64,000 nt of DNA from Streptomyces tubercidicus (lineage in GTDB: Bacteria; Actinomycetota; Actinomycetes; Streptomycetales; Streptomycetaceae). Every line of letters starts with the position of its first letter. Position 1 is the stretch's first letter. Of the stretch, positions 1 through 64,000 are shown piece by piece. The stretch covers positions 8,122,001 to 8,186,000 of the forward strand of contig NZ_CP114205.1 of the NCBI RefSeq assembly GCF_027497495.1, in the 5' to 3' direction. The notes below the pieces were generated by a model. The model was not told the origin of the DNA and made no database searches. It saw nothing but the letters and a program-made list of their open reading frames with translations. The translations under genes were made by a program, and so were the position numbers.

Positions 1-663
1 TTCGGCCCGACCCTGCTGCTCGCCGCGCTCACCCTGCTCCTGCTGGTGCCACTGGCCGGCGGCCTCGGCGTGCTGGCCGCCCGGCAGGAAGGGCGGCTCG
101 CGGACCGCCTCATCAGCTCGGTGACTCTGGGGGTGTACGCGGTACCGGAGTTCGCCTTCGGAGTGCTGCTGGTGACGGTCTTCGCGCTGCGCCTGGACTG
201 GCTGCCGCCGACCGCCGTCGGCTACGGGGACGAGCTGCTGGCCCATCCCGCGGCGCTGGTCCTGCCCGTAGTGGTGCTGCTGTCCCGGCCGGTGTGCTCG
301 CTGGCGCGGCTGGTCCGCGCCGGCATGATCGAGGCGCTGGCCTCCCCGTACGTCGCCCAGGCCCGCCGCTACGGCATCCCCGGCGCGCGCATCCGCTATG
401 CGCACGCCCTCCCCAACGCCCTTGCCCCCGCCGCCCAGCAGCTCGCCCGCACGGTCGACTGGCTGCTGTGCGGTGTCATCGTCGTGGAGGCCCTGTTCGT
501 GATTCCCGGACTCGGCACGGTCCTGATGAACGCCGTGGCGGAACGCGATGTCCCCGTCATCCAGGGCCTGGCGGTCGTCTTCGGCTGTACCGCCGTCGTC
601 CTCAACCTCGCTGTGGACCTGGTCACCTACCGACTGGTGCCCCGGACGGGGGTGGCGGCATGA
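1..663 (+). CDS. ABC transporter permease, DppB/OppB type (5' end outside window)
   Basis: Inner-membrane permease of a peptide/nickel-class ABC importer. The reading frame is open from base 1, so the N-terminus lies upstream of the window. Visible are at least four hydrophobic spans and the permease-ATPase coupling (EAA) region: a stretch of Ala, Arg and Gly at about residues 115-135 of the visible part (QARRYGIPGARIRYAHALPN), which matches the family signature. The stop overlaps the next permease start as ATGA, so the two are translationally coupled, and the ATPase gene follows directly. The binding protein is not in the window and is presumably upstream. The substrate cannot be told from sequence; peptide, nickel or metallophore are all possible. 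Confidence 0.9.
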   Translation, partial: FGPTLLLAALTLLLLVPLAGGLGVLAARQEGRLADRLISSVTLGVYAVPEFAFGVLLVTVFALRLDWLPPTAVGYGDELLAHPAALVLPVVVLLSRPVCSLARLVRAGMIEALASPYVAQARRYGIPGARIRYAHALPNALAPAAQQLARTVDWLLCGVIVVEALFVIPGLGTVLMNAVAERDVPVIQGLAVVFGCTAVVLNLAVDLVTYRLVPRTGVAA

Positions 664-1661
664 GCCCCCGTACGACCTCCGGCCCGCGGCGTTTCATCCT
701 CCCCCTGCTGATCATCACCGTCCCGCTGCTCCTCGCCCTGCTCGGGCCGCTGTTCGCCGGGGATCCCGGACCACGGGCCGCCTCCTTCACCCTCGGCGGC
801 GGGCACTGGGCCGGCACCGACTTCGTCGGCCGGGACGTCTGGCGGCAGGTGCTGCTCGGCGGCCGTCCGGTGGTCCTGACCGCCCTCGCGGCGACGGCCC
901 TGGCGTACGCGGTGGCGCTCCCGCTGGGCCTCATCAGTGCGCTGACCCACCGCGGCTGGCTGGAAGAGCTGTTGATGCGGCCGCTGGATGTGCTGCTCGC
1001 CGTGCCGTCGCTGCTGTTCCTGCTGCTGGTGGCGGCGGTGCTGACGCCCGGTGCGGTCGGCCTCGCGCTGCTGGTGGCGCTGGTCAACATCCCGGACGCG
1101 GTCCGAGCGGTCCGGGCCGCCACCGCCGAAGCGGCCGCCCGGCCCGCGGTCGAGGCACTGCGGATGCAGGGGGAGAGCTGGTGGCGGACGGCCGTGGGCT
1201 ATGTCGGCCGGTCGGCCCTGCGCACCCTGGCCGCCGATGCCGGGGTCCGGCTGACCGGTGTGCTGTACCTGGTCGCCACGGCCGCCTTCCTCGGCATCGG
1301 CGCCGAACCGGACGCCGCCGACTGGGCGGTGATGGTCGACCGCAACCGCACGGGCATGTTCGTCCAGCCCTGGGCCGTCGTGCTCCCCGCCGTGCTGATC
1401 ATGGCATTGACGATGGGTACCAACCTGCTCTTCGACGCCGCGCTCACCCGGCGCGACCGGAGGCCGGGGCGGGATCGCCGCGACCGAGGGCCGGGCCCGG
1501 ATCGCCGCGACCGAGGACCGGGCCGGGACCGTCGCGACCAGAGGCCCGAACCCCCGGAGTGTGCACCGCAGTCCGGCCACCCCGCCCCCGCACCACCTCC
1601 GCCCACCGACGGCACACCCCCCGCCCCCGGACGAGACGAGAAGAGCCATCCGTGCAGCTGA
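660..1661 (+). CDS. ABC transporter permease, DppC type, with Arg/Asp/Pro-rich C-terminal tail
   Basis: Second permease of the importer, 333 residues. The ATG overlaps the stop of the upstream permease (ATGA). The first ~265 residues have the expected DppC layout: one N-terminal span, a periplasmic segment with GTDFVGRDVW (the usual GTD..GRD motif), then about five more spans. After residue ~265 the protein carries a hydrophilic tail not normal for the family, made of imperfect repeats of the type RRDRGPG(P/R)D followed by a Pro-rich end. The DNA under the repeats (about 1465-1545) is itself repetitive, so the tail probably grew by slippage or duplication. The ATPase gene starts inside the last codons. 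Confidence 0.9.
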   Translation: MSPRTTSGPRRFILPLLIITVPLLLALLGPLFAGDPGPRAASFTLGGGHWAGTDFVGRDVWRQVLLGGRPVVLTALAATALAYAVALPLGLISALTHRGWLEELLMRPLDVLLAVPSLLFLLLVAAVLTPGAVGLALLVALVNIPDAVRAVRAATAEAAARPAVEALRMQGESWWRTAVGYVGRSALRTLAADAGVRLTGVLYLVATAAFLGIGAEPDAADWAVMVDRNRTGMFVQPWAVVLPAVLIMALTMGTNLLFDAALTRRDRRPGRDRRDRGPGPDRRDRGPGRDRRDQRPEPPECAPQSGHPAPAPPPPTDGTPPAPGRDEKSHPCS

Positions 1662-3229
1662 ACGAGGCCGCTGAAGTCCAGGACCTGCGCGTCGAAATCG
1701 ACGGCCGGGCGCTCGTCGACGGAGTGACGCTGCGGGTGCCGCCCGGTCGGATCACCGCCCTGATCGGCGCCTCCGGCAGCGGCAAGACCACCACCGGACT
1801 CGCCCTGCTCCACGAGTATCCGCCCGGCGCCAGGGTGACCGGCGAGGTGCGCGTCCCCGACACCCTCGTCGGCTACGTACCGCAGCACCCCGCCACCGTC
1901 CTCAACCCCGCCCGCCCTGTCGCCACCCTCCTCCAGGACATCGCCCGCACCCAGGTACGCCATCTGCCCCGCCGCGCCCGCCGCCCCGCGATCCGGCAAC
2001 GCATCCTGCACGCGCTCGCCCAGGCCCAACTTCCCGACGGCGAAACCCTGTTGCACCGCTACCCGCACCAGCTCTCCGGCGGCCAACAACAGCGCGTCGT
2101 CCTGGCCCAGGCCCTGCTGACCGGCGCCCGTACCGTCGTCGCCGACGAACCGACCACCGGTCAGGACGCCATGACGAAGCAGCAGATCGCCGACCAGCTG
2201 GCCGCCGTGGCCCGGGAAGGCATCGCGGTACTGCTCCTGAGCCATGACCTGGAGGCCGTCCGGGCCCTGGCCGACGAGGTCCATGTCCTGCGATCCGGCC
2301 GCATCGTGGAATCCGGCACACCCGAACAGCTCTGGAGCCACCCACAGCACTCCTGGACCCGGGACCTCCTCACACCTGCCGCCGCCACCGAGCCATCAGC
2401 GAGCCCGCTCGCCCTGAGCACGGACCCCGCGCCACCGGCCGACGAAGAACCCGCCGCCGACCCGGCCGCCGCCCGCAAGGCGGTGCTACAGATACGGAAC
2501 CTGACCGCCCAACACGCCAGTTCCACCGTCCTGCACACCCCCGACGTGCAGTTCCCACCCGGCTGTTCGGCCGTCGTGGGCCGCTCCGGCAGCGGCAAGA
2601 CCACCCTCGCCCGCTGTCTCGCGGGACTCCACCGACGTTACGACGGCGAGATCCTGCTGGACGGTGTCGCGCTGCCCCGCAGCCTCCGCGACCGCACCCG
2701 CGAGCAACTGGCCGCGGTCCAGTACGTCTTCCAGGACGCCCGCGCCGCCTTCGACGAACACCGCCCGGTCCTCGACCAGGTGATGCGCAGTGCCGTACGG
2801 CTGCGCGCGGTCCCACGGACCGAGGCCCTGGCCGAGGCCGAGCGCACCCTGAGCACCCTCGGCCTGTCCGGTGACCACATACGCCGCCGGCCCACGGAGC
2901 TCTCCGGCGGTGAACTCCAGCGCGCCGCCCTGGCCCGCGCCCTGCTGGCCCGCCCCCGGGTCCTGATCTGCGATGAGATCACCTCCGGCCAGGACGCCCT
3001 CACCCGCCGCAGCCTCCGCACACTCCTCGACGACCTCGTACAGACCCACCCGGACCTGTCCCTGATCCTGATCACCCACGACCGCGACACCGCGACCCTG
3101 GCCACCCGCATCGCCGTCCTCAACGACGGCCACCTCATCGACCAGGGCCCGGCCGACGACCTGCTCACCGCCCCCCAACACCCCCTCACCGCCGCCTTGC
3201 TGCAACCGGCCCCGGACATGAAGGTCTAG
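1652..3229 (+). CDS. ABC transporter ATPase, two fused nucleotide-binding domains (DppD-DppF type)
   Basis: Cytoplasmic ATPase that would power the two upstream permeases, 525 residues. GTG start at 1652 with GAGAAG upstream; it overlaps the permease end by 10 bases. There are two complete ABC cassettes: Walker A GASGSGKTT near residue 45 and GRSGSGKTT near 311; signatures LSGGQQQR and LSGGELQR; Walker B VVADEPTTGQD and LICDEITSGQD; H-loops LSHD and ITHD. Bacteria usually encode these halves as separate DppD and DppF proteins, but fused versions are common in actinomycetes. The second Walker B ends DEITSG instead of DEPTSG, a tolerated variant. The stop shares the bases CTAG with the stop of the convergent P450 gene. 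Confidence 0.93.
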   Translation: MQLNEAAEVQDLRVEIDGRALVDGVTLRVPPGRITALIGASGSGKTTTGLALLHEYPPGARVTGEVRVPDTLVGYVPQHPATVLNPARPVATLLQDIARTQVRHLPRRARRPAIRQRILHALAQAQLPDGETLLHRYPHQLSGGQQQRVVLAQALLTGARTVVADEPTTGQDAMTKQQIADQLAAVAREGIAVLLLSHDLEAVRALADEVHVLRSGRIVESGTPEQLWSHPQHSWTRDLLTPAAATEPSASPLALSTDPAPPADEEPAADPAAARKAVLQIRNLTAQHASSTVLHTPDVQFPPGCSAVVGRSGSGKTTLARCLAGLHRRYDGEILLDGVALPRSLRDRTREQLAAVQYVFQDARAAFDEHRPVLDQVMRSAVRLRAVPRTEALAEAERTLSTLGLSGDHIRRRPTELSGGELQRAALARALLARPRVLICDEITSGQDALTRRSLRTLLDDLVQTHPDLSLILITHDRDTATLATRIAVLNDGHLIDQGPADDLLTAPQHPLTAALLQPAPDMKV

Positions 3230-4518
3230 TCCCCGGGCGCCACGTCCCCCACCCGCACCGGCAGCGACTTCAGCCCATTGATGAAGTTCGACACCAGCCG
3301 CCGCGGCGGACCGGCGACCGCAAGGGCGGGGACCAGACGGCAGGTCTCCTCGTACAGCACCCGCAGCTGCAACCGGGCGAGATGCGCGCCCAGGCAGACA
3401 TGCGGACCGTCGCCGAACGAGACATGGGGGTTGTCGGACCGGGCCAGGTCCAGCCGGTGCGGGGCGGCGAAGACCCGCTCGTCGTAATTGGCCGAACCGT
3501 GGAAGACCACGACCTTGTCTCCGGTGCGAACGGGGCGCCCCGCCAGTTCGGTGTCGTGGGCCGCGGTACGGCGAAAGCTGAGCACCGGCGGATGCCAGCG
3601 CAGCAGCTCCTCCACAGCGCTCGCCGTCCTCACGGCGCCCGCGCGCAGCCGCCGGTACGCGTCCGGATGCCGGGCCAGCGCCAACAGGCCGCCGGGGGCC
3701 GCACCGCGCACGGTGTCATTGCCCGCGATGGTCAGCAGGAAGAAGAACATCTCCAGCTCGGGCGTGGCCAATTCGGGGTCCGAGGCGAGCACCGTCATCA
3801 CATCGTCGCCCGGAGACCGCCGCTTGTGCGCGGCCAGCTCCCGTGCGAAGGCGAACATGTCCTGCAGCATTGCCGGGGAGCGCGGGTTGGCGGGCCGTCC
3901 GTCCGGGCCGGACGCGGACGGACCGGCCTCGTCCGGGTCCTGGTAGCCGATCACCCGCCGGGTCCAGTCCAGGAGCAGCCCGCGCTCGGCGGCCGGCACA
4001 CCGAGCAGATCGGCGAGGTTGAGCAGCGCGAAGTCATCGGTGACCGCGCTGACGACGTCACACACCCCGTCCCCGGCGCGTGCCGCCGCCACCGCCGCCG
4101 TCAGCAGCGCACGGGCCCGCTCGCGGATGACGGTGCCGAAGCGGTCGACCTGCCGTGGGGTGAAGGCCCGGCTGACCGAACGGCGCAGCCGACCGTGGTC
4201 CGGGGGATCCTGATTGAGCATCATGCGACGGATGAACGGCAGATCGGCAGGGTCGGGATCACGGATCTGGGTGGCGCCCAGATGCGAGGAGAAGGTACGG
4301 GCGTCCTTCAGGACCCGCACGACGTCCCGATGCCGGGTGACCGCCCAGAAGCCCGGCCCGGCGGGCCAGCCGAGCACCTCGGGCTCCTGCTGCCAGGCCA
4401 CCGGAAGCCGGTCGCGCAGGAGCCGGTACGCCGCGTGCGGCAGCCCGTCGGCGTAGCCACGCGGGTCGAAGACATCCGGGATCTCCCGCTCCCTGCCACC
4501 GACCACGGGCGCGGTCAT
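3226..4518 (-). CDS. Cytochrome P450
   Basis: Soluble heme-thiolate monooxygenase, 430 residues, of the bacterial class that needs ferredoxin and reductase supplied elsewhere. Diagnostic motifs are all present: I-helix oxygen-binding AGNDT at residues 265-269, the ExxR pair in EELLR (E304, R307), and the heme loop FGDGPHVCLGAHLA with the axial cysteine at 375. FRRTA follows the ExxR helix as expected for the meander region. It is the second gene of a two-gene unit: its ATG overlaps the stop of the upstream alpha/beta-hydrolase (ATGA), so the two enzymes probably act on the same small molecule. No ferredoxin gene is adjacent. The substrate is unknown. Confidence 0.95.
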   Translation of the reverse strand: MTAPVVGGREREIPDVFDPRGYADGLPHAAYRLLRDRLPVAWQQEPEVLGWPAGPGFWAVTRHRDVVRVLKDARTFSSHLGATQIRDPDPADLPFIRRMMLNQDPPDHGRLRRSVSRAFTPRQVDRFGTVIRERARALLTAAVAAARAGDGVCDVVSAVTDDFALLNLADLLGVPAAERGLLLDWTRRVIGYQDPDEAGPSASGPDGRPANPRSPAMLQDMFAFARELAAHKRRSPGDDVMTVLASDPELATPELEMFFFLLTIAGNDTVRGAAPGGLLALARHPDAYRRLRAGAVRTASAVEELLRWHPPVLSFRRTAAHDTELAGRPVRTGDKVVVFHGSANYDERVFAAPHRLDLARSDNPHVSFGDGPHVCLGAHLARLQLRVLYEETCRLVPALAVAGPPRRLVSNFINGLKSLPVRVGDVAPGD

Positions 4519-5303
4519 CCGGCCACCGCTCCGTCATCGTCGGCCCGCAGGAAGTCCTCCACCGCCCGGATCAGTTCCAGCGGCGTCTCATCCATGGCGT
4601 AGTGCCCCGCCGAGGGCAGCTCGACCAGTTCACTGCGGGTGTACCACCGCAGCCAGGTCTGCCGGGTCAGCTCCGCGTTGAGCGCCGGATCCAGCATGCC
4701 GGTCACCGCCAGCGCGGGTACGGCCGACCCTTCCACCTCGGCGGCGAACCCCTCCCCGGACCAGGAGTCCAGCCAGGAACGGAACGCCTTCGGATCGCTG
4801 CACTCCACCGACCGCCGCACCATCCGGTCCAGCCAGGCGGCGGGGCGCTGCCCGCCCGTGGTGAGGTCGATGATGGCGCGCCGGTTCTCCGGGATGTGCG
4901 CCGCGGAGGAGAACAGCTCCCACTGCTGCGGCGGTAGCGGCAGACCGGAGGCGGGCACCGGGGAGATCCCGACCATCCGCCGCACCCGCCGCGGCGCCGC
5001 CGCCAGCACCCGCTGGACGACGCTCGCGCCCATCGAATGCCCGACCACCGAGAACCGCTCCCACCCCAGCCGGTTGGCGAGCGCCAGCACATCGGCTGCC
5101 CCCTCCCCGGTGGTGTACGCACCGGCCGCGCCCTTCGCCTCTCCGTAGCCCCGCAGATCGACCAGCGCGTACTGGAACGCGTCCCGGTCGAGATCCGCCC
5201 GGACCGGATCGAAGGCGGACCGGTCGGCGAACCACCCGTGCACGGCAACAACCTTGTGCGATCCCGTGCCGTGCAACGTATGCGGCAGTACGAAGGAAGC
5301 CAC
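4515..5303 (-). CDS. Alpha/beta-hydrolase coupled to the P450
   Basis: Serine hydrolase of the alpha/beta fold, 262 residues from the GTG at 5303, chosen because GGAG sits 5 bases upstream; the frame stays open further upstream but that part reads as non-coding. The oxyanion strand is VHGWFADR, the nucleophile elbow is GHSMG with Ser90, and the catalytic His is in SAGHYAMDE (His234); an acid in TGMLDPAL fits the third triad position. No signal peptide is seen. It is co-translated with the P450 and could hydrolyse an ester or amide in the same pathway. Esterase, thioesterase or C-C hydrolase activity cannot be separated by sequence alone. Confidence 0.88.
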   Translation of the reverse strand: MASFVLPHTLHGTGSHKVVAVHGWFADRSAFDPVRADLDRDAFQYALVDLRGYGEAKGAAGAYTTGEGAADVLALANRLGWERFSVVGHSMGASVVQRVLAAAPRRVRRMVGISPVPASGLPLPPQQWELFSSAAHIPENRRAIIDLTTGGQRPAAWLDRMVRRSVECSDPKAFRSWLDSWSGEGFAAEVEGSAVPALAVTGMLDPALNAELTRQTWLRWYTRSELVELPSAGHYAMDETPLELIRAVEDFLRADDDGAVAG

Positions 5304-5605
5304 GCTCACTCCAACCGTGTGACGAAACCTGCCGAGACCACAAGGACGGGCCTGCCGAGGGCGACGCCCAAGTGCCTCGCGCGACCACACTGGCCGCAAC
5401 CTCCCTGCCCTGCAAGGGCGCCACGGCGCCGGTGATCCCGGGGCGCCCGGGGCGCGACCGCCGCGTGTATGTATCAGATCATCGCCCGGGTATGCCACCG
5501 GCGCATTCGGACCGCAACGGCGCGCGCCCGGCCGGAGGGAGGAATCTCTGCCCTAAACCTCCGCTTCGGCTGTCGCGTTTTCCCTCACGGCTCGTTGTCG
5601 CTCAC
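5304..5605. other. Divergent intergenic region
   Basis: About 300 bases between the minus-strand hydrolase/P450 unit and a plus-strand membrane protein, so it should carry promoters in both directions. Reading frames cross it but show no recognisable protein. No clear operator, riboswitch or terminator was seen. Confidence 0.4.
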
Positions 5606-6343
5606 GTGATTCCCTGCAGCAGCCCGACCTCGGGCATCAACAGCACCAAGAGCCCGCAGAGCGTCAGCTGGGCCGGACGTATCGCCCTGGTCGAACCCGC
5701 CCCCAGGGGGGCCCGCTACGCCCGCTATCTCGCGCCCCACTGGAAGGGCATGGGGCGCCTCGACAGCGGCAACGGCATCGGCGCCCTCCCGGCCGCGCTC
5801 CTGCTTCTGCTCGCCGCGGGCCTGCTGTTCGGCGTCGGCGGAGGAGGGGCGGCCCTGGCGCTACGAGCCGTCTGCGGCGAGCCCCATCTGCTCCGATTCT
5901 GGCTGGCCTTCGACGCCGCCACAGCCTTCGTCCTGGCCGGCTCCTACTGGCTGGTGAGCCGCTACGGCCTGCGATTCTACGACACCGAACCCACCGACAA
6001 CGAGATCTGGCGCCTGGTCACCGTCGCCAATACGGCCTGGCGCGCCTTGCCGCGCTCCCACCGCCGTATCCACCAGCCCCGGCTGCGCGCCGCCAACACC
6101 GCCGCCCGGCTGCTGCTCACCGACCACACCGATACCCGCACCCGGCAGGCCCTGGCCGCCCACACCGAACTGCTGCGCCAACTGTCCGTCACCGTGCTGC
6201 CGGACACCCCACCGCACGACCAGGCGGAGGAGGCCCTCACCGCCGCCCTCGCGCATCTGACGGACGAATGCCAGAGCCTCCGCGACAGCTCCGCCCCCAC
6301 CTCAGCCACCCCCCGCCCGTCGCTCACCGCCGCCTCGGCATAA
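5606..6343 (+). CDS. Hypothetical membrane protein with two N-terminal spans
   Basis: Not recognised as a named family. From the GTG at 5606 it would have 245 residues; an internal ATG at 5750 is the other plausible start. After the start come two hydrophobic segments (Leu/Ala/Gly-rich near residues 55-90, then a span with AFVLAGSYWLV near 100-120) and a hydrophilic, largely helical C-terminal half rich in Arg, His and Ala, with the text EIWRLVTVANTAWRALP just after the second span. This resembles small actinobacterial proteins with a membrane anchor and a cytoplasmic helical domain. It lies convergent to the sigma-factor gene, with only 17 bases between stops. Confidence 0.5.
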   Translation: MIPCSSPTSGINSTKSPQSVSWAGRIALVEPAPRGARYARYLAPHWKGMGRLDSGNGIGALPAALLLLLAAGLLFGVGGGGAALALRAVCGEPHLLRFWLAFDAATAFVLAGSYWLVSRYGLRFYDTEPTDNEIWRLVTVANTAWRALPRSHRRIHQPRLRAANTAARLLLTDHTDTRTRQALAAHTELLRQLSVTVLPDTPPHDQAEEALTAALAHLTDECQSLRDSSAPTSATPRPSLTAASA

Positions 6344-6360
6344 CGGGCCCGCGCCCCTTG

Positions 6361-7596
6361 TCACTCCCGCGAAAGCGCCTGAAGACCACGCTGCAGGAAG
6401 TGGCGTTCAGCCGAGTTGTCGGTGCGGGCGAGCGCCTTCTCGTACGCCTGGGCCGCCTCGGCGTTGCGGTGGAGGCGGCGGAGCAGGTCGGCGCGGATGG
6501 CGTGGAAGACGTGGTAGCGGTCGAGGGGGAGGCCGTCGACGAGGGTGAGCGCCGCCTCCGGTCCCTCGACCTCGGCCACCGCGACCGCCCGGTTCAGGGC
6601 CACGACCGGGCTCGGGTCGAGCACGAGCAACTGGTCGTACAGCTCACGGATCTGCCACCAGTCGGTGGCGGCCGCGGTCGGTGCGTCGCTGTGGACCGCG
6701 TTGATGGCCGCCTGAATCTGGTACGGGCCGGGCCGGTTGCGGCGCAGACACCGCCGGACCAGGGCCTGGCCTTCGGCGACCAGGGCACCGTCCCAGCGGC
6801 CCCGGTCCTGGTCGGCCAGCAGCACGAGGCCGCCGTCCGGGCCGGTACGGGCGGCACGCCGCGATTCGGTCAGCAGCATCAGGGCGAGCAGCCCCGTCAC
6901 CTCGGGCTCGTCGGGCAGCAGCTCGGCCAGCAGCCGCCCGAGCCGGATCGCCTCCCGGCACAGGTCTTCGCGGACCAGCGACTCACCCGAACTGGCCGTG
7001 TAGCCCTCGTTGAAGATGAGGTAGACCACCGCCAATACGGCCCGGAGGCGGTCCGGGAGGTCGGCGTCGGTCGGGATGCGGAAAGGGATCCCCGCATCGC
7101 GGATCTTGCCCTTGGCCCGGACGAGGCGTTGCGCCATGGTCGGCTCGGTGATGAGGAAGGCGCGGGCGATCTCCGCCGTGCTGAGCCCGCCGAGAAGCCG
7201 GAGTGTCAGCGCGACCCGGGCGGCGGGAGCGAGCGCGGGATGGCAGCAGGTGAAGATCAGGCGTAGCCGGTCGTCGCGCACGGGTCCCTCCTCGGCCGGC
7301 TCGCCGCCGGCGTGCAGCAGCGCGGCTTGTGCGTGCTTGTCATCACGGGCCGCTTCCCGGCGCAGCCGGTCCACCGCACGGTGACGGGCGGTGGTGATGA
7401 TCCACCCCACCGGGCTCGGCGGCAGCCCGGCGGACGGCCACCGCTCGACCGCGGTGGAGAAGGCGTCCTGGACCGCTTCCTCGGCGACGTCGAGGTCACC
7501 GAAGACGCGGACCAGGACGGCGACCGCACGCCCGTACTCCGCACGGAACACCCGCCCGACATCGGCTGCGGTCGCCCTCGGCATACCGGACGTCAC
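6361..7596 (-). CDS. ECF42-type RNA polymerase sigma factor with TPR-like C-terminal extension
   Basis: Sigma-70-family transcription factor, 411 residues from GTG 7596, which overlaps the stop of the upstream DGPF protein (GTGA); ATG 7584 is an alternative. Residues ~10-80 hold sigma region 2 ([16 protein letters not shown], then [17 protein letters not shown]), region 4 follows near 110-170 ([29 protein letters not shown]), and the last ~230 residues form the long helical extension seen in this group, with [16 protein letters not shown] as its landmark. Such factors have no classical anti-sigma; the extension itself is thought to control activity, and they sit beside DGPF-family genes, as here. 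Confidence 0.9.
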
Positions 7597-7946
7597 CCAC
7601 AGGACCCGTGCTGCAGCGGCCTGACCTCGATGGGGAGGGTGGTGGCGCGGGCGAGCTTGCGGCCCCATTCGAGCGCCGCGTCGAGGTCGGGCGCCTCGAT
7701 GACGCTGAACCCGCCGATGTGCTCCTTGCCCTCGATGTACGGTCCGTCCGTCATGAGCATCTCGTTGTCCTTCTGCCGCACCACGGTCGCCGTGCTCGGC
7801 GGATGCAGACCCCCGGCGAACACCCAGGCGCCGGCCGCTCTGAGCTCGGCGTTCAGTGCCTCGACGTCCCGCATGATCGGCTCCAGGAACTCCGGCGAGG
7901 GCGGGGGCCCGTCCGGCTGGTAGATGCTGAGCAGGTAATGCGCCAT
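7593..7946 (-). CDS. YCII/DGPF-family protein (partner of the ECF42 sigma factor)
   Basis: Small soluble protein of 117 residues with the ferredoxin-like YCII fold. The start MAHYLLSIY and the block [14 protein letters not shown] are the family hallmarks, with the DGP(Y/F) motif that gives the group its name. ATG 7946 has a strong GAGGAGG site upstream. It is the first gene of a two-gene operon with the sigma factor. In Streptomyces, genes of this type are known targets of ECF42 factors; the biochemical role is unknown, although related YCII proteins carry a His-Asp pair suggestive of catalysis. Confidence 0.9.
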
Positions 7947-8259
7947 GGTGGCCTCCTCGGCCGTCGTTTCCGCCGGCCCCGGGCCGGCCTCTCACCCTCT
8001 ATACGAATGGCCCCCGCCGGAATCGACACCGTGACACGACCGGCCGAAGATTTTCTTGCCCGTCTCTGCGACCGGGGGCGGGCGCCGAAGACGCCCTCGG
8101 CCTGCTCCATTGGGGCAATGCCCGCCCGCACACGTTCGAAGACCGCTCCGCGGTGATACCACCTCTGGGTATGCGCCGAGCGCGCGCACCAGCTCGCGCG
8201 CGGCAGTCGTCCCCCTTCCGGCGCTGGCCACGGGAGGGGCGGGAGGCGGTGGCGGCCAA
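7947..8259. other. Divergent region upstream of the DGPF/sigma operon
   Basis: About 310 bases between the DGPF start and the AI-2E transporter. As ECF42 factors usually drive their neighbouring DGPF gene, the target promoter is expected just upstream of 7946. I could not identify its -35/-10 boxes with confidence. The region reads as very GC-rich, with no recognised gene. Confidence 0.3.
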
Positions 8260-9474
8260 GTGCGGAACCGATCCGGCGGGGAGCGCGAGCATTCCCCCGG
8301 CGCTCACGGGAACGGGTCCCGGCGGCCCCGGCGCGCCGCGTGGCGTCCCGCCCGCGGGGCACGGGCTCTGGCCGTACGCCGGGCAGGCGGGTGTGCGCCG
8401 GGCCGGGGCCCGGGGAAGCGCGCCGAGGTCTCTCCGACCCTGCGGGTGGCGGCGGGGTACGCCTGGCGCCTGATCATCGTGGGAGCGGCCGCCTACGCGA
8501 TCTTCGCGGCCCTCGGACGCTTCCATCTGGTCACAGTGGCCGTCTTCCTGGCCCTGGTGCTGACCGCCCTCCTGGAGCCGGAGGTCAGCCTGCTGAGCCG
8601 CTGGATGCCCCGCTCGGCGGCCGTCGCGGTCGGCCTGCTGGTCGGCATCCTGCTCCTCTTCACCGTCCTCGGTCTGATCGGGGCGACCGTCGCCGGTGAG
8701 TGGGACGGACTGCGCCGGGAGTTCATCGGCGGCGTGCTACGCATCGAGCGCTGGCTCGCAGGGCCACCGGTCCATCTGCGTCCGGGGACGCTCTCCGATC
8801 TCCAGGCCCGGCTCTCGCGGTTCGTGACCAGCCATCGCGCCACGCTGATCAGCACCGCGCTGAGTGGCTTCGGCCAGGTCGTGGCCGTCCTGACCGTGGG
8901 CGCACTGGCACTCTTCTGCTCGGTCTTCTTTCTGCACTCGGGCGACCGGATGTGGAAATGGTTCGGCGGCCAGCTGCCGGCACGCGCACGTCATCCCGTG
9001 CAGGCCGCCGGGCGCGCCGCCTGGATCACCTTCACCGGCTACACCCGGGGCATCGTGGTGGTGGCCGCCACCAACGCGGTTCTCGTAGGAGCGAGCCTCT
9101 TCGCGCTGGGGATTCCGCTCGCCCTTCCCCTGGCCGTACTGGAATTCTTCGCCGCCTTCATCCCACTCGTGGGCTCGCCCGTGGCACTGGCCGTGGCCGC
9201 CGTGGTGGCGCTGGCCGCGAAGGGGCCGCTGGTGGCCGGCGTCGTCGCGCTGCTGATCGTGGTCATCGGACAGATCGAGGGCCATGTACTGCACCCCCTC
9301 GTGATGAGCAAGGCGGTCCGGCTGCACCCGGTGGTGGTGGCCCTCTCCGTCATCTGCGGCAGCGTCACCGCGGGCGTACTCGGCGCCGTCGTGGCCGTCC
9401 CCATGGTCTCGGTGGCTTGGTCCGTCTACGGCGTCCTACGCGCACCACCCGCCCCGGTTTCCGGTGGGCCCTGA
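8260..9474 (+). CDS. AI-2E-family transporter (PerM/YdiK-like membrane protein)
   Basis: Polytopic inner-membrane protein of the AI-2E exporter family, which includes TqsA and several Na+/H+ antiporter-like members. The conserved part starts near 8442 and has the expected order: two N-terminal span pairs, a soluble loop of about 75 residues (GEWDGLRREFIGG onwards), then further spans including FFLHSGDRMWKWF, GYTRGIVVVAATN and the signature region IPLVGSPVALAVA and GHVLHPLVMSKAVRLHP. The N-terminus is uncertain: GTG 8260 adds about 60 Arg/Gly-rich residues of doubtful reality, and no better start with a clear ribosome site was found. The substrate is unknown. Confidence 0.8.
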   Translation: MRNRSGGEREHSPGAHGNGSRRPRRAAWRPARGARALAVRRAGGCAPGRGPGKRAEVSPTLRVAAGYAWRLIIVGAAAYAIFAALGRFHLVTVAVFLALVLTALLEPEVSLLSRWMPRSAAVAVGLLVGILLLFTVLGLIGATVAGEWDGLRREFIGGVLRIERWLAGPPVHLRPGTLSDLQARLSRFVTSHRATLISTALSGFGQVVAVLTVGALALFCSVFFLHSGDRMWKWFGGQLPARARHPVQAAGRAAWITFTGYTRGIVVVAATNAVLVGASLFALGIPLALPLAVLEFFAAFIPLVGSPVALAVAAVVALAAKGPLVAGVVALLIVVIGQIEGHVLHPLVMSKAVRLHPVVVALSVICGSVTAGVLGAVVAVPMVSVAWSVYGVLRAPPAPVSGGP

Positions 9475-9559
9475 GCGGCCTCAACCGCCTCAACCACGGC
9501 CAGAACCTCCAGGCGGGTCACGGACGGGCCCTGACCGGCCCGGAGCCCCGCGACACCCC

Positions 9560-10144
9560 TCACACGACAGTGCCCTCGGTCCACGCCCGGCCGAGGATCT
9601 CATCGACCGTCTCGTCCACCGTCTGCTGCGAGGTGTCCAGCCACAGCCCGATGTCCCGGGGCGTGTCCGCCCGCAGCAGCCCGTCCAGATCCCGCACGGT
9701 CCAGTCGGGCCCGTACGCCGTCTTGGGGCGGGACGCCTCACGGGCCTCGACCGCCGCCGGGTCGGGGAGCAGCACGACGACCGCGAGCGGCCTGGCCTTG
9801 ATGAGCCCCGTCATCTCGGCGAGGTACTTGCCGAGGAGGATGTCCTGCGCGATGACGGTGAAGCCGGTCTGCGCGTACTCGTCGGCGCAGTGCGCGGTCA
9901 GCCGGTAGCGCAGTTCGAGCTGGTCGACGGCGTGCTGCTCCGCGTCGGGCGTCATAGGGATCTGGCCCCGGACGATATTGCGGCGAAAGGTGTCACCACG
10001 CAGGTGGACGGAGCGGGGCAAACGCTCGGCGAGCGCCTGGGCCACCGTGGACTTGCCGGCTGCCTGGACACCGGTGATCACCACGACACCGCCGTCGTTC
10101 CATGGCCCTTCTGGCGTCACTCGTCCGGGGTTGTTGACCGTCAT
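9560..10144 (-). CDS. P-loop AAA/kinase-like phosphotransferase
   Basis: Nucleotide-binding protein of 194 residues with one P-loop domain. Walker A is GVQAAGKST near residues 27-35, followed by the substrate-helix text LRGDTFRRNIVRG and later LLPDPAAVEAREASRP, a layout like chloramphenicol phosphotransferase, adenylylsulfate kinase and shikimate-kinase-type small-molecule kinases. ATG 10144 is used; AAAGGCAGGG lies upstream, spaced a little long. It probably phosphorylates a small molecule, but the acceptor is not readable. It faces the AI-2E gene tail to tail and the LLM gene head to head. Confidence 0.75.
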   Translation of the reverse strand: MTVNNPGRVTPEGPWNDGGVVVITGVQAAGKSTVAQALAERLPRSVHLRGDTFRRNIVRGQIPMTPDAEQHAVDQLELRYRLTAHCADEYAQTGFTVIAQDILLGKYLAEMTGLIKARPLAVVVLLPDPAAVEAREASRPKTAYGPDWTVRDLDGLLRADTPRDIGLWLDTSQQTVDETVDEILGRAWTEGTVV

Positions 10145-10341
10145 GGGGCGGACCCTGCCTTTCTGCGGAGGGGAGGAAACCTGTCCACGGAATTCGCCGG
10201 CCCTGCCCTCGCACGACGCCCCGCTCCGCACAGCCTGCCACCGATCGCCCGGTCGGCGGCACGGATTATTGGCCGGGGGCCGATCCGGGTACCTGGCCCT
10301 GGGGCCGGCCGGCCCGTAACCCCGAATCCCAGGGAGCCGCT

Positions 10342-11166
10342 GTGAAGTTCGGTGTGTCGACCTTCCTCACCGACCAGGGCATCGCGCCCGCCGCGCTCGG
10401 GCGCGCCATCGAGGAGCGGGGGCTCGACTCCCTGCTCATCGCCGAGCACACCCACATCCCGGTCGACCGCCGCTCGCCCTACCCGGGCGGCGGCGAGCTG
10501 CCGGAGATCTACTACCGCACCCTCGACCCGTTCGTCGCGCTCAGTGCGGCCGCCGCGGTGACCGAACGGATCCTGCTGGGCACCGGTATCGCCCTGGTGT
10601 CCCAGCGGGATCCGATCACCACGGCCAAAGAGGTGGCCTCGCTGGACCTCGTCTCCGGCGGACGGGCCGTCTTCGGCGTCGGTATCGGCTGGAACCGGGA
10701 GGAGATGGAGAACCACGGCACCGACCCACGCACCCGCGGCCGTCTCGTGGACGAGCGGCTGCGGGCCATGCGCGAGCTGTGGACGCAGGAAAAGGCCGAA
10801 TTCCACGGGGAGTTCGTCGACTTCGACCCGGTCTACTCCTGGCCGAAGCCGGTCCAGAGTCCGCATCCGCCGGTCTACGTGGGCGGTGGTGAGGCGGCCT
10901 TCGACCGGGTGGCCGCCCTGGGGGACGCCTGGCTCGCCAACAGCCTGCCGCCCCAGGAGCTGGGGCTGAAGATCGACCGGCTGCGCGGCATCGCGGGCCG
11001 CGACGTCCCGGTGACCGTCTACGCGGTGGCGAACGAGCCGGAGCTCATCGAGCAGTACACCCAGCTCGATGTGGAGCGCCTGCTGTTCTACCTTCCGACG
11101 TTGCCGGAGGCCGAGACCCTGCCCTACCTGGACCGGTTCTCCGACACCGCTGCCCGCTTCCGGTGA
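10342..11166 (+). CDS. LLM-class F420-dependent oxidoreductase
   Basis: Luciferase-like TIM-barrel oxidoreductase, 274 residues. GTG start with AGGGAG seven bases upstream. Typical blocks are the first strand KFGVSTFLTD, AEHTHIPVDRRSP, the cofactor-strand LLGTGIALV, SGGRAVFGVGIGWNREEMENHG and HPPVYVGG. These match the TIGR03619-type F420-dependent members of actinobacteria. A small F420-type PPOX protein follows 50 bases downstream on the same strand, so the two are likely co-transcribed. The substrate is unknown. Confidence 0.88.
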   Translation: MKFGVSTFLTDQGIAPAALGRAIEERGLDSLLIAEHTHIPVDRRSPYPGGGELPEIYYRTLDPFVALSAAAAVTERILLGTGIALVSQRDPITTAKEVASLDLVSGGRAVFGVGIGWNREEMENHGTDPRTRGRLVDERLRAMRELWTQEKAEFHGEFVDFDPVYSWPKPVQSPHPPVYVGGGEAAFDRVAALGDAWLANSLPPQELGLKIDRLRGIAGRDVPVTVYAVANEPELIEQYTQLDVERLLFYLPTLPEAETLPYLDRFSDTAARFR

Positions 11167-11215
11167 ACGGGCGGGTGCCGCGGCTGATGAACGGCCGGAT
11201 GCCGCAGTGCCGACG

Positions 11216-11638
11216 ATGACCGGCGACCGGGCCCGGGAGTGCTTCACCCGGGCCAGGGTCGCCCGCCTCGCCACCGTCGACGAGGCCGGCCGCCCGCATC
11301 TGGTCCCCGCGGTCTTCGCCCTGACCGGTGACACGGTGGTCTTCGCCGTCGACCACAAACCGAAGCGCTCGGACCACCTCAAGCGGCTGGCCAACATCCG
11401 CGCCCATCCCGAGGTCTGCCTCCTCGTCGACGGCTATGACGAGGACTGGGACCGCCTGTGGTGGGCACGCGCCGACGGCACGGCCACCATCCTGCCCCCG
11501 GCCGGGCGGGCGGCGGCGTCCGCGCACTACGTAGACCTGCTGACGCGCAGATACCGGCAGCAATACGCCGACCGTCCCCCGCAAGGCCCTGTGGTGGAGA
11601 TCCAGGTGGCCCGCTGGTCCGGCTGGCACGCCACCTGA
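11216..11638 (+). CDS. PPOX-class F420-dependent oxidoreductase (Rv0121-like, TIGR03668 type)
   Basis: Split-barrel flavin/F420-binding protein of about 140 residues. ATG 11216 gives MTGDRARECFTRARVARLATVD, the usual N-terminus of the pyridoxamine-oxidase-like F420 family; GTG 11207 is an in-frame alternative. Core motifs are PHLVPAVFALTGDTVVFAVD, KPKRSDHLKRLANI and the late WWARADGTA. It lies directly after the LLM gene. The role is probably reduction of a small electrophile with F420H2, inferred from family only. Confidence 0.85.
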   Translation: MTGDRARECFTRARVARLATVDEAGRPHLVPAVFALTGDTVVFAVDHKPKRSDHLKRLANIRAHPEVCLLVDGYDEDWDRLWWARADGTATILPPAGRAAASAHYVDLLTRRYRQQYADRPPQGPVVEIQVARWSGWHAT

Positions 11639-11718
11639 CGGCTCAGGGCCTGCCCGGCGGGTCGGGGGAGACCCCGCGCCCACACACCGGACAGGCCCTG
11701 ATGGCTTCACTGACGAGG

Positions 11719-12216
11719 TCAGGCGCCGATCACGCCGGACTTCGCGATGACGATGTCGGCCTTGGTGGCGCCGCTGCGCGACCCGAGGGACTCGATCTTC
11801 CGAACGAGCTCCATGCCCTCGGTGACCTCACCGAAGACGACGTGCTTGTTGTCGAGCCAGTCGGTGACGATGGTGGTGATGAAGAACTGCGAGCCGTTGG
11901 TGTTCGGGCCCGCGTTGGCCATCGAGAGCTGGCCGGGCTTGGTGTGCTTGATCTTGAAGTTCTCGTCCGCGAACTTCTCACCGTAGATGCTCTTGCCACC
12001 GGTCCCGTTACCGGCGGTGAAGTCGCCTCCCTGGAGCATGAAGTCGGGGATCACGCGGTGGAAGCCGGACCCTTCGTAGCCGAAGCCGTGCTGGCCGGTG
12101 GCGAGCTCGCGGAAGTTCTGCGCGGTCTTGGGGACCACGTCGTCGAAGAGCGTGAAGACGATCCGGCCCGCCGGGTCGCCGTTGATGGTGATGTCGAAGA
12201 ACACGTCGTTACTCAT
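11719..12216 (-). CDS. Peptidyl-prolyl cis-trans isomerase, cyclophilin type
   Basis: Cytoplasmic cyclophilin of 165 residues that catalyses proline isomerisation during folding. ATG 12216 has GAGGA eight bases upstream. Active-site and family blocks are clear: [19 protein letters not shown] (with the catalytic Arg), [20 protein letters not shown], and [11 protein letters not shown]. No signal peptide or lipobox, so cytoplasmic. It stands alone, tail to tail with the PPOX gene. Length and motifs match the highly conserved actinobacterial cyclophilin. Confidence 0.97.
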
Positions 12217-12352
12217 GTCGGCAATCCTCACATCCCCCGGTATCGGCTCCGCACCCAGCCCCGGTTTTGCCGATCACAAAGGAGAGATTACGCGGTTCCC
12301 GGCCCGTCGGCCCACCGGTCGGATCTCCCAGGTCACGGGCCTGCGGCGGTCC

Positions 12353-13012
12353 CTAAAGGTTGCCGCGAGCACGCTCGGCAGCGCCCCGGTAGGCGAACCA
12401 CGGCAGGAAGAACTGGGTGATCGCGCCGACCCCGAGCGCGTACAGCACCGTGCCCACCCCCACGCTCCCACCGAGCAGCCGGCCCACCACGAGCACGGCG
12501 ATCTCGATCAGGGTGCGGACCAGCCGTATCGAGCGCCCGCTCACAGCGGCCGCACCGGTCATCAGCCCGTCCCGCGGCCCGGGACCGAACCGCGCGCCGA
12601 CGTAAACGGCGACGGACAACCCATTGAGCAGGACACCCCCGACGAGCAGACCGACCCGGGCGGGGAGCCCGAGGTGCTGGGGGAGGAGCCAGAGACCGAG
12701 GTCGGATGAGTACGCCAGAACGACGATGTTGGCGACGGTGCCGAGCGTCGGCCGCTGCTTGAGAGGGATCCACAACAGCAGCACCAGCACGCCCAGCACG
12801 GCGCTGATCATGCCGAAGCTCAGCGAGGTGTGAAGCTCCAGTCCCTCGTAGAGAACGCTCCACGGGTTGACGCCCAACGAGGCCCTGACCAGGACCGAGA
12901 GACTGAACCCGTACAGGGCCAGCCCGACGAACAGCTGGGGAACGCGGCGCAGCGGACGCTCACCGACCGGAAGACAGGTGAGTGGCGGCGGCGACGGTCT
13001 CGTACGGGACAT
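12353..13012 (-). CDS. YczE/YitT-like integral membrane protein
   Basis: Membrane protein of 219 residues with about six hydrophobic spans, matching YczE: FVGLALYGFSLSVLVRASLGVNPWSVLYEG near the start, then GRRFGPGPRD-like text (GARFGPGPRDGLMTG), and VGVGTVLYALGVGAITQFFLPWF near the end. ATG 13012 was chosen because the preceding sequence is Arg/Pro-rich and not membrane-like. It is divergent from a MocR regulator with shared operator-like repeats between them, the known YczR-YczE arrangement. The transported compound is unknown; a link to vitamin B6 or amino-compound sensing is inferred from the regulator. Confidence 0.85.
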   Translation of the reverse strand: MSRTRPSPPPLTCLPVGERPLRRVPQLFVGLALYGFSLSVLVRASLGVNPWSVLYEGLELHTSLSFGMISAVLGVLVLLLWIPLKQRPTLGTVANIVVLAYSSDLGLWLLPQHLGLPARVGLLVGGVLLNGLSVAVYVGARFGPGPRDGLMTGAAAVSGRSIRLVRTLIEIAVLVVGRLLGGSVGVGTVLYALGVGAITQFFLPWFAYRGAAERARGNL

Positions 13013-13214
13013 GAGCCGCGCCCGGCACCCGCCGCCCCCGTCCGGCGCGCCACTCGCGATGCGCTCCTCCGGACGGCGCCGATCCGCACGCCGCTGATCC
13101 GCACGCGGCTGATCCGTACGCTCACGGCGTTCCGTCCTGTCGTCCTGCTGCATACCGGCCGCCTTCACGGGGTTGCCCTCCCTGCGCTCGCTATCGACTG
13201 CTGTACGTGCTTCA

Positions 13215-13265
13215 AGGCCAATACGGCGACTCTGTACAGTGATTGGCCTGAGGAACACGGCCAAT
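13215..13265. promoter_or_regulatory. Repeated GGCCAAT operator between yczE-like and MocR genes
   Basis: Three copies of the same 7-mer: GGCCAAT at 13216-13222, its inverse ATTGGCC at 13242-13248, and GGCCAAT again at 13259-13265. The first two form a perfect 8-base inverted repeat (AGGCCAAT / ATTGGCCT). A palindrome CTGTACAG lies between them at 13232-13239. MocR proteins usually bind direct or inverted repeats just upstream of their own start, and the last copy is 14 bases before the MocR ATG. Binding is inferred. Confidence 0.65.
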
Positions 13266-13279
13266 CCGGGGAGGGTGGT

Positions 13280-14767
13280 ATGGCGGACGCGCATCCGTTC
13301 CGGCCGGTGGACAGGGTGGACCGCACCCAACGAACCCTGGGGAGCCGTCAGCTCGCCGCGATGCTGCCCGACCCGTCGGCCACCCGGCCCGCCTACCGCC
13401 ACCTGGCCCGAGCGATCAGCGCGCTCATCCTGGACGGCCGTATCGCGCTGCACGTCAAACTCCCCGCCGAACGGGAACTGGCCACAGCCCTGGGCACCAG
13501 CAGGGCCACCATCACCGCCGTGTACGACCTGCTCCGCGAGAGCGGCTACGCCCACAGCCGCCAGGGCTCCGGCACCTGGACGACCCTGCCCGACGGCCGG
13601 GCCCCCAGCGGCATCACCCGTCTCCTCGGCCCCCAGGACACCGCGATCGACCTGGCCAGAGCCGCCCCCGGCCTACCGGAACAGACGCTCACCGAGGCAC
13701 TCACCCGGATCGCCCCACAACTGGCCGAGCACGTCCACACCCCCGGCTACCACCCCTACGGCCTGCCGGAACTACGCGCCGCCATCGCCGAACGCTTCAC
13801 CCGACGCGGGCTGGCCACCGTGCCCGAACAGATCCTGGTGACCTCCGGCGCCCAGCACGCCCTCACCCTCGTCCTGGGACTGCTGTGCCGGCCAGGCGAC
13901 CGAGTCATGGTCGAGAACCCGTCGTATCCGAACGCGCTGGACGCCATGCGCCGCGGACGCCTCCGCACGGCATCCGTTCCGGTGACCGAAACCGGCTGGG
14001 ACATCGAGATCATCGAATCGACCGTGCGCCAAGTAGTGCCCCAACTCGCCTACCTAATACCGGACTTCCACAACCCGACCGGCTGCCTCATGCCCGAGCA
14101 CGAGCGCGCCCGCGTGCTGCGCGCCGCCCAACGCTCCGGCACCTGGCTGGTCATCGACGAAACCCTGGCCGACCTCGCCCTCGACGTCCCCGCCCCACCG
14201 CCCTTCGCCACCCACGGCACGCCCGCAGCGACCGACCAGGTCATCACCCTCGGCTCGATGAGCAAGACCCACTGGGGCGGTCTGCGCATCGGCTGGCTGC
14301 GCGCCCCCGCACGCCTCGTCACCGAACTCGCCGGCCAGCGGGTCGTCACCGACATGGGCGGCTCGGTCCTGGACCAACTGCTGGCCCTCACCCTGCTGTC
14401 ACAGGCCGGGGACCTCTTGCCACATCGCCTGGAACAGCTGCGCCAACAGCGCACCGCCCTGGCCGCGGCACTCGCCGAGCACCTCCCGCACTGGACCTGG
14501 CAACAGCCGCCCGGCGGCCTCTCGTTGTGGGTCGACCTCGGCGAACCCATCGCCTCGGCGCTCGCCGAGCGGTCGCTGGACCACGGGGTACGCATCGAAT
14601 CCGGCGCCCACTTCGCCCCCGACCCCGGCCTCTTCGAACAGCGCCTCCGCATCCCGTACACGGTCCCGCCGGACACCCTGCACGAGGCCATACGCCGCAT
14701 GGCCACCGCCCTCGCCGACGGTCTTCCTCAGGCGTCCACCGGCCGGCACCCGCACTGGATCGCCTGA
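13280..14767 (+). CDS. MocR-type transcription factor (GntR winged helix fused to aminotransferase fold), YczR-like
   Basis: PLP-dependent regulator of 495 residues. ATG 13280 follows GGGGAGGGTGG. Residues ~35-105 are a GntR winged helix (LARAISALILDGRI, KLPAERELATALGTSRATITAVYDLLRESGY). Residues ~130-480 are a fold-type I aminotransferase domain: GYHPYGLPELRAAIAERF, TSGAQHALTLVLGLL, NPSYPNALDA, PDFHNPTG, and SMSKTHWGGLRIGW with the PLP lysine at about 329. It probably represses or activates the divergent YczE gene in response to PLP or an amino compound, and binds the GGCCAAT repeats directly upstream. Confidence 0.95.
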   Translation: MADAHPFRPVDRVDRTQRTLGSRQLAAMLPDPSATRPAYRHLARAISALILDGRIALHVKLPAERELATALGTSRATITAVYDLLRESGYAHSRQGSGTWTTLPDGRAPSGITRLLGPQDTAIDLARAAPGLPEQTLTEALTRIAPQLAEHVHTPGYHPYGLPELRAAIAERFTRRGLATVPEQILVTSGAQHALTLVLGLLCRPGDRVMVENPSYPNALDAMRRGRLRTASVPVTETGWDIEIIESTVRQVVPQLAYLIPDFHNPTGCLMPEHERARVLRAAQRSGTWLVIDETLADLALDVPAPPPFATHGTPAATDQVITLGSMSKTHWGGLRIGWLRAPARLVTELAGQRVVTDMGGSVLDQLLALTLLSQAGDLLPHRLEQLRQQRTALAAALAEHLPHWTWQQPPGGLSLWVDLGEPIASALAERSLDHGVRIESGAHFAPDPGLFEQRLRIPYTVPPDTLHEAIRRMATALADGLPQASTGRHPHWIA

Positions 14768-14845
14768 AGCACCGCCCCTTCCTCTTCCCGGGGCATCTCC
14801 ACACGGCTTGCACCTCCCGCAACGTGAGGTCCTACGGTCCCAGCC

Positions 14846-15733
14846 ATGAAGATTGTTGTGCACGACACGGCGTCCGCCATGCTCGAACTCCTCCAGCGAC
14901 CGCTCCACGAACGGCCCGAAGCCCTCCGCAACATCCTCAGCCCGCTCCAGAGCGCGATGTCCGTGCTGGGAGACATGGATCTGGTCCAGATGCATGTCCA
15001 GGGCTGCGGCTTCCGACTCGACCGTGAGGACCCGCGTTACCTGCCCGCCCTGCACCAGATGCAGGACGCGCGGGTGTGGCACCGCATCGAGGAATCCCTC
15101 ACCTCCGCGTGGGAACGGATCAGCGGTGCGGTACCCGGCATCAAGCACGCCGAGACCGTCCACGTCGTCCTGGTGCTCGGCAACCCCGACGACGATCACC
15201 TGACCGTCCGCAGCGCCGGCTACTTCGGTCTGGGCGGCTTCCCGGGCGCCATCCACCTGGTGATGTGGCCCACCGACACCAGCCTGAAGAAGATCGCCCA
15301 CTGCGCCGTACACGAGCTCCACCACAACGTGCGCTACGCGAACGTGGCCTGGGACCCGATGACCGTCACGGTGGGGGAGCACGTCGTCGCCGAGGGCCTG
15401 GCCGAGGCGTTCGTACGGGAACTGTCCGGCGAGCAGGCCATGGGCCCATGGTCGAAGGCGCTGACCGGCGCCGCACTGGACACCGCCTACGAAAAGATCA
15501 CCGCCGACATCGACGTGGCAGGAATGCAGAACCTGACGGCCTACGTCCTGGGCGACGCCACCGCCCAGCTCATGGGCCAACAGCCCGTGGGCCTACCGGA
15601 CTTCGCCGGTTACGCAGTCGGCCTGCGCATCGTGGACGCCCACTTGGCAGCCTCCGGCCTGACCGCCGCCGAGAGCACCGCCCTGCCCGCACGCGAGATC
15701 CTCACCAACGCGGGCGTACGGACGGGCGCGTAA
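14846..15733 (+). CDS. DUF2268-type predicted zinc metalloprotease
   Basis: Soluble protein of 295 residues. The C-terminal half carries HELHH at residues 156-160, the HExxH zinc motif, embedded in AHCAVHELHHNVRY, and a downstream Glu in GEHVVAEGLAEAFVRELSG that fits the third zinc ligand of gluzincin-like enzymes. These features and the block GAIHLVMWPTD match DUF2268, predicted Zn-dependent proteases. No signal peptide. In other actinomycetes such genes often follow a MerR regulator; none is present here. Proteolytic activity is predicted, not established. Confidence 0.82.
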   Translation: MKIVVHDTASAMLELLQRPLHERPEALRNILSPLQSAMSVLGDMDLVQMHVQGCGFRLDREDPRYLPALHQMQDARVWHRIEESLTSAWERISGAVPGIKHAETVHVVLVLGNPDDDHLTVRSAGYFGLGGFPGAIHLVMWPTDTSLKKIAHCAVHELHHNVRYANVAWDPMTVTVGEHVVAEGLAEAFVRELSGEQAMGPWSKALTGAALDTAYEKITADIDVAGMQNLTAYVLGDATAQLMGQQPVGLPDFAGYAVGLRIVDAHLAASGLTAAESTALPAREILTNAGVRTGA

Positions 15734-15766
15734 CGGACCCGGCGACATCAGGGCCTGCCCGATAGG

Positions 15767-16087
15767 TTGCGTCCGCCCGTGGCCGTCGCCCTGCACCGGT
15801 ACGCCGAGGGCATCATCACCGTCAGCAGGCGGTGGCCGGTGGACCTGCGGCAGGTACAGGACGAAGCGGCGAGTGGTCGTCTGCGCCGGCTCATTGAGCA
15901 GCTCGATGCCTTCATGACCCGTGCCGTGCGCGAAGGGGCCGTCCGCCCGGGGCTGCCGGATGGATGGGCCCGGTCCCTGCTCGTCCATCTCACCCACATC
16001 GCCTCGCACGAGATGCCGGAGCTGACCCCCGCCCAGGGAGCCGACATGGTGGCACAGTCCCTCTTCACCGGAGTCGCCCCCACCTGA
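15767..16087 (+). pseudogene. C-terminal remnant of a TetR-family regulator
   Basis: About 106 residues that read like the ligand-binding C-terminus of a TetR regulator (VALHRYAEGIITVSRRWPVDL, REGAVRPGLPDGWARSLLVHLTHI). No helix-turn-helix precedes it: the frame opens just after the DUF2268 stop, and the upstream sequence does not encode the missing part in any frame. It has probably lost its DNA-binding half by deletion and is unlikely to be functional. The rest of 15734-16246 holds only the promoter region of the gamma-glutamyltransferase. Confidence 0.55.
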
Positions 16088-16246
16088 CGCGCGCAGACCG
16101 CCACGTCCGGCCCCGATGGGTTACCGGACGGAAACCTCAGATCTCGCGCAAACCTTGCAGCTCAGCGTTGATCTGCTGAGCGAGCGGTGCCAGGGTTTCG
16201 GAATCGGAATTCGCACGTAACCACACAGTGAAGACCTGGAGGCCAT

Positions 16247-18091
16247 ATGGCTGTCCGTCGTGCCGCTGTCGCCGCCGCGTCTGCGGCTACGCTCAGTCTT
16301 TCCCTGCTGGTCACCTCCTGCAACGTCAACGGCGCCGCGTCCGCCGCGGAACCCAAGGCCCAGCCGCCCGCGAAGAAGGCCGTGGCCACCGGTAGCGGCG
16401 GCGCGGTGTCCAGCGTCAATCCGTACGCCTCCCGGGCCGGGATCGAGGTGCTGCGCAAGGGGGGCAACGCCGTGGACGCGGCGGTGGCAACTGCCGCCGC
16501 GCTGGGCGTAGTCGAGCCGTACTCCGCGGGAGTGGGAGGCGGCGGCTACATGGTCTACTACGACGCCAAGGCCAAGAAGGTGCGCACCATCGACGGCCGG
16601 GAGACCGCGCCGCACCGCATGCGCGCGGACTCCTTCCTCGACCCTTCGACCGGCAAGCCCCTCCCCACCGAGGAAGCCATCAACTCGGGCCTGTCGGTCG
16701 GCATCCCGGGTACACCGGCGACGTGGGACAAGGCGCTCAAGGACTGGGGCACGGTCCCGCTGGCGAAGGCCCTGAGCCCGGCCACCCGGATCGCCCGCGA
16801 CGGCTTCGTGGTCAACGACGAGTTCCGGGCGCAGACGGCCATGAACGAGAAGCGCTTCCGCGACATCAAGTCCACCGCCGACCTGTTCCTGCCCAAGGGC
16901 AAACTTCCGGTGGTCGGCTCGCGCTTCCGCAATCCCGACCTCGCCCGGACCTATCGGCAGCTCGCCCGCGAAGGCGTCGGCGCGCTCTACCGCGGGGACG
17001 TCGGACGCGATGTCGTGCGGACCGTCCAGAAGCCGCCGATGGCTCCCGGCTCCTCGCACAAGGCCCGCCCCGGCCTCATGAAGACGAAGGATCTCGCCGA
17101 CTACAAACCCCTTCGCAGGGACCCGACCCGGACCACGTATCACGGGCTGGACGTCTACTCCATGGCACCGTCCTCGTCCGGCGGCACCACGGTGGGCGAG
17201 GCGCTGAACATCCTGGAGAACTTCCCGCTCTCGAAGTCCGACAAGGCCCAGTCCCTGCACCGCTACCTGGAGGCCAGCCGGATCTCCTTCGCCGATCGCA
17301 ACCGTTGGGTGGGTGACCCGGCGTTCTCGGACGTGCCCACCAAGCCGCTGCTCGCCAAGGAGTTCGCCAAGGAACGCGCCTGTCTGATCCGTTCCGACAA
17401 GGCACTGACCAGCCCGCTGGCCCCCGCAGACCCACGCCACCCCGGCTCGGGCTGCGACCACAAGACCGGCAGCAAGCAGCCGCACGAAGGGCCCTCGACC
17501 ACCCATCTGGTGACCGCGGACCGCTGGGGCAATGTCGTCTCCTACACCCTGACCATCGAGCAGACCGGTGGCTCGGCCATCACCGTGCCCGGACGCGGAT
17601 TCCTGCTCAACAACGAGCTGACCGACTTCGACTTCGCCCCCCTCACCAAGGGGACGCCGGACCCGAACCTGCCCGGCCCCGGCAAGCGCCCGCGCAGCAG
17701 CATGTCGCCGACGATCGTCCTGCGGGACGGCAAGCCGATGATCGCGGTGGGGTCACCGGGCGGTGCCACGATCATCACCACCGTGCTGCAGACCCTGGTC
17801 AACCGCCTGGATCTCGGTATGACGCTCCCCGCGGCGGTCGCCGCGCCGCGTATCTCCCAGCGGAACCAGACCGCGACCGAAGCCGAACCGGCCTTCCTCT
17901 CCTCTCCCGAACGGAAGAAGCTGGAGGGCATGGGCCACCGGTTCGTCCTCGCCCCCAAGGCCTTCACTCCGTCCCCGGAAATCGGGGCGGTGGCCGCCCT
18001 GGAGTTCCTGCCGCACGGCAAGCTCTCGGCGGTGGCCGAACCCAAGCGGCGTGGCGGCGGGTCGGCCATGGTCGTGAAGGAAACCCGCTGA
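16247..18091 (+). CDS. ggt: Gamma-glutamyltransferase precursor, lipoprotein-type
   Basis: Exported N-terminal-nucleophile hydrolase of 614 residues that cleaves or transfers the gamma-glutamyl group of glutathione and related peptides. The N-terminus is a lipoprotein signal (charged MAVRR, hydrophobic core, LLVTSC lipobox with Cys25). GGNAVDAAVATAAALGVVEP and GRETAP are substrate-site blocks. The autoprocessing site is GPSTTHLV: the first Thr (about residue 418) should become the new N-terminus of the small subunit. RPRSSMSPTIVLRDGKP and GSPGGATIITTVLQ follow as in E. coli GGT. In mycothiol-using actinomycetes its role is probably external peptide or glutathione use. Confidence 0.95.
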   Translation: MAVRRAAVAAASAATLSLSLLVTSCNVNGAASAAEPKAQPPAKKAVATGSGGAVSSVNPYASRAGIEVLRKGGNAVDAAVATAAALGVVEPYSAGVGGGGYMVYYDAKAKKVRTIDGRETAPHRMRADSFLDPSTGKPLPTEEAINSGLSVGIPGTPATWDKALKDWGTVPLAKALSPATRIARDGFVVNDEFRAQTAMNEKRFRDIKSTADLFLPKGKLPVVGSRFRNPDLARTYRQLAREGVGALYRGDVGRDVVRTVQKPPMAPGSSHKARPGLMKTKDLADYKPLRRDPTRTTYHGLDVYSMAPSSSGGTTVGEALNILENFPLSKSDKAQSLHRYLEASRISFADRNRWVGDPAFSDVPTKPLLAKEFAKERACLIRSDKALTSPLAPADPRHPGSGCDHKTGSKQPHEGPSTTHLVTADRWGNVVSYTLTIEQTGGSAITVPGRGFLLNNELTDFDFAPLTKGTPDPNLPGPGKRPRSSMSPTIVLRDGKPMIAVGSPGGATIITTVLQTLVNRLDLGMTLPAAVAAPRISQRNQTATEAEPAFLSSPERKKLEGMGHRFVLAPKAFTPSPEIGAVAALEFLPHGKLSAVAEPKRRGGGSAMVVKETR

Positions 18092-18194
18092 AGGAGAACA
18101 TTCCGCTGAAGCCGGGCTGTGAAGGCCGTCTTATGGTGGCCGTCTCTACGGGGCGCGCCGTGACGCCCGCCTCATGACGCCCGCCTGCCCCGTA

Positions 18195-18234
18195 AGCCGT
18201 CCCCCTCTGGGTCACGACCTGGAGGGGGACGGCT
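18195..18234. terminator. Strong hairpin after the ggt gene
   Basis: Perfect 13-base stem (AGCCGTCCCCCTC at 18195-18207 with its complement at 18222-18234) around a 14-base loop, 100 bases past the ggt stop and 90 before the convergent GNAT stop. No U-run follows, as is common for Streptomyces terminators. It can serve both convergent genes. Confidence 0.8.
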
Positions 18235-18324
18235 CGGCTCGTCGTTCGTCAGCGGGGCGGCGCGGCGGCACGGTGGCGCGGAGATGAGGTCTTGAGGCAC
18301 TACCCCAGCTCAGGGCAAACGTTC

Positions 18325-18789
18325 TCAAAGAGCCCTGGTCATGAACGTGCTGTTCGGGTCGGGCCGGTACTCCGCGAAGGGGTCGCAGTACTGGAACCCG
18401 AACTTCTCGTACAGCCTTCGGGCAGGCAGGAAGAAGTCGGCGGCACCGGTTTCCAGGCTCAGCCGTGTGAAGCCCATACGTTGAGCCTCGGCGACGATGT
18501 GCTCCAGGAGCCGGGAGGCGACTCCGCTCCGCTGCCGCGTCGGCCTCGTACGCATCGACTTCAGCTCCGCGTGATCCCCGTCCAGTCTCTTGATCGCGCC
18601 GCAGCCCACCAGACTCCCACCGTCCGAGGCCGACCAGAACGTGATGTCGGGCTTCCGAAGGCTGTCGAGGTCCAGGGCGTGCTTGCTCTCCAAGGGGGTG
18701 AGGGACCGCATCTGCTGGACGTGTTCATCGAGAAACCTGGCGATCTCCGGCCCGGACAGGTCGTCCACCACGATCTTCAACGTGCTCAC
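18325..18789 (-). CDS. GNAT-family N-acetyltransferase
   Basis: Acetyl-CoA-dependent acyltransferase of 154 residues. GTG 18789 follows GGAAGAAAG. The core is complete: VGCGAIKRLDGDHAELKSMRTRPTRQRSGVASRLLEHIVAEA holds the V-motif and the acetyl-CoA P-loop (RQRSGVASRLL, a variant of Q/RxxGxG/A), followed by LSLETG and ARRLYEKFGFQYCDPFAEY, as in the YjaB/PaiA-like small acetyltransferases. The substrate is unknown. It stands alone. Confidence 0.9.
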   Translation of the reverse strand: MSTLKIVVDDLSGPEIARFLDEHVQQMRSLTPLESKHALDLDSLRKPDITFWSASDGGSLVGCGAIKRLDGDHAELKSMRTRPTRQRSGVASRLLEHIVAEAQRMGFTRLSLETGAADFFLPARRLYEKFGFQYCDPFAEYRPDPNSTFMTRAL

Positions 18790-19060
18790 CTTTCTTCCAC
18801 TCTCTCGTTCGGTCTTCGTCGGACTGCCGCAAGCGGTCAGTGCTGTTCGCCATCGCCAGGCGGCCGCAGCTGAGTTGGCGGACCATTCTCGGTGTGTCGC
18901 CTTGCCAGCCCCCCCCGGCTTGAGGACTGGCGGCTCCCTCTGGCGTCACAGGTGGGAACCAGGGGCTGATTACTTAGCCCACCTGGCCTCACAGGGGTGG
19001 CGGACACGGCGTTGACGCCACTCACTCGTGCTTCCATCTCGCCATGGAGGTGCTCACGTG

Positions 19061-20059
19061 ATGGCCACAGACTCACAGCAAGAGAGCTATCCGCATACGG
19101 GTGCGCCGCGGCGACGGGTACTGGCCGCAGCTGCCCTGACTCCGATGCTGGCCGGTGCCGCAGCCCCCGCTCGTGCGCTGTCCACCAGGACGGGCGAGGG
19201 GAAGAGCCACAGGGCGGTCGAGCCGGTTCGCACTGCCGTGTCGGACTGGGAGGAGGTGGCCCGCGTACTCGGGCGAACAGGCGATATGAAGCGGAACCTG
19301 ATGTACCACACCGCGCTCCCACGCCACGACCTCCGAGTGCGCTCGCACCGCGTCGCCGTCAAACCGGCGCTGGCTCTCGGCTCGCATGTGTCCTTCGTCC
19401 GGTACGCCGACAAGAGCACGCTGGTGATGGGTGACGTGGTGGTCACCGAGACGGAAATGCAGCCCTTCATCGACGCCCTGCACAAGCACAAGATCGGGCT
19501 GACCGCGATCCACAAGCATCTGCTGTCCCAGACTCCCAACATCTGGTGGATCCACGTCCATGGACATGGCCACGACCCGGTGTCCCTGGCCCGCGGCCTG
19601 CGCGCGGCATTCGACCGCACCGGCACCCCGCCCCCGCGGCCGCCGTCCCGGCAGCAGGCCCTCGATCTGGACACCGCCGGCATCGACGCCGCGCTGGGAG
19701 TCAAGGGCTCCATCGACGACGGCATCTACAAGTCCGTCTTCGTCCGCCGCGAGACCATCATCGACGGACATCTGGTACTGCCCGCGGGCCTGGGATCGAC
19801 CAGCGCGCTCAACTTCCAGCCGCTGGGCGAGGGGCGGGCCGCGGTCAGCGGTGACTGCGCCATGATCGCCAGCGAAGTTCAAGACGTCTTGGCGGCGCTG
19901 CGGTGTGCCGGGGCCAATCTCGTCGAACTGCACAATCACGGTTTGACGGACGAACCCCGCTTGTTCTTCGTGCACTTCTGGGCCGTAGGCGACGGCGCCA
20001 GACTCGCCCGAGCGCTGCGCCCCGCGGTGAAGGCCACCAACGTCGTACCGGTCGGCTGA
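19061..20059 (+). CDS. Exported DUF1259 (LppY/LpqO-type) protein
   Basis: Protein of 332 residues with two DUF1259 repeats, one near residues 60-180 and one near 200-325. ATG 19061 (or GTG 19058) has GGAGG upstream. The N-terminus PRRRVLAAAALTPMLAGAAAPARA is an export signal with an Arg cluster that could use Tat. Repeat one contains GDVVVTETEMQPFIDALHKHKIGLTAIHKHLL and WWIHVHGHGHDP; repeat two contains GDCAMIASEVQDVLAALRCAGANLVELHNH and FFVHFWAVGD. The His-rich loops suggest metal binding. Related mycobacterial proteins are lipoproteins of unknown function. Confidence 0.85.
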   Translation: MATDSQQESYPHTGAPRRRVLAAAALTPMLAGAAAPARALSTRTGEGKSHRAVEPVRTAVSDWEEVARVLGRTGDMKRNLMYHTALPRHDLRVRSHRVAVKPALALGSHVSFVRYADKSTLVMGDVVVTETEMQPFIDALHKHKIGLTAIHKHLLSQTPNIWWIHVHGHGHDPVSLARGLRAAFDRTGTPPPRPPSRQQALDLDTAGIDAALGVKGSIDDGIYKSVFVRRETIIDGHLVLPAGLGSTSALNFQPLGEGRAAVSGDCAMIASEVQDVLAALRCAGANLVELHNHGLTDEPRLFFVHFWAVGDGARLARALRPAVKATNVVPVG

Positions 20060-20126
20060 CCCACGCCTGGTGCCGCACCAGCCACTCCACCGTGGGGTTC
20101 TTGGCCGCCGCCCTCCACTCATCCAT
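20060..20126 (-). pseudogene. Possible N-terminal stub of a lost gene
   Basis: On the minus strand an ATG at 20126 starts a protein-like beginning (MDEWRAAAKNPTVEWLVRHQ), preceded by AAAGAGAG, but after about 25 residues it runs into the 3' end of the DUF1259 gene and loses all coding character. This looks like the start of a gene whose body was deleted. The remaining bases to 20311 show nothing recognisable. Confidence 0.25.
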
Positions 20127-20311
20127 GCTCACGTCACTCTCTTTGACCGTTCTGCTGCGTCCATACCGACAGTGAACCCCAAGGCACTGACAGTCGGGCC
20201 CGCCAGGCCCCTCCTCACCGTCCCCTCCTGTATGCCACCTCTCCGACGACTCGACTACCGGACGGCGCGGGCAGGTTGAGCCTGCTGGCCACCACAGTGG
20301 GCGGCGTGCCG

Positions 20312-21247
20312 TCAGCTGCCTGGCTGTATCGGCAGTTGATGGGAAACGGTGGCCAGCCTGCTGATTTCGGTGACGACGCGGTGCCACGCGCAGTCGGGGA
20401 TTTCGTGGCCGACTTGGGGCAGGAGGACCAGCCGCGAGTCGCGGATCCGGGAGGCGATCGCCCGGCCGGCGCTGGGCTTGATGAGGGGGTCGTCCTCCCC
20501 GTGGAGGACGAGCGTGGGCCGGGCGATGGCGCTGATCGGCGGTCCGTGCCATTGGGCGCCGATCTGGCGGCTCTGTGCCTGCTGGTCGTGCATACCGCGG
20601 TCGGCGTTGCGCTCGGCGGCCTCACGGGCGGCCGGCTCGTCGAAGGAACGGTGGGGCGAGGCGAGGAGACGGGAGACGGCGATGCCGGCCGCGACGTCTC
20701 CCTCGGGGGTGTCGGGAAACCTCAGGCGGGCGAACTTCGCCAGGGTCCTCATCCGTATGTAACGCATGGTCCGCAGCCCCGAGGTGTCACCGGGGACGGC
20801 GGCCATGGAGGTGAGGGTGCGGACGCGGTCCGGGTGCCGCAGGGCCACGCGTTGTGCGACGGCCCCACCGAGGGAGACGCCCAGCAGGTGCGCCGAACGC
20901 CATCCCAGCGCGCTCATGACGGCGACGGCGTCATCTGCCATGTCCTCGGCTGTGTATGCCGTCTCGCGCTTGCCGAAGAGTGCGGAGATGGGGCTGCGGG
21001 CGGGGGCGGGCGGCAGATGGGTCGACTCCCCGCCGTCGCGCTGGTCGTATCGGGCTACCGCGAAGCCCTGCGCGGCCAGCATCCGGCACAGCCCGTCCGG
21101 AACCCACAAGCGGTTGACGCCCAGCCCCGTGGCCAGCAGAAGCGGCTCACCGCCGGTCCCTTCCGTCAGCGAGTCGAAGGCCAGCCGCACCGCGCCGTTC
21201 TCAGCCCAGCGGACCGGGCTCCACAGGGGATTCGAGGCTGGATACAT
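20312..21247 (-). CDS. Alpha/beta-hydrolase controlled by the divergent TetR regulator
   Basis: Soluble alpha/beta-fold hydrolase of 311 residues. ATG 21247 follows GGAGGTGG. ATGLGVNRLWV forms the oxyanion region, RYDQRDGGESTH matches the beta4 block (RYDxRGxGxS family) and the nucleophile elbow is GVSLGG; LHGEDDPLIKPSAGR gives the acid and LPQVGHEIPD the catalytic His. It resembles AclR/RdmC or TesB-like esterases and epoxide/lactone hydrolases. A TetR gene is divergent 95 bases away with a perfect inverted repeat between them, so expression is likely inducible by a small ligand. Confidence 0.9.
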   Translation of the reverse strand: MYPASNPLWSPVRWAENGAVRLAFDSLTEGTGGEPLLLATGLGVNRLWVPDGLCRMLAAQGFAVARYDQRDGGESTHLPPAPARSPISALFGKRETAYTAEDMADDAVAVMSALGWRSAHLLGVSLGGAVAQRVALRHPDRVRTLTSMAAVPGDTSGLRTMRYIRMRTLAKFARLRFPDTPEGDVAAGIAVSRLLASPHRSFDEPAAREAAERNADRGMHDQQAQSRQIGAQWHGPPISAIARPTLVLHGEDDPLIKPSAGRAIASRIRDSRLVLLPQVGHEIPDCAWHRVVTEISRLATVSHQLPIQPGS

Positions 21248-21274
21248 GACCACCTCCGCATAGGAATGGCGAAT

Positions 21275-21297
21275 AACTGCGACCGTCGTTCGCAGTT
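21275..21297. promoter_or_regulatory. Inverted-repeat operator of the TetR/hydrolase pair
   Basis: Perfect 8-base arms AACTGCGA (21275-21282) and TCGCAGTT (21290-21297) with a 7-base spacer, between the divergent hydrolase and TetR genes. Arm length, total length (23 bases) and place are those of a TetR operator, here able to control both promoters. Binding by the neighbouring regulator is inferred. Confidence 0.75.
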
Positions 21298-21342
21298 TAG
21301 AGTAGGGGAGGCGCCAGGGGAACGGAGGAGGCAGGTGGAGGA

Positions 21343-22110
21343 ATGGCCGGACGAGGGGGTGGGCGGGTGACTCAGGAGCCCGTGACGGTCTGGGCGCGGG
21401 CCGAAGAACGCGGCGCCCGCGGCCCCACGCCTGAGCACAGCCACGCAGAGCTGGCCACTGTCGCCATCGAGCTGGGGGACCGCGGCGGCCTGTCGGCGGT
21501 GTCCATGCGCCAGGTGGCCGCGGGCCTGGGCACCGGCCAGGCATCCCTCTACCGCTATGTCTCCGGCCGCGAGGACCTGCTCGACCTGATGACGGACGCG
21601 GTGACGGGGGAGATCGACCTCGACGTCCCGCTCCACGGCGATCCCATCGCGGACCTGGTCGCCCTGGCCGTACGGGCCAAGGCCGTCCATCTGCGCCACC
21701 CCTGGCTGTCCGATATCCCACCGGAACCGCTGCGGCTGGGGCCGCGAAGCGTGGACTACCTGGAATACGCGCTGCGGGCGATGGCCCCCGTCCGACTGCC
21801 GGGCCGGACCAAGATGGAGATCATCGCTCTGATGAGCGCCTTGGTCGCGCAATTCGCCCGAGCCGAAATCCAGGGCGGCCGCGCGACCACCGACCGCCAG
21901 GCGGCGCAGGCCACCTACCTGAGTAGGACGGCCTCCCACGGAGATCATCCACATCTCGCGGCCGCCATGGCCGACCACGCCGAAGCGGAGCCCACAGCGG
22001 CTCCCCAGACACTGTTCGAGCCGATGATGCACCGAGTGCTCACCGGGCTCATCGCCGACGACATCACCGCAGCCGATGCCGAGCCGCCCCTCGGGCCGGC
22101 ACCGCGCTGA
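21343..22110 (+). CDS. TetR/AcrR-family transcriptional regulator
   Basis: Ligand-responsive repressor of 255 residues. The helix-turn-helix lies near residues 45-85 (LGDRGGLSAVSMRQVAAGLGTGQASLYRYVSGREDLLDLM), and the C-terminal domain is of the TetR_C (VirT/TetR class) type with HLRHPWLSDIPPEPLRLGPRSVDYLEYALRAM. ATG 21343 is used; GTG 21367, which removes eight Gly/Arg-rich residues, is equally plausible. It probably represses itself and the divergent hydrolase through the AACTGCGA repeat. Confidence 0.92.
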   Translation: MAGRGGGRVTQEPVTVWARAEERGARGPTPEHSHAELATVAIELGDRGGLSAVSMRQVAAGLGTGQASLYRYVSGREDLLDLMTDAVTGEIDLDVPLHGDPIADLVALAVRAKAVHLRHPWLSDIPPEPLRLGPRSVDYLEYALRAMAPVRLPGRTKMEIIALMSALVAQFARAEIQGGRATTDRQAAQATYLSRTASHGDHPHLAAAMADHAEAEPTAAPQTLFEPMMHRVLTGLIADDITAADAEPPLGPAPR

Positions 22111-22308
22111 GCAGGAGCCCCACGGGCGAGGCGACGCCGGGCCGGCACCGAGCTGTTTCTCGAAGCTGCCCGCTGCCTCGCCGCTCCCTGCCTCTGCTCC
22201 CCGCTCCGGCCCCGATAACTACCCGCGATATCGGCTGTTTGGCTGCGGCGGAGGTGTCGCCGCGGACACTTCCGTCCTCAGAGGCCCGCCGAGAGGCATC
22301 ATGGTCTG

Positions 22309-23448
22309 ATGAGGGTGTTGCCGGTGTGGTCACGGGTGCGCCGTTGGGTTCCCGCCGTGGTGATCGCGCTTGCGGCGTTGGTGGATCTGCTGACGCCCAG
22401 CTCGGTGTCGTCCGCTCCGCTGTTGGCTGTGGCGCCGGTGACGGCAGTTTCGCTGCTCAGCCAGGTGGGGGTCGTCGGCATCGGCCTGACCGCGATGCTG
22501 GTGCAGGCGGGTCTGGCATTCCTCGACGGTTCGTACCACTGGCAGGGCGACGCGGCCGTGCAGATCACGCTGGCGTCCGTCACCATCCTGGCCGTCGGCC
22601 TGAACCGGTCCCTGCGCATGCAGCACGCGAGCGCCAGCCGCGCACGCTACGCCGCGGAGGTGGCCCAGCGGGCCGTGCTGCCCAGTCCTCCCAGCCGCCT
22701 GGGGGACCTGCAGATCGCCGCCCGCTATGTGCCGGCCGAGGATATGGCGCTGATCGGCGGCGATCTCTACGTGATGCAGGAGACGCCGTTCGGGGTGCGT
22801 GCCATGGTCGGCGATGTGAGGGGGAAGGGCCTGTCCGCTGTTACGGCCGTCAGCGTCGACATCGGGGTCTTCCGCTACGCCGCCGATCATGAACCTGACC
22901 TGCCGGCCCTGGTGAGGTGCATGGAAGAGGCCCTGTTGCGTGAGAGTCAGCGCCGGGAGGGCCTGGACGCGACGGAGGGCTTCACCACTGCCCTGATCGT
23001 GCAGTTCGCCGACGATCTGAGCCAGGTCCATATCGTCAACCGTGGCCATCCCGCCCCGGTGCTGTTGCATGCGGATGGTCGGGCGCGCGTACTGGAGCCG
23101 GAGGAAGAGGCGCCGCCCCTGGGCATCTCCGGCCTGGACGCCTGGGCGTCACCGGTGGCAACCCACCACTTCCCACCAGGGGCGATGCTGCTGTGCTTCA
23201 CGGACGGTGTCACCGAGGCGCGCGATCCCGCCGGTGTCTTCTATGACCCCGCGGTACGGGTCCCGCGCATGGTGCAGTCCTACCTTCGCCAGACGAGCCA
23301 TTTCCCCGATCCTTCGACCCTCCTCGATCTCCTGGCCCGCGACGTCAGCCGCCACAGCGGTGGCGCACCCCAGGACGATCAGGCCCTCCTCGCACTGCAC
23401 CGGCCCCTGCCCATGCAGGATCTCCTTGCTCGGCCGAGCCCACAGTAG
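22309..23448 (+). CDS. Membrane-anchored SpoIIE/PP2C-type serine phosphatase
   Basis: Protein phosphatase of 379 residues. The first ~110 residues hold three or four hydrophobic spans (VVIALAALVDLL, VAPVTAVSLLSQVGVVGIGL, ITLASVTILAVGL); a short linker leads to a complete SpoIIE/RsbU catalytic domain at about 135-365. Metal-binding blocks are AEDMALIGGDLYVMQE, GDVRGKGLSAVTAV, VNRGHPAPVLL, FTDGVTEARDPAGVFYD and APQDDQALLAL. Such enzymes act in partner-switching systems on anti-sigma antagonists. No antagonist or kinase is adjacent, so its partner is elsewhere. Confidence 0.93.
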   Translation: MRVLPVWSRVRRWVPAVVIALAALVDLLTPSSVSSAPLLAVAPVTAVSLLSQVGVVGIGLTAMLVQAGLAFLDGSYHWQGDAAVQITLASVTILAVGLNRSLRMQHASASRARYAAEVAQRAVLPSPPSRLGDLQIAARYVPAEDMALIGGDLYVMQETPFGVRAMVGDVRGKGLSAVTAVSVDIGVFRYAADHEPDLPALVRCMEEALLRESQRREGLDATEGFTTALIVQFADDLSQVHIVNRGHPAPVLLHADGRARVLEPEEEAPPLGISGLDAWASPVATHHFPPGAMLLCFTDGVTEARDPAGVFYDPAVRVPRMVQSYLRQTSHFPDPSTLLDLLARDVSRHSGGAPQDDQALLALHRPLPMQDLLARPSPQ

Positions 23449-23500
23449 ACAGGGGCGGCGGGGCACCCTGCCTCATCCGACGGGTACGAGGGACAAAACG

Positions 23501-23534
23501 AAGGGCCCCTGCCTCAGTCGAGACAGGGGCCCTT
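23501..23534. terminator. Strong intrinsic terminator of the tRNA-like gene
   Basis: Perfect 11-base arms AAGGGCCCCTG (23501-23511) and CAGGGGCCCTT (23524-23534), extended by further pairs in the loop. Read on the minus strand it lies 4 bases after the encoded CCA of the tRNA-like gene and is followed by CGTTTTG, so it has a U-run only in that direction. It may also stop the plus-strand phosphatase transcript. Confidence 0.85.
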
Positions 23535-23538
23535 CATG

Positions 23539-23610
23539 TGGAGCGCCCGGCAGGCCTTGCACCTGCATTTCCCACCGGCTGGTGGGCGTCTTTCCTTGGA
23601 CCACAGACGC
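23539..23610 (-). tRNA. tRNA-like RNA gene with non-canonical anticodon loop
   Basis: A full 72-base cloverleaf can be drawn on the minus strand. The 7-base acceptor stem GCGTCTG/CGGGCGC has two G-U pairs; then TG, a 3-base D stem GTC/GAC with loop CAAGGAAA (containing GG), one base, an anticodon stem CCCAC/GTGGG, variable AAAT, a T stem GCAGG/CCTGC with loop TGCAAGG, discriminator T and an encoded CCA. Two oddities: the anticodon loop has only 6 bases (CAGCCG, lacking U33), and the T loop has G in place of U55. The terminator follows 4 bases on, and a TATGAT-like -10 box lies 35 bases upstream. It is either a pseudo-tRNA or a dedicated tRNA-like RNA; no amino acid can be assigned. Confidence 0.6.
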
Positions 23611-23841
23611 GTGACTCCGTGCGATCCGCCGGAGTTACGTCATGATCATACAGACTCGCGGGACCGGACCGCCACACACGCCAAGGCCACCCCCGATCAT
23701 GCCTTGCGCGTTCCTCGGCCCGCTCGCTGACGGCGGAAGTCCACCCGAGCGTGTCCGATTTCGCAATGCGCCGATTGTCGGCTGTCCGGTCCGGGCATCC
23801 TCGCCGTGGCATATGCCGCTACGGTGCGCGAAGGAGACGTC

Positions 23842-24420
23842 ATGGAGTGGCAGAGCGAGGAGTTCGGGGCTTCCCACGAAGGCATGGCGGGGGCAGTTCT
23901 CGCCGACGGCAGCGAGCCCAGACCGGTGTATCTGGACGCCGGGAGCGGCAGCTATATGCACGAGACCACTCAGTGGTGGGCCTACAACGGCAAGCTGAGC
24001 CGGCCGCGGGCGGACTACATGCGGGGTGCGTGCTCATGCGGCTGGCGCGGCGCGCGCCACTACCCGATCGACTGGGATCAGTTGACCGTGCGCCGCATCT
24101 ACGAGGTCGACACCCCAGGCCCGTACGAGGACTGGCAGGCGCATATCGACGAGGTCGAGTTACGTACGGTGCCGCTGCCCGTCGAACTGGCGGACCTGCT
24201 GGAGCGGTTGGACGACCAGCTGACCGTTCTTGCCGACCAGGGTCCGCTCGCCGCACTGAAGGCGGTGGCGGCACTGGAGCGCACCACCGGCCGCATCGGC
24301 CGCGAGGCCGCCTGCGCGGCTGAGGCGGATGAAACCTCGTGGGAGGCGATCGGACAGGCGCTCGGCCTGACCGCGAAGGACGCCCGTTCACGCCTCACCC
24401 GTTACTACCTGAGGCGCTGA
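23842..24420 (+). CDS. Hypothetical protein with CSCGWRG knuckle and C-terminal helix-turn-helix-like region
   Basis: Conserved-looking actinobacterial protein of 192 residues without a name known to me. ATG 23842 has AAGGAG well placed. Near residue 60 it carries YMRGACSCGWRGARHY, a Cys-x-Cys-Gly-Trp block followed by His that resembles a small metal-binding knuckle. The C-terminal ~40 residues (DETSWEAIGQALGLTAKDARSRL) look like the helix-turn-helix of proteins that read 'SWEEIGxALGxSxQAA'. The middle is helical (LPVELADLLERLDDQLTVLADQG). A DNA-binding role is inferred only. It is transcribed away from the tRNA-like gene. Confidence 0.7.
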   Translation: MEWQSEEFGASHEGMAGAVLADGSEPRPVYLDAGSGSYMHETTQWWAYNGKLSRPRADYMRGACSCGWRGARHYPIDWDQLTVRRIYEVDTPGPYEDWQAHIDEVELRTVPLPVELADLLERLDDQLTVLADQGPLAALKAVAALERTTGRIGREAACAAEADETSWEAIGQALGLTAKDARSRLTRYYLRR

Positions 24421-24617
24421 GCTGCCAGGCCGCGGCGGCGCGAAGGCATCCGTGCCCGTACCTGTCCCGTACGCGTACCTGTATCCGTCCCGCCGCGGCC
24501 ACACCCGTACGACCGACCGGGCTCGCCCCGCCACCCAGTACTGGGCAGCGCCGGCCCGGATGACCCAAAAGCAAGATCACCACCCGCACCCCGCCCGCGG
24601 GTCTCTATCCTGACGAC

Positions 24618-25604
24618 ATGTTCGATATACCTCTTTCGGCGCTTGAAGTCGCCATGGTCCAAACGGGCGCCCGAGCCGTGGACACCTTGCGTGATACCGC
24701 GGCGTTCGCACAGGGCCTGGAGCGGCTGGGCTACCACCGGATCTGGTACGCCGAGCATCACCACTCACCCGCCATCGGCGCGTTCCCGCCAGTGGTGTTG
24801 ACCGCACACGCTGGTGCTTTGACCTCGGCGATCCGTCTCGGATCAGGCGGAGTACTGGCGCCCAACCACGCACCTCTCACACTGGCAGAGCAATTCGGAA
24901 CGCTGGCAGCCTTGCACCCGGACCGTATCGATCTGGGGATCGGCCGCGGCCCCGGCACTTTCGACGAGGCCACCGCACGGGCACTGCGCCGCGGAGCCGC
25001 CCCGGCAACGGACACGGAATACGAGGGCGACGTATCCGCGATCCTGTCCTTCCTCCTCGACGAAGTCGCCCTCGGCCCACTGCCGGAGCCCTGGCTGCTG
25101 GCCTCCAGTACCGCAGGCGCCACACTCGCCGCGCAACTGGGCCTGCCGGTCGCCGTCGCACACCACATCCGTCCGGACAACACCCAGGCGGTACTGGACC
25201 GTTACCGGGCGGAGTTCACTCCGTCCCGCTGGTGCGAGCGGCCGCGTGTGCTGTTGTGCGTGGAGACGGTGTGCGCCGACACCGCAGAGGAAGCCGCGTG
25301 GCGCGTCGGACCGATGGACGTCGTCAAGGCCGGGCTCTTGAAGGGACTGAGCGAGATCCCCTTCCCCACGCCCGCGGATGCGGCCGCCCACCCCTTCACA
25401 GCGGAGGAGCGACGGGCCCTGGCCGGCTTCCGCGCCCAGCAAGCCGTCGGGACACCGGAGACGGTCGTAGCCCGGCTCACGCAACTGGCCGGTAAAACCG
25501 GAGCGGACGAACTGATGCTGACCACACCTGTCTATGACCTCGGTGACCGTCTCCGCTCCTACGAGCTCATCAAGAAGCACGGGGAGGTCATCGCAGAGTC
25601 TTAG
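24618..25604 (+). CDS. LLM-class flavin-dependent oxidoreductase
   Basis: Luciferase-like monooxygenase of 328 residues of the FMN/FMNH2-type group (MsnO8/YhbW-like). Blocks are PLSALEVAMVQTG, YHRIWYAEHHHSPAIG (the WxAEHH signature), IRLGSGGVLAPNHAPLTLAEQFGTLAALHPDRIDLGIGRGPG and VGTPETVVARL near the end. Length and motifs match the family. No ribosome site is evident upstream of ATG 24618, so it may be leaderless. Its stop is 35 bases from the convergent SDR stop. Confidence 0.9.
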   Translation: MFDIPLSALEVAMVQTGARAVDTLRDTAAFAQGLERLGYHRIWYAEHHHSPAIGAFPPVVLTAHAGALTSAIRLGSGGVLAPNHAPLTLAEQFGTLAALHPDRIDLGIGRGPGTFDEATARALRRGAAPATDTEYEGDVSAILSFLLDEVALGPLPEPWLLASSTAGATLAAQLGLPVAVAHHIRPDNTQAVLDRYRAEFTPSRWCERPRVLLCVETVCADTAEEAAWRVGPMDVVKAGLLKGLSEIPFPTPADAAAHPFTAEERRALAGFRAQQAVGTPETVVARLTQLAGKTGADELMLTTPVYDLGDRLRSYELIKKHGEVIAES

Positions 25605-25638
25605 GAGCCCGTGCCGGGGTGGTTCCGGTGTCCTTCGA

Positions 25639-26433
25639 TCACAACGTCTTGACCTGGCCACCGTCGATGGTGAATTCGGCTCCGGTGATGTTGCCGGCAA
25701 GCGGGGAGGCGAGGAAGAGGGCCAGGTCGGCGACTTCGTGGGCCTCGGTGACCCGCCCGGTGGAAATGCCCATGCTCTGCGGCACGACTACGTCGATGGC
25801 TTCCTGCGCGGTCGTGCCGGCCTGAGCCGCCGTGGCATCGGCGAAGCCACCCGGAGCGGTCCAGAAGGGGGTGCGGACCGGTCCCGGGGCGATCGCGTTG
25901 ACCCGTACGCCTTGTGGTGCGAACTCCTCGGACAGTGACTTGGTCAGGCTGCTCAGCCCGGCCTTGGCTGCGGAGTAGTCCACGACCATCGGGAAGGGCA
26001 GGCGCGCGTTGATGGAGCTCATGTTGATGATGGAACTCCCCGCCGCGTCCAGCAGGTAGGGAAGCGCGGCGCGGCTGGCCCGGACCGCGCTGAACAGGGT
26101 CATGTTGAAGATTCGCTGCCACTCGGTGTCGTCGATGTCCAGGAAGCCCCGGCGGGGCGTCCCGGCACCCAAAGTATTGACCAGGACGTCGACCCTCCCG
26201 TACTGGTCCACCGCGTGCCGGACGAGCGCGTCCGGTCCCTCTGCGGTGGACAGGTCGACCGGGAAGGCGGTGACGCCGTATTTCTCGCGGAGCCCTTCGA
26301 GTTCGGCAGTGATGCTCCGGCTGCCGGCGATGACGTGTGTGCCTTCACGGGCGAACGCATCGGCGATGGCGAGGCCGATGCCCTTGCTCGCTCCGGTGAC
26401 GACAGCGACCTTGTCAGTGAGCTGAAGGTCCAT
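25639..26433 (-). CDS. Short-chain dehydrogenase/reductase (SDR)
   Basis: Classical SDR of 264 residues. ATG 26433 follows AAAAGGA. The NAD(P)-binding TGASKGIG is at residues 14-21, the family Asn block reads VNTLGAG rather than NNAG, and the catalytic set is S (SSIINMSS), then YSAAKAG (Tyr and Lys). APGPVRTPFW and the terminal GAEFTIDGGQVKTL complete the fold; the final FxIDGG suggests a fabG-like oxidoreductase. The Thr in place of Asn-Ala in the NNAG motif is a mild deviation. Substrate unknown. Confidence 0.92.
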   Translation of the reverse strand: MDLQLTDKVAVVTGASKGIGLAIADAFAREGTHVIAGSRSITAELEGLREKYGVTAFPVDLSTAEGPDALVRHAVDQYGRVDVLVNTLGAGTPRRGFLDIDDTEWQRIFNMTLFSAVRASRAALPYLLDAAGSSIINMSSINARLPFPMVVDYSAAKAGLSSLTKSLSEEFAPQGVRVNAIAPGPVRTPFWTAPGGFADATAAQAGTTAQEAIDVVVPQSMGISTGRVTEAHEVADLALFLASPLAGNITGAEFTIDGGQVKTL

Positions 26434-26862
26434 GATCGTCCTTTTCGTGCTGGATCACCCCCTATATCGAGGGTAGGCGGAAACGAAGCCATCAGCCCAG
26501 CCGAGGGGCCGGGGCGTCCAGCTCCCCACCTGGACCTGCATATCCGCTTGACCAGCGTCTTTCCAGACGACTCAGGTGACCGCCGGAACTCCAATGAGAT
26601 AGAGAACTCAGAAACAGGTCTGACCTTGGTTTTCGCCTCCCGGCAGGATGCTGGATCACTGGTCGGCCGTGGACCACATCATGCTCGGCGTCGGCCGGCT
26701 CGCCTTCCCGCGCCGAGCGCCGGCAGCACGAACCCCCGGGTTCATGACGGCCCGGGGGCTTCGTGTGCTGGTGTGTTCGGCCGGCTCATCGTCCACGATC
26801 CACGCCATGACGGGAAGAGACCACACCGCCTGCCGCGCAGTCACCTGCCGGACCGGGCAGTG
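26434..26862. other. Intergenic region between SDR and EF-hand genes
   Basis: About 430 bases without a recognisable gene; the frames crossing it are shadows. It contains the presumed SDR promoter at its left and a long imperfect hairpin at 26724-26770, listed separately. A stretch near 26590-26640 is less GC-rich than its surroundings. Confidence 0.35.
26724..26770 (-). terminator. Hairpin downstream of the EF-hand gene
   Basis: CCCCCGGG (26733-26740) pairs with CCCGGGGG (26751-26758) around the loop TTCATGACGG, extended by CACGAA/TTCGTG with a one-base bulge. It lies about 90 bases past the EF-hand stop in the direction of its transcription, so it is the likely terminator. Confidence 0.6.
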
Positions 26863-27081
26863 TCAGCCCTTCATGGCCGCCCAGAACTCCTCGAAGGACA
26901 TTTGGCCATCGCCGTTGGTGTCGAGCGAGTCAATCAGCTCCTGGGCCTGGGCCTCGGTGATCTCCGAGCCCTCCAGCTCTGCTACGACCTTGCGGTATTC
27001 CTCTGCGGTGACCAGGCCGTCGCCGTCGACGTCGTAGCGCTCGAAGACCTTCCGCGCCGCCGTCTCCATGATGTCTGCCAT
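26863..27081 (-). CDS. Small EF-hand calcium-binding protein (calmodulin-like, CabD type)
   Basis: Protein of 72 residues made of two EF-hands. Loop one is DVDGDGLVTAEE (residues 17-28), loop two DTNGDGQMSFEE (54-65); both have Asp at positions 1, 3 (Asn in loop two) and 5, Gly at 6 and Glu at 12, so both should bind Ca2+. There is no signal peptide. Streptomyces encode several such one-domain calcium sensors or buffers, and CabD of S. coelicolor has the same size and layout. A stand-alone gene with its own terminator. Targets are unknown. Confidence 0.95.
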   Translation of the reverse strand: MADIMETAARKVFERYDVDGDGLVTAEEYRKVVAELEGSEITEAQAQELIDSLDTNGDGQMSFEEFWAAMKG

Positions 27082-27222
27082 GTGCTCCGCCCTTCTGTGA
27101 TCTTCGTTGACAGGCCCAGATTATCCGCCCGCCCAGAGCACCGCGGCGGCGGCCAACCGCGCAGGAGCCGGCTGATGACAACCCACAGCAATGACGCCGC
27201 CGCTCCGCCGCCGGAAGCAGCG

Positions 27223-27273
27223 CGGAACACCCCCGCACGGCGGAACACCCCCGCACGGCGGAACACCCCCGCA
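27223..27273. repeat. 18-base tandem repeat, nearly three copies
   Basis: The unit CGGAACACCCCCGCACGG begins at 27223, 27241 and 27259, the third copy ending early at 27273. The copies are identical, pointing to recent expansion. It lies between the EF-hand gene promoter and the vWA terminator, in sequence with no real gene. Confidence 0.9.
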
Positions 27274-27286
27274 TGAACGTCGTCCC

Positions 27287-27337
27287 GCCCCACCGGTACG
27301 AGCATGGCGATGACCGTCATGCTCGTACCGGCGGGGC
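27287..27337 (-). terminator. 20-base-pair terminator hairpin of the vWA gene
   Basis: CCGGTACGAGCATG (27293-27306) pairs perfectly with CATGCTCGTACCGG (27318-27331) around an 11-base loop. GCCCC/GGGGC pairs extend the stem beyond one A-C mismatch. It starts 10 bases after the vWA stop on the minus strand. Confidence 0.85.
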
Positions 27338-27346
27338 TTCAAGACA

Positions 27347-28387
27347 TCAGTTCATCAGCAGCAGCCGAGTGCTCGGTACCAGCTTCCGGTTCACGCTGGT
27401 GCTCTGTACAAAGATGGTGAAGTCGTCGTTGTGGTCCGGCTTGACGCGAACTTCCGTGTCCGGCAGGCCGAGCAGGGCTCGGGCCTCCGGCCCCGTGTAC
27501 ACCCGGTCCGTCTTCTTCTCCAGCACCGCAATCCGCTTCCGCGCCTGGATCTTCTCCGACTTACTCAACTGATAGAACGCACAACCGGTACGGAAGGAGT
27601 GCCCGCATTCGATGACCCAGTCCCGGATCCCCGCTTCGCGACTCACCGGAATCAAGTGGTACTCGGACGGATTCACCGGGGTGAGGCCGGCTGCCTTTAT
27701 GGTCTCCTTGTTGACGCTCTCGGCACCCATGGAGAACACCGCCCGCGACCCCCGGATGCCCTGGGAGCGGCCCACCATGAACTTCTCGGTTGCCTGCTGG
27801 ATGACCTGCCCGGCCTCCTCCAGGCCCTGTGTGCTCGTGGCGTCCCAGATGGCGATGTTGTCCTTCGGGAAACCACACTGCATGGCTTCGCGCTTGCCCA
27901 TCTGGTCCGGCACAAGGACGGCCAGCGTCCAGTTGTCCTCCTGCGTCTCGACCATCTTGACGACGCCCTGTACCAGTTCACGCGGATCCCGGGTAGGCGC
28001 ATCCTCGCAGCGATGACTTGCGTTCTCCTGCCCGTCGGTCAGCACGAACGTCAGGAAGCTGTGGTCGCCGTAAAGCTGAGCCGTCTGCGCCAGCTCCCGC
28101 TGCGACTTCAGTGTGGCCGCCAGCAGAGCCGTCATTCCACCGACCCGGTACAGCTGCTTCAGGGACGGCATCCGCAGCACGTCCTTGTCGTAGATGACGC
28201 ACTCCACCTTGTCCGCGAAGACGTACACCGTCACGCGGGTCTCCTGGTCCAGCTCCTTCGACCGGCGGGCAAGATACGCAATCTGCTGGTCGGCGACTTC
28301 CACGACCTTCCGGCTCAGGTGCGACATCGACGAACTGGCATCCAACACCAGAGCAACGTGATTGATGTAGTTCTGGCTTCCGGACAT
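27347..28387 (-). CDS. von Willebrand factor A-domain protein
   Basis: Soluble protein of 346 residues. ATG 28387 follows GGGGAG; the frame extends upstream but poorly. The first ~210 residues are a vWA domain with a complete MIDAS: DASSS at 16-20 (DxSxS), a Thr in YRVGGMTALLAATLKS and the Asp of LTDGQENAS. The region after it (EYHLIPVSREAGIRDWVIECGHSFRTGCAFYQLSKSEKIQARKRIAVLEK) resembles small RING/knuckle-like or dimerisation elements and is shared by actinobacterial and phage vWA proteins that I cannot name. It probably binds metal and a protein partner. The gene stands alone, without the AAA+ partner usual for vWA systems. Confidence 0.85.
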   Translation of the reverse strand: MSGSQNYINHVALVLDASSSMSHLSRKVVEVADQQIAYLARRSKELDQETRVTVYVFADKVECVIYDKDVLRMPSLKQLYRVGGMTALLAATLKSQRELAQTAQLYGDHSFLTFVLTDGQENASHRCEDAPTRDPRELVQGVVKMVETQEDNWTLAVLVPDQMGKREAMQCGFPKDNIAIWDATSTQGLEEAGQVIQQATEKFMVGRSQGIRGSRAVFSMGAESVNKETIKAAGLTPVNPSEYHLIPVSREAGIRDWVIECGHSFRTGCAFYQLSKSEKIQARKRIAVLEKKTDRVYTGPEARALLGLPDTEVRVKPDHNDDFTIFVQSTSVNRKLVPSTRLLLMN

Positions 28388-28489
28388 AACCGCTCCCCCT
28401 TGTTTCCGACGCGATGTACCTACCTTCGCACCCACCACTGACAATCGATCTTGGAGCCAGGCCCGCCGCCCCTTCGCCGGCCGGAAGCC

Positions 28490-29905
28490 TCACACCTCTC
28501 CGTCCCGCCGCCCCTTCCGCGGCAGTGTGAGTGTCGCGCCCGCTGTCAGCACGAGCCCGGCCGCGGCGAGCAGCATGCTCCACCGCATTCCGGCCAGGAA
28601 GGTGTTCGCCCCCGCCAGCAGGGCCCCGAAGGCCGCCACCGCGATGGCTCCGCCGACTTGGCGGGCGGTGTTGAGTACGGCGGACGCGGTGCCTGCCCGG
28701 TCCGCGGGTACCGCGTCGAGCAGCATGGCGGTCAGTGCCGGCACGGTCAGTGCCCCGCCGAGGCCGACCGGCACCATCAGCGCCGCCACCGTCCACACCT
28801 GGGTGTGTGTGCCGACCCCGAGCAGCGCCAGCAGCCCGGCCGCCGTGACCAGCTGTCCTGCCACCATCGGCACCCGCGGGCCGAACAGCGCGGCCAGCTT
28901 CGCCGAGGCCAGGTTCACCACTGCGACCAGCGCGGTCATCGGGATGAACATCAGGCCCGCATGCAGCGCCGACAGTCCGCGCTCCTGTTGGAGGTACAGG
29001 CTGAAGAGGAACACCCCTCCGTAGTAGGCGGCGTTGAGCATGAAGCCGACTGCCAGGGATACCGCCACCACCCGCGAGCGGAACAGCGGCAGGGGGAGCA
29101 TCGGGCGGGCGCCCCTGGCCTGTGCGGTGAGGAAGGCGGCTGCCGCGGCGGCGGCCACCACCAGCGACGCCACCACGAGCGGCCGGCCGAAGCCCTTGTC
29201 GCCGCCCTCGATCACGCCGTACGTCAGCGCCCCCATCGCGACCACCGCCGTTGCCTGCCCGACCACGTCCAGGCGCGCGGGGAGCCGCGGCGAGGCCGGC
29301 ACCCGGGCCAGCAGGGCGAGCGCCAGCAGGCCCGCCGGGAGGTTGACGAAGAAGATCCACCGCCAGCCCACGGTAGCGGTGAGCGCCCCGCCGAGTACCG
29401 GTCCGGCCGCCACCGCGACCGCGCCGCCCACCGTCCAGAGGGCGATCGCCTGCGCCCGCTTCGCCTGGTCGGGGAAGCCCTGCCGGACCAGCGCCAGCGA
29501 CGCCGGCATCATCACTGCCGCCGCGGCGCCCTGCACCAACCGCGCCGCCACCAGTACACCGAGGCTGGGCGCCAGTCCGCAGGCGGCCGAGGCCAGCGCG
29601 AAGAGCACCAGCCCGCCGCCGTAAGCCTGTCGGGCCCCGATGCGGTCGGAGAGGGCGCCTGCGGAGAGCATCAGGGCGGCGAATATCAGCGTGTATCCAT
29701 CCACCATCCATTGCAGGCCGGACATGCCGCCGCCGAGGCTGCGGCCGATGTCGGGCAGTGCGACGGTGACGATCAACGCATCCAGCGCGATGAGGAAGAA
29801 GCCGAGCAGGGCGGCGCCGAGCACCACGGTGGATCCGCCCCGGGCCACCCCCGGCGCAGCGGCCGACGCGCGGGCGGCAGGGGAGGACTTGAGCAGGGAT
29901 TTCAT
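28490..29905 (-). CDS. MFS multidrug-type exporter (DHA2, 14-span family)
   Basis: Major-facilitator exporter of 471 residues. ATG 29905 follows AGGAG. Motif A is GALSDRIGARQAYGGG, motif C reads VGGAVAVAAGPVLGGALTATVGWRWIFFVNLPAG (typical DHA2 with WRWIFFxNxP), and the N-terminal LDALIVTVALPDIGRSL includes motif D1. About 14 spans. It probably uses proton motive force to extrude drugs or a metabolite. It lies downstream of an SDR gene on the same strand (195 bases apart), with a LysR gene divergent from the SDR, suggesting joint control. Confidence 0.93.
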   Translation of the reverse strand: MKSLLKSSPAARASAAAPGVARGGSTVVLGAALLGFFLIALDALIVTVALPDIGRSLGGGMSGLQWMVDGYTLIFAALMLSAGALSDRIGARQAYGGGLVLFALASAACGLAPSLGVLVAARLVQGAAAAVMMPASLALVRQGFPDQAKRAQAIALWTVGGAVAVAAGPVLGGALTATVGWRWIFFVNLPAGLLALALLARVPASPRLPARLDVVGQATAVVAMGALTYGVIEGGDKGFGRPLVVASLVVAAAAAAAFLTAQARGARPMLPLPLFRSRVVAVSLAVGFMLNAAYYGGVFLFSLYLQQERGLSALHAGLMFIPMTALVAVVNLASAKLAALFGPRVPMVAGQLVTAAGLLALLGVGTHTQVWTVAALMVPVGLGGALTVPALTAMLLDAVPADRAGTASAVLNTARQVGGAIAVAAFGALLAGANTFLAGMRWSMLLAAAGLVLTAGATLTLPRKGRRDGEV

Positions 29906-30099
29906 CAGGGCACTCCTGGACCTTCTTGAAGGTGTGCAATCGAGAGGGGAGAGGGGAGGGCCGGGGCGCGTGCTGACCGGCAGGCAGGTGGCGGGAGCGT
30001 CCAGGTGCGGTGAAGTGAGGGGCCCGGGAGCGCTGCCGACGCCGGGACCGCCTGGACCGGGTCCCGCCTGCGCTGACAGGTCCCGCGCCGCCTGGACCG

Positions 30100-30945
30100 T
30101 CACCGAGTGTCGAAGTCCGTCCCCCGGGAGACCTTCTCCCACACGGCGAGTTCGGCCCGCACCGAGTCCAGGTGCCCGACGAGGAAGTCCACCGCGTCGC
30201 CGCCGAGGGCGAGCCGCAGCGGGGGCTCCTCGGCGTCCAGGGCAAGCCGGATCGCCGCCGCTGCCTTCGCCGGGTCCCCGGGCTGGGTGCCGTCACCGTC
30301 CTGCAGCATCTTCCGGGTGGCGCCGACCTTCTCCGCGTACGCCGGGTGCTCCTGGGAGAAGTGGGCCGCGCCCTTGCCGAACAGGTTGGTGCGGAAGGCG
30401 CCGGGCTCCACGATCAGCACCTTGATGCCGAACGGTGCCACTTCGTCGGCCAGGCCCTCCGACAGCTGCTCCAGTGCCGCCTTGGTCGCGCTGTACGCGG
30501 AGAACCCGGCGAAGGACAGCTGTCCGCCGAAGCTGCTGATGTTCACGATCGATCCGCTGCCCCGCTCCCGCATCTGCGGAAGCAGCGCCCGGGTCAGCCG
30601 CGCCGGGCCGAACACGTGCAGCTCAAACAGGTCACGCAGCTCCCGGTCGGTGGTCTCCTCGAACGCCCCGACCTGTGTGCGCCCGGCGTTGTTCACCAGC
30701 ACGTCCACCCGGCCGTAGCGCGCCAGCACGTCGGCGGCCACCACGTCGATCTGCCCGCCGTCGGTCACGTCCAGGCCGATCGCCTCCACCCGGTCGGGGT
30801 GCGCGGCGACCAGGTCGGCCAGCGCCTCGGTCCGCCGGGCCGTGCCGACCACCGTGTCACCGGCGGCGATCGCGGCCTCGGCGATGGCTCGCCCGAAACC
30901 GCTGCTCGCACCGGTGACCAGCCAGACCTTGCCGTTCTCGGTCAT
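30100..30945 (-). CDS. Short-chain dehydrogenase/reductase (SDR)
   Basis: SDR of 281 residues. ATG 30945 follows GGGGAG. TGASSGFG binds the nucleotide; VNNAGRTQVG, NISSFGG and YSATKAALEQLSEGLADEV give the Asn-Ser-Tyr-Lys set. The late block PGAFRTNLFG and the terminal part (GGDAVDFLVGHLDSVRAELAVWE) match the large actinobacterial group of 275-290-residue SDRs often annotated as oxidoreductases near LysR or XRE genes. It is divergent from the LysR gene and upstream of the MFS exporter. The gene at 49.1 kb belongs to the same subgroup. Confidence 0.93.
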   Translation of the reverse strand: MTENGKVWLVTGASSGFGRAIAEAAIAAGDTVVGTARRTEALADLVAAHPDRVEAIGLDVTDGGQIDVVAADVLARYGRVDVLVNNAGRTQVGAFEETTDRELRDLFELHVFGPARLTRALLPQMRERGSGSIVNISSFGGQLSFAGFSAYSATKAALEQLSEGLADEVAPFGIKVLIVEPGAFRTNLFGKGAAHFSQEHPAYAEKVGATRKMLQDGDGTQPGDPAKAAAAIRLALDAEEPPLRLALGGDAVDFLVGHLDSVRAELAVWEKVSRGTDFDTR

Positions 30946-31061
30946 CTCTTCGTCTCCCCGTCTCTCTCGTCAACTGCCGCCCGGGGCCTGCCCGGTGACA
31001 GCTCCCATCCTTCTCCGGGATCCGGGACCACGTCCAAGACTTGCCGTGATAGCCATGAGTT

Positions 31062-31976
31062 ATGGATGTCCATGGACGCGATCTGCGCTACTTCGCCGCA
31101 GTCGCCGAGGAGTTGAACTTCACCCGCGCCGCCGAGCGGCTGTTCGTCTCCCAGCCCGCGCTCAGCAAGCAGATACGGATGCTGGAGAAGCAGGTCGGCG
31201 CGTGTCTGTTCCATCGGGACCGGCGGTCGGTGCGGTTGACCGTGGTGGGGGAAGCCCTGCTGCCGCACGCCCGCGGGATGCTGGCCGCATGGGAGGCCGC
31301 CGAGGAGGCGGTGGAGGAGGCGAGGGCCGCCGAGCTGCACACCCTGGTGATCGGCATGTCCACCAGCCCCGGCCGCGGGCTGCTGCCCGCCCTGCGAACC
31401 CGGTTGATCTCCCGGTACCCGCACGCCCGGCCCGTCCTGCGGCAGGTCAACTGGGCCGACCCCAGCGCCGGGTTGGCGGACGGATCGAGCGATGTGGCCT
31501 TCGTCTGGCTTCCCCTGCCGGACGGCGACCGCTACCGGCATGCAGTGGTGGCCCGGGAGCCACGCTTTGTGGCACTGCCGCAGGGGCACCCTCTGGCGGC
31601 GCGGGCAGCAGCCGACAGGGAGGGAGCGGTGGACTTCACCGATCTCCTCGACGAGCCGTTCCTCGCCCTCCCCTCCGAGGCCGGCCCGCTGCGGGACTAC
31701 TGGCTTGCCCTGGACGCCCGGGACGGTCGCGCGCCGCGGATAGGCGCGGTGGTGGGCAGCGCCGAGGAGACCCACGAGGCGGTCGCCAACGGCCAGGGCG
31801 TGGTACTTCTGGCCACCGGCAACGCCCCGCTGGTCGTCCGGGACGAGGTGATCGCCGTCCCGGTCCGGGGCATCTCGCCCTCCCGTCTGGCGGTAGCCGC
31901 CCGCCGGGACGACGAGCGGCCCTTGGTGGCGGCCTACCTGGCCGCGGCGGCAAAGGTGGGCGCCGGCACCTCCTGA
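31062..31976 (+). CDS. LysR-family transcriptional regulator
   Basis: Regulator of 304 residues. The N-terminal winged helix is canonical: LRYFAAVAEELNFTRAAERLFVSQPALSKQIRMLEKQVGACLFHRDRRSVRLTVVGEALL. The remainder is the LysR substrate-binding domain. It is divergent from the SDR-MFS pair with 116 bases between starts, where it likely binds and controls both directions. The inducer is unknown. Its end is about 160 bases before the arginine deiminase gene on the same strand. Confidence 0.95.
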   Translation: MDVHGRDLRYFAAVAEELNFTRAAERLFVSQPALSKQIRMLEKQVGACLFHRDRRSVRLTVVGEALLPHARGMLAAWEAAEEAVEEARAAELHTLVIGMSTSPGRGLLPALRTRLISRYPHARPVLRQVNWADPSAGLADGSSDVAFVWLPLPDGDRYRHAVVAREPRFVALPQGHPLAARAAADREGAVDFTDLLDEPFLALPSEAGPLRDYWLALDARDGRAPRIGAVVGSAEETHEAVANGQGVVLLATGNAPLVVRDEVIAVPVRGISPSRLAVAARRDDERPLVAAYLAAAAKVGAGTS

Positions 31977-32134
31977 AGGGAGCCTGCCCCATCAGCACCG
32001 GAGGCCCGGGGCGCCTTGCGCGTGTGTGGCAGGGGCGGATGGACAGCCGAAAGGATGAGACGGCCGCCGTCTCACACGAGGGACCCGCCGTCCGGTGGAT
32101 GCCCGGCGGCCCGTCCGGCACTGAGGGTGAGGCC

Positions 32135-34123
32135 ATGGACGACGACAACTCCGTGCCCACCTCCGCCACCCACCCCGCACCCTGCCCGGGAACGAGTCCC
32201 CGCTGGGGGCGCCGTCCCGGGGCCGTGAGAGCGGGCGCGCTCGGAGCGGCGCTGCTCACGGTCGCGGCGGGGACGCTCCTGGCCTGTACCGCGCACGCGG
32301 CGCCGCTCGGGCCGGCACTCCGGGCGGACACGAACCGGGACGGCGAGATCACCCCGGCCGACGACCTCGGCAAGGACACCTGGACCCGCGGCCGCGGCGC
32401 GCTGATGCTGCCCAATGTGGACGATGACCAGCGACGCTGCCCTACTGCGGGCCCCGCAGGCACGCGGCTGCGCGACGACCGCCTCGCCGCCTGCCACGAT
32501 GCCGCGGACACCGTCGTCAACGGACGGGCCGACCTCGCCGACCTCGCCCCCGCGCAGATCGCCGCCGACCCACGGGCCGTGGCGGGAACCACCGCCACCG
32601 TCACCGCCGCCCCCGCTTCCCGGGACCACGTCGGGATCTTCGCCGAGCGTCACGGCCGTATGGTCCGGCTGGGGCCCGGCGACCGGCTGACCACCCGTGA
32701 ACTGCGCCATGGTGTCTGTCTGGGGATCGAGGCACGGGACTTTGTACGCGATCCGAAGAAGTGGAACGGCTTCGCCGACCTCGTGCTGAGGGTCGACCGC
32801 GGCGGTCACACCGCCGAGGACCGGGTGCGGCTCCGGGTCGCGCCGCTGGTGTTCGAGCACGATCTGATGCCGATGCGGCGCATGATGACAGCCGATCACA
32901 CCACCGAGCCGGCCCAGGTGGAACGCGGCAAGCGCTACGACCCCTCCGCGCAACCACGGCCCACACGCTCCGGAGAAGCCGTGTTCCGTCACGACCTGCG
33001 GCGTGGCCTCGACCGGGCCGGACTGACCGCCCCCCTGTACAACTACCCCACGGGCGACGACGTCTGGATGCAGGACCTGTTCAAGACCGCGTATGCCTCC
33101 ATACCCGCCCCCGGCGGCCGGGAGCACCGCGTCACCGTTCTCCTGCGGTCCGCGGATGTCATGCCGGGCACGGCGACGCGCGCGTTCCCGCTGCGGGACG
33201 CCTCGCGCAGTGCGTTCCCGCTGCTCCGTGGCCCCGGTACGGGAGTACTCCAGCAGTACGATCCCCGACGCGTCGGCAGCAAGGACAGCCAGTACTACGG
33301 CTCCTTCAGTTCCACCGGAAATTTCGGCACCCTCCCGCCTCACACCTGGCGTGGCCACCGCTATCCGGTCGGGCGGGTCGTCTACGGCGGGAACGGTGGC
33401 AAGGAGTCCCCGGACACATCCTTCCTCCGGATGCTCACCGCACAGGGCTACCAGCGGCCGATCGCACTGGACACCAGTTGGCTGGGGGTCGGTCACATCG
33501 ACGAATTCCTGTCCTTCGTCCGGGCACGGAACGCCCGCGGCTGGGTGGCCGTCGTCTCGGACCCCGACCTCGGAGAGAAGCTGCTGAGCGGCCTCGTCCG
33601 GCACGGTCAGGGCGGCCGGCCGCTGGTCCGGGGTATCGCCCCCAAAGACACCGCGGACCCCGGACTGACCATCGCCGGCGCGCTGCGCAAGCCCTCCCTG
33701 ACCCGTGGCACCGACATCGCCCGGCGCGGCATCGACGCCGCCCTGCGCACCCTGCGCGTCCGGGCCGGGCTGACGGAGCGCGACATCGTGCGGGTCCCCG
33801 CCCTGTTCGACGTGATCGACCTGCCCGCCGGGTATCCGCGGCACGACGTGGTCGCCAACTACCTGCCCGGCGCGTCCAATGGCGTCAGTACCGGGACCGG
33901 GGTCTATCTGGCGCCACGCCAGCACGCCCCGGCGGCGGGTGGCGGGGATGTCTTCGAGCGGGCTGCCGAGCAGGCCCTGCGGCCGACCGGCACCCGGATC
34001 GCCTGGGTGGAGGACTGGGACTACGCGCACCACCTCGGTACCGTCGGCGGCGAAGTGCACTGCGCGACCAACGCGCTGCGCGGCCACGCCGGCACCCGGC
34101 CGTGGTGGACCGAGCGGGACTGA
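32135..34123 (+). CDS. Exported protein-arginine deiminase (PAD family)
   Basis: Calcium-type protein-arginine deiminase of 662 residues, converting peptidyl-arginine to citrulline. Residues ~28-56 are an export signal with RR at 26-27 and a possible lipobox LLAC (Cys51). Residues ~65-100 read ADTNRDGEITPADDLGKD then TWTRGRGALMLPNVDDD, equivalent to the Ca-binding start of the middle PAD domain. The catalytic set of human PAD4 (D350, H471, D473, C645) is matched by WMQD (Asp314), VGHIDEFLSF (His454, Asp456) and GEVHCATN (Cys643), and RPWW near the C-terminus also matches. The vertebrate N-terminal domain is absent. A two-component system follows. Targets are unknown, presumably outside the cytoplasm. 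Confidence 0.92.
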   Translation: MDDDNSVPTSATHPAPCPGTSPRWGRRPGAVRAGALGAALLTVAAGTLLACTAHAAPLGPALRADTNRDGEITPADDLGKDTWTRGRGALMLPNVDDDQRRCPTAGPAGTRLRDDRLAACHDAADTVVNGRADLADLAPAQIAADPRAVAGTTATVTAAPASRDHVGIFAERHGRMVRLGPGDRLTTRELRHGVCLGIEARDFVRDPKKWNGFADLVLRVDRGGHTAEDRVRLRVAPLVFEHDLMPMRRMMTADHTTEPAQVERGKRYDPSAQPRPTRSGEAVFRHDLRRGLDRAGLTAPLYNYPTGDDVWMQDLFKTAYASIPAPGGREHRVTVLLRSADVMPGTATRAFPLRDASRSAFPLLRGPGTGVLQQYDPRRVGSKDSQYYGSFSSTGNFGTLPPHTWRGHRYPVGRVVYGGNGGKESPDTSFLRMLTAQGYQRPIALDTSWLGVGHIDEFLSFVRARNARGWVAVVSDPDLGEKLLSGLVRHGQGGRPLVRGIAPKDTADPGLTIAGALRKPSLTRGTDIARRGIDAALRTLRVRAGLTERDIVRVPALFDVIDLPAGYPRHDVVANYLPGASNGVSTGTGVYLAPRQHAPAAGGGDVFERAAEQALRPTGTRIAWVEDWDYAHHLGTVGGEVHCATNALRGHAGTRPWWTERD

Positions 34124-34178
34124 GCCCTACGCGGGCCGCCACCGGGACCAACTGCCCTGTCTCATAAGGTCGGCACTC

Positions 34179-35576
34179 ATGAGCGACCCATACGTGTCCG
34201 GCATACGCGTCCTCAGTGGCTTATTGTTCCTCGGCATGGTCGGCGCTGCCTGGGTGACCGAGCCCGCCGCGGGCGGGGTGATCGTCGCCGTGGGACTGCT
34301 GGCAGCCGGTGCGGCACTGGCGACAGTGGCCCGCCTGCCACAGCGCCTCGCGGTCCGCCGGTGCACGGGCCTCGTCGCTGCCACGGCCTCTGTGACGGTG
34401 ACGGCCTGCTACCGGGGGCCGGTCTCCGATGTCACGGGCTGGTGGTGGGTCCTGGAGACGCTCGCGCTGCTCGCGCTCCTGGTGCCGACGGTGCGCCGGA
34501 CGAAGGGGAGGGGCAGAGCGATCGTGTTCGCCTCCGTGCAGGTGACCGCGATCGCGGTGCTGCCGATGCGGATCGGCCCGTATCTGGACCCGCCCGCGGA
34601 TCCGGCGGAGACCGGGGTGCTGTGCCTGATCTGCTCCCTGCTGGCGGCAGGTGCCGCCGCGTCCGGCTGCTATCTGCGCGGCCTGGACTCCACGAGGCGC
34701 CGGGCCCTCGCGGCGCAGCGTCGCGCGCAGCGCCTCGAAGTCGCACGCGACCTGCATGACTTCGCGTCACACGACGTCATGGGGGTGGTGGTCCTGGTGC
34801 AGGCGGCGCGGTTCCTGGCGCGGGAAGACCCTGCGCGAGCAGTGGAGTTGCTGCCGCGGATCGAAGAAGCGGGCATGCAGGCACTGGCCGCGATGGACCG
34901 TACGGTGTGGACACTCAACGGAGACGGAGACGGAGAAGGAGACGGCGGAAGCGGGGAGGGAGGCGGTGGCCGGGAGAGGGCCCTGGCGGCGGAGGCGGGT
35001 GAGCCGGGCGCCGTACCCGCCCCGCCCCCAGGGAGCCCTCCCGGTCCGGATCGCCCTGGCGGCCCCCGTCATCGGCGGCGCGATCTGTCCGAACTTCCGG
35101 AGCTGGTCGCACGGTTCACCCGCACCGGCACGGTCCTGGCCCGTCTCGACGTGACCGCCGGTGCGCTGGACGAGCTGCCCGGGGAGATCAGCGCCACCGG
35201 CTACCGGATCGTGGTGGAATCCCTCACCAACGTGCGCCGCCACGCACCCGCGGCCGCCGCCGTCGACATCGCGGCCCGACGGGTGCCGTACGGGGACGGC
35301 GTCGCGCTGCGTCTCACCGTCACCGACTCGGACGGCGCCGGGACCGCCGCCCGGACTTCACCGCTTCCGGAACGCGAGTGGAGCGGCGGAGGACTGGCCG
35401 GTCTCGCCGACCGGACCGAAGCCCTCGGCGGCTCATTGGCCGCAGGGCCGCACGGGACCGCCGGCTGGCAGGTAGCGGCCACCCTGCCGTTACCCTGCGG
35501 CGCGCTGTCGACGGCGGGTCGGCTCGGCCGGACGGACCTCGCGCGGCACACCGCACACGAGGAGGCCGTCACGTGA
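34179..35576 (+). CDS. Two-component sensor histidine kinase (NarL-system type)
   Basis: Membrane histidine kinase of 465 residues. ATG 34179 follows AAGG. Four to six hydrophobic spans fill residues 1-165. The HisKA_3 dimerisation helix reads LEVARDLHDFASHDVMGVVVLV with phospho-acceptor His193; the usual RxLHD.v.H motif is kept. A low-complexity Gly/Glu/Asp then Pro-rich insert (about 248-305) separates it from the ATPase domain, where ESLTNVRRHAPAAA is the N-box and WSGGGLAGLADRTEALGG the G-box. GTGA overlap with the response regulator. The signal is unknown; the arginine deiminase gene ends 55 bases upstream. Confidence 0.92.
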   Translation: MSDPYVSGIRVLSGLLFLGMVGAAWVTEPAAGGVIVAVGLLAAGAALATVARLPQRLAVRRCTGLVAATASVTVTACYRGPVSDVTGWWWVLETLALLALLVPTVRRTKGRGRAIVFASVQVTAIAVLPMRIGPYLDPPADPAETGVLCLICSLLAAGAAASGCYLRGLDSTRRRALAAQRRAQRLEVARDLHDFASHDVMGVVVLVQAARFLAREDPARAVELLPRIEEAGMQALAAMDRTVWTLNGDGDGEGDGGSGEGGGGRERALAAEAGEPGAVPAPPPGSPPGPDRPGGPRHRRRDLSELPELVARFTRTGTVLARLDVTAGALDELPGEISATGYRIVVESLTNVRRHAPAAAAVDIAARRVPYGDGVALRLTVTDSDGAGTAARTSPLPEREWSGGGLAGLADRTEALGGSLAAGPHGTAGWQVAATLPLPCGALSTAGRLGRTDLARHTAHEEAVT

Positions 35577-36247
35577 CCGCTCCCGGCACCATCCGTATCC
35601 TGCTGGCGGATGATCAGGCGAGCATCCGCAGCGGCTTCCGCCTCGTCCTGGACGCCCAACCCGACATGACCGTGATCGCCGAGGCGGCCGACGGTGTCGC
35701 CGCGCTCGACGCCGCCCGTCGTCTGCGTCCCCACGTGGTGCTCGCGGACATCCGGATGCCGCACCTCGACGGCCTGGAACTGACCCGGCGGCTGGCCGGG
35801 CCCGACGCGGATCCGCAGGTCCGGGTCATCGTGGTCACCACCTTCGACCTCGACGCCTACGTGCATACCGCACTCCGTGACGGAGCCTCGGGCTTCCTGC
35901 TGAAACGCTCCGGACCGACGTTGCTGGTCGAGGCCGTGCGCGCGGCGATGTCCGGCGACGCGCTCATCAGCCCGCAGATCACCGCGCGCATGCTGCACCG
36001 CCTCGCCCCGCCGGCCGCCCGGACGGGGCGCCCGCCCGCTGAGGCGCTGACCCCGCGTGAGGAGGAGGTCGCGGTGCTGGTCGCCGGGGGGCTGTCGAAT
36101 ACGGAGATAGGCCAGGAACTGTTCATCTCCCTCGCCACCGTCAAGTCCCACCTGGCCAACCTCCAGCGCAAGCTGGAGGTCCGCAACCGGGTGGGCATCG
36201 CCGCCTGGGCATGGCAGTCCGGCCTGGCCACGACGGACCAGGTCTAG
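35573..36247 (+). CDS. NarL/FixJ-family response regulator
   Basis: DNA-binding response regulator of 224 residues. GTG 35573 overlaps the kinase stop (GTGA) with GGAGG upstream. The receiver has the acidic pair Asp13-Asp14, phospho-Asp59 in VVLADIRMPHLDG, Thr in VVTTFD and Lys in GFLLKRS. The C-terminal LuxR helix-turn-helix is LTPREEEVAVLVAGGLSNTEIGQELFISLATVKSHLANLQRKL. It is certainly the partner of the upstream kinase. Target promoters may include the neighbouring binding-protein gene, but that is a guess. Confidence 0.95.
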   Translation: MTAPGTIRILLADDQASIRSGFRLVLDAQPDMTVIAEAADGVAALDAARRLRPHVVLADIRMPHLDGLELTRRLAGPDADPQVRVIVVTTFDLDAYVHTALRDGASGFLLKRSGPTLLVEAVRAAMSGDALISPQITARMLHRLAPPAARTGRPPAEALTPREEEVAVLVAGGLSNTEIGQELFISLATVKSHLANLQRKLEVRNRVGIAAWAWQSGLATTDQV

Positions 36248-36571
36248 GGCTGTCCGTAGTCCTCGCGGTCGATCGCCCGCCGTAGCTCCATGGCGATCAC
36301 CTCGTGGCGTGGTGCCGCCATGCTCTCTCGCGCAGAGTGGTGCGCTGCGTGCGCAGCGCGACCGGCGTGGATGATGCACCGTGATACATCCTTGTGTGCC
36401 ACAGATGTGCAGGAATGGCAGCCAAGAGTTTTGAAGATGTTACGGACCAGACATCTACAGCGTGCCTACTATGGCCAACTTGTTCAGACGAGTTGTTCGC
36501 ACAAGTTTTCACCCCCCACGCGAATTCCCGTGTGTCCGCTGTGCCCCCTTGTGTACCCCTCTGGAGAGACC
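36248..36571. other. Upstream region of the binding-protein gene
   Basis: About 320 bases, less GC-rich than the surroundings between 36380 and 36520, which suits a promoter. A tiny minus-strand frame (36244-36321) reads like the start of a GntR regulator (HEVIAMELRRAIDREDY) but stops at once; it may be a stub. An inverted repeat at 36477-36507 is listed separately. No complete gene. Confidence 0.35.
36477..36507. promoter_or_regulatory. Inverted repeat upstream of the binding-protein gene
   Basis: AACTTGT (36477-36483) and its complement ACAAGTT (36501-36507), 17 bases apart, in the AT-richer leader 65 bases before the GTG start. Possibly an operator; the regulator is unknown. Confidence 0.35.
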
Positions 36572-37717
36572 GTGACCGAGATCCTGCCGAGAGCCGCCGC
36601 CATTACCAGCGGCCTCGTCGCCGCCACATTCGTCCTCAGCGCCTGTAGCGCGGACGCGTCGACGAACGCCGACGGAGAGAGCGCGGCCACCGCCATCACG
36701 GCCGAGGACTTCGGGGGCATGGACGCGCTCGTCAAAGCAGCCAAAGCCGAAGGCACGCTGAACGCCATCGCGCTGCCCCGCGACTGGGCCAATTACGGCG
36801 CACTGATCGACGGCTTCGAGAAGAAGTACGGCATCAAGGTCAAGGTGGAGAACCCGGACGGCGCCAGCCAGGACGAGATCAACGCCGTCACCTCCCGCAA
36901 GGGCCAGGACGGGGCGCCCGACGTCCTCGACCTCGGCAGCTCCTTCGCGTACAGCGCCGCCCAGAAGGGTCTGCTCGCGCAGTACATGGTCACCGATTTC
37001 ATTGATATCCCGGACGGCCAGAAGGACGGGATGAGCCGCTGGTACAACGGCTACGGCGGCTATATCTCCATCGGCTGCGATGCCGATCGCGTGAAGAACT
37101 GTCCGACCACCTTCAAGGAGCTGCTCAAGCCGGAGTACAAGGGGCTCGTCGCGCTCAACGGCGATCCCACCAAGTCGGCTTCGGCCTTCGGCAGTGTGTA
37201 CGCGGCAGCCCTCGCCAGCGGCGGCTCCTTCGACTACATCCAGCCCGGCATCGACTTCTTCGCCAAGCTCAAAAGGAGGGGCAACTACACGCCCGTCCAG
37301 GCCACCGCGGCCACCATCATGAAGGGCAAGACGCCGATCGTCCTCGACTGGGACTACCTCAACGCCAGGTACACCGATCAGTTCAAGAGGAAGGGACTCG
37401 ACTGGCAGGTCACGGTCCCAGAGGACGGCAAGTTCTCGCAGTACTACTCACAGGCCATCAACGAGAAGGCCCCGCACCCGGCGGCCGCCCGACTGTGGCA
37501 GGAGTACCTCTACAGCGCCGAGGGCCAGAACCTCTGGCTCAAGGGCTACGCCCGCCCCGCCCTGATGGCCGCGATGGAGAAGGACGGCACGCTCGACAAG
37601 GCCGCGGCCGCCAAGCTGCCGAAGGTCTCCGGCACGCCGAGCTTCCCCACCGAGGCGCAGCTGGGCCATGCCAAGGATGACATCGCCCAGGGCTGGGGCA
37701 AGCTCGCCTCCCGATAA
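36572..37717 (+). CDS. ABC transporter substrate-binding lipoprotein (iron/polyamine/thiamine class), orphan
   Basis: Extracellular solute-binding protein of 381 residues. GTG 36572 follows GGAGAG. The N-terminus is a lipoprotein signal (SGLVAATFVLSACSAD, LSAC lipobox). The mature part matches the periplasmic family 1/6 group (PotD/FutA-like): ALVKAAKAEGTLNAIALPRDWANYGALIDGFEKKYGIKVKVENPDGASQ, APDVLDLGSSFAYSAAQKGLLAQY, and the late PAAARLWQEYLYSAEGQNLWLKGYARP. Genes of this class normally head an operon with two permeases and an ATPase; here none follows on either strand. It may share another transporter or be a remnant of a deleted system. Confidence 0.9.
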   Translation: MTEILPRAAAITSGLVAATFVLSACSADASTNADGESAATAITAEDFGGMDALVKAAKAEGTLNAIALPRDWANYGALIDGFEKKYGIKVKVENPDGASQDEINAVTSRKGQDGAPDVLDLGSSFAYSAAQKGLLAQYMVTDFIDIPDGQKDGMSRWYNGYGGYISIGCDADRVKNCPTTFKELLKPEYKGLVALNGDPTKSASAFGSVYAAALASGGSFDYIQPGIDFFAKLKRRGNYTPVQATAATIMKGKTPIVLDWDYLNARYTDQFKRKGLDWQVTVPEDGKFSQYYSQAINEKAPHPAAARLWQEYLYSAEGQNLWLKGYARPALMAAMEKDGTLDKAAAAKLPKVSGTPSFPTEAQLGHAKDDIAQGWGKLASR

Positions 37718-37895
37718 CCGCGACTCGCACCAGGGCCGACGCGGCGCCCGCCGTTTCTTCGGAGCGGCGCCGCCGCGCGGCCGCCTGGTACCCGCCCGAG
37801 GGTCCCCGCGTGACCGACGACGGCCACCCCGCTCGTCGACGGTGCTTGCGACACCTCCCCGGGCAGGGGGCTGTGGCTGAGGGCGGACGGATCTC
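37718..37895 (+). pseudogene. Possible stub of a deleted ABC permease
   Basis: After the binding-protein stop, one plus frame from about 37726 reads TRTRADAAPAVSSERRRRAAAW, the kind of Arg/Ala-rich N-terminus ending in Trp that precedes the first span of this transporter class. It then changes to unrelated text (YPPEGPRVTDDGHP). This would fit a deletion that removed the permease bodies and the ATPase. Weak evidence, based on amino-acid style only. Confidence 0.25.
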
Positions 37896-38309
37896 TCAGG
37901 TCCCGTTCCGCTCAGGTGGCCGGATATACGTCAGGGTGTGGTGGGAGACGAGTTTTCCGGCGGTGTCGGTCGTGTCAGCGGTGCCGTAGACGATCAGGCG
38001 GCCGGACCGGACGATCGTCGACTCGCAGACCAGATCGGTGCGCGCCGGGCCGAGGAAACTCGTTGTCATCTGCTGGGTGACGGACGGATCGTCTTCGCCG
38101 AACAGCGACATGATGGCGATCCAGCAGGTCACGTCGGCAAGCGTCATCGCGCACCCGCCCTGGAGGACGCCGCCGGGGCGGAAGAGTTCCGGACGCTGGG
38201 GTAACGAAACCTTTGCCTGGCCCTTCCCGACAGCTTCCACCTTGAATCCCCACCAGGGTCCGAAGGGGCTGTTATCGAGGACGGCTTGAGCGGCGTCGAT
38301 ATCCATCAT
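37896..38309 (-). CDS. PaaI/YbgC-like hot-dog thioesterase family protein
   Basis: Hot-dog-fold protein of 137 residues, typical of acyl-CoA thioesterases of the PaaI group. PFGPWWGFKVEAVGKGQAKVSLPQRPELFRPGGVLQGGCAMTLADVTCWIAIM contains the usual hairpin and central hot-dog helix, with (H)GG replaced by QGG and Asp in ALAD-like TLADVTC as probable catalytic acid; DLVCESTIVRSGRLIVYGTADTTD gives the sheet. Start ATG 38309 has no clear ribosome site. Substrate unknown. Confidence 0.85.
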   Translation of the reverse strand: MMDIDAAQAVLDNSPFGPWWGFKVEAVGKGQAKVSLPQRPELFRPGGVLQGGCAMTLADVTCWIAIMSLFGEDDPSVTQQMTTSFLGPARTDLVCESTIVRSGRLIVYGTADTTDTAGKLVSHHTLTYIRPPERNGT

Positions 38310-38501
38310 CGACCGAACATAGCAACGTTACGTATGCCGATTGCGCAGATCCAGCGGAGCGGTGATCACGACCATTCAGGCCCAACGCCTGTGCCACACA
38401 CGGCACTTCATGGTCAACTCGCCGATCAACTCTCTCGACATGATCCACGTATGCTCGCGGTGCGGGGAACCGGAAGCTGACCACTTCGGAGGCGAACGAC
38501 C

Positions 38502-39317
38502 ATGTCGGAACAGCGTGTTGTCCTGGTGACGGGCGGGGGAACGGGGATCGGGGCGGCCACTGCCCGGCTGCTGCGCGCGGCCGGGCACCAGGTCGTGATC
38601 TCCGGGCGGAGGCCCGAGCCACTGCGCCGGGTGGCCGAGGAGACCGGGGCGCTGGCGCACCCTTCCGACGCCGCCGATCCTGAGGCCGTGCGCGCGCTCG
38701 TGGAGGCGACGGTGACGGCGTACGGGAGGCTCGACGGTGTGGTGCTCAACGCCGGAATCGGGCGGGGCGGCGCGGTGGGTGACACCGAGGTCGAGGACTG
38801 GGAAGAGGTGATACGGACCAACCTCACCGGCCCGTTCCTGCTGCTGCGTGCCGCGCTGCCGCATCTGCTGGCGGCCCGCGGTGCGGTGGTCGCGGTCGCC
38901 TCGGTCGCCGCGCTCCGCAACAGCGTCGGCAACGCCGCCTATGCGACGTCCAAGGCGGGTTTGCTCCACCTGTGCCGCTCCCTCGCCGTCGACTACGGGC
39001 CGCAAGGGCTGCGGGCCAACGCGGTGTGCCCGGGGTGGGTGCGTACGGAGATGGCAGACCAGCGGATGGCGCGGTTCGCGGCGGAGGCAGGGCTGGCGGG
39101 CGGTGCCGAGGCGGCGTACGAGGAGGCGAACCGGCTGACTCCCGCCCGCCGGCCGGGCGATCCCGAGGAGGTCGCCGAGGCGATCAACTGGCTGCTGTCG
39201 CCCGCCGCGTCCTACGTCAACGGGGCAGACCTCACCGTCGACGGCGGAGTGACCACAGTCGGCGTCGGCGGCGCCGCCTTCGACCACCGCATCGAGGCGC
39301 GCACCCCACGCCTCTAG
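38502..39317 (+). CDS. Short-chain dehydrogenase/reductase (SDR)
   Basis: SDR of 271 residues. ATG 38502 is preceded by GGAGG. TGGGTGIG binds the nucleotide, LNAGIG is the Asn block, VAVASVAALRNSVGNAAYATSKAGLLHLCRSLAVDYGPQGLRANAVCPGWVRTEM contains the Ser, Tyr and Lys of the active site, and YVNGADLTVDGGVTTV is the usual C-terminus. It resembles FabG-like ketoreductases. It is divergent from the hot-dog gene across 190 bases. Confidence 0.93.
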   Translation: MSEQRVVLVTGGGTGIGAATARLLRAAGHQVVISGRRPEPLRRVAEETGALAHPSDAADPEAVRALVEATVTAYGRLDGVVLNAGIGRGGAVGDTEVEDWEEVIRTNLTGPFLLLRAALPHLLAARGAVVAVASVAALRNSVGNAAYATSKAGLLHLCRSLAVDYGPQGLRANAVCPGWVRTEMADQRMARFAAEAGLAGGAEAAYEEANRLTPARRPGDPEEVAEAINWLLSPAASYVNGADLTVDGGVTTVGVGGAAFDHRIEARTPRL

Positions 39318-39581
39318 CGGACTACCGGACCGGCCCTGGCTGGGCGCTGCCCCGCGAATCGTGTGGGTGAGTGGGTGCTGACTGCCCGACCAGCTCCATA
39401 CCCACCCAAGGATGACGGGGTCCGCCGCGTTCTGATGTCCCCCCTGCTCCAGGCGTTGTTGGTGGTCCGCCGCACCGCGCCGCACCCCACGATCAGGCCA
39501 ACCGGCGGCGGCAGGCCGACAACACGCAGGACAGTCGTGTGCCACTGGAGCAGGGCGCGGCATCTCGGCGTGCCTTCGAAT

Positions 39582-41234
39582 TCAGGGCAGGGCACGCCGC
39601 GGAACCCCGTCTGCTAGCGGCAGGCTGCCGGTTCGGTCGTCTGCGACGAGGTGTGCCAGCAAGATGCCCGTCGCACGTACGCTGAGAGACCGCGCAGCAG
39701 CGATCAAACGCGGGTGCTGATGTGCCGGCAGGGACAAGGCGATGCTGGATGCCTGGCCGGGCAGCCCAAGCGAGTAGGCGACGCAGACCTCCGTCCTGGA
39801 GTACTCCAGCAGGTCGAACTGCGCGGCATGCGGGCCGTGTCCGTCAAGCACCTCCACAAGGCGGCGCGGGTTGGTGATGGTCCGATCAGTGAGCTGGACC
39901 GATGGATAACGGGTCAGGTGCTCCATGCGCGACTCGAAGTCGAGCTGCGCCAGGAGACTCTTCCCCACGGCGCTCGCGTGCCCGGTGTCGCTGAACGGCG
40001 CCCATTCCTTCGCCGGGGGAGCGGTGCGGCTGTGGGCGGCCTCGTGGATGCGGATCTCACCGTCGCTGTAGCTGCTGAGATACACGGCCGCATCCAGCTC
40101 GTCACGCAGCTCAGCGAGCGTCCTCTGCAGCAGCCCGGGGTCCTTGCCCATGGTCAGCAGCATGACGGGGCCGGGACGATGAGCCCCTCCGACGGTGTCG
40201 ACCAGACGCTGTTCACGAAGCCAGTCCAGCAACTTGATCGTCATGTTCATCGACAACCCCCCGCGCTGGGCCAACGTCCGGGTGTCGATCCCCTCCGAGC
40301 TGTTGATGAGGTGGATCAGATCGCGGGCTCGCTGTGCCGTCTGCCACCGGTCTGGCGAGGGTGTGGGAGCCGGGCGGCTGCGCGCCATGTCGTTGAGGAC
40401 CGCCGGTCGCAGCGCGTTCGCCGACCACCACGGCTCCCCACCGGTGGTCCCCCCACGCCACGCGGCGGAGATCGCAGCAGGATGACCGCCTACGTGAAGG
40501 TCGGGGACCTGAAGGGCAGGCGCCCCGCTCCCCGGGTGAGCCGTCGCGGAGCAGGCAGCGGCGTCCGTCGCGGCCACCGCGGCCCCGCCCCGGTCGGGTA
40601 GGAAGCGCTTCGGCAGCCGCGGAGCAGGGACCAGAAACAGCCCAGGCTGCTCAGCCCGCGCCCTGGTGAGTTGCGACCTGCGGCCGGCTTCCCCTTCCGC
40701 CTCCGGCGAAGCGTCGTCAGACAGCAGCATCTCCTCGCGGATGCCGAGCCGCTCGCGGGCCTCGTCGAAGAACTCGACATCCTCGACCGTGGGCTCGGTC
40801 GGCTGGGGCTCGGGGCGGCGATGCGCGAGCGCCCTCAGCAACCGAGCCGCGTCGCCGTGCCCGAGGCGCGCGGCCTCGGCGATCAGGAACGTGGCCTCGC
40901 CTGTCCAGTCCTCGCCGGCGCGCAGAGCCACCACAGCGAGCCGGAACAACGCTCCCGGATGCCCGCAGGAGGCCGCCTCTCCCAGCCAGTTCGCGGCGTC
41001 CTGCAGTTCCTGACGGTCCAGCGCGCGCGACCCGATCCGGTAGAGCGAGTTCGCCCTCTTCCGAGCCGCAGCATCCCGCTGCACGGTGTTGGCCAGCTGA
41101 CCGAAGTCCCCATCGGGGCGGTACCAGAAGTCAGGCGGCCCGACCAGCATCCCCATGAGCTGCACCAGCCCCGCCGGCAGCACCCGCTCCTCGCGGCTGC
41201 CACTGCCCTCGTCGAAGCGGCCCACACCCGTCAC
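39582..41234 (-). CDS. Sel1/TPR-like domain fused to an IclR-type regulator, coupled to a sigma factor
   Basis: Protein of 550 residues and third gene of a coupled operon; GTG 41234 overlaps the sigma stop as GTGA, with AGAAGG upstream. Residues ~45-135 are helical repeats of Sel1/TPR style (LYRIGSRALDRQELQDAANWLGEAASCGHPGALFRLAVVALRAGEDW). A Pro/Ala-rich linker follows, then an IclR-like half from ~310: winged helix (ARDLIHLINSSEGIDTRTLAQRGGLSMNMTIKLLDWLREQRLVD) and effector domain (DAAVYLSSYSDGEIRI, GHASAVGKSLLAQLDFESRMEHL, ending RATGILLAHLVA). This is an unusual domain union. It may sense a ligand and control or cooperate with the adjacent sigma factor. Confidence 0.8.
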   Translation of the reverse strand: MTGVGRFDEGSGSREERVLPAGLVQLMGMLVGPPDFWYRPDGDFGQLANTVQRDAAARKRANSLYRIGSRALDRQELQDAANWLGEAASCGHPGALFRLAVVALRAGEDWTGEATFLIAEAARLGHGDAARLLRALAHRRPEPQPTEPTVEDVEFFDEARERLGIREEMLLSDDASPEAEGEAGRRSQLTRARAEQPGLFLVPAPRLPKRFLPDRGGAAVAATDAAACSATAHPGSGAPALQVPDLHVGGHPAAISAAWRGGTTGGEPWWSANALRPAVLNDMARSRPAPTPSPDRWQTAQRARDLIHLINSSEGIDTRTLAQRGGLSMNMTIKLLDWLREQRLVDTVGGAHRPGPVMLLTMGKDPGLLQRTLAELRDELDAAVYLSSYSDGEIRIHEAAHSRTAPPAKEWAPFSDTGHASAVGKSLLAQLDFESRMEHLTRYPSVQLTDRTITNPRRLVEVLDGHGPHAAQFDLLEYSRTEVCVAYSLGLPGQASSIALSLPAHQHPRLIAAARSLSVRATGILLAHLVADDRTGSLPLADGVPRRALP

Positions 41235-41824
41235 CTGTCCTTCTTCCATGTCTTGTTCCGGTGCTGGTCTCGGATGAACTCCCCAAGTGCCCGCCGCAGT
41301 TCGACCACCGCCTTGTGTCGCTCCCGGTGGACCCGATCCGCGGGTATGCCGAGCGCCGCTGCGATCTCGATGTCCTTGAGCCCCTGGCTCTGCCAGTACA
41401 CGACCCGCTTCCGCGTGCTCAGCGACATCGCCTCGATCGCCGGCCAGACCAGGTCCTCCAGCGCGTCGTCGCCGGGCTCCTCGTCGGCCGCCAGCTCCGA
41501 CACGCTCTCCAGAACCTCGTCGGCCAGCTCCAGATGACGCCTCGCGCGCATCTGGGAACACGCGAGGTTTTTCGCGGCTGTTGTCAGATACGCCACGATA
41601 TTGACGTCTTCGTCCAGTTCACCGGACTGGATCCGCCGTGCGACGTTGAGGAAGGCCTCCTGCGCGATGTCCTGGCACGCCTCCAACGACAGCCTCTTCT
41701 CCGAGCGCCGACGCAGGAACAGCGGCATCTTCGTCATGTGCGTGGCGTAGTAGTCCTCCAACTTCTTACCTACGCCGCTGACCACCGCGTCGACCCGGTC
41801 GGTATGAGCCTCACCTCCTACCAC
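41231..41824 (-). CDS. Sigma-70-family (ECF-like) RNA polymerase sigma factor
   Basis: Sigma factor of 197 residues from GTG 41824, chosen because AAGGAG is 8 bases upstream; this start lies inside the last codons of the upstream gene. Region 2 reads YYATHMTKMPLFLRRRSEKRLSLEACQDIAQEAFLNVARRI then IVAYLTTAAKNLACSQMRARRH; region 4 reads DALEDLVWPAIEAMSLSTRKRVVYWQSQGLKDIEIAAALGIPADRVHRERHKAVVELRRAL. The length is slightly above a minimal ECF. The coupled genes are a small membrane protein and a Sel1-IclR fusion; no standard anti-sigma (ZAS) motif is seen in either, so control may be of a new type. Confidence 0.88.
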   Translation of the reverse strand: MVGGEAHTDRVDAVVSGVGKKLEDYYATHMTKMPLFLRRRSEKRLSLEACQDIAQEAFLNVARRIQSGELDEDVNIVAYLTTAAKNLACSQMRARRHLELADEVLESVSELAADEEPGDDALEDLVWPAIEAMSLSTRKRVVYWQSQGLKDIEIAAALGIPADRVHRERHKAVVELRRALGEFIRDQHRNKTWKKDR

Positions 41825-42087
41825 TGAGCCCGCTCCTTGGAGGACGGACCGCCGGCGGCGGAACCTGCATGAACGATGAGCTCCACACGGTCTGCACCGG
41901 CGACTTCCACCACCACTGTCCGACCGTCGGGTGAGTACTCGCAGGACTGAACGGGGGGCCTGCGCCGCGCGTGGATCCGCTTCGCCCAGCGACGCTCCAG
42001 ACCGGCAGGGGCCAGTGCGGCCACTACGGGTACCACTGCGCTCACCACGGCCGAGACGAGCCCGGCCCACTCGAAGGACGCCGTCAT
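41818..42087 (-). CDS. Small single-span membrane protein, first gene of the sigma operon
   Basis: Protein of 89 residues, not recognised. ATG 42087. Residues ~9-28 are a hydrophobic segment (AGLVSAVVSAVVPVVAALAPAGL), followed by a basic stretch ERRWAKRIHARRRP and a short beta-like domain SCEYSPDGRTVVVEVAGADRVELIVHAG. The basic side suggests that the C-terminus is cytoplasmic. It overlaps the sigma gene by 7 bases, and the sigma gene overlaps the Sel1-IclR gene, so all three are made together. A membrane anchor or signal input for the sigma factor is a reasonable guess. Confidence 0.7.
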   Translation of the reverse strand: MTASFEWAGLVSAVVSAVVPVVAALAPAGLERRWAKRIHARRRPPVQSCEYSPDGRTVVVEVAGADRVELIVHAGSAAGGPSSKERAQW

Positions 42088-42211
42088 CTTGAGTCGATCT
42101 CCATATGCTTCAACAGGACGCGCGTGCGTCCTCGCCCCCTTGACGCTCCAAAAGCCCCAGTTCTCCCCCGGAGATCACAAATGATCAGTACTGACCGGCA
42201 GCTTTGAAGAG

Positions 42212-42349
42212 GTGAACGTTGCTGAGCGGCGGTACCGATTTACGGAGGCTGGCCAGGACAACCTCGGCACCTTTGCCGTGGTCGCCGCAGCGGCAGCGGC
42301 CGCGACCTGGTTGGGCATCAACCGCCGGAACACCCGCATGACGCACTGA
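42212..42349 (+). CDS. Small Ala-rich protein (45 residues), duplicated at 50.8 kb
   Basis: Short reading frame from GTG 42212 with GAAGAG upstream: it starts VNVAERRYRFTEAGQ and ends in a hydrophobic helix, GTFAVVAAAAAAATWLGINR, then RNTRMTH. The C-terminal 30 residues and about 20 bases after the stop match the end of the frame at 50597-50845 (NIGTLSVVTTAATAATWFGISRRN). Shared protein and flanking DNA indicate a duplicated segment. The function is unknown; the Ala-rich helix could be a membrane or amphipathic segment. Confidence 0.45.
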   Translation: MNVAERRYRFTEAGQDNLGTFAVVAAAAAAATWLGINRRNTRMTH

Positions 42350-42529
42350 CGAACCTCGTCGCGCGCCGGCCCCTGTGACAGCCGGGACCAGACGAGAACT
42401 CAAGCACCGCAAGGGGTGTCAGGTCCTGGCGGAGCCGCACTCGCATATCTGGGTTCGGGTCCTCGTGCCCTGTTCTCAGCTCTTCAGCTGGAAGCAGGCC
42501 GAGCGCCGGGCCCGAGCCGGGAGAAACCC

Positions 42530-42942
42530 ATGATGACCACCGACACACTCGCTCAGATCTCCGCCATCGGCCCCTACTTCAAGGTGTTCAGCGGGCCACG
42601 CCCCGATGCCGCGGACTTCTCGCCGCTTATCGACCTGCACAGGGAACAGGGAGCGCTGGAAGCGTCCGTCACCGCCATGGGCAAACGACTCGGCACCGAC
42701 CAGCAACGACCAGGCGCGTTCCGCATGTCCCGCACCCGCCGCTGCCACTCGCCACCGCCCTACTGGCACGGGAGCCCCTCGCGAGCGCGGGCACCCTCAC
42801 GCTCGACCCCCTCGAATACCGTCGCCACAACTGCTGCCTCTACTACCGGGTCTCGGGCTCCGGGTACTGCGACGAGTGCGTCCTCCACTGCAGGGGCCGT
42901 GCTCCACGCGGCGCCGAGCGCGTCAACTCCGCCACCACATAG
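42530..42942 (+). pseudogene. Collapsed FhuF-like (2Fe-2S) ferric-siderophore reductase gene
   Basis: The N-terminal part from ATG 42530 or 42533 (TTDTLAQISAIGPYFKVFSGP, EQGALEASVTAMGKRLGTD) reads like the start of an FhuF-like protein. Near 42715 it shifts to the third frame, where the C-terminus reads ARE-PLASAG-TLTLDPLEYRRHNCC and LYYRVSGSGYCDECVLHCRG, ending at TAG 42942. The CC-x10-CxxC pattern is the FhuF iron-sulfur motif. The normal protein has ~230-260 residues; ~120 central residues are missing and the frames differ, so it is a deletion remnant. It points to past siderophore iron release. Confidence 0.75.
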
Positions 42943-43217
42943 CATCCTTGCGCCGAACGGCTGGGGATCCCGCCGCCAGGACGGCGTTGTGGGACGGAAC
43001 CCATTCCTGACGGCGTCGAGGCTGTCATAGCGCACCACGGCTACCTCGTGGCCTGCGGCGTATGCGTGCCGCACGGGGAGGGAGCGGCGGTCGCCACAGC
43101 GAACTTCCACCGATGTATGCGGCCCTGTGCGCCCATCTCACAGCGCAATACACCTAGTACTCCAGTTGCAGATCGTGATCTTCACCGTTTGTGGATGGAT
43201 CGCCGCCTGCATGCAGA

Positions 43218-43652
43218 TCAGTTGTCTTGTAGCGCCCTGACGACCGTGATGGCCTGATCCAGCAAGTCGATGGGACAGCCCCAGTAGTCATAGATGCCGC
43301 CGCGGGCGCGGTTGCTGCCACAGACAACAAATACGCCGGTCCCCAGCTCGACCTTGAGGTGGGTGGCCAGCCAGCCGACGAAACCGCTGTTGTCCACATG
43401 ATCGTCGAAGTGGAAGGAGAAGATTCCGAAGCGTTCGACGTCGTCGTCCTCCTGGGTGAGCGGGACCAGGCGGCTCCAGCTCTCCCGGTCCCGAACGACT
43501 GCCAGCGTCGCGGCGGTGAGAGCCGGCGGCTGGTCGGCCGGAGACTCTTCAAAGCACCAGACGCCGTCGTGCACGACGAGGTCAGCCTGAGCGATCTCAC
43601 GGCGTAGCCGCTGCTCTGTCTGTTCTGCAGTCTCCATACTCACACTGACCAT
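43218..43652 (-). CDS. DUF6196-family protein
   Basis: Protein of 144 residues. ATG 43652 has AAGGAG eight bases upstream. The sequence MVSVSMETAEQTEQRLRR, LVPLTQEDDDVERFGIFSFHF, DNSGFVGWLATHLKVELGTG and VFVVCGSNRARGGIYDYWGCP fits a family I know as DUF6196, common in Streptomyces and of unknown function. The block NSGFVGWLAxHLK is its best landmark. No signal peptide or membrane span. It sits between a dead FhuF gene and a transposase scrap, yet its frame is intact with normal codon use, so it is probably functional. Confidence 0.75.
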   Translation of the reverse strand: MVSVSMETAEQTEQRLRREIAQADLVVHDGVWCFEESPADQPPALTAATLAVVRDRESWSRLVPLTQEDDDVERFGIFSFHFDDHVDNSGFVGWLATHLKVELGTGVFVVCGSNRARGGIYDYWGCPIDLLDQAITVVRALQDN

Positions 43653-44276
43653 CAGCGAGACTCCTTGATTCGTAAGCCGTAATCCCACCCGGGGATCATC
43701 GTGCGATCGCCTCCGACGAGCAAGGTCGTGATCTTCATGTGGTGGCTGCTTGTCGTCGGTGGTGGCAGGCGCGTGCTCGGGCTTGGTGGTCTCGTCGCCA
43801 GCGGGACCAGTCGAGTTGGTGTGCCGTCGTGTGGTCGGCCGGACGGCTAGGGCGATGAAGAGTCGCTGGATCTCGTTGCAGGACAGCGGGGCCTACGGCT
43901 CGAACCATCGCATTGTCGCTCTGCTGTCTCGCGACGACAGCGGACTCACCGGCTGCGCAAGCCCTGCTCTCAACTGATTTCGAAGTTCAATGCTGTTGCG
44001 GCGGCGACAGAACAAGCCTGACATCAGAATCACCTTGGCGGAACGACCGTACGGATTCGGTAGCACGCCGGGCCAGATTTGCCGGTTCTTTACTATCCGG
44101 GCATTCGTGAATCGTGACAGATGCGGCCTCGGGCACCCAGGCGAGAGCGCCTTCCCGGGGCAATGGCAGAAATGCCAATGCCCTTGACAGGTCCGGGTGT
44201 TGACCTACAGGATCGTGATCACCGGCCACCGGGTGTGTGGTCGCTCCGTTTAGTTTCTTCGGCATCCAGGGAGAAA
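43653..44276. other. Gene-poor stretch with a transposase scrap
   Basis: About 620 bases between DUF6196 and the EamA gene. 43735-43890 holds a transposase end, listed separately. From about 43960 to 44276 the sequence is AT-richer and gives no recognisable protein; it should contain the EamA promoter. Confidence 0.4.
43735..43890 (-). mobile_element. Transposase C-terminal remnant, frameshifted
   Basis: On the minus strand one frame reads CNEIQRLFIALAVRP and the next frame continues HQLDWSRWRRDHQARARACHHRRQ to a stop at 43735. This is the usual end of an IS4/IS701-like Streptomyces transposase (EIxRLFxAL ... WSxWRRRHQxxARxxHYxRQ). The rest of the element is gone and a frameshift separates the two pieces. 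Confidence 0.6.
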
Positions 44277-45263
44277 GTGCGAACGGATCCCTCCGACTTC
44301 ACCGCGAGAGTCGTTCCTGGAGTTGAATTGCAACGCTTGCGGCCTTACGGGGCCTTGATTGCCGCTGCGGGAAGCTGGGGTGTGGCTACCGCCGTAGCGA
44401 AATACGCCGTGGACGGGATCGGCGCATTCACCACCCTCTTCATCGAGGTCGGCACTGCCGCGTCCGCGCTGTGGACCACCAGGCTGCGCCTGCGTCCCCG
44501 CAGGACCGTACCGCTACGCCACTACCTTTTTCTCGGATTGCTGGAGCCGGTGGTGGCTTACGGCGCGCTCGATCTCGGACTCCAGCACACCGGTGCCGCG
44601 GATGCCGCACTCCTGGACGGCCTGCAATCCGCGATGGTGCTGGTGATGGGGGTCGTCTTCATCAAGGAAGCCGTCACCCGCCGTAGCGTGGCGGGTGTAC
44701 TTGTCGCCACCGTCGGCGCTGCGCTGCTGACCGGTGCACATTTCACCCTCAGCAGCAGCATCGGTGATGCGCTGGTCCTCCTGGGGGCTCTGGGGGCGTC
44801 GGCGTCGGTGATCGTGGTCAGCCGTCTCGCCGCGGAGGCGTCGGCACTGGAAATCACCGCCTATCAATTCGGATTCGGGTTCCTCTTCACGATTCCCGTC
44901 ATGGCCATCGTGTGGGGCACCGGCTCCGAGAAGGTTCCCGGCCTCGCGCAACTGCCGCATGTCGCAGCCGCGATGGCGATCGGACTGGTCGGTTTCGCGC
45001 TGGGCTACCTCGCCTACAACTACGCGGTGTCCCATGTGGCTGTCGGCGTGGCCGGCATGGCCCTCAACCTGATCCCGCTTTTCGGTGTCGTGGTCGCTGT
45101 GCTGTGGCTCGGTGAGGATCTCTCCACTCCCAAGGTCATCGGTGGTGCGCTGATCCTCTTCGGAGTTTTTCTCTTTCCCTATGAAGCGGACACCGAGTCC
45201 TCTAAAGAGCCAGGAAAGTTGGCGCTTTCGGAAGTCACGATTCCTGAGGAGACACATTTGTGA
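44277..45263 (+). CDS. EamA/DMT-family exporter
   Basis: Drug/metabolite transporter of 328 residues from GTG 44277 (AGGGAG upstream, short spacing). It has ten predicted spans in two EamA repeats: GALIAAAGSWGVATAVAKYAVDGIG starts repeat one, and SIGDALVLLGALGASASVIVVSRLAAEASALEITAYQFGFGFLFTIP starts repeat two; the end has LNLIPLFGVVVAVLWLGEDLSTPKVIGGALILFGVFL. It is followed at 350 bases by a D-Ala-D-Ala ligase gene. In the D-cycloserine cluster a transporter of this type (DcsJ) and a ligase (DcsI) provide self-resistance; this pair may do something similar. Confidence 0.88.
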   Translation: MRTDPSDFTARVVPGVELQRLRPYGALIAAAGSWGVATAVAKYAVDGIGAFTTLFIEVGTAASALWTTRLRLRPRRTVPLRHYLFLGLLEPVVAYGALDLGLQHTGAADAALLDGLQSAMVLVMGVVFIKEAVTRRSVAGVLVATVGAALLTGAHFTLSSSIGDALVLLGALGASASVIVVSRLAAEASALEITAYQFGFGFLFTIPVMAIVWGTGSEKVPGLAQLPHVAAAMAIGLVGFALGYLAYNYAVSHVAVGVAGMALNLIPLFGVVVAVLWLGEDLSTPKVIGGALILFGVFLFPYEADTESSKEPGKLALSEVTIPEETHL

Positions 45264-45610
45264 CGGGCGCCATCATCTATTTGCGCCGTGTAACCGGCAT
45301 ACGCGTACTTCCGTAAGCGTAATCTGCCCTTGCTGTGCCAGCCGTTCGGCCTCGACAGGCTTCCGACAACATCGACCGGCTGCGCGAGGCGATTGCGCCC
45401 GCCCCCGCCCCCGCCCCCGCCCCCACGCCATCGAACCCGGCACGGCGCCGTCCGTTCACCTCTTCAGCTTCGCGTCGGATCGGCTCTTCGGCGCGGAGTC
45501 CACCCGCCACCTGCACGAGCAGCTTTCGGCGGCCGCATTGACGGCGAGGTGCGAAATTCGGCAGCACTCCCGGCGGTGGGGCCTTCCGGCCGGCGTGGCA
45601 GAATTCCCCT
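45264..45610. other. Spacer between exporter and ligase genes, with simple repeat
   Basis: About 350 bases. Contains a GCCCCC simple repeat (listed separately) and, around 45360-45440, a frame reading DNIDRLREAIAPAPAP that could be a scrap of a lost gene but is too short to name. No clear promoter motif before the ligase. Confidence 0.3.
45396..45424. repeat. GCCCCC hexanucleotide repeat
   Basis: Four to five tandem copies of GCCCCC, one frame of which would encode an Ala-Pro run. Simple-sequence slippage tract, not a CRISPR or structural RNA. Confidence 0.85.
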
Positions 45611-46648
45611 ATGTGCGTAGTGATTTTATGCGGTGGAGAAAGCTCCGAGCGGGATGTTTCGCTGGCCTCAGGCCGTTCGGTCGCCCAAGCTCTGCTTGAG
45701 CGGGGGCACGAGGTGGTGCTGGTCGATCCGGCCGCGGCGGTGCCGGTCCTGGCTGGACCGCTGCACCCTGGCGACGCGGTCGACGGAGTCAGTGTCGCGA
45801 AGGAACCACCGTCCCTCTCCGATCAGCAGCAGTGGCGGCGGCGCATGTACACGGCCCTGACGGAGGGTCCGGTCCTTGATCTCCTGCGCGGGGCGGAGTC
45901 CGTGTTCCTGGCGCTGCACGGTGGCTGGGGTGAAGACGGGCACGTGCAGATGCTGCTGGAAATGGCGGGCATCCCGTTCACCGGTGCGGGCAGCGCGGCG
46001 TGTGCGGCCGCCTGGCACAAGGGCCGGGCGCAGGCGGTGCTCGGTGCGGCGGGGCTGCCCGTGGTGGAACGGGCGCTGTGGCGGCCCGGGGACGGAGACG
46101 TACCCGAGAAGGTGAAACGACTGGTCGCGGCGGGTTCGGTGGTGGCAAAGCCGGCAGCGGACGGGTCGAGTGTGTCGGTGTACCGGGTCGACTCGCTGTC
46201 ACAACTGGCCGAGGTCGCTTCCGAGGTGCGCTCCCGTGGCGTCGAGCTGCTGGTGGAGCCGTTCCTGCCGGGGCGCGAGTTCACCGTGGCCGTGGTCGGT
46301 GATCAGGTGCTTCCGGTGGTCGAGATCGAGCTGACGACTCCGGTGTGGGACTACGCGGCCAAGTACCAGCCGGGAGCGGTGAGCGAGGTGTGCCCTGCGC
46401 GGGTCCCGGCGGCCTTCGCGTCCCGGCTGCAGGAGCTGGCCCTGCACGCGCACCGGGCATTGGGGTTCGACGCTGACTCCTACTCGCGCACTGACTTCCG
46501 CTGCGACACCGGTGGAGAGCCGATGTGCCTCGAAGTGAATGCGCTCCCGGGCCTGACGGCAACGAGCCTGTTGCCGCTCGCGGCGACCGGGGCCGGCTGG
46601 ATCTACCCCGACCTCATCCAGCGCATCCTCGACCTCGCGACGCGCTGA
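45611..46648 (+). CDS. D-alanine-D-alanine ligase family enzyme (ATP-grasp)
   Basis: ATP-grasp ligase of 345 residues. The start CVVILCGGESSERDVSLASGRSVAQALLERGHEV matches Ddl (FGGxSxEREVSxxS). Other blocks: SVFLALHGGWGEDGHVQMLLEMAGIPFTGAG (HGxxGEDGxxQ), VVAKPAADGSSVSVYRV (KPxxxGSSVGV), VEPFLPGREFTVAVVGD, and the metal site YSRTDFRCDTGGEPMCLEVNALPGLT (DF...E.N..PG). It is probably a second, non-essential ligase joining D-Ala or another amino acid, useful for resistance to a cell-wall inhibitor or for making a peptide. No ribosome site before ATG 45611. Confidence 0.9.
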   Translation: MCVVILCGGESSERDVSLASGRSVAQALLERGHEVVLVDPAAAVPVLAGPLHPGDAVDGVSVAKEPPSLSDQQQWRRRMYTALTEGPVLDLLRGAESVFLALHGGWGEDGHVQMLLEMAGIPFTGAGSAACAAAWHKGRAQAVLGAAGLPVVERALWRPGDGDVPEKVKRLVAAGSVVAKPAADGSSVSVYRVDSLSQLAEVASEVRSRGVELLVEPFLPGREFTVAVVGDQVLPVVEIELTTPVWDYAAKYQPGAVSEVCPARVPAAFASRLQELALHAHRALGFDADSYSRTDFRCDTGGEPMCLEVNALPGLTATSLLPLAATGAGWIYPDLIQRILDLATR

Positions 46649-46733
46649 CGCAGCGTACGTACGCCCTGCGCGCGTGCACCGGCCGCCGAGTGAGCGCCAC
46701 CGGAGGTTACTCACACTCGCACAGCGGAGTTAC

Positions 46734-46845
46734 GTGAACCTGCTGCGGCAGCGTCCGGTCCTGGTCCTGTGGCTCCCGAGACGCTGTCGGCCTACGGCGA
46801 CCCCTTCTTCACCCTCGCGCTGGCGTGGGCCCAGGCGCGTGTGAG
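46734..46845 (+). pseudogene. N-terminal stub of an MFS transporter, frameshifted
   Basis: From GTG 46734 one frame reads VNLLRQRPVLVLWL and the next frame continues PETLSAYGDPFFTLALAWAQA, together the usual start of MFS exporters (NLLRxRPVLxLWLAxxxSxxGDxxxxLALxW). A frameshift lies near 46776, and after about 37 residues the sequence passes into transposase fragments. Confidence 0.6.
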
Positions 46846-47526
46846 ACGTATGTGGGATCAGGGGATCCCTGGGCTCCGTGGGCTGCGAGCGCCCCGACGG
46901 ACGAACGTAGGGTGCCTCACGGCTGATCTGCGTGGCCGGTGGCTTCGCCCGCTGCGCCAGTGCACGCCGTACGGGAGCACTGGCGCAGCATCGACAAGGC
47001 TCCTGGCCCGCGGCCGGTGCCGGGACCGGCTGTGTCTGCAGGGCATCCTGTACGTGTTACACAACGACATCGCCTGGCAACTGCTGCAGAACTTGTTTGT
47101 ACTCGACGCGCAGGTCGAGCGGGACGGGGTTGGGTACCCGGGAGGTGATGTTGCCCTGGGTGAGGTAGACGATCGCCCCGCCGCCGTACTCGCTACAGCG
47201 GACTCCACCCTGCTCATCGTGGACGGCACCTTGGTGCCCACCCGCGACCACACCATCGCCGAGCAGTCGAAGAATTACCGGTACTCCACCAACCATCAGG
47301 TCATGATCGACGCTGACACGCGCCTGGTCGGAGTGGTCGGCCGACCGCTTCCCGGCAACCGCGCCGACTGCAAGGCATGGGAGGAATCCGGCGCCAAGGC
47401 CGCCATCGGCAAGACCACCACGATCGCCGACGGCGGCTATCCCGGCACAGGACTCGTCATGCCGCATCGGCCGCACAATGGCGAAGAGCTGCCCGACTGG
47501 AAGCAGGCACACAACAAGTCCCACCG
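46846..47526 (+). mobile_element. IS5-type transposase remnants, mosaic
   Basis: Two fragments are recognisable. RLCLQGILYVLHNDIAWQLL (about 47028-47085) is the N-terminal region of one IS5-group transposase. From about 47205, LLIVDGTLVPTRDHTIAEQSKNYRYSTNHQVMIDADTRLVGV, then GNRADCKAWEESG and ADGGYPGTGLVMPHR, is the DDE core of another subgroup. The bridge between them is non-matching, and the C-terminal catalytic part after WKQAHNKSHR is lost. No terminal inverted repeats were found. Dead mobile DNA. Confidence 0.7.
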
Positions 47527-47825
47527 GGGGGGGCCGTCCGGGGCCGGCTCTCTCGGGGTTTGGGAACACGGGTCGGGCAGGCGAGGTGAGCGCGGATGTT
47601 CCTGCCCCGGCGGACCCGGGCCGGGGTGAGCCGGTCGGAGGTGGTGGGTTTCTCCAGGGCCGACGGAGGTCCGCGGCGAGGAGCCGGGCGAGCCGGAGCT
47701 GGGTGTGAGCGACGATCAGGATCCAGGTCCAGCGGTCCGCCGCCTCGGGAGTACGGAGTTTCGGGGTGGTCCATCCGAGGGTCTGCTTCGCGAAGCCGAA
47801 GGTGTGCTCCAGACCGATTGAGTTT
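47527..47825 (-). mobile_element. C-terminal remnant of a second, minus-strand transposase
   Basis: On the minus strand, reading from 47825, SIGLEHTFGFAKQTLGWTTPKLRTPEAADRWTWILIVAHTQLRLARLLAADLRRPWR continues in a neighbouring frame as EKPTTSDRLTPARVRRGRNIRAHLACPTRVPKPRESRP. This is the typical end of a large Streptomyces transposase family that carries FRFAKQTLGWTTPK. A frameshift separates the parts. It meets the IS5 fragment head to head near 47526. Confidence 0.65.
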
Positions 47826-48002
47826 TAACCTCTGACTACGTGTTGAGAGTTGCTGCGCGGCACGAATGGGCAGGTCGCATTGCTCTCAATCCCGCCTTCC
47901 CCCTCGACGAGGGTTTCGGGACACCGGCGGTGGGGCGCAAGGTCTGCCGGTGTTCCATAACGCCCATCCCGGCTCATGGGACGCAGCCACTATGGCCGAC
48001 CC

Positions 48003-48926
48003 CTATGGCCGACCGCTCCTCGCGGACCGGCGGGAGCCGCCGCCACCCTCCGTGTCATGATCTGCGTGCTGCCCGTGCGCGGTCTCGGGCTGCCGTATCC
48101 ACCCGGCCAGTAGCCGAAGCGCCTCTTCGGAGCTGGAGCCTGCCTCGGCGGTGTAGACACTCAGCCGCTGGTCCGGGTCGGCGGGCAGGGTGAGGGACTC
48201 GTAATTGAGGGTGAGCGGGCCGACGACCGGGTGGTGGAAGTGTTTGCTGCCATGCGCGTGCCGATACACGTTCTGGTCGGCCCACCAGCGGCGGAAGTCC
48301 TCATCCTTGATAGAGAGTTCGCCGACGAGTTCGGCCAGCAGCGGATCGTGGGGATGGCGTCCGGCGTCGCGGCGGAGCGAGGCGACAATGTCCTGGGCGT
48401 GGGTGTCCCAGTGGGCATACAGCGAGCGGGCGGTCTCGTCGCAGAACATGAACCGCACCAGGTTCCGCTCGCGGTGCGGCAGCGCGTCGAAGTCGGTGAG
48501 CAGCGCACGTGCCATCTGGTTGGACGCAAGGACGTCCAGTCGCCGCCCCAGCACAAGGGCGGGGGTGTGCTCAAGGATCCGGAGCAGGTCGCGCAGCCCC
48601 GGGCGGACCGGCTGCGGACGCGTCGCCGTGCGGCGGGGCCTGCCTGCGGCGGGCTTGGCGAGCTGGAACAGATGGGTGCGTTCGACGGGATCGAGGCGTA
48701 GCGCGCGGGAGATGGCGTCCAGCACGGACTCGGAGACGTTCAGTCGGCGTCCACGTTCCAGGCGTACGTAGTAGTCGACGCTCACGCCCGCCAGTTGCGC
48801 GACCTCTTCGCGGCGCAGTCCTGGCACTCGCCGCGAGCCGCCGTCGTCGGTCAGGCCCGCCTGGCGCGGGGTGATCCGTGCCCGCCGGGAGCGGAGGAAG
48901 TCACCGAGAGCTGTGTTGCGGTCCAT
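48003..48926 (-). CDS. XRE-family regulator with MmyB-like ligand-binding domain
   Basis: Transcription factor of 307 residues. Residues ~5-85 are the helix-turn-helix (LGDFLRSRRARITPRQAGL, RVPGLRREEVAQLAGVSVDYYVRLERGR), and residues ~105-280 the MmyB domain (ILEHTPALVLGRRLDVLASNQMARALLTDF, NLVRFMFCDETARSLYAHWDTHAQDIVASLRRDAGRHPHDP, GPLTLNYESLTLPADPDQRLSVYTAEAGS). ATG 48926 lacks a ribosome site; GTG 48934 is possible. It is divergent from an SDR gene, a very common pairing in which the regulator controls the SDR. Confidence 0.93.
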   Translation of the reverse strand: MDRNTALGDFLRSRRARITPRQAGLTDDGGSRRVPGLRREEVAQLAGVSVDYYVRLERGRRLNVSESVLDAISRALRLDPVERTHLFQLAKPAAGRPRRTATRPQPVRPGLRDLLRILEHTPALVLGRRLDVLASNQMARALLTDFDALPHRERNLVRFMFCDETARSLYAHWDTHAQDIVASLRRDAGRHPHDPLLAELVGELSIKDEDFRRWWADQNVYRHAHGSKHFHHPVVGPLTLNYESLTLPADPDQRLSVYTAEAGSSSEEALRLLAGWIRQPETAHGQHADHDTEGGGGSRRSARSGRP

Positions 48927-49131
48927 GCCGTTCACGATAGGGCCCAAGATCGCCCCGACGGCCCGCGAAAGGGGGACTGGCAGTCCCCCGGTCCGGCTGT
49001 CCCCGGGGCGAAGCGGACCCCTCGGAATCCGATCAGCAGCCGATTCCGGTGCTGAAGTGGAACGTGTCGAGACCGGCCGGGACCTCACCGCCCCGGTCGG
49101 CCTCTGTTCACATCGCACGAAGGGAACTCCT

Positions 49132-49983
49132 GTGTCGGACACCAAGACATTCCTGATCACCGGCGTCAGCACCGGCCTGGGCCGCGCACTCGCGCACGCG
49201 GCGTTGGCCGCGGGCCACCGGGTGGTGGGCACGGTGCGCACGCCCGCCGACGCACGGGCCTTCGAGGCGCTCGGCGGCGACGCGCACGCCCGCATCCTGG
49301 ACGTGACCGACCATGACGCGGTGGACACGGTCGTGGACGAGACCGAGCGCGAGCTGGGCCCGGTCGACGTACTCGTCGCCAACGCCGGGTACGGCCATGA
49401 CGGCCTCTTCGAGGAGTCGTCGATGGATGACCTTCGCCGTCAGTTCGAGGTGAACGTCTACGGAACCGTGGCGGTGATCAAGGCCGTGCTGCCGCACATG
49501 CGGGAACGCCGTTCGGGCCACATCATCGCCGTCACCTCGATGGGCGGGCTGATCACCATGCCGGGCCTCAGCTTCTACCACGGCAGCAAGTTCGCGGTGG
49601 AGGGCATCCTCGAAACGCTCGGCAAGGAGGTCGCCGATTTCGGCATCCATGTCACCGCCGTCGAGCCGGGCAGTTTCCGGACCGACTGGGCCGGCCGCTC
49701 GATGATCCGCGCACCCCGTGTGATCGCCGACTACGACGAGCTGTTCGAGCCGCTGCGCGCCCGGCGCATCCACGGCAGCGGGCACCAGCCGGGCGACCCG
49801 GACAAGGCCGCGGCCGCGGTGCTGCGCATCGTGTCGGCCGACCAGCCGCCGACGCGCCTGCTGCTCGGCACCGACGCGCTTCAGCTCGTCCAGGCCGGAC
49901 GCGACGCCTTCGAGCGCGACATGCTGGCATGGGCCGAGCTGTCGGCCTCCACCGACTTCGACGACGTCAGCCGCTCCGCCTGA
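49132..49983 (+). CDS. Short-chain dehydrogenase/reductase (SDR), partner of the XRE regulator
   Basis: SDR of 283 residues. GTG 49132 has AAGGGA seven bases upstream. TGVSTGLG binds the nucleotide; VANAGYGHDG, AVTSMGG and YHGSKFAVEGILETLGKEV give the active-site residues; VEPGSFRTDWAGRSM follows. It belongs to the same 280-residue subgroup as the gene at 30.1 kb, with the late GHQPGDPDKAAAAVLRIVSADQPPTRLLLGTDAL. Divergent from the MmyB-type regulator with 205 bases between, which fits regulator-controlled expression. Substrate unknown. Confidence 0.93.
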   Translation: MSDTKTFLITGVSTGLGRALAHAALAAGHRVVGTVRTPADARAFEALGGDAHARILDVTDHDAVDTVVDETERELGPVDVLVANAGYGHDGLFEESSMDDLRRQFEVNVYGTVAVIKAVLPHMRERRSGHIIAVTSMGGLITMPGLSFYHGSKFAVEGILETLGKEVADFGIHVTAVEPGSFRTDWAGRSMIRAPRVIADYDELFEPLRARRIHGSGHQPGDPDKAAAAVLRIVSADQPPTRLLLGTDALQLVQAGRDAFERDMLAWAELSASTDFDDVSRSA

Positions 49984-50162
49984 CGCCACTCGCTGTCGGG
50001 CCCCCAGCGCGGGGCCCCGACGGCGGCCGTCATCACCAAGCCGGCCCGCTCTTGGTCCACCACAGCCGGACCTGCTCGTAGCCGTTCACGCCACCCAGCG
50101 CCTCCTGGTAACCGGGTGGAGGTGAAAACTCAAGTCAGGCCGTGTATCGGAAGCGGATCTCA

Positions 50163-50408
50163 TCAGGTGTCGAGCGGTAGTTCCAACAGTTCTTCTGGGG
50201 GCTGGAAACCGGACCGTTGCCAGAGGGGGCTGCTGCGCTGTGACGGCCAGACGATCAGAGTGTCGAAGCCGGCGCTGCGTGAGTGCTGTTTCATCGCCTC
50301 CAGGAGCGCCGAGCCTGCTCCCCTGTTGCGTTGCGACGGTGTGACGTAGAAGTTCGTGACGTAGCCGACCGGGGTGTTGTCGCTGTACGGATCCGGCATC
50401 CTCTCCAC
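50163..50408 (-). pseudogene. C-terminal fragment of a GNAT acetyltransferase
   Basis: 81 residues containing the second half of a GNAT fold: GYVTNFYVTPSQRNRGAGSALLEAMKQHSRSAGFDTLIVWPSQRSSPLWQRSGF, with the acetyl-CoA P-loop RNRGAG. The first two strands and helices are missing; the minus-strand DNA upstream does not encode them in one frame. It could be expressed as a stub but is unlikely to be an enzyme. Confidence 0.7.
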
Positions 50409-50596
50409 CAGACAGAGGAAGAAAACTGTCTCGTAACGAGCGGCAGCCGCTCGGTTTCCTCACCTCCGCCTGCATGGTCGCCGAGCGGCCCAGTGCGTCG
50501 GGCTCGCCGAACTGCACGCGCCCGCCCATGTGGGGTCCGGCTCGCAGGCTGCAAGGCCGTTGGGATCGGTCCAGCTGCGGGGGTGGTTACGTAGGC

Positions 50597-50845
50597 GTGG
50601 TGGTTGGGCGCGGGGACGAGACCCGGGGGGTCGGGGGGCGATCAGAGACCCTGACGAATGCGGTCTTATCTTGCTTGGGCTGGGGAGCTCTCTCCTTCGC
50701 CGTCTCTGCGCCCGTCCGGGCCGGCCTCCACGACGAGCCGATGTTCCCTGGAGGCAACATCGGCACCCTTTCCGTGGTCACCACAGCTGCAACGGCCGCG
50801 ACCTGGTTCGGTATCAGCCGCCGGAACGCATGCACGACGGACTGA
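50597..50845 (+). CDS. Small protein with the duplicated Ala/Thr helix, copy at 42.2 kb
   Basis: A frame of 82 residues from GTG 50597 or 50600, or only 34 from ATG 50740. It has two hydrophobic patches, NAVLSCLGWGALSFAVSAPV and NIGTLSVVTTAATAATWFGI, then SRRNACTTD. The last part and the DNA past the stop match 42255-42370. The start is uncertain and the function unknown. Two similar hydrophobic helices suggest a small membrane peptide. Confidence 0.4.
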   Translation: MVVGRGDETRGVGGRSETLTNAVLSCLGWGALSFAVSAPVRAGLHDEPMFPGGNIGTLSVVTTAATAATWFGISRRNACTTD

Positions 50846-50864
50846 GGAACCTCGTCGGGGGCGG

Positions 50865-51347
50865 TCAGTGGTAGTGGCGCATGATGTCGGTGGCCCAGTC
50901 GGGCTGGGTGGTGTGGCCCTGGGGGCCGAACTCGGCCATGTAGGGCTTGATGTCGAGGACGGGGGTGCCGTCGACGGCATCCAGGCCTTGTACGTGCAGG
51001 TCGAGGCCGTCGGCCTTGATGAGGCGGCAGCGGGAGACGCCGAGCCGGTTGGGGCGGTTCTTGCCGCGCTGGGCGAAGATGCCGACCAGGGGCCAGTCGG
51101 TGTTGCCGCGCGGGTGTCGGGCCCCGGTTTGAATCTTGTCGGTGGGGACGCGGTCGAAGTGGTAGATGACTTCCAGGTGGGAGAAGGTGTCCAGGCCCGC
51201 CACCGCCTCCGGGCCGTACTGGCCGGCGTCCAGGCGGATGATCGCGGTCTCCTTGCCCCAGTCGTCGTCGCGGACCTCCGCTCGGCCGCCGACCACCCGG
51301 CCCACCGGCACCGAAACCACCGCGGCAGGAGTGCTGTTCTCGGGCAT
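50865..51347 (-). CDS. TrmO/TsaA-type tRNA methyltransferase family protein
   Basis: Protein of 160 residues of the TsaA (TrmO/VirR) beta-barrel family, whose E. coli member methylates N6-threonylcarbamoyladenosine in tRNA using S-adenosylmethionine. ATG 51347 follows GAGAGG. Blocks are VPVGRVVGGRAEVRDDDWGKETAIIRLD, TFSHLEVIYHFDRVP, GARHPRGNTDWPLVGIFAQRGKNRPNRLGVSRCRLIK and LHVQGLDAVDGTPVLDIKPYM; the RxNRxG and LDxxDGTPxLDIKPY motifs are diagnostic. The frame stays open upstream, but that part is a dead gene. Confidence 0.93.
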   Translation of the reverse strand: MPENSTPAAVVSVPVGRVVGGRAEVRDDDWGKETAIIRLDAGQYGPEAVAGLDTFSHLEVIYHFDRVPTDKIQTGARHPRGNTDWPLVGIFAQRGKNRPNRLGVSRCRLIKADGLDLHVQGLDAVDGTPVLDIKPYMAEFGPQGHTTQPDWATDIMRHYH

Positions 51348-51379
51348 GTGTAGTGCCTCTCGCTCAAAGGGTCGGTCAG

Positions 51380-51914
51380 TTAGTTGAGTTGGCCCACCGT
51401 ACCGATGACCTGCGTACGTCGGTATGCAGTACGCGCGTACCGTGCCAGAAGCGGTCCAGCCGCTCCGCGGACCTGCTCCAGCAGCGTCCTCAACTCGGTG
51501 TGGTCGGTGGCGGATCCATGGACCGTGCCGGCGTCGGGGCCGACCTCGAGGAACAGGGAGGGGCTGCCGTCCCCGAAATCCGACAGGCTCTGCCCGACCG
51601 CGGGTAGGTAGCTGGAGACCAGCAGCAGGTGGCGCACCGTCCCGATTCCCGCAGCGGCCTCCGCGGTGATGATGCCGCCGCAGTCGTGGGGACCACGACG
51701 GTCGGCTCGTGGCCGGCCTGGAGCACCTGCCGCACCGCGGCAACATCCTCCGGCAGCCCCGGACCGCCGACGCCGCCGGGAGACCCACGTTCCGCAAGAA
51801 GTCCACGCTGGTTTCGTGCCCGATACCTGCGAGCATCCCCTCGGGCAGCGTCACCAGCTCCTCTGTGCTGAACTCGCCTTCCAGCGTCGTCGTGGTTCTC
51901 ATGGCTTCTGTCAT
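51380..51914 (-). pseudogene. Chimeric relic: SUKH-like start, alpha/beta-hydrolase middle, frameshifts
   Basis: Reading from ATG 51914, the first ~45 residues (FSTEELVTLPEGMLAGIGHETSVDFLRNVGLP) resemble a SUKH-4 immunity-protein start. Another frame then gives LPEDVAAVRQVLQAGHEPTVVVP, and after a one-base shift HDCGGIITAEAAAGIGTVRHLLLVSSYLPAVGQSLSDFG, a clear alpha/beta-hydrolase core whose HSYGG elbow has become HDCGG. The end (LLEQVRGAAGPLLARYARTAYRR) belongs to something else. Pieces of two or three genes were joined by deletions. Not functional. Confidence 0.6.
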
Positions 51915-52021
51915 AGGACACGGCGCTGACCTGCGGGCTTCTCTTTGAGTCTCAGGGCGTGGTCGGCTTGATCAATCTCACGGACATGCGGATTCCTCGG
52001 TACGAGGGGCAGACTGCATCG

Positions 52022-52816
52022 GTGACCTCGAACGCGATGCCCCCTGCCCGGCATGAGCCACTTCCGGCCGACCCTTCCTTGTATCCGGATCTGGCGTCTG
52101 CCGGCAGCTTGGCCGGAGCGCTGGAGGCCGTCGTTGCTGAGCTGGGTCTCTCCCTGGGCAAGGTTCTCGTGGATGGTTCGGACCCGCTTCGGTCGGCAGG
52201 CGTCGAGAGCATGGTGGCTGACCGTGAGGGGTGCTGGATCAGCCTGGGGTCTGCGGAGCGGTGGTTCATCTTCAGCGGTTGGTCCATGGGGGTGCAGCTG
52301 GTCTCGGGTGCGACTCAGGATTTGGGAGAGATGGCACAGGCTCTGGAGGCATGGCGAAACGGCCTGCGGCTCGAAGAGATCCGCGAAGTGAGCCGTTTCG
52401 TCAAGGTCACCGAGCTGGCCGAGGCTCATGAAAGAGGTCCCGCCGAGGCAGTCGCAGTGAAGTGGCGCTTGCTCCTTGATGGTCTGCGCCTTGAGTCGGA
52501 CCGTCTGGAGCTCGCTCATCGGATGCTGAAAGTTGCCGAGCTTGCGCACGCCGCACCACAGCTTCGTCAGCTGTTTCCTTTCACCAGCCACTGGTCGCTT
52601 CATTTCACGACCTGCACGGGGTTCCCGTACTCATGGGACATCCCGTTCATCGATCCGCTGATCGATGGACGTTACCGGGTCTGCGGACCCGCACGGGGAA
52701 GTGTGATCGGTAAGGCGGATACCGCTGAGCACGCGATCGCCTTGGTGGTAAGCGGGCTTCCGGCGAACTGCGGACCAGCAGTCGCCGGCACTGCCGCCGA
52801 TCAACAGCTTTCGTAG
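52022..52816 (+). CDS. DUF6193-family protein
   Basis: Protein of about 264 residues from GTG 52022; earlier in-frame starts exist at 51959 and 51989. Landmarks are PSLYPDLASAGSLAGALEAVVAELG, WISLGSAERWFIFSGWSMGVQLVSGATQDLGEMAQALEAW, KWRLLLDG, the long helical region and HWSLHFTTCTGFPYSWDIPFIDPLIDGRYRVCGP. I recognise these as DUF6193, described as associated with natural-product clusters in Streptomyces. Function unknown. No biosynthetic cluster is apparent beside it here. Confidence 0.75.
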   Translation: MTSNAMPPARHEPLPADPSLYPDLASAGSLAGALEAVVAELGLSLGKVLVDGSDPLRSAGVESMVADREGCWISLGSAERWFIFSGWSMGVQLVSGATQDLGEMAQALEAWRNGLRLEEIREVSRFVKVTELAEAHERGPAEAVAVKWRLLLDGLRLESDRLELAHRMLKVAELAHAAPQLRQLFPFTSHWSLHFTTCTGFPYSWDIPFIDPLIDGRYRVCGPARGSVIGKADTAEHAIALVVSGLPANCGPAVAGTAADQQLS

Positions 52817-52996
52817 CTGCCTTCCCTCCGTCCGATGTCATGACGGCCGGGCTGCGATCTGCCGACGGGCGGAGTTCCGGACCTCCTCGAACCTGTCGGC
52901 CGGCCCATCCGAGGCGCCCGCCCTGGATGCGCTGCGTGACTGCCGACGGCCGGGCAGGCGCCACCAGCAGATTCTTCGCCCGCAGGCCGTAGGTGA

Positions 52997-54013
52997 CTAG
53001 CCCCGCGAGCGTTCCTGGCCGGCTGCGGCAGCTCGCCAGGCGGTCGGGCTGGTGCCGAACTCTTCGCGGAACCAACGGGAGAAGGTGCTGGGTGCGGAGA
53101 AGCCCAGCAGTTCGGCGACCTGGGTGAGGGGGCGGGCATGGCTGCCGACGTACTGCTGGGCGAGCTGTGCACGAAGGGAGTTCAGCAACGAGGAGAACGT
53201 CTCACCGGACCGTTCGAGGTGTCGGTGGATGGTTTTGCGGTCGACGCCGAGGCTGTGGGCGACCTGCTGGAGAGAGCAGCGGCCGGTGGGGAGCAGGGCC
53301 TCGATCAGATCGCGGACGCGGTCCACGTCGCCCGCGGGACGGGGCGCCGCGATCGCCTCCAGGTACTGGCGAACGTAGGGGCGCAGCAGCGGGTCGGACA
53401 GTTGGTTCGGGGCGTCGAGATCGCTTGCGTACACGACGATGCCGTTGAGGCTCTGGCCGAACCGGACCGCGGGGCCCAGGACACGGTGGTGGGTGGCGGC
53501 ATCCGTCGGTGGGGCGTGGGCGAACAGTACGGAGGCCGGTCGCCACCTGCTGCCGACGAGGTTCTGCAGGTAGCGGTGGATGGCGCCGACGAGCAGCTCG
53601 GTGGCCTGGCGTCGGCGCGGGGTGGGCAGGTTGAGGCCGAGTTCGATCGTGGCCAGGCCGTTGGTCTCGGTGATCCGACTGTGCAGCGCCTCGTTGTGCA
53701 GATGCTGGTATCGCATGATCACTCCGAGCGCGCTGCGGACGTCAGGCTCCTCGCGGGCAACGAGGCTGACCGGCCCCAGGACCGCGAGCCTGCGGCTCTC
53801 CGCGAGCCGTAGACCGAAGTCGTCATGGCCGGTTGCGGCGGCCGAGAACTCGATCAGGTCTGCGGCGGCGGACGCCGGGATCCATGAGTTCGGGACGGCC
53901 AGATCGGAGGCGTCCAGACCCACCGAAGCGAGCAGCGCCGAGAGGTCGCCGCCCAGCGCGCGCACCAACTCGACGTAGCCGGTGAGCACGGCATTGCGGA
54001 CGAGGAGCTGCAC
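52997..54013 (-). CDS. AraC-family regulator with Arabinose_bd-type sensor domain (OruR/ArgR-like)
   Basis: Transcription factor of 338 residues from GTG 54013. Residues ~10-190 are the PF12625-like domain (VELVRALGGDLSALLASVGLDASDLAVPNSWIPASAAADLIEFSAAATGHDDFGLRLAESR). Residues ~235-335 are the AraC DNA-binding domain (CSLQQVAHSLGVDRKTIHRHLERSGETFSSLLNSLR, and PLTQVAELLGFSAPSTFSRWFREEFGTSPTAWR). It is divergent from the MFS-CMD-BKACE operon, with 161 bases between starts, and is the likely activator of it. Confidence 0.95.
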   Translation of the reverse strand: MQLLVRNAVLTGYVELVRALGGDLSALLASVGLDASDLAVPNSWIPASAAADLIEFSAAATGHDDFGLRLAESRRLAVLGPVSLVAREEPDVRSALGVIMRYQHLHNEALHSRITETNGLATIELGLNLPTPRRRQATELLVGAIHRYLQNLVGSRWRPASVLFAHAPPTDAATHHRVLGPAVRFGQSLNGIVVYASDLDAPNQLSDPLLRPYVRQYLEAIAAPRPAGDVDRVRDLIEALLPTGRCSLQQVAHSLGVDRKTIHRHLERSGETFSSLLNSLRAQLAQQYVGSHARPLTQVAELLGFSAPSTFSRWFREEFGTSPTAWRAAAAGQERSRG

Positions 54014-54174
54014 GTCTGATGTACCCCCCGGTCGGCGCCCGAACGACCACGGGCAGGGCAGGCAGTGCCACAAACTGTCAAGCATTGTGCCACGCACGGC
54101 AAAGCTCCAGCGCTTCTGCCGACCTAGTCTTCCGTCACTCGCAGCGACCCAGGGCTGTGAACCGGGAGGTGGGT

Positions 54175-55623
54175 ATGGGGAGTTGGCCGGGCCACGGTGA
54201 GCCACCGCTGGTGTTGGACGCTTCGGGCTCCGTCGCGCATCTCGTGTCGTGTCGCTACGCCTGGGGCGTGGCGCTGACGGTCGTCGCACTGGCGATGACC
54301 GACTACATCGACCGGCAGATCGTGGTGTCGACGTTCCCCTACCTGAAGAGGGCGTGGGGTCTGTCCGACACCGCCCTGGGGGCCCTGGTCACCACCGTGT
54401 CGGTCACCATCGCCGTCTTCGCGCTCCCGGCCGCGAGGCTGGCCGACCGCTGGGGCCGGGTGCGGACGATCGCCGCGATGGGCAGCGCATGGAGCCTGGC
54501 CGCACTGGCGTGCGCGGTCTCCGGGAACTATGCGCAGCTCTTCGCCGCCCGGTCGCTGCTGGGTGTGGGCGAGGCGGGTTACGGCCCGGCGGGGGCGGCG
54601 CTGCTCTCCGGCTACTTCCCCCAGCGCCTGCGGGCGACCGTACTGAGCGTCTTCCAGGCGGCAGGGCCGCTGGGTTCGGTGCTCGGGGTGGTGCTCGGCG
54701 GTGTGATGGCCGGGCAGTTCGGCTGGCGGGTGACGCTCGGCGCGTTCGGTGTGCCGGGGCTGCTGCTGGCGCTGGTTTTTCTGAAGGTGCGCGACTACCG
54801 CACCGCTACCGTGTCCTGCGCGGGCGGAGCGGGCACCGCTGGCTCCGGCGCGGCCTCTGGCACGGACTCCGACGCGGCCTCTGACGCGGCCTCTGACGCG
54901 GGCGAGGGGCTGACGGGGCATCGGGCTTCTTCCGGGCGGCCGGACCTGGCGGCCACGGTGCGCGGGCTGTTCCGCTCGCGGACGGCCGTGTGGTGTTACC
55001 TCAGTGGTGCCCTCAACCTGGTGGTGCTGTCCACCCTCTACACCTGGCTGCCGAGCTACCTGGGCCGCGCCTACGGCCTGTCCTCCGCGCAGGCGGGGAT
55101 GAAGGCGGCGCTGTTCATCCTCGCGGGTTTCCTCGGCGTGATCGTCTTCGGCCACCTCGCCGACCGGTGCGCGGCCGTACGCCCGCGGCACCGGCTGATG
55201 GTCCCGGCGGTGCTCGCCGCGGGCGCGTGGGGGCTGCTGTTCACCGCCTTCGGCGTGCTCGGGCCGGGCGGTGGGCAGTACGCGCTGATCGTGGTCGCCG
55301 GGCTTCCCATGGCCGCGGCGCTCGGCACCGCCCCGGCGGCCGTGATCGACGTGGTCCACCCGAGCGTGCGGGCCACGGCGGTCGGGATGGCGGCGCTGGT
55401 GCAGAACCTGTTCGGGCTGGCCGTCGGGCCACTCCTCACCGGACTGCTGTCGGATGCCTTCGGTCTGCGGACGGCACTCGCGGTGATGCCGCTGTTCTGC
55501 CTCGCCGCGGCCGCCGCGTTCCGGCTCGGCTCGCGCAGCTACGAAAAGGACCTCGCCGCCGTCTCCGGCGGCGGCCCGGAGCCGATTCCTCCGGGCACGC
55601 ACGAGAGGGAGCTGAGCACATGA
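54175..55623 (+). CDS. MFS transporter (spinster/ACS-like), first gene of a catabolic operon
   Basis: Twelve-span major facilitator of 482 residues. ATG 54175 follows GGGAGGTGGGT. The start VALTVVALAMTDYIDRQIVVSTFPYLKRAWGLSDTALGAL is typical of the spinster/anion-cation symporter group; motif A reads ARLADRWGRVRT. A hydrophilic central loop holds an Ala-Ser-Asp repeat (GTDSDAASDAASDAGE, about residues 235-250) from slippage of GACGCGGCCTCT. The stop overlaps the next ATG (ATGA). Coupled to a CMD protein and a BKACE enzyme, it probably imports their growth substrate. Confidence 0.9.
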   Translation: MGSWPGHGEPPLVLDASGSVAHLVSCRYAWGVALTVVALAMTDYIDRQIVVSTFPYLKRAWGLSDTALGALVTTVSVTIAVFALPAARLADRWGRVRTIAAMGSAWSLAALACAVSGNYAQLFAARSLLGVGEAGYGPAGAALLSGYFPQRLRATVLSVFQAAGPLGSVLGVVLGGVMAGQFGWRVTLGAFGVPGLLLALVFLKVRDYRTATVSCAGGAGTAGSGAASGTDSDAASDAASDAGEGLTGHRASSGRPDLAATVRGLFRSRTAVWCYLSGALNLVVLSTLYTWLPSYLGRAYGLSSAQAGMKAALFILAGFLGVIVFGHLADRCAAVRPRHRLMVPAVLAAGAWGLLFTAFGVLGPGGGQYALIVVAGLPMAAALGTAPAAVIDVVHPSVRATAVGMAALVQNLFGLAVGPLLTGLLSDAFGLRTALAVMPLFCLAAAAAFRLGSRSYEKDLAAVSGGGPEPIPPGTHERELST

Positions 55624-56039
55624 CCATGCATGACCCATCCACACCCGGTCCTGCGGCGGGGCCTGCGCCGACCCCGGTCGTGGACCGGATGCGGGCCCAG
55701 GGCGCCTGGAATCCGCTCTGGGACGGCCTGCGGGAAATGGACCCCGCCTGGACCGAACAGTTCATGGCCATGGCCATGCGGCCATGGACGAGCGGCGTGC
55801 TGGAGCCGAAGTTCATCGAACTGCTCTGCATCGCCGTGGACGCCTCGGCCACGCACATGTACGGGCCCGGTGTACAGCGTCACATCCGCAGCGCGCTGGA
55901 TCTCGGCGCAACCCCCGAGGAGATTCTGACGGTCCTCCAACTGACCACGCTGGTGGGCGTCCACGCCTGCAACATCGGCGTGCCGCTCCTGGTGGAAGAG
56001 CTCGCCGCACGCGAGAAGCGTCCTGACGACGTCAACTGA
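55620..56039 (+). CDS. Carboxymuconolactone decarboxylase (CMD)-family protein
   Basis: CMD-fold helical protein of 139 residues whose ATG overlaps the MFS stop. The CMD core is LEPKFIELLCIAVDASATHMYGPGVQRHIRSALDLGATPEEILTVLQLTTLVGVHACNIGVPLLVEEL. The AhpD-type CxxC redox pair is absent (the position reads ASATHMY), so it is more like the 4-carboxymuconolactone or uncharacterised aromatic-pathway members than a peroxidase. Its place in the operon suggests a decarboxylation or ring-cleavage-product step. Confidence 0.9.
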   Translation: MTMHDPSTPGPAAGPAPTPVVDRMRAQGAWNPLWDGLREMDPAWTEQFMAMAMRPWTSGVLEPKFIELLCIAVDASATHMYGPGVQRHIRSALDLGATPEEILTVLQLTTLVGVHACNIGVPLLVEELAAREKRPDDVN

Positions 56040-56093
56040 CCGCTTATCACCACCTCGTTCACCCTCACCCTCACCCTCACACGGAGGCACGAC

Positions 56094-57173
56094 ATGCACT
56101 TCCTCGACGACTCGCTGCTGCCCGAGAACCAGGAGAAGCTGGTCATCCAGGTCGCCCCCTACGGACCCGAGTGGCTGCCGGGCGACAGCGACGACATCCC
56201 GGTGACCATGGACGAGCAGATCCAGAAGGCCGTGGACTGCTACAACGCCGGCGCGCAGCTCCTCCACATCCACGTACGCGAACTGGACGGCCGCGGCTCG
56301 AAGCGGCTGTCGATGGTCAACGAGATGATCGCGCGGCTGCGTGAGGCCGTGCCGGAGATGATCCTGCAGGTCGGCGGCTCCATCTCGTTCGCCCCCGAGA
56401 AGGAGGGCGACGCGGCGAAGTGGCTGGACTGGGACACCCGCCACATGCTCGCCGAGCTCGACCCGAAGCCGGACCAGGTCACCATCGCGGTCAACACCGT
56501 CCAGATGAACGTGGTCGAGCTGCTGACCCAGGAAGACATCGCAGGCACATCCCTGCAGAACCCGCTGCTCCACACGGCGTACCGCGACATGGTGAGCGAG
56601 GCGGGCCCCGAGTTCTACCTGGAGCACCTCAAGCGCCTGACCGCCAACGGCATTCAGCCCCACTTCATGCTCGCCAACCTGCCGCAGCTGGAGACCGTCG
56701 AGCGGCTGATCCGCGCCGGCGTCTACACCGGCCCGGTCAACCTCAACTACGTCGCCATCGGCGGCGGTGCCTCCGCGTTCCACCCGGCCGACCTGGTCGA
56801 GTTCGCCCGTCGCGCCCCGGACGGCGCTGTGCTCACGATCGAGAGCATCATGCGCTCCACGCTCCCGATGAACGCCATGGCCCTCGCGCTGGGCCTGCAC
56901 GTCCGCGTCGGCATCGAGGACAATCTCTGGTCCCCGCGCAAGGAGCGCTTCACCTCTGTCCAGCAGGTCGAGCAGATCGTCCGTATCGCCGACGAACTCG
57001 GCCGGGACGTCGCCACCCCGCTGGAGGCCAAGCGTCTCTACCGGATCGGCGAGTACTGGACCGACGCCGACGAGACGCTGGGCCACCTGGGCCTGCCGCC
57101 CAACCGCCGCCCCGGCCAGCGCGGCGTCCCGCTGCGCCACCCCGCTCCCTCACCGGCCAACACCCTCGTCTGA
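56094..57173 (+). CDS. BKACE family (DUF849) beta-keto acid cleavage enzyme
   Basis: Zn-dependent TIM-barrel enzyme of 359 residues. BKACE enzymes condense a beta-keto acid with acetyl-CoA, yielding acetoacetate and a new CoA ester. ATG 56094 follows GGAGGCAC; the leader has three ACCCTC repeats. Zinc ligands are in LLHIHVRE (His58 and His60), with a late GIEDNLW block; LQVGGSISFAPEKEGD and PDGAVLTIESIMRSTLPMNAMALALG belong to the active site. Family members act on 3-keto-5-aminohexanoate, dehydrocarnitine or other beta-keto acids, and the identity here cannot be read. Confidence 0.93.
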   Translation: MHFLDDSLLPENQEKLVIQVAPYGPEWLPGDSDDIPVTMDEQIQKAVDCYNAGAQLLHIHVRELDGRGSKRLSMVNEMIARLREAVPEMILQVGGSISFAPEKEGDAAKWLDWDTRHMLAELDPKPDQVTIAVNTVQMNVVELLTQEDIAGTSLQNPLLHTAYRDMVSEAGPEFYLEHLKRLTANGIQPHFMLANLPQLETVERLIRAGVYTGPVNLNYVAIGGGASAFHPADLVEFARRAPDGAVLTIESIMRSTLPMNAMALALGLHVRVGIEDNLWSPRKERFTSVQQVEQIVRIADELGRDVATPLEAKRLYRIGEYWTDADETLGHLGLPPNRRPGQRGVPLRHPAPSPANTLV

Positions 57174-57364
57174 CAACAACTGCCGACGCCACACCACCCG
57201 GCCGGGCCGCGTTCCGTGCTCCCCTCGGTATGCGGCCCGGCACCTCACCACGGACGTCACGGAAGCCGGAGGCTCAACCTCGCCATCCTGCAGGAGCACA
57301 GCAACCGGAGTACGCCTGACCGCGAACAACGTGTGACGAGGGCTGATGCGGTGATGGTGCCGAA

Positions 57365-57580
57365 CTAGACATAGCCGCGCTTGTCGTAGCGAGTCGCGAC
57401 GGCTCGGGAGTGCTTCAGCTTATTGATGGCCCGTTCGACGGTGTTGCATTTCTCGTACCGCTCCTCGTCGAAGCCCGGTGGCCGCCCACCTCGTGAGCCC
57501 TTGCGCAGGCGGGCGGCGCGGCTGTCGGCCTTCTCCGGGATCGTGTGCCGGATGCCCCGTTCGCGTGCCGCGGCGTCCTT
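57365..57580 (-). mobile_element. IS5-family transposase C-terminal remnant
   Basis: On the minus strand the frame reads [65 protein letters not shown], the standard end of a Streptomyces IS5 transposase (RGIxxTIPE ... GGRPPxFDxExYxxRNxVERxxNRLKxxRxxATRYDK). The upstream catalytic parts are gone; at about 57585 it joins a phosphatase fragment on the other strand. No terminal repeat is seen. Confidence 0.8.
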
Positions 57581-57587
57581 CACCTGC

Positions 57588-57875
57588 GACACCGGCACGT
57601 TCATCGTCGCCGGAGCAATGGAGCCGTCGGTGGACATCGGCGGGGACACCTTCGACTGCACACTCGACCGTCATGCCTTGCACCTGTCCCTCACGGACAC
57701 GATGGGGCACGACGTACAGGCGGCACTGTTGGCGACCATGGTTGTCGGAGCCCTGCGCAACGCCCGCCGGGCCGACAGCAGCCTCCTCGACCAGGCTCAG
57801 GATGCCGACCAGGCCGTCGCGGATTATGCCGACCGAGCGCATCAGGCTTTGTGGCGTGGGCGTCACGGGGTGACA
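57588..57875 (+). pseudogene. SpoIIE/PP2C phosphatase fragment, truncated at both ends
   Basis: Plus-strand text [74 protein letters not shown] holds the first metal motif (DIGGDTFD) and the GHD.AA block of a SpoIIE-type phosphatase. It lacks the sensor part before and the second half after. The IS5 remnant abuts its left end, so insertion or deletion by that element probably removed the N-terminus. Confidence 0.75.
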
Positions 57876-57887
57876 TTTTCCCTGTCT

Positions 57888-57904
57888 ATTCGAACTATTC
57901 GAAT
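57888..57904. promoter_or_regulatory. Palindrome upstream of the CsbD gene
   Basis: ATTCGAA (57888-57894) and TTCGAAT (57898-57904) are perfect inverse copies 3 bases apart, in an AT-rich patch 55 bases before the CsbD start. Probable operator or promoter element; the binding protein is unknown. Confidence 0.45.
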
Positions 57905-57958
57905 GCATTGTGTGCGATTATTGCTTCTAGTAGCTGGATGTGAGTAAAGAGGCGAATC

Positions 57959-58138
57959 GTGAGCGCGAAAGAAAAGGCGAAGGCGAAGGCCGAGCAGGTC
58001 AAAGGCACAGTGAAGAAAGAAGCCGGTCGATCTGTCGGCAACGAGGGCATGACCATCAAAGGTCAAGCGCAGCAGAGTAAGGGTGCCGCCCGTGAGGCCA
58101 AGGAGAAGGCGAAGGACACTTTCAAGAACAGAGGCTAA
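57959..58138 (+). CDS. CsbD-family stress-response protein
   Basis: Small hydrophilic protein of 59 residues, GTG 57959 with AGAGG upstream. The sequence begins VSAKEKAKAKAEQVKGTVK and continues KEAGRSVGNEGMTIKGQAQQ, then SKGAAREAKEKAKDTFKNRG, which is the CsbD signature (K.kG..ke..G...n......G...q..G...). CsbD-like proteins are abundant general-stress proteins under SigB-type control in other bacteria. A broken SigB-family gene lies 0.6 kb downstream on the other strand. Confidence 0.9.
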   Translation: MSAKEKAKAKAEQVKGTVKKEAGRSVGNEGMTIKGQAQQSKGAAREAKEKAKDTFKNRG

Positions 58139-58527
58139 CTGCAAGGAACGGTAGGTCACGTTCCGAAACTCTGTGTCGCCGCCCACCCATGTGCATTTCG
58201 GTATCACCCACTTCATGCGGTGCCGGGAGACTGGTGCATGCACGCCCGAGGGGGATCCGGGCGTGCAGCCCGCGGGCGAGTGCGTCGGAATCCGCAGTCG
58301 GTGGCGGGTCGATACAGGCGACGTAGCCGTTCATGTACGGGCGAAGTTGCCCTGGGTGATGTGAGCCCGGCCAGTGCGAGCACAGGCCGGGCATAGGTCG
58401 TAGACGGCGGCGATGGGCTCGGCGAAAGCGCGGAAGCGGCTCGGTATCGCCCTGATGCCGGTGATGATCAGGGGTTTCAGTCATAACGCGGTCGACTAAA
58501 CCGAGGCGGTGGCCTGCACACGTCCCA
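58139..58527. other. Degenerate region without a recognisable gene
   Basis: About 390 bases. Minus-strand frames contain bits reading GDTEPLPRFRRAHRRRLRPMPGL and PACA-like text that could be a transposase or hydrolase scrap, but no frame holds together. Nothing else seen. Confidence 0.3.
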
Positions 58528-58656
58528 GACGGGGAACGCTTCCACCGCGGACCCGGCGGTCCGGCCAAGGACCCGCACTACGAAGACGCCAAGAAGAACA
58601 CCGCGGGCCGTTCCACCATGAACCAGAAACAGCTACGGCGGGCCGTCGGACGCTGA
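58528..58656 (+). pseudogene. C-terminal fragment of a DUF7218/Rho-N-like 'plasmid stabilisation' small protein
   Basis: 42 residues: DGERFHRGPGGPAKDPHYED, then AKKNTAGRSTMNQKQLRRAVGR, ending at TGA 58656. This matches the end of small basic actinobacterial proteins with a Rho-termination-factor N-terminal-like motif (GPTKDQLYxEAxKxNIEGRSxMNKxEL). The N-terminal 50-60 residues are missing, so it is a fragment. Confidence 0.5.
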
Positions 58657-58726
58657 ACACCTTGCCCAGGCAGGCTCATAAGGAGTCAAGCGGCGGGCTG
58701 CGCCCAGCAGTTGAGGGGCTGTGCAG

Positions 58727-59133
58727 TCAGGCGGTGGCCAGAATTGCTTTTCGCAGGTGTGTGCAGACGCGGGTGACGAGGGGGAGACGTGCATCTGGGA
58801 GAGGCTGAGTTCCTCGCTGCAGACGCCGGGGTGCGTGGACCGACCAGGTTGCCTCGCGGGCGAACCGCTTGATCTGACCCTGGACGTAGGGGACGGCCAA
58901 CGTGGTGAACTCCGCGCCACGCGGAACTCGATAGGGGGTGTTGCGCACACACTGGTGCTCGCGTACCCCCTCCTCCGGAGCGTCAAGTCGTACAGGAAGA
59001 CCTTCGTGAGTTCCCGCGCGTCGGCAAGAGGCATGTGTTGAGGGGCCTCGATGTGCGAGAGCACCGTTGGGGCCGGGACGGCACACATCTTCGACACGGT
59101 CTCCTGCGCCGTTCCTGCCGTTCCTGCCGTCAT
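58727..59133 (-). pseudogene. Collapsed SigB/SigF-family sigma factor gene
   Basis: From ATG 59133 the minus strand reads VLSHIEAPQHMPLADARELTKVFLYDL; after a frame change LDAPEEGVREHQCVRNT, and after a deletion GAEFTTLAVPYVQGQIKRFAREATWSVHAPRRLQ, ending at 58727. These are region 1.2/2.1 and region 3 blocks of SigB-type factors (ADARELTKVF ... EYQYVRNTL ... GVEFTTFAVPTIxGEIKRFFRDxxWxVHVPRRLQ). Region 2.2-2.4 and all of region 4 are missing. It cannot work as a sigma factor. Confidence 0.75.
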
Positions 59134-59474
59134 GATGCTGTCGCTTATGGTCGGCTCCCCACGGTTGCTGAGCCCTCGCCGCAAGCCCCCATCCGACACC
59201 GTCACGAGCACATCCTGCCAGCCGTGTCGGATCCGCTCATCCCATCGGAAACCGGTGAACCTGACGCCAGATGGCAGGAGCAGCAAATCCGTCCCGGCCG
59301 ACAGGGAGAGAAAGGCGATACCTGGGGAGATGCGTGCCCGGGGATGTGGGGTGAGAGTGGGAATAGGAAGCCTCTGCCTCCCAAGAGGCGCTGCGGGGCA
59401 TCTGGGCAGTTCCGCGCAGCGGGCTGCATGGTGCCTGAGCGGCACGATTCCACGAACGTGACATGAGGCCATTC
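59134..59474. other. Promoter region of the gas-vesicle-type genes
   Basis: About 340 bases between the dead sigma gene and the acidic/lysine-rich protein gene. Several frames cross it but none is protein-like. I see no perfect inverted repeat; the plus-strand promoter for the downstream pair should be here. Confidence 0.3.
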
Positions 59475-60104
59475 ATGGAAACCGATACAAAAGTCACTCT
59501 GGCTGCCGCGCTCGCGGCTGGATACGTACTGGGGCGGACCAAGAAGGGCAAGCTCGCCATCGGGGTTGCCTCGATGGTTGCTGGTCAGGCGCTGAGTCCG
59601 CGAGAGTTGATCGGCCAAGCGCTGCGCAATCTGGCTGCCACGCCCCAGGCCGCACAGCTCATCGACCAGGCTCGTGGTGAGCTCTTGGAGTCCGGTCGCA
59701 CCGCACTGTCTGCGACAGCCGACCGCAGCCTCGCGGCACTCGCCGACGCCCTGCAGAAGCGCACCAGCGCCCTTCAGGCATCCCCGGAAGACGAGGAGCC
59801 GGCCGAGGAGGACGAGGAAGAACCGGCCGAGGACGAGGAAGAACCGGCCGAGGAGGACGAAGAGGAACCGGCCGAGGAGGACGAGGAAGAACCGGCCGAG
59901 GCCGAAGCGGAGAAGCCCTCACGGCGGCGACCGGGGAAGTCTTCGGCGAGCCGTGCCCGCACAGCGAAGTCCCCAGGGAAGAAAGCGCCGGGGAAGAAGG
60001 CACCGGCGAAGAAGGCTGCGTCCGGTAAGCCGGCGGCGAAGAAGACAGCCGCCAAGAAGACAGCCGCGAAGAAGACATCCCGCCGCACCAGTCGCAGGAG
60101 GTAA
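59475..60104 (+). CDS. Acidic/Lys-Ala-rich protein of gas-vesicle clusters (GvpY-like)
   Basis: Protein of 209 residues. ATG 59475 is preferred over 59463 because GAGG is six bases upstream. Residues 1-100 form a conserved helical domain (KVTLAAALAAGYVLGRTKKGKLAIGVASMVAG, ALRNLAATPQAAQLIDQARGELLESGRTALSATADRSLAALADAL). Residues ~105-145 are repeats of EEPAEEDEE, and the rest is a histone-like Lys-Ala-Pro tail. This layout is, from memory, the protein between gvpG and gvpJ in Streptomyces gvp clusters (GvpY). It abuts the SRPBCC gene by 3 bases. It may bind nucleic acid or the vesicle surface. Confidence 0.65.
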   Translation: METDTKVTLAAALAAGYVLGRTKKGKLAIGVASMVAGQALSPRELIGQALRNLAATPQAAQLIDQARGELLESGRTALSATADRSLAALADALQKRTSALQASPEDEEPAEEDEEEPAEDEEEPAEEDEEEPAEEDEEEPAEAEAEKPSRRRPGKSSASRARTAKSPGKKAPGKKAPAKKAASGKPAAKKTAAKKTAAKKTSRRTSRRR

Positions 60105-60107
60105 GCC

Positions 60108-61103
60108 ATGGCCAAGGAGGGCGACACCACTCCGGACAAGGCTTCCGGCCTTGACATGCTCAAGGAGCAACTGGCCGGATATGCCGAAGCGCAGGGCCAG
60201 AGGCTGGTGGACAAGGCCGGAGACAAGATCAGCGACCTTGCGCAGGGGCTGGGTGATGTGGGGGACGGCAACAGCACCCTGCTCAACGTCGGGAAACGGG
60301 TGCTCGGCGGAGGAGAGTCACCTGTAAAGGCTTTCCTCAGCGAGAAAGCCGGTGGCCTCAAGGACAAGGCAGTCGACACCGTGAAAGGGTTCTTCGGCGG
60401 TGGCGGCAAGGCCGGGGACAAGAAGGTCACCAACATCGTCGAGGTGATCGACATCGGTATGCCCTTGCGTACCGTGTATGACCGATGGACCCAGCTTGAG
60501 GAGTTCAGCAGCTTCACCAAGGGCGTCAAGAGTGTCTCGCAGTCGGACGAGATCGAGAGCGACTGGAAGCTGAAGGTGGCTTTCTCCAACCGCAGTTGGA
60601 AAGCCACCGTGCAAGAGCAGATTCCCGATGAGCGGATCGTGTGGAACTCCGAAGGGGGCAAGGGCACCACACGCGGTGCCATCACCTTTCATGAACTGAC
60701 CCCAGAACTCACACGCATTGTCGCTGTGGTCGAGTACTACCCCTCCGGCTTCTTCGAGAAGACGGGCAACATCTGGCGTGCTCAAGGACGACGCCTGCGT
60801 CTGGACCTCAAGCACTTCCAGCGGTACGTCACGCTCACCGACAACGAGGACCTCGAAGGCTGGCGCGGTGAGATCCGCGACGGCGAAGTTGTCCGAACCC
60901 ACGAAGAGGGACTTCAAGACGACGAAGATCAAGAAACCGAAGGCGAAGAAGACCAAGAGGCCGAAGACGAAGAAGACTCCGAAGGCCTGGAGGAGGAGCC
61001 CGAAGAGGAGGAGCCCGAAGAGGACGAGGCCGAAGAGTCCGAAGAGGGCGACGAAGACGCTGAATACTATGAGGAAGAAGAGGGTGACGAGGAAGAAGAA
61101 TAA
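60108..61103 (+). CDS. SRPBCC-domain protein of gas-vesicle clusters (GvpZ-like)
   Basis: Protein of 331 residues, ATG 60108 with GGAGG at the end of the upstream gene. Residues ~1-100 are helical (MLKEQLAGYAEAQGQRLVDKAGDKISDLAQGLGDVGDG, KAFLSEKAGGLKDKAVDTVKGFFGG). Residues ~105-260 form an SRPBCC/polyketide-cyclase-like domain (VTNIVEVIDIGMPLRTVYDRWTQLEEFSSFTKGVKSVSQ, IVWNSEGGKGTTRGAITFHELTPELTRI, HFQRYVTL). The last 60 residues are almost entirely Glu and Asp. A gene of this kind follows the GvpY gene in Streptomyces gvp clusters; here both lie upstream of gvpO. The acidic tail may pair with the basic tail of its neighbour. Confidence 0.75.
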   Translation: MAKEGDTTPDKASGLDMLKEQLAGYAEAQGQRLVDKAGDKISDLAQGLGDVGDGNSTLLNVGKRVLGGGESPVKAFLSEKAGGLKDKAVDTVKGFFGGGGKAGDKKVTNIVEVIDIGMPLRTVYDRWTQLEEFSSFTKGVKSVSQSDEIESDWKLKVAFSNRSWKATVQEQIPDERIVWNSEGGKGTTRGAITFHELTPELTRIVAVVEYYPSGFFEKTGNIWRAQGRRLRLDLKHFQRYVTLTDNEDLEGWRGEIRDGEVVRTHEEGLQDDEDQETEGEEDQEAEDEEDSEGLEEEPEEEEPEEDEAEESEEGDEDAEYYEEEEGDEEEE

Positions 61104-61273
61104 GACGTGCCGGAAGAATTCGCACGTCGGCGCGGCTGCGGATGCAAGTTGTGGCGCGTGAAATACGTCTGAAAATCTCGGCGATTTCACTGTTCTGCGG
61201 CGTGAACTATCCTGGCAGTGACGCCACGCTCGCTGGCTCGCGGTGCGGCGTACACGAGAGGCGGATCCCGCTC

Positions 61274-61657
61274 ATGACCAAGCATGAAAAAGCATCCCAC
61301 CCTTCCCACGGCGAAGGGCCGAGCCGTCACAAGGGAATCAAACAGCACGGATGGTCTCCTGATGCTGACGAGACCCGGCAACAAGAAAACCCGAGTGCGC
61401 ACCGGTCGTTCCATCCTGGCCAGTACGCCCCCGAGTCCGGACCTCGCAAGGAAACTGCCCAGGAAGAGATAGAGGGCGTCACGGGCGACACCGTCAAGAG
61501 TTTCTCGCGTCGTGGAGAGAAGCAGGGCGGCAGGTCCAAGGAGAAGGGAATGCACGACGAAGGCCGCCGAGGCCGTTCGCAGCGTCCCAGTGGCAGCAGG
61601 GATGCCGAGGCATCCTCCGGTGTCGACCCGCAGGAACCGCGCTCCGAGTCGGACTGA
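61274..61657 (+). CDS. Hypothetical hydrophilic protein
   Basis: 127 residues from ATG 61274 (GAGAGG upstream). The whole protein is hydrophilic and probably disordered: MTKHEKASHPSHGEGPSRHKGIKQHGWSPDADETRQQENPSAHRSFHPGQY, then EEIEGVTGDTVKSFSRRGEKQGG and a basic Ser/Arg-rich end. I have the impression of a widespread Streptomyces family but cannot name it. No membrane span. Its place among CsbD, LPFR and gas-vesicle genes suggests a stress or stationary-phase protein, by context only. Confidence 0.65.
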   Translation: MTKHEKASHPSHGEGPSRHKGIKQHGWSPDADETRQQENPSAHRSFHPGQYAPESGPRKETAQEEIEGVTGDTVKSFSRRGEKQGGRSKEKGMHDEGRRGRSQRPSGSRDAEASSGVDPQEPRSESD

Positions 61658-61740
61658 GCTGTCCGGCTGACGCATCACGATCGCACGGCGATCTGCAGCA
61701 CGTCGCCCGCCGCGGTCGAGGAGATCCTTGGAGGACCGTC

Positions 61741-61869
61741 ATGCTCACGGCCATCGCAGACGTACTCAGGTCTATCGGCGGGGCCATCGCCACCGTCGTC
61801 ACCCTCCCCTTCCGTGCCGTCGCCCGGCTGTTCGGTGGAGCTGCCGACAGCGCCCACGGCCACCACTGA
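61741..61869 (+). CDS. LPFR-motif small protein
   Basis: 42-residue protein from ATG 61741 with a strong GGAGG six bases upstream. It begins MLTAIADVLRSIGGAIATVV, then TLPFRAVARLFGGAADSAHGHH. The TLPFRxxARLFGGA block is the signature of the LPFR-motif small proteins of Streptomyces. The first 20 residues are amphipathic to hydrophobic, suggesting membrane association. Function unknown. Confidence 0.8.
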   Translation: MLTAIADVLRSIGGAIATVVTLPFRAVARLFGGAADSAHGHH

Positions 61870-61909
61870 CACCCCTCAGCCTGCCCCAGGCCGCGAACGG
61901 GACGTGATG

Positions 61910-62143
61910 TCATTCGAAGCGGTGCGGGCTGTGGTGGGCGATGCTCAGGTCGACACGCGTGGGGAGGTCGTCCCGGCCAGCGGATCGGCGTGCCCCCCCG
62001 AGTGGTGAGCGGCCGGCGCCGCTTGGGGGTACGAGGTTCCAGCGCCGGCAGATATCGGCGCCGCCGGCGAGCACCAGGAGTCCGCCGCCCAGCAGCACGA
62101 GTCCGAGCAGGGCTATGGGGGTGACGTGCCTCAGCTGTGCCAC
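61910..62143 (-). CDS. Small single-span membrane protein
   Basis: 77 residues from GTG 62143. HVTPIALLGLVLLGGGLLVLAGGADICRRWNLVPP has one clear transmembrane helix at residues ~8-27, followed by a Cys and a basic hydrophilic tail. The ribosome site is weak. It is convergent with the LPFR gene (stops 40 bases apart). The Pro/Leu/Gly-rich helix and IC-Arg-Arg-Trp-Asn text look like a real conserved protein, but I do not know a family name. Confidence 0.55.
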   Translation of the reverse strand: MAQLRHVTPIALLGLVLLGGGLLVLAGGADICRRWNLVPPSGAGRSPLGGARRSAGRDDLPTRVDLSIAHHSPHRFE

Positions 62144-62372
62144 CCCCGCTGACCAGGGATGGTGCGTGCCGGCACCGGGCCGGCGAGGGTGTCCCGACAG
62201 GGGCTTGCCGTCCCATCAGGCGTTGTCACAGTTCTGACCGTCTGCGCGGTCCGTGTCAGGAGTAAGCTGAAGGTACCGAGGGCACCCCGTACACCAGCCT
62301 CCATGCTCGTGTCGTTTTCGGCGACTCACGATGCCGGGCCGGTTGCGGTCGGCCCGGGGCAAGGTCCGCGTC

Positions 62373-62963
62373 ATGACCACGACCATTCCGTATACGCCGG
62401 CGGTCGAAGACCGGACCTCTTCGCTGTCCCTGCGACTCATGCTGGCACCGGCCGGCACCGCTCCCGCTCTGCTCGACGGTGCGTGGTGGCCCCGCTCCCG
62501 TGACCTCACGGCGGAACTGCCCGCACTGACGGCGGTCCTCGACCCGCTGTGGGGGCGGATCACCCATGTCACGGTGAACCCCACCTTCTGGCCGGTCATC
62601 CCACGGAAGGTGCCCGTCGACGGGCATGTGGTGGGTGTCGGCTGGTTCACGGCCGAGCAAGACCCGCACAAGCTGCTGCTGCTCTCCTACAGCGTCGGCC
62701 GTTGGGACCTGCTGGTCATTCCCCCGGAGACCAGCCCGGCCGCCGCCGCCCGGCTCATGACAGAGGCCGCCGATCCGCTGGGCACCCTCACTGCGAGTGC
62801 CCTGATGAACGAAGCGGAGCAACGCCGGATCGCGGAGGAGACGGAGTTGTCCCTGGTCTCGGTCTGGGACTCCGAAGGCGGCCATGGCGCAAGCCTGCCG
62901 ACCTCACGTTCCCCCGCCCGAGCAGTCATTGCTCAGGTACCGGATGCGACGAAAGGTGTCTGA
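62373..62963 (+). CDS. DUF5994-family protein
   Basis: 196 residues from ATG 62373 with AAGG upstream. The sequence RLMLAPAGTAPALLDGAWWPRSRDLTAELPALTAVLDPLWGRITHVTVNPTFWP is the landmark of DUF5994 (DGAWWPRSRDLxxELPxL), followed by VGVGWFTAEQDPHKLLLLSYSVGRWDLLVIPPETSP and AARLMTEAADPL. Soluble, no signal peptide. Such proteins are abundant in Streptomyces, often several per genome, and uncharacterised. Confidence 0.85.
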   Translation: MTTTIPYTPAVEDRTSSLSLRLMLAPAGTAPALLDGAWWPRSRDLTAELPALTAVLDPLWGRITHVTVNPTFWPVIPRKVPVDGHVVGVGWFTAEQDPHKLLLLSYSVGRWDLLVIPPETSPAAAARLMTEAADPLGTLTASALMNEAEQRRIAEETELSLVSVWDSEGGHGASLPTSRSPARAVIAQVPDATKGV

Positions 62964-63019
62964 GCGTCGTGTCAGTCATCGCGAGCGCGACGTCGATCCC
63001 GCACTCCGTTCCGGAGGAA

Positions 63020-63044
63020 AGCCCCAGGCCAACAGCCTGGGGCT
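63020..63044 (+). terminator. Terminator hairpin after the DUF5994 gene
   Basis: Perfect 10-base stem AGCCCCAGGC/GCCTGGGGCT around the loop CAACA, 57 bases past the stop, followed by GATCTCTTCT with a partial U-run. Confidence 0.85.
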
Positions 63045-63079
63045 GATCTCTTCTCCGGACCTTTCCACCGCACGCCGTT

Positions 63080-63322
63080 GAGCCAGGTGCCCTGGCCGAG
63101 GCGATAGGCCACGGCCCGGATGCCGCCACCACGGCGACCGTCGCCATCGGCGCCTACCGGCACGCCAGACGGGCCGAAGTCGGCCTGTCCGAGATCTACG
63201 CGTTCATGGACCGGGCCATCGCGGAGCAATTCGGGCCCGACCACTTCGTCACCGCGCAGATGATGCGCCTCACCACGGGACGCCGTTTGGCCCTGCTCAG
63301 CGTGCGGTGGCCAGGGTGGTGA
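63080..63322 (+). pseudogene. Second SpoIIE/PP2C phosphatase fragment
   Basis: One frame reads EAIGHGPDAATTATVAIGAYRHARRAEVGLSEIYAFMDRAIAEQFGPDHFVTAQMMRLTTGR and ends at TGA 63322. This is the central part of a SpoIIE-type phosphatase (GHGxxAAxxAxxAIGAYRHxRRxGxxLxEIYxFMDRAVAEQFGxDHFVTAQMxRL). Both the N-terminal sensor with the first metal motif and the C-terminal metal motifs are missing. It comes from a different gene than the fragment at 57.6 kb, since both cover the GH(D/G).AA block. Confidence 0.75.
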
Positions 63323-63335
63323 TCACACTTGAACC

Positions 63336-63650
63336 ATGGCAGAGCAATCGCGGACACGGACCTCGTCGACGGCTACCCGAAAGCGGAAGACGCCTGCGAT
63401 GAGGCCGGGGGACGCCGCGCGTGGTGCGGCCGAGGTGTTGCAAAGCCTGATCAGTCATCGTGTCGAGGGGGTGTCGGCCGTCCGGCGCACCGAGGACGGC
63501 TGGTGTGTCGAGGCGGAAGTCCTTGAGCTGGCACGAGTTCCCGACACCACGAGCCTGCTCGCCACCTACGAGGTGAAGCTCGACGAGCAGGGCGAGCTGC
63601 TGGAGTACCTCCGCACCCGTCGCTATCGCCGAGGCGCGGCCGACGAGTGA
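63336..63650 (+). CDS. gvpO: Gas vesicle protein GvpO
   Basis: 104 residues from ATG 63336. After a basic N-terminus (about 25 residues, RTRTSSTATRKRKT) comes the GvpO domain: AARGAAEVLQSLISHRVEGVSAVRRTEDGWCVEAEVLELARVPDTTSLLATYEVKLDEQGELLEYLRTRRYRRG. WxVxVEVxELxRxPxTxDxLAxYEVxLDxxGxLxxYxRxxRYxRG is diagnostic. GvpO is an accessory protein of actinobacterial and haloarchaeal gas vesicles, encoded directly before gvpA, as here. The ribosome site is weak. Confidence 0.92.
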   Translation: MAEQSRTRTSSTATRKRKTPAMRPGDAARGAAEVLQSLISHRVEGVSAVRRTEDGWCVEAEVLELARVPDTTSLLATYEVKLDEQGELLEYLRTRRYRRGAADE

Positions 63651-63686
63651 GCGCACGGTCCTCATGCGATGAAAGGACGTCAACAG

Positions 63687-64000
63687 ATGGCCGCCACGAG
63701 CACGTATTCCGGCTTTGCCGGCGAGGTAGTCCCCTGCCCGCCACGAGCCGGCACGTTGTACGACGTGCTGGAGCTCATCCTGGACCGGGGCATGGTGATC
63801 GACGTGTTCATCCGGGTGTCGCTGGTCGGTATCGAGATCCTCAAGATCGATGCCCGCATCGTCGTCGCCAGCGTCGACACCTATCTGCGTTTCGCCGAGG
63901 CGTGTAACCGCCTTGACCTGGAGCGGGATTCGGGAAGCGTCACCGTTCCCGAGCTGTTCAGCGGCCAAGCCGCCAAGAGCATCGGGAAGAGCAAGGTCAA
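63687..64000 (+). CDS. gvpA: Gas vesicle structural protein GvpA (3' end outside window)
   Basis: Main shell protein of gas vesicles; 104 residues are visible from ATG 63687 and the frame is open at the edge. GTLYDVLELILDRGMVIDVFIRVSLVGIEILKIDARIVVASVDTYLRFAEACNRLDLE is the near-invariant GvpA core. The N-terminal 20 residues (AATSTYSGFAGEVVPCPPRAG) are longer than the short leader of many GvpA proteins, and a tail of at least 25 residues follows the core, so the related minor protein GvpJ is a lesser alternative. AAAGGA lies 12 bases before the start. The rest of the gvp operon should follow to the right. Confidence 0.92.
   Translation, partial: MAATSTYSGFAGEVVPCPPRAGTLYDVLELILDRGMVIDVFIRVSLVGIEILKIDARIVVASVDTYLRFAEACNRLDLERDSGSVTVPELFSGQAAKSIGKSKV

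What the first reader, a model, noticed from the sequence alone, without database searches (positions are those of the whole stretch)
23501..23650. A tRNA-like gene with encoded CCA, six-base anticodon loop and its own terminator
Seen: a 72-base minus-strand cloverleaf (acceptor 7 pairs with two G-U, D arm with GG, T arm, CCA) followed 4 bases later by a perfect 11-pair hairpin and TTTT, and preceded 35 bases upstream by TATGAT. The anticodon loop has six bases and no U33, and the T loop has G at position 55. A decaying tRNA would not be expected to keep all four stems, CCA and a dedicated terminator. Inference: it could be a tRNA-like RNA used outside normal decoding (amino-acid donor for biosynthesis or wall peptide, or a regulator).
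Basis: partly seen in the sequence, partly recalled or inferred. Interest (0 to 1): 0.78.

Follow-up and report, generated by a model that had tools for sequence, protein, structure and literature searches.

The report
Streptomyces non-decoding glycine tRNA family
The small RNA gene is real and belongs to a large, apparently undescribed family of tRNA-shaped RNAs in Streptomyces that keep everything needed to be loaded with glycine but have lost features needed to work on the ribosome, so they probably hand glycine to another process such as cell-wall building.

Summary
The 72-nt RNA at 23539-23610 (-) is one of five copies in this Streptomyces genome. It belongs to an accessory family (classes A-C) in 163 of 296 Streptomyces species, 1-9 copies each, also on plasmids. 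The stems co-vary strongly. Of 187 independent copies, 98% have a TAnnnT -10 box upstream (controls 1-3%) and 88% a hairpin directly after the 3' end (controls 5-12%). All 71 distinct A-C sequences keep the bacterial glycine identity set (G1-C72, C2-G71, G3-C70, U73, anticodon CC). All replace T-loop UUC by UGC; most have A51-U63. The window class has a six-base anticodon loop whose first anticodon base varies. A related GUGC tRNA-Gly(UCC), class D, with a bulged T stem, is in 295 of 296 Streptomyces, beside a complete canonical glycine tRNA set. Best reading: glycine-charged, EF-Tu-avoiding, non-decoding tRNAs that donate glycine, most likely to FemX for the peptidoglycan bridge, like staphylococcal non-proteinogenic tRNA-Gly. 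Charging, expression and acceptor enzyme are inferred, not shown. Accessory copy number does not follow FemAB gene number.

The parts
23539..23610 (-). tRNA-like body, class A (non-decoding glycine tRNA candidate)
   Evidence: Sequence; CM R1 83.2 bits; classes A-C in 163/296 Streptomyces; covariation.
23543..23549 (-). Acceptor stem 3' strand CGGGCGC; G1-C72, C2-G71, G3-C70 invariant in 71/71 A-C sequences
   Evidence: identity set from PMC9976931
23604..23610 (-). Acceptor stem 5' strand GCGTCTG
23542..23542 (-). Discriminator U73 (71/71 A-C sequences)
23539..23541 (-). Encoded CCA (present in only 24 of 71 distinct A-C sequences)
23588..23601 (-). D arm GTC-CAAGGAAA-GAC, 3 pairs
23571..23586 (-). 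Anticodon arm CCCAC-CAGCCG-GTGGG; compensatory changes CCCGC/GCGGG, CCCAT/ATGGG in relatives; loop reads N-C-C (GCC here)
23550..23566 (-). T arm GCAGG-TGCAAGG-CCTGC: G53 U54 G55 C56 (GUGC), A51-U63
23645..23650 (-). -10 box TATGAT, followed by the conserved GATC (TATGATC)
   Evidence: TAnnnT in 98% of 187 copies against 1-3% in shifted windows
23611..23638 (-). Leader hairpin directly before G1
   Evidence: fold of the whole transcript; similar inverted repeat visible in class A relatives
23495..23537 (-). Intrinsic terminator: 18-pair hairpin 23498-23537, with the T-run at 23495-23498 at its base
   Evidence: hairpin of 8 pairs or more in 88% of 187 copies against 5-12% in controls

Best explanation
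The gene makes a small stand-alone transcript from which a tRNA is processed that glycyl-tRNA synthetase charges with glycine but that EF-Tu and the ribosome use poorly or not at all. Its glycine is instead transferred by a Gly-tRNA-dependent aminoacyltransferase, most likely FemX, which adds the single glycine of the Streptomyces peptidoglycan cross-bridge. Class D would be the housekeeping version in the core genome; classes A-C, including the window copy, would be accessory extra copies. Shown here: conserved structure, promoter, terminator, distribution, intact glycine identity set, altered EF-Tu/T-loop elements, and independence from the canonical tRNA-Gly set. Inferred: transcription, charging, exclusion from translation, FemX as acceptor.
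For: Glycine identity elements of bacteria (U73, G1-C72, C2-G71, G3-C70, C35, C36; PMC9976931): the acceptor elements are invariant in 71/71 distinct A-C sequences and in the 19 aligned class D sequences, with CC in every anticodon loop listed, while base 34 varies in class A and base 37 varies or is missing. T-loop UGC at 54-56 in 71/71; A51-U63 in 67/71, where canonical Streptomyces tRNA-Gly(UCC) has G51-C63 and G49-U65. The S. aureus non-proteinogenic tRNA-Gly show the same 51-63 replacement (PMC4052509). Class D has an invariant extra U that forms a bulge in the T stem and no GG in the D loop. G000 has canonical Gly CCC, UCC and GCC tRNAs besides. GUGC tRNA-Gly patterns, dominated by class D, are in 295/296 Streptomyces and all 296 have FemAB genes. 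S. coelicolor FemX and VanK are named as aminoacyl-tRNA users in PMC4052509.
Against: No expression, charging or EF-Tu data were available. FemAB is also present in related families that lack class D, so FemX does not require these RNAs in general. Accessory copy number is unrelated to FemAB gene number (Mann-Whitney p 0.80, Spearman -0.06). Classes A-C are absent from 45% of species. No neighbouring gene recurs across A/B loci in a way that points to a partner enzyme. The commonest accessory class has an intact seven-base UCC loop with U33 and could in principle decode.
Confidence: 0.58

Rival explanations
1. The RNAs are glycine donors, but classes A-C serve other Gly-tRNA-dependent enzymes (natural-product transferases of the FemAB/GNAT or PEARL kind), not peptidoglycan.
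For: Gly-tRNA users exist in Streptomyces natural-product pathways (Orf11 in BD-12, DhpK in dehydrophos; PMC12945691). A-C are accessory, plasmid-borne and multicopy, as specialised metabolism is.
Against: No such gene recurs next to A-C copies. The genome of the window has one FemAB gene but five A copies.
Confidence: 0.17
2. A regulator, decoy or sink: the RNA mimics tRNA-Gly to titrate a protein or toxin (for example a tRNA-modifying toxin or GlyRS) or acts as a small regulatory RNA, without donating glycine.
For: Own strong terminator, leader hairpin, degenerate anticodon, multicopy and plasmid-borne. B. cereus pseudo-tRNA tRNAOther is proposed to be part of a regulatory RNA (PMC3399842). 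TacT recognises U73 and G71 (PMC9976931).
Against: Full GlyRS identity set kept in every sequence, U73 included, which protects charged Gly-tRNA from DTD (PMC6097841); T-arm changes parallel known Gly donors.
Confidence: 0.15
3. Ordinary decoding tRNA-Gly isoacceptors with unusual sequence.
For: Classes B and D have seven-base loops with U33 and anticodon UCC; ARAGORN calls many of them tRNA-Gly(tcc).
Against: Canonical tRNA-Gly(UCC) is present in addition. G55 replaces the near-universal U55, T stem weakened or bulged; class A lacks a standard anticodon loop and ARAGORN does not recognise it.
Confidence: 0.07
4. Decaying tRNA pseudogenes or attachment-site remnants of mobile elements.
For: Copies lie in chromosome arms and on plasmids.
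Against: Compensatory changes with 99.3% of pairs kept, conserved promoter and terminator in 187 copies, no array of 3'-truncated duplicates such as those seen for tRNA-Gly(CCC).
Confidence: 0.02

Closest known systems
Non-proteinogenic tRNA-Gly of Staphylococcus (glycine donors to FemX/FemA/FemB)
   Same: tRNA-Gly isoacceptors extra to the decoding set; A51-U63 in place of G51-C63; altered D loop (class D lacks GG); U73 kept (PMC4052509, PMC6097841). From memory, the staphylococcal ones also carry GUGC in place of GTPsiC.
   Different: Different sequences and lineage; classes A-C are an accessory, portable, multicopy family with own promoter and terminator; class A has a six-base or four-base anticodon loop; class D has a bulged T stem.
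B. cereus pseudo-tRNA tRNAOther
   Same: tRNA-like RNA that does not work in translation (PMC3399842).
   Different: Single locus at a genomic island, part of a longer regulatory RNA. Here there is a conserved genus-wide family with short transcription units and glycine identity.
Canonical tRNA-Gly(UCC) of Streptomyces
   Same: Acceptor identity; UCC anticodon in classes B and D.
   Different: T loop UUCGAUU and G49-U65/G51-C63 against UGCAAGG and A51-U63; different D arm in A-C.

Membership tests
Decoding tRNA (RF00005 type) | Cloverleaf with four stems supported by covariation | tested here: met
   99.3% of cells paired, 9 of 20 pairs with changes on both sides
Decoding tRNA (RF00005 type) | Recognised by the tRNA model or ARAGORN | tested here: not met
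   window copy; class B and some class D are called by ARAGORN
Decoding tRNA (RF00005 type) | Seven-base anticodon loop with U33, and U54-U55-C56 | tested here: not met
   class A loop of six bases; G55 in 71/71 A-C sequences
Glycine-accepting tRNA (bacterial identity set) | U73, G1-C72, C2-G71, G3-C70, C35, C36 | tested here: met
   acceptor end and U73 71/71; CC in every anticodon loop listed (reference set). In six-base loops the numbering of C35 C36 is an assignment.
Glycine-accepting tRNA (bacterial identity set) | Actually charged with glycine | not testable with these tools
   needs aminoacylation assay
Non-proteinogenic tRNA-Gly for peptidoglycan | Extra to a complete decoding tRNA-Gly set | tested here: met
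   Gly CCC, UCC and GCC present in G000
Non-proteinogenic tRNA-Gly for peptidoglycan | Weak EF-Tu pairs in the T stem (A51-U63) | tested here: met
   67/71 A-C sequences; class D A-U with bulge
Non-proteinogenic tRNA-Gly for peptidoglycan | D-loop GG 18-19 replaced | tested here: inconclusive
   replaced in class D (AGTAGYA); GG kept in A-C
Non-proteinogenic tRNA-Gly for peptidoglycan | Co-occurs with Fem-type transferase | tested here: inconclusive
   FemAB in 296/296 Streptomyces, but also in relatives without class D; no correlation of A-C copies with FemAB number
Non-proteinogenic tRNA-Gly for peptidoglycan | Serves as glycine donor for the bridge | not testable with these tools
   needs FemX assay
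tRNAOther-type regulatory pseudo-tRNA | Part of a longer RNA that regulates mRNAs | not tested
   the predicted unit here is short, with promoter and terminator close to the body, but no transcript data were available

The most novel reading that the evidence does not exclude
Streptomyces carries a genus-wide system of dedicated, non-decoding glycine tRNAs: one core gene in nearly every species plus portable, self-terminated extra genes that have shed the decoding end and act as a private glycine supply for cell wall or specialised metabolism, spread over chromosome arms and plasmids.
Probability: 0.5. Interest if true: 0.82.

Novelty: new variant of a known kind. Interest (0 to 1): 0.73.

Why it matters
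How aminoacyl-tRNAs are diverted from translation to cell wall and natural products is described as unclear in most cases (PMC4052509). A conserved tRNA family in the main antibiotic-producing genus that keeps charging elements and loses decoding elements makes the question directly testable in laboratory Streptomyces strains. It also explains odd tRNA-Gly(UCC) calls in Streptomyces annotation and reveals a set of genes that annotation tools miss.

Tried and rejected
Rfam at permissive thresholds gave only chance hits, mostly miRNA models on the terminator. Folding the body alone is not informative. Mobile-element or gene-neighbour explanation: no recurring specific family in 41 loci (generic SDR, LysR, ABC transporters only), nor on six plasmid loci, nor beside the window copy (a SpoIIE-type phosphatase and an unknown protein). 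Class C copies share a lineage-specific core locus, which is ordinary synteny. Phage origin: no match among 50,697 phage records. A dedicated FemAB paralogue as partner: no correlation. Presence outside Streptomycetaceae: no class D-strength hit among the other genomes of a 297-genome class sample; two of the five weak hits (about 74 bits) were read and are canonical tRNA-Gly(CCC). Error corrected on the way: the query was tRNA-Gly(CCC), not UCC; the canonical UCC gene was then found. Papers searched gave no description of this family, but most subscription journals are not held.

Full report
Observation. The minus strand at 23610-23539 reads GCGTCTG TG GTC CAAGGAAA GAC G CCCAC CAGCCG GTGGG AAAT GCAGG TGCAAGG CCTGC CGGGCGC T CCA. 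All stems, the encoded CCA, the TATGAT box (23650-23645) and the terminator are as described. The terminator is longer than stated: 18 pairs at 23537-23498, with the T-run at its base. The leader forms a hairpin next to G1. The whole predicted transcript folds with z -5.4; the body alone does not stand out (z -0.4). ARAGORN, Rfam at gathering score and an RF00005 scan of the whole genome do not report it.

Family. The window is bases 8122001-8186000 of an 8.28 Mb Streptomyces chromosome. A DNA search finds homologues in 161 of 296 congeneric species, aligned over the body. A covariance model of the seven-base-loop relatives (R1) finds 168 of 296. Setting aside five genomes with only weak hits (class D or uncertain), 163 genomes hold 299 copies, 1 to 9 each. 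G000 has five: 8145539 (the window), 1899118, 1885669, 1507843 and 1446607. Three accessory classes are visible. A is the window type, with six-base loops CAGCCG, CAACCG, CTGCCG or CATCCG. B has loop CTTCCTG. C has loop CTCCAA. They are also on 70 plasmid records (68 Streptomyces, 2 Streptantibioticus) and in no phage record.

Core relative. A pattern for the GUGC T arm plus acceptor end matches 295 of 296 Streptomyces, with few matches of the reversed control pattern. The extra hits are a fourth class, D: a 75-nt tRNA-Gly(UCC) in the core chromosome beside canonical tRNA-Gly(GCC). In one locus read it lies between genes that look like lsr2 and purSQL (by sequence inspection). The class D model R2 scores class D at 97 bits or more and canonical tRNA-Gly at about 75 or less, and finds class D only in Streptomycetaceae. 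Class D is sometimes tandem (L132, L139).

Selection on structure. In 43 distinct sequences of all classes, 99.3% of cells are standard pairs, 9 of 20 pairs have changes on both sides, and there are 99 compensatory cells against 31 in shuffles; slid controls pair in 38-49%. Class D alone is 100% paired with 22 compensatory cells. The first alignment was fitted to a structured model and the class D structure was drawn on its own sequences, so the size of the effect leans towards the structure. The anticodon-arm changes are plain in the MAFFT alignment as well.

Selection on the transcription unit. In 187 independent A-C copies, a TAnnnT box lies mostly about 47 nt before G1 in 98% (shifted controls 1-3%). 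It is followed by GATC in 88% (controls 0-3%). A hairpin of 8 pairs or more follows the 3' end in 88% (controls 5-12%). These copies are related by descent, so they are not statistically independent events. TAnnnT is the mapped -10 motif of S. lividans (PMC8079986). Encoded CCA is present in only 24 of 71 sequences, in keeping with S. coelicolor, where 53 of 65 tRNA genes lack it (PMC4681348).

Why glycine, and why not decoding. The bacterial glycine identity set is U73, G1-C72, C2-G71, G3-C70, C35, C36 (PMC9976931). The acceptor-end elements are invariant in 71 of 71 distinct A-C sequences, and every anticodon loop listed contains CC. In class A the base before CC is G, A or U. The T loop is UGC at 54-56 in 71 of 71. 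Position 51-63 is A-U in 67 of 71, where canonical Streptomyces tRNA-Gly(UCC) has G49-U65 and G51-C63. These are the pairs named as strong EF-Tu determinants and as replaced in the S. aureus cell-wall tRNA-Gly (PMC4052509). Class D has an extra invariant U that is best drawn as a bulge in the T stem and lacks GG in the D loop. U73 protects Gly-tRNA from DTD, which matters most when EF-Tu does not bind (PMC6097841). The genome also has canonical Gly CCC, UCC and GCC tRNAs, so these RNAs are extra. That the staphylococcal tRNAs also carry GUGC is from memory and was not checked.

Function. The most economical reading is a glycine donor outside translation. FemX is the favoured acceptor because Streptomyces has a glycine bridge (own knowledge), FemAB genes are in 296 of 296 species and a GUGC tRNA-Gly in 295. 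The link is not proven. FemAB occurs in neighbouring families without class D. A-C copy number is unrelated to FemAB number. No neighbour gene points to a partner. Natural-product donors and a regulatory or decoy role remain open.

Novelty. The kind (non-proteinogenic tRNA-Gly) is known in staphylococci. A genus-wide core gene plus a portable, multicopy, self-terminated accessory family with degenerate anticodon loops was not found in the papers searched and has no Rfam match at gathering score in the window. I class it as a new variant of a known kind.

Noticed in passing
G000:C1:4276382-4276425, 4280684-4280727, 1488631-1488674 (outside the window): 3'-terminal partial copies (query bases 31-74) of tRNA-Gly(CCC), probably attachment-site duplications of integrative elements near tRNA-Gly(CCC) at 4288960.
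   Followed up: no
L132:1499-1807, L139:1499-1692: Class D genes in tandem arrays of two or three copies about 117 nt apart in some species.
   Followed up: partly
L072:1501-1573: A divergent GUGC tRNA-Gly(UCC)-like gene (GCGCCGGTGGTCGTAAGTAG...) that fits none of classes A-D.
   Followed up: no
window 23641-23650 and 187 homologous promoters: GATC directly after the -10 box is conserved in classes A, B and C (also visible in many class D leaders); may mark the start region or a regulator site.
   Followed up: partly
G157: The only sampled Streptomyces species (160 contigs) without a detectable class D gene; assembly gap or true loss not resolved.
   Followed up: partly
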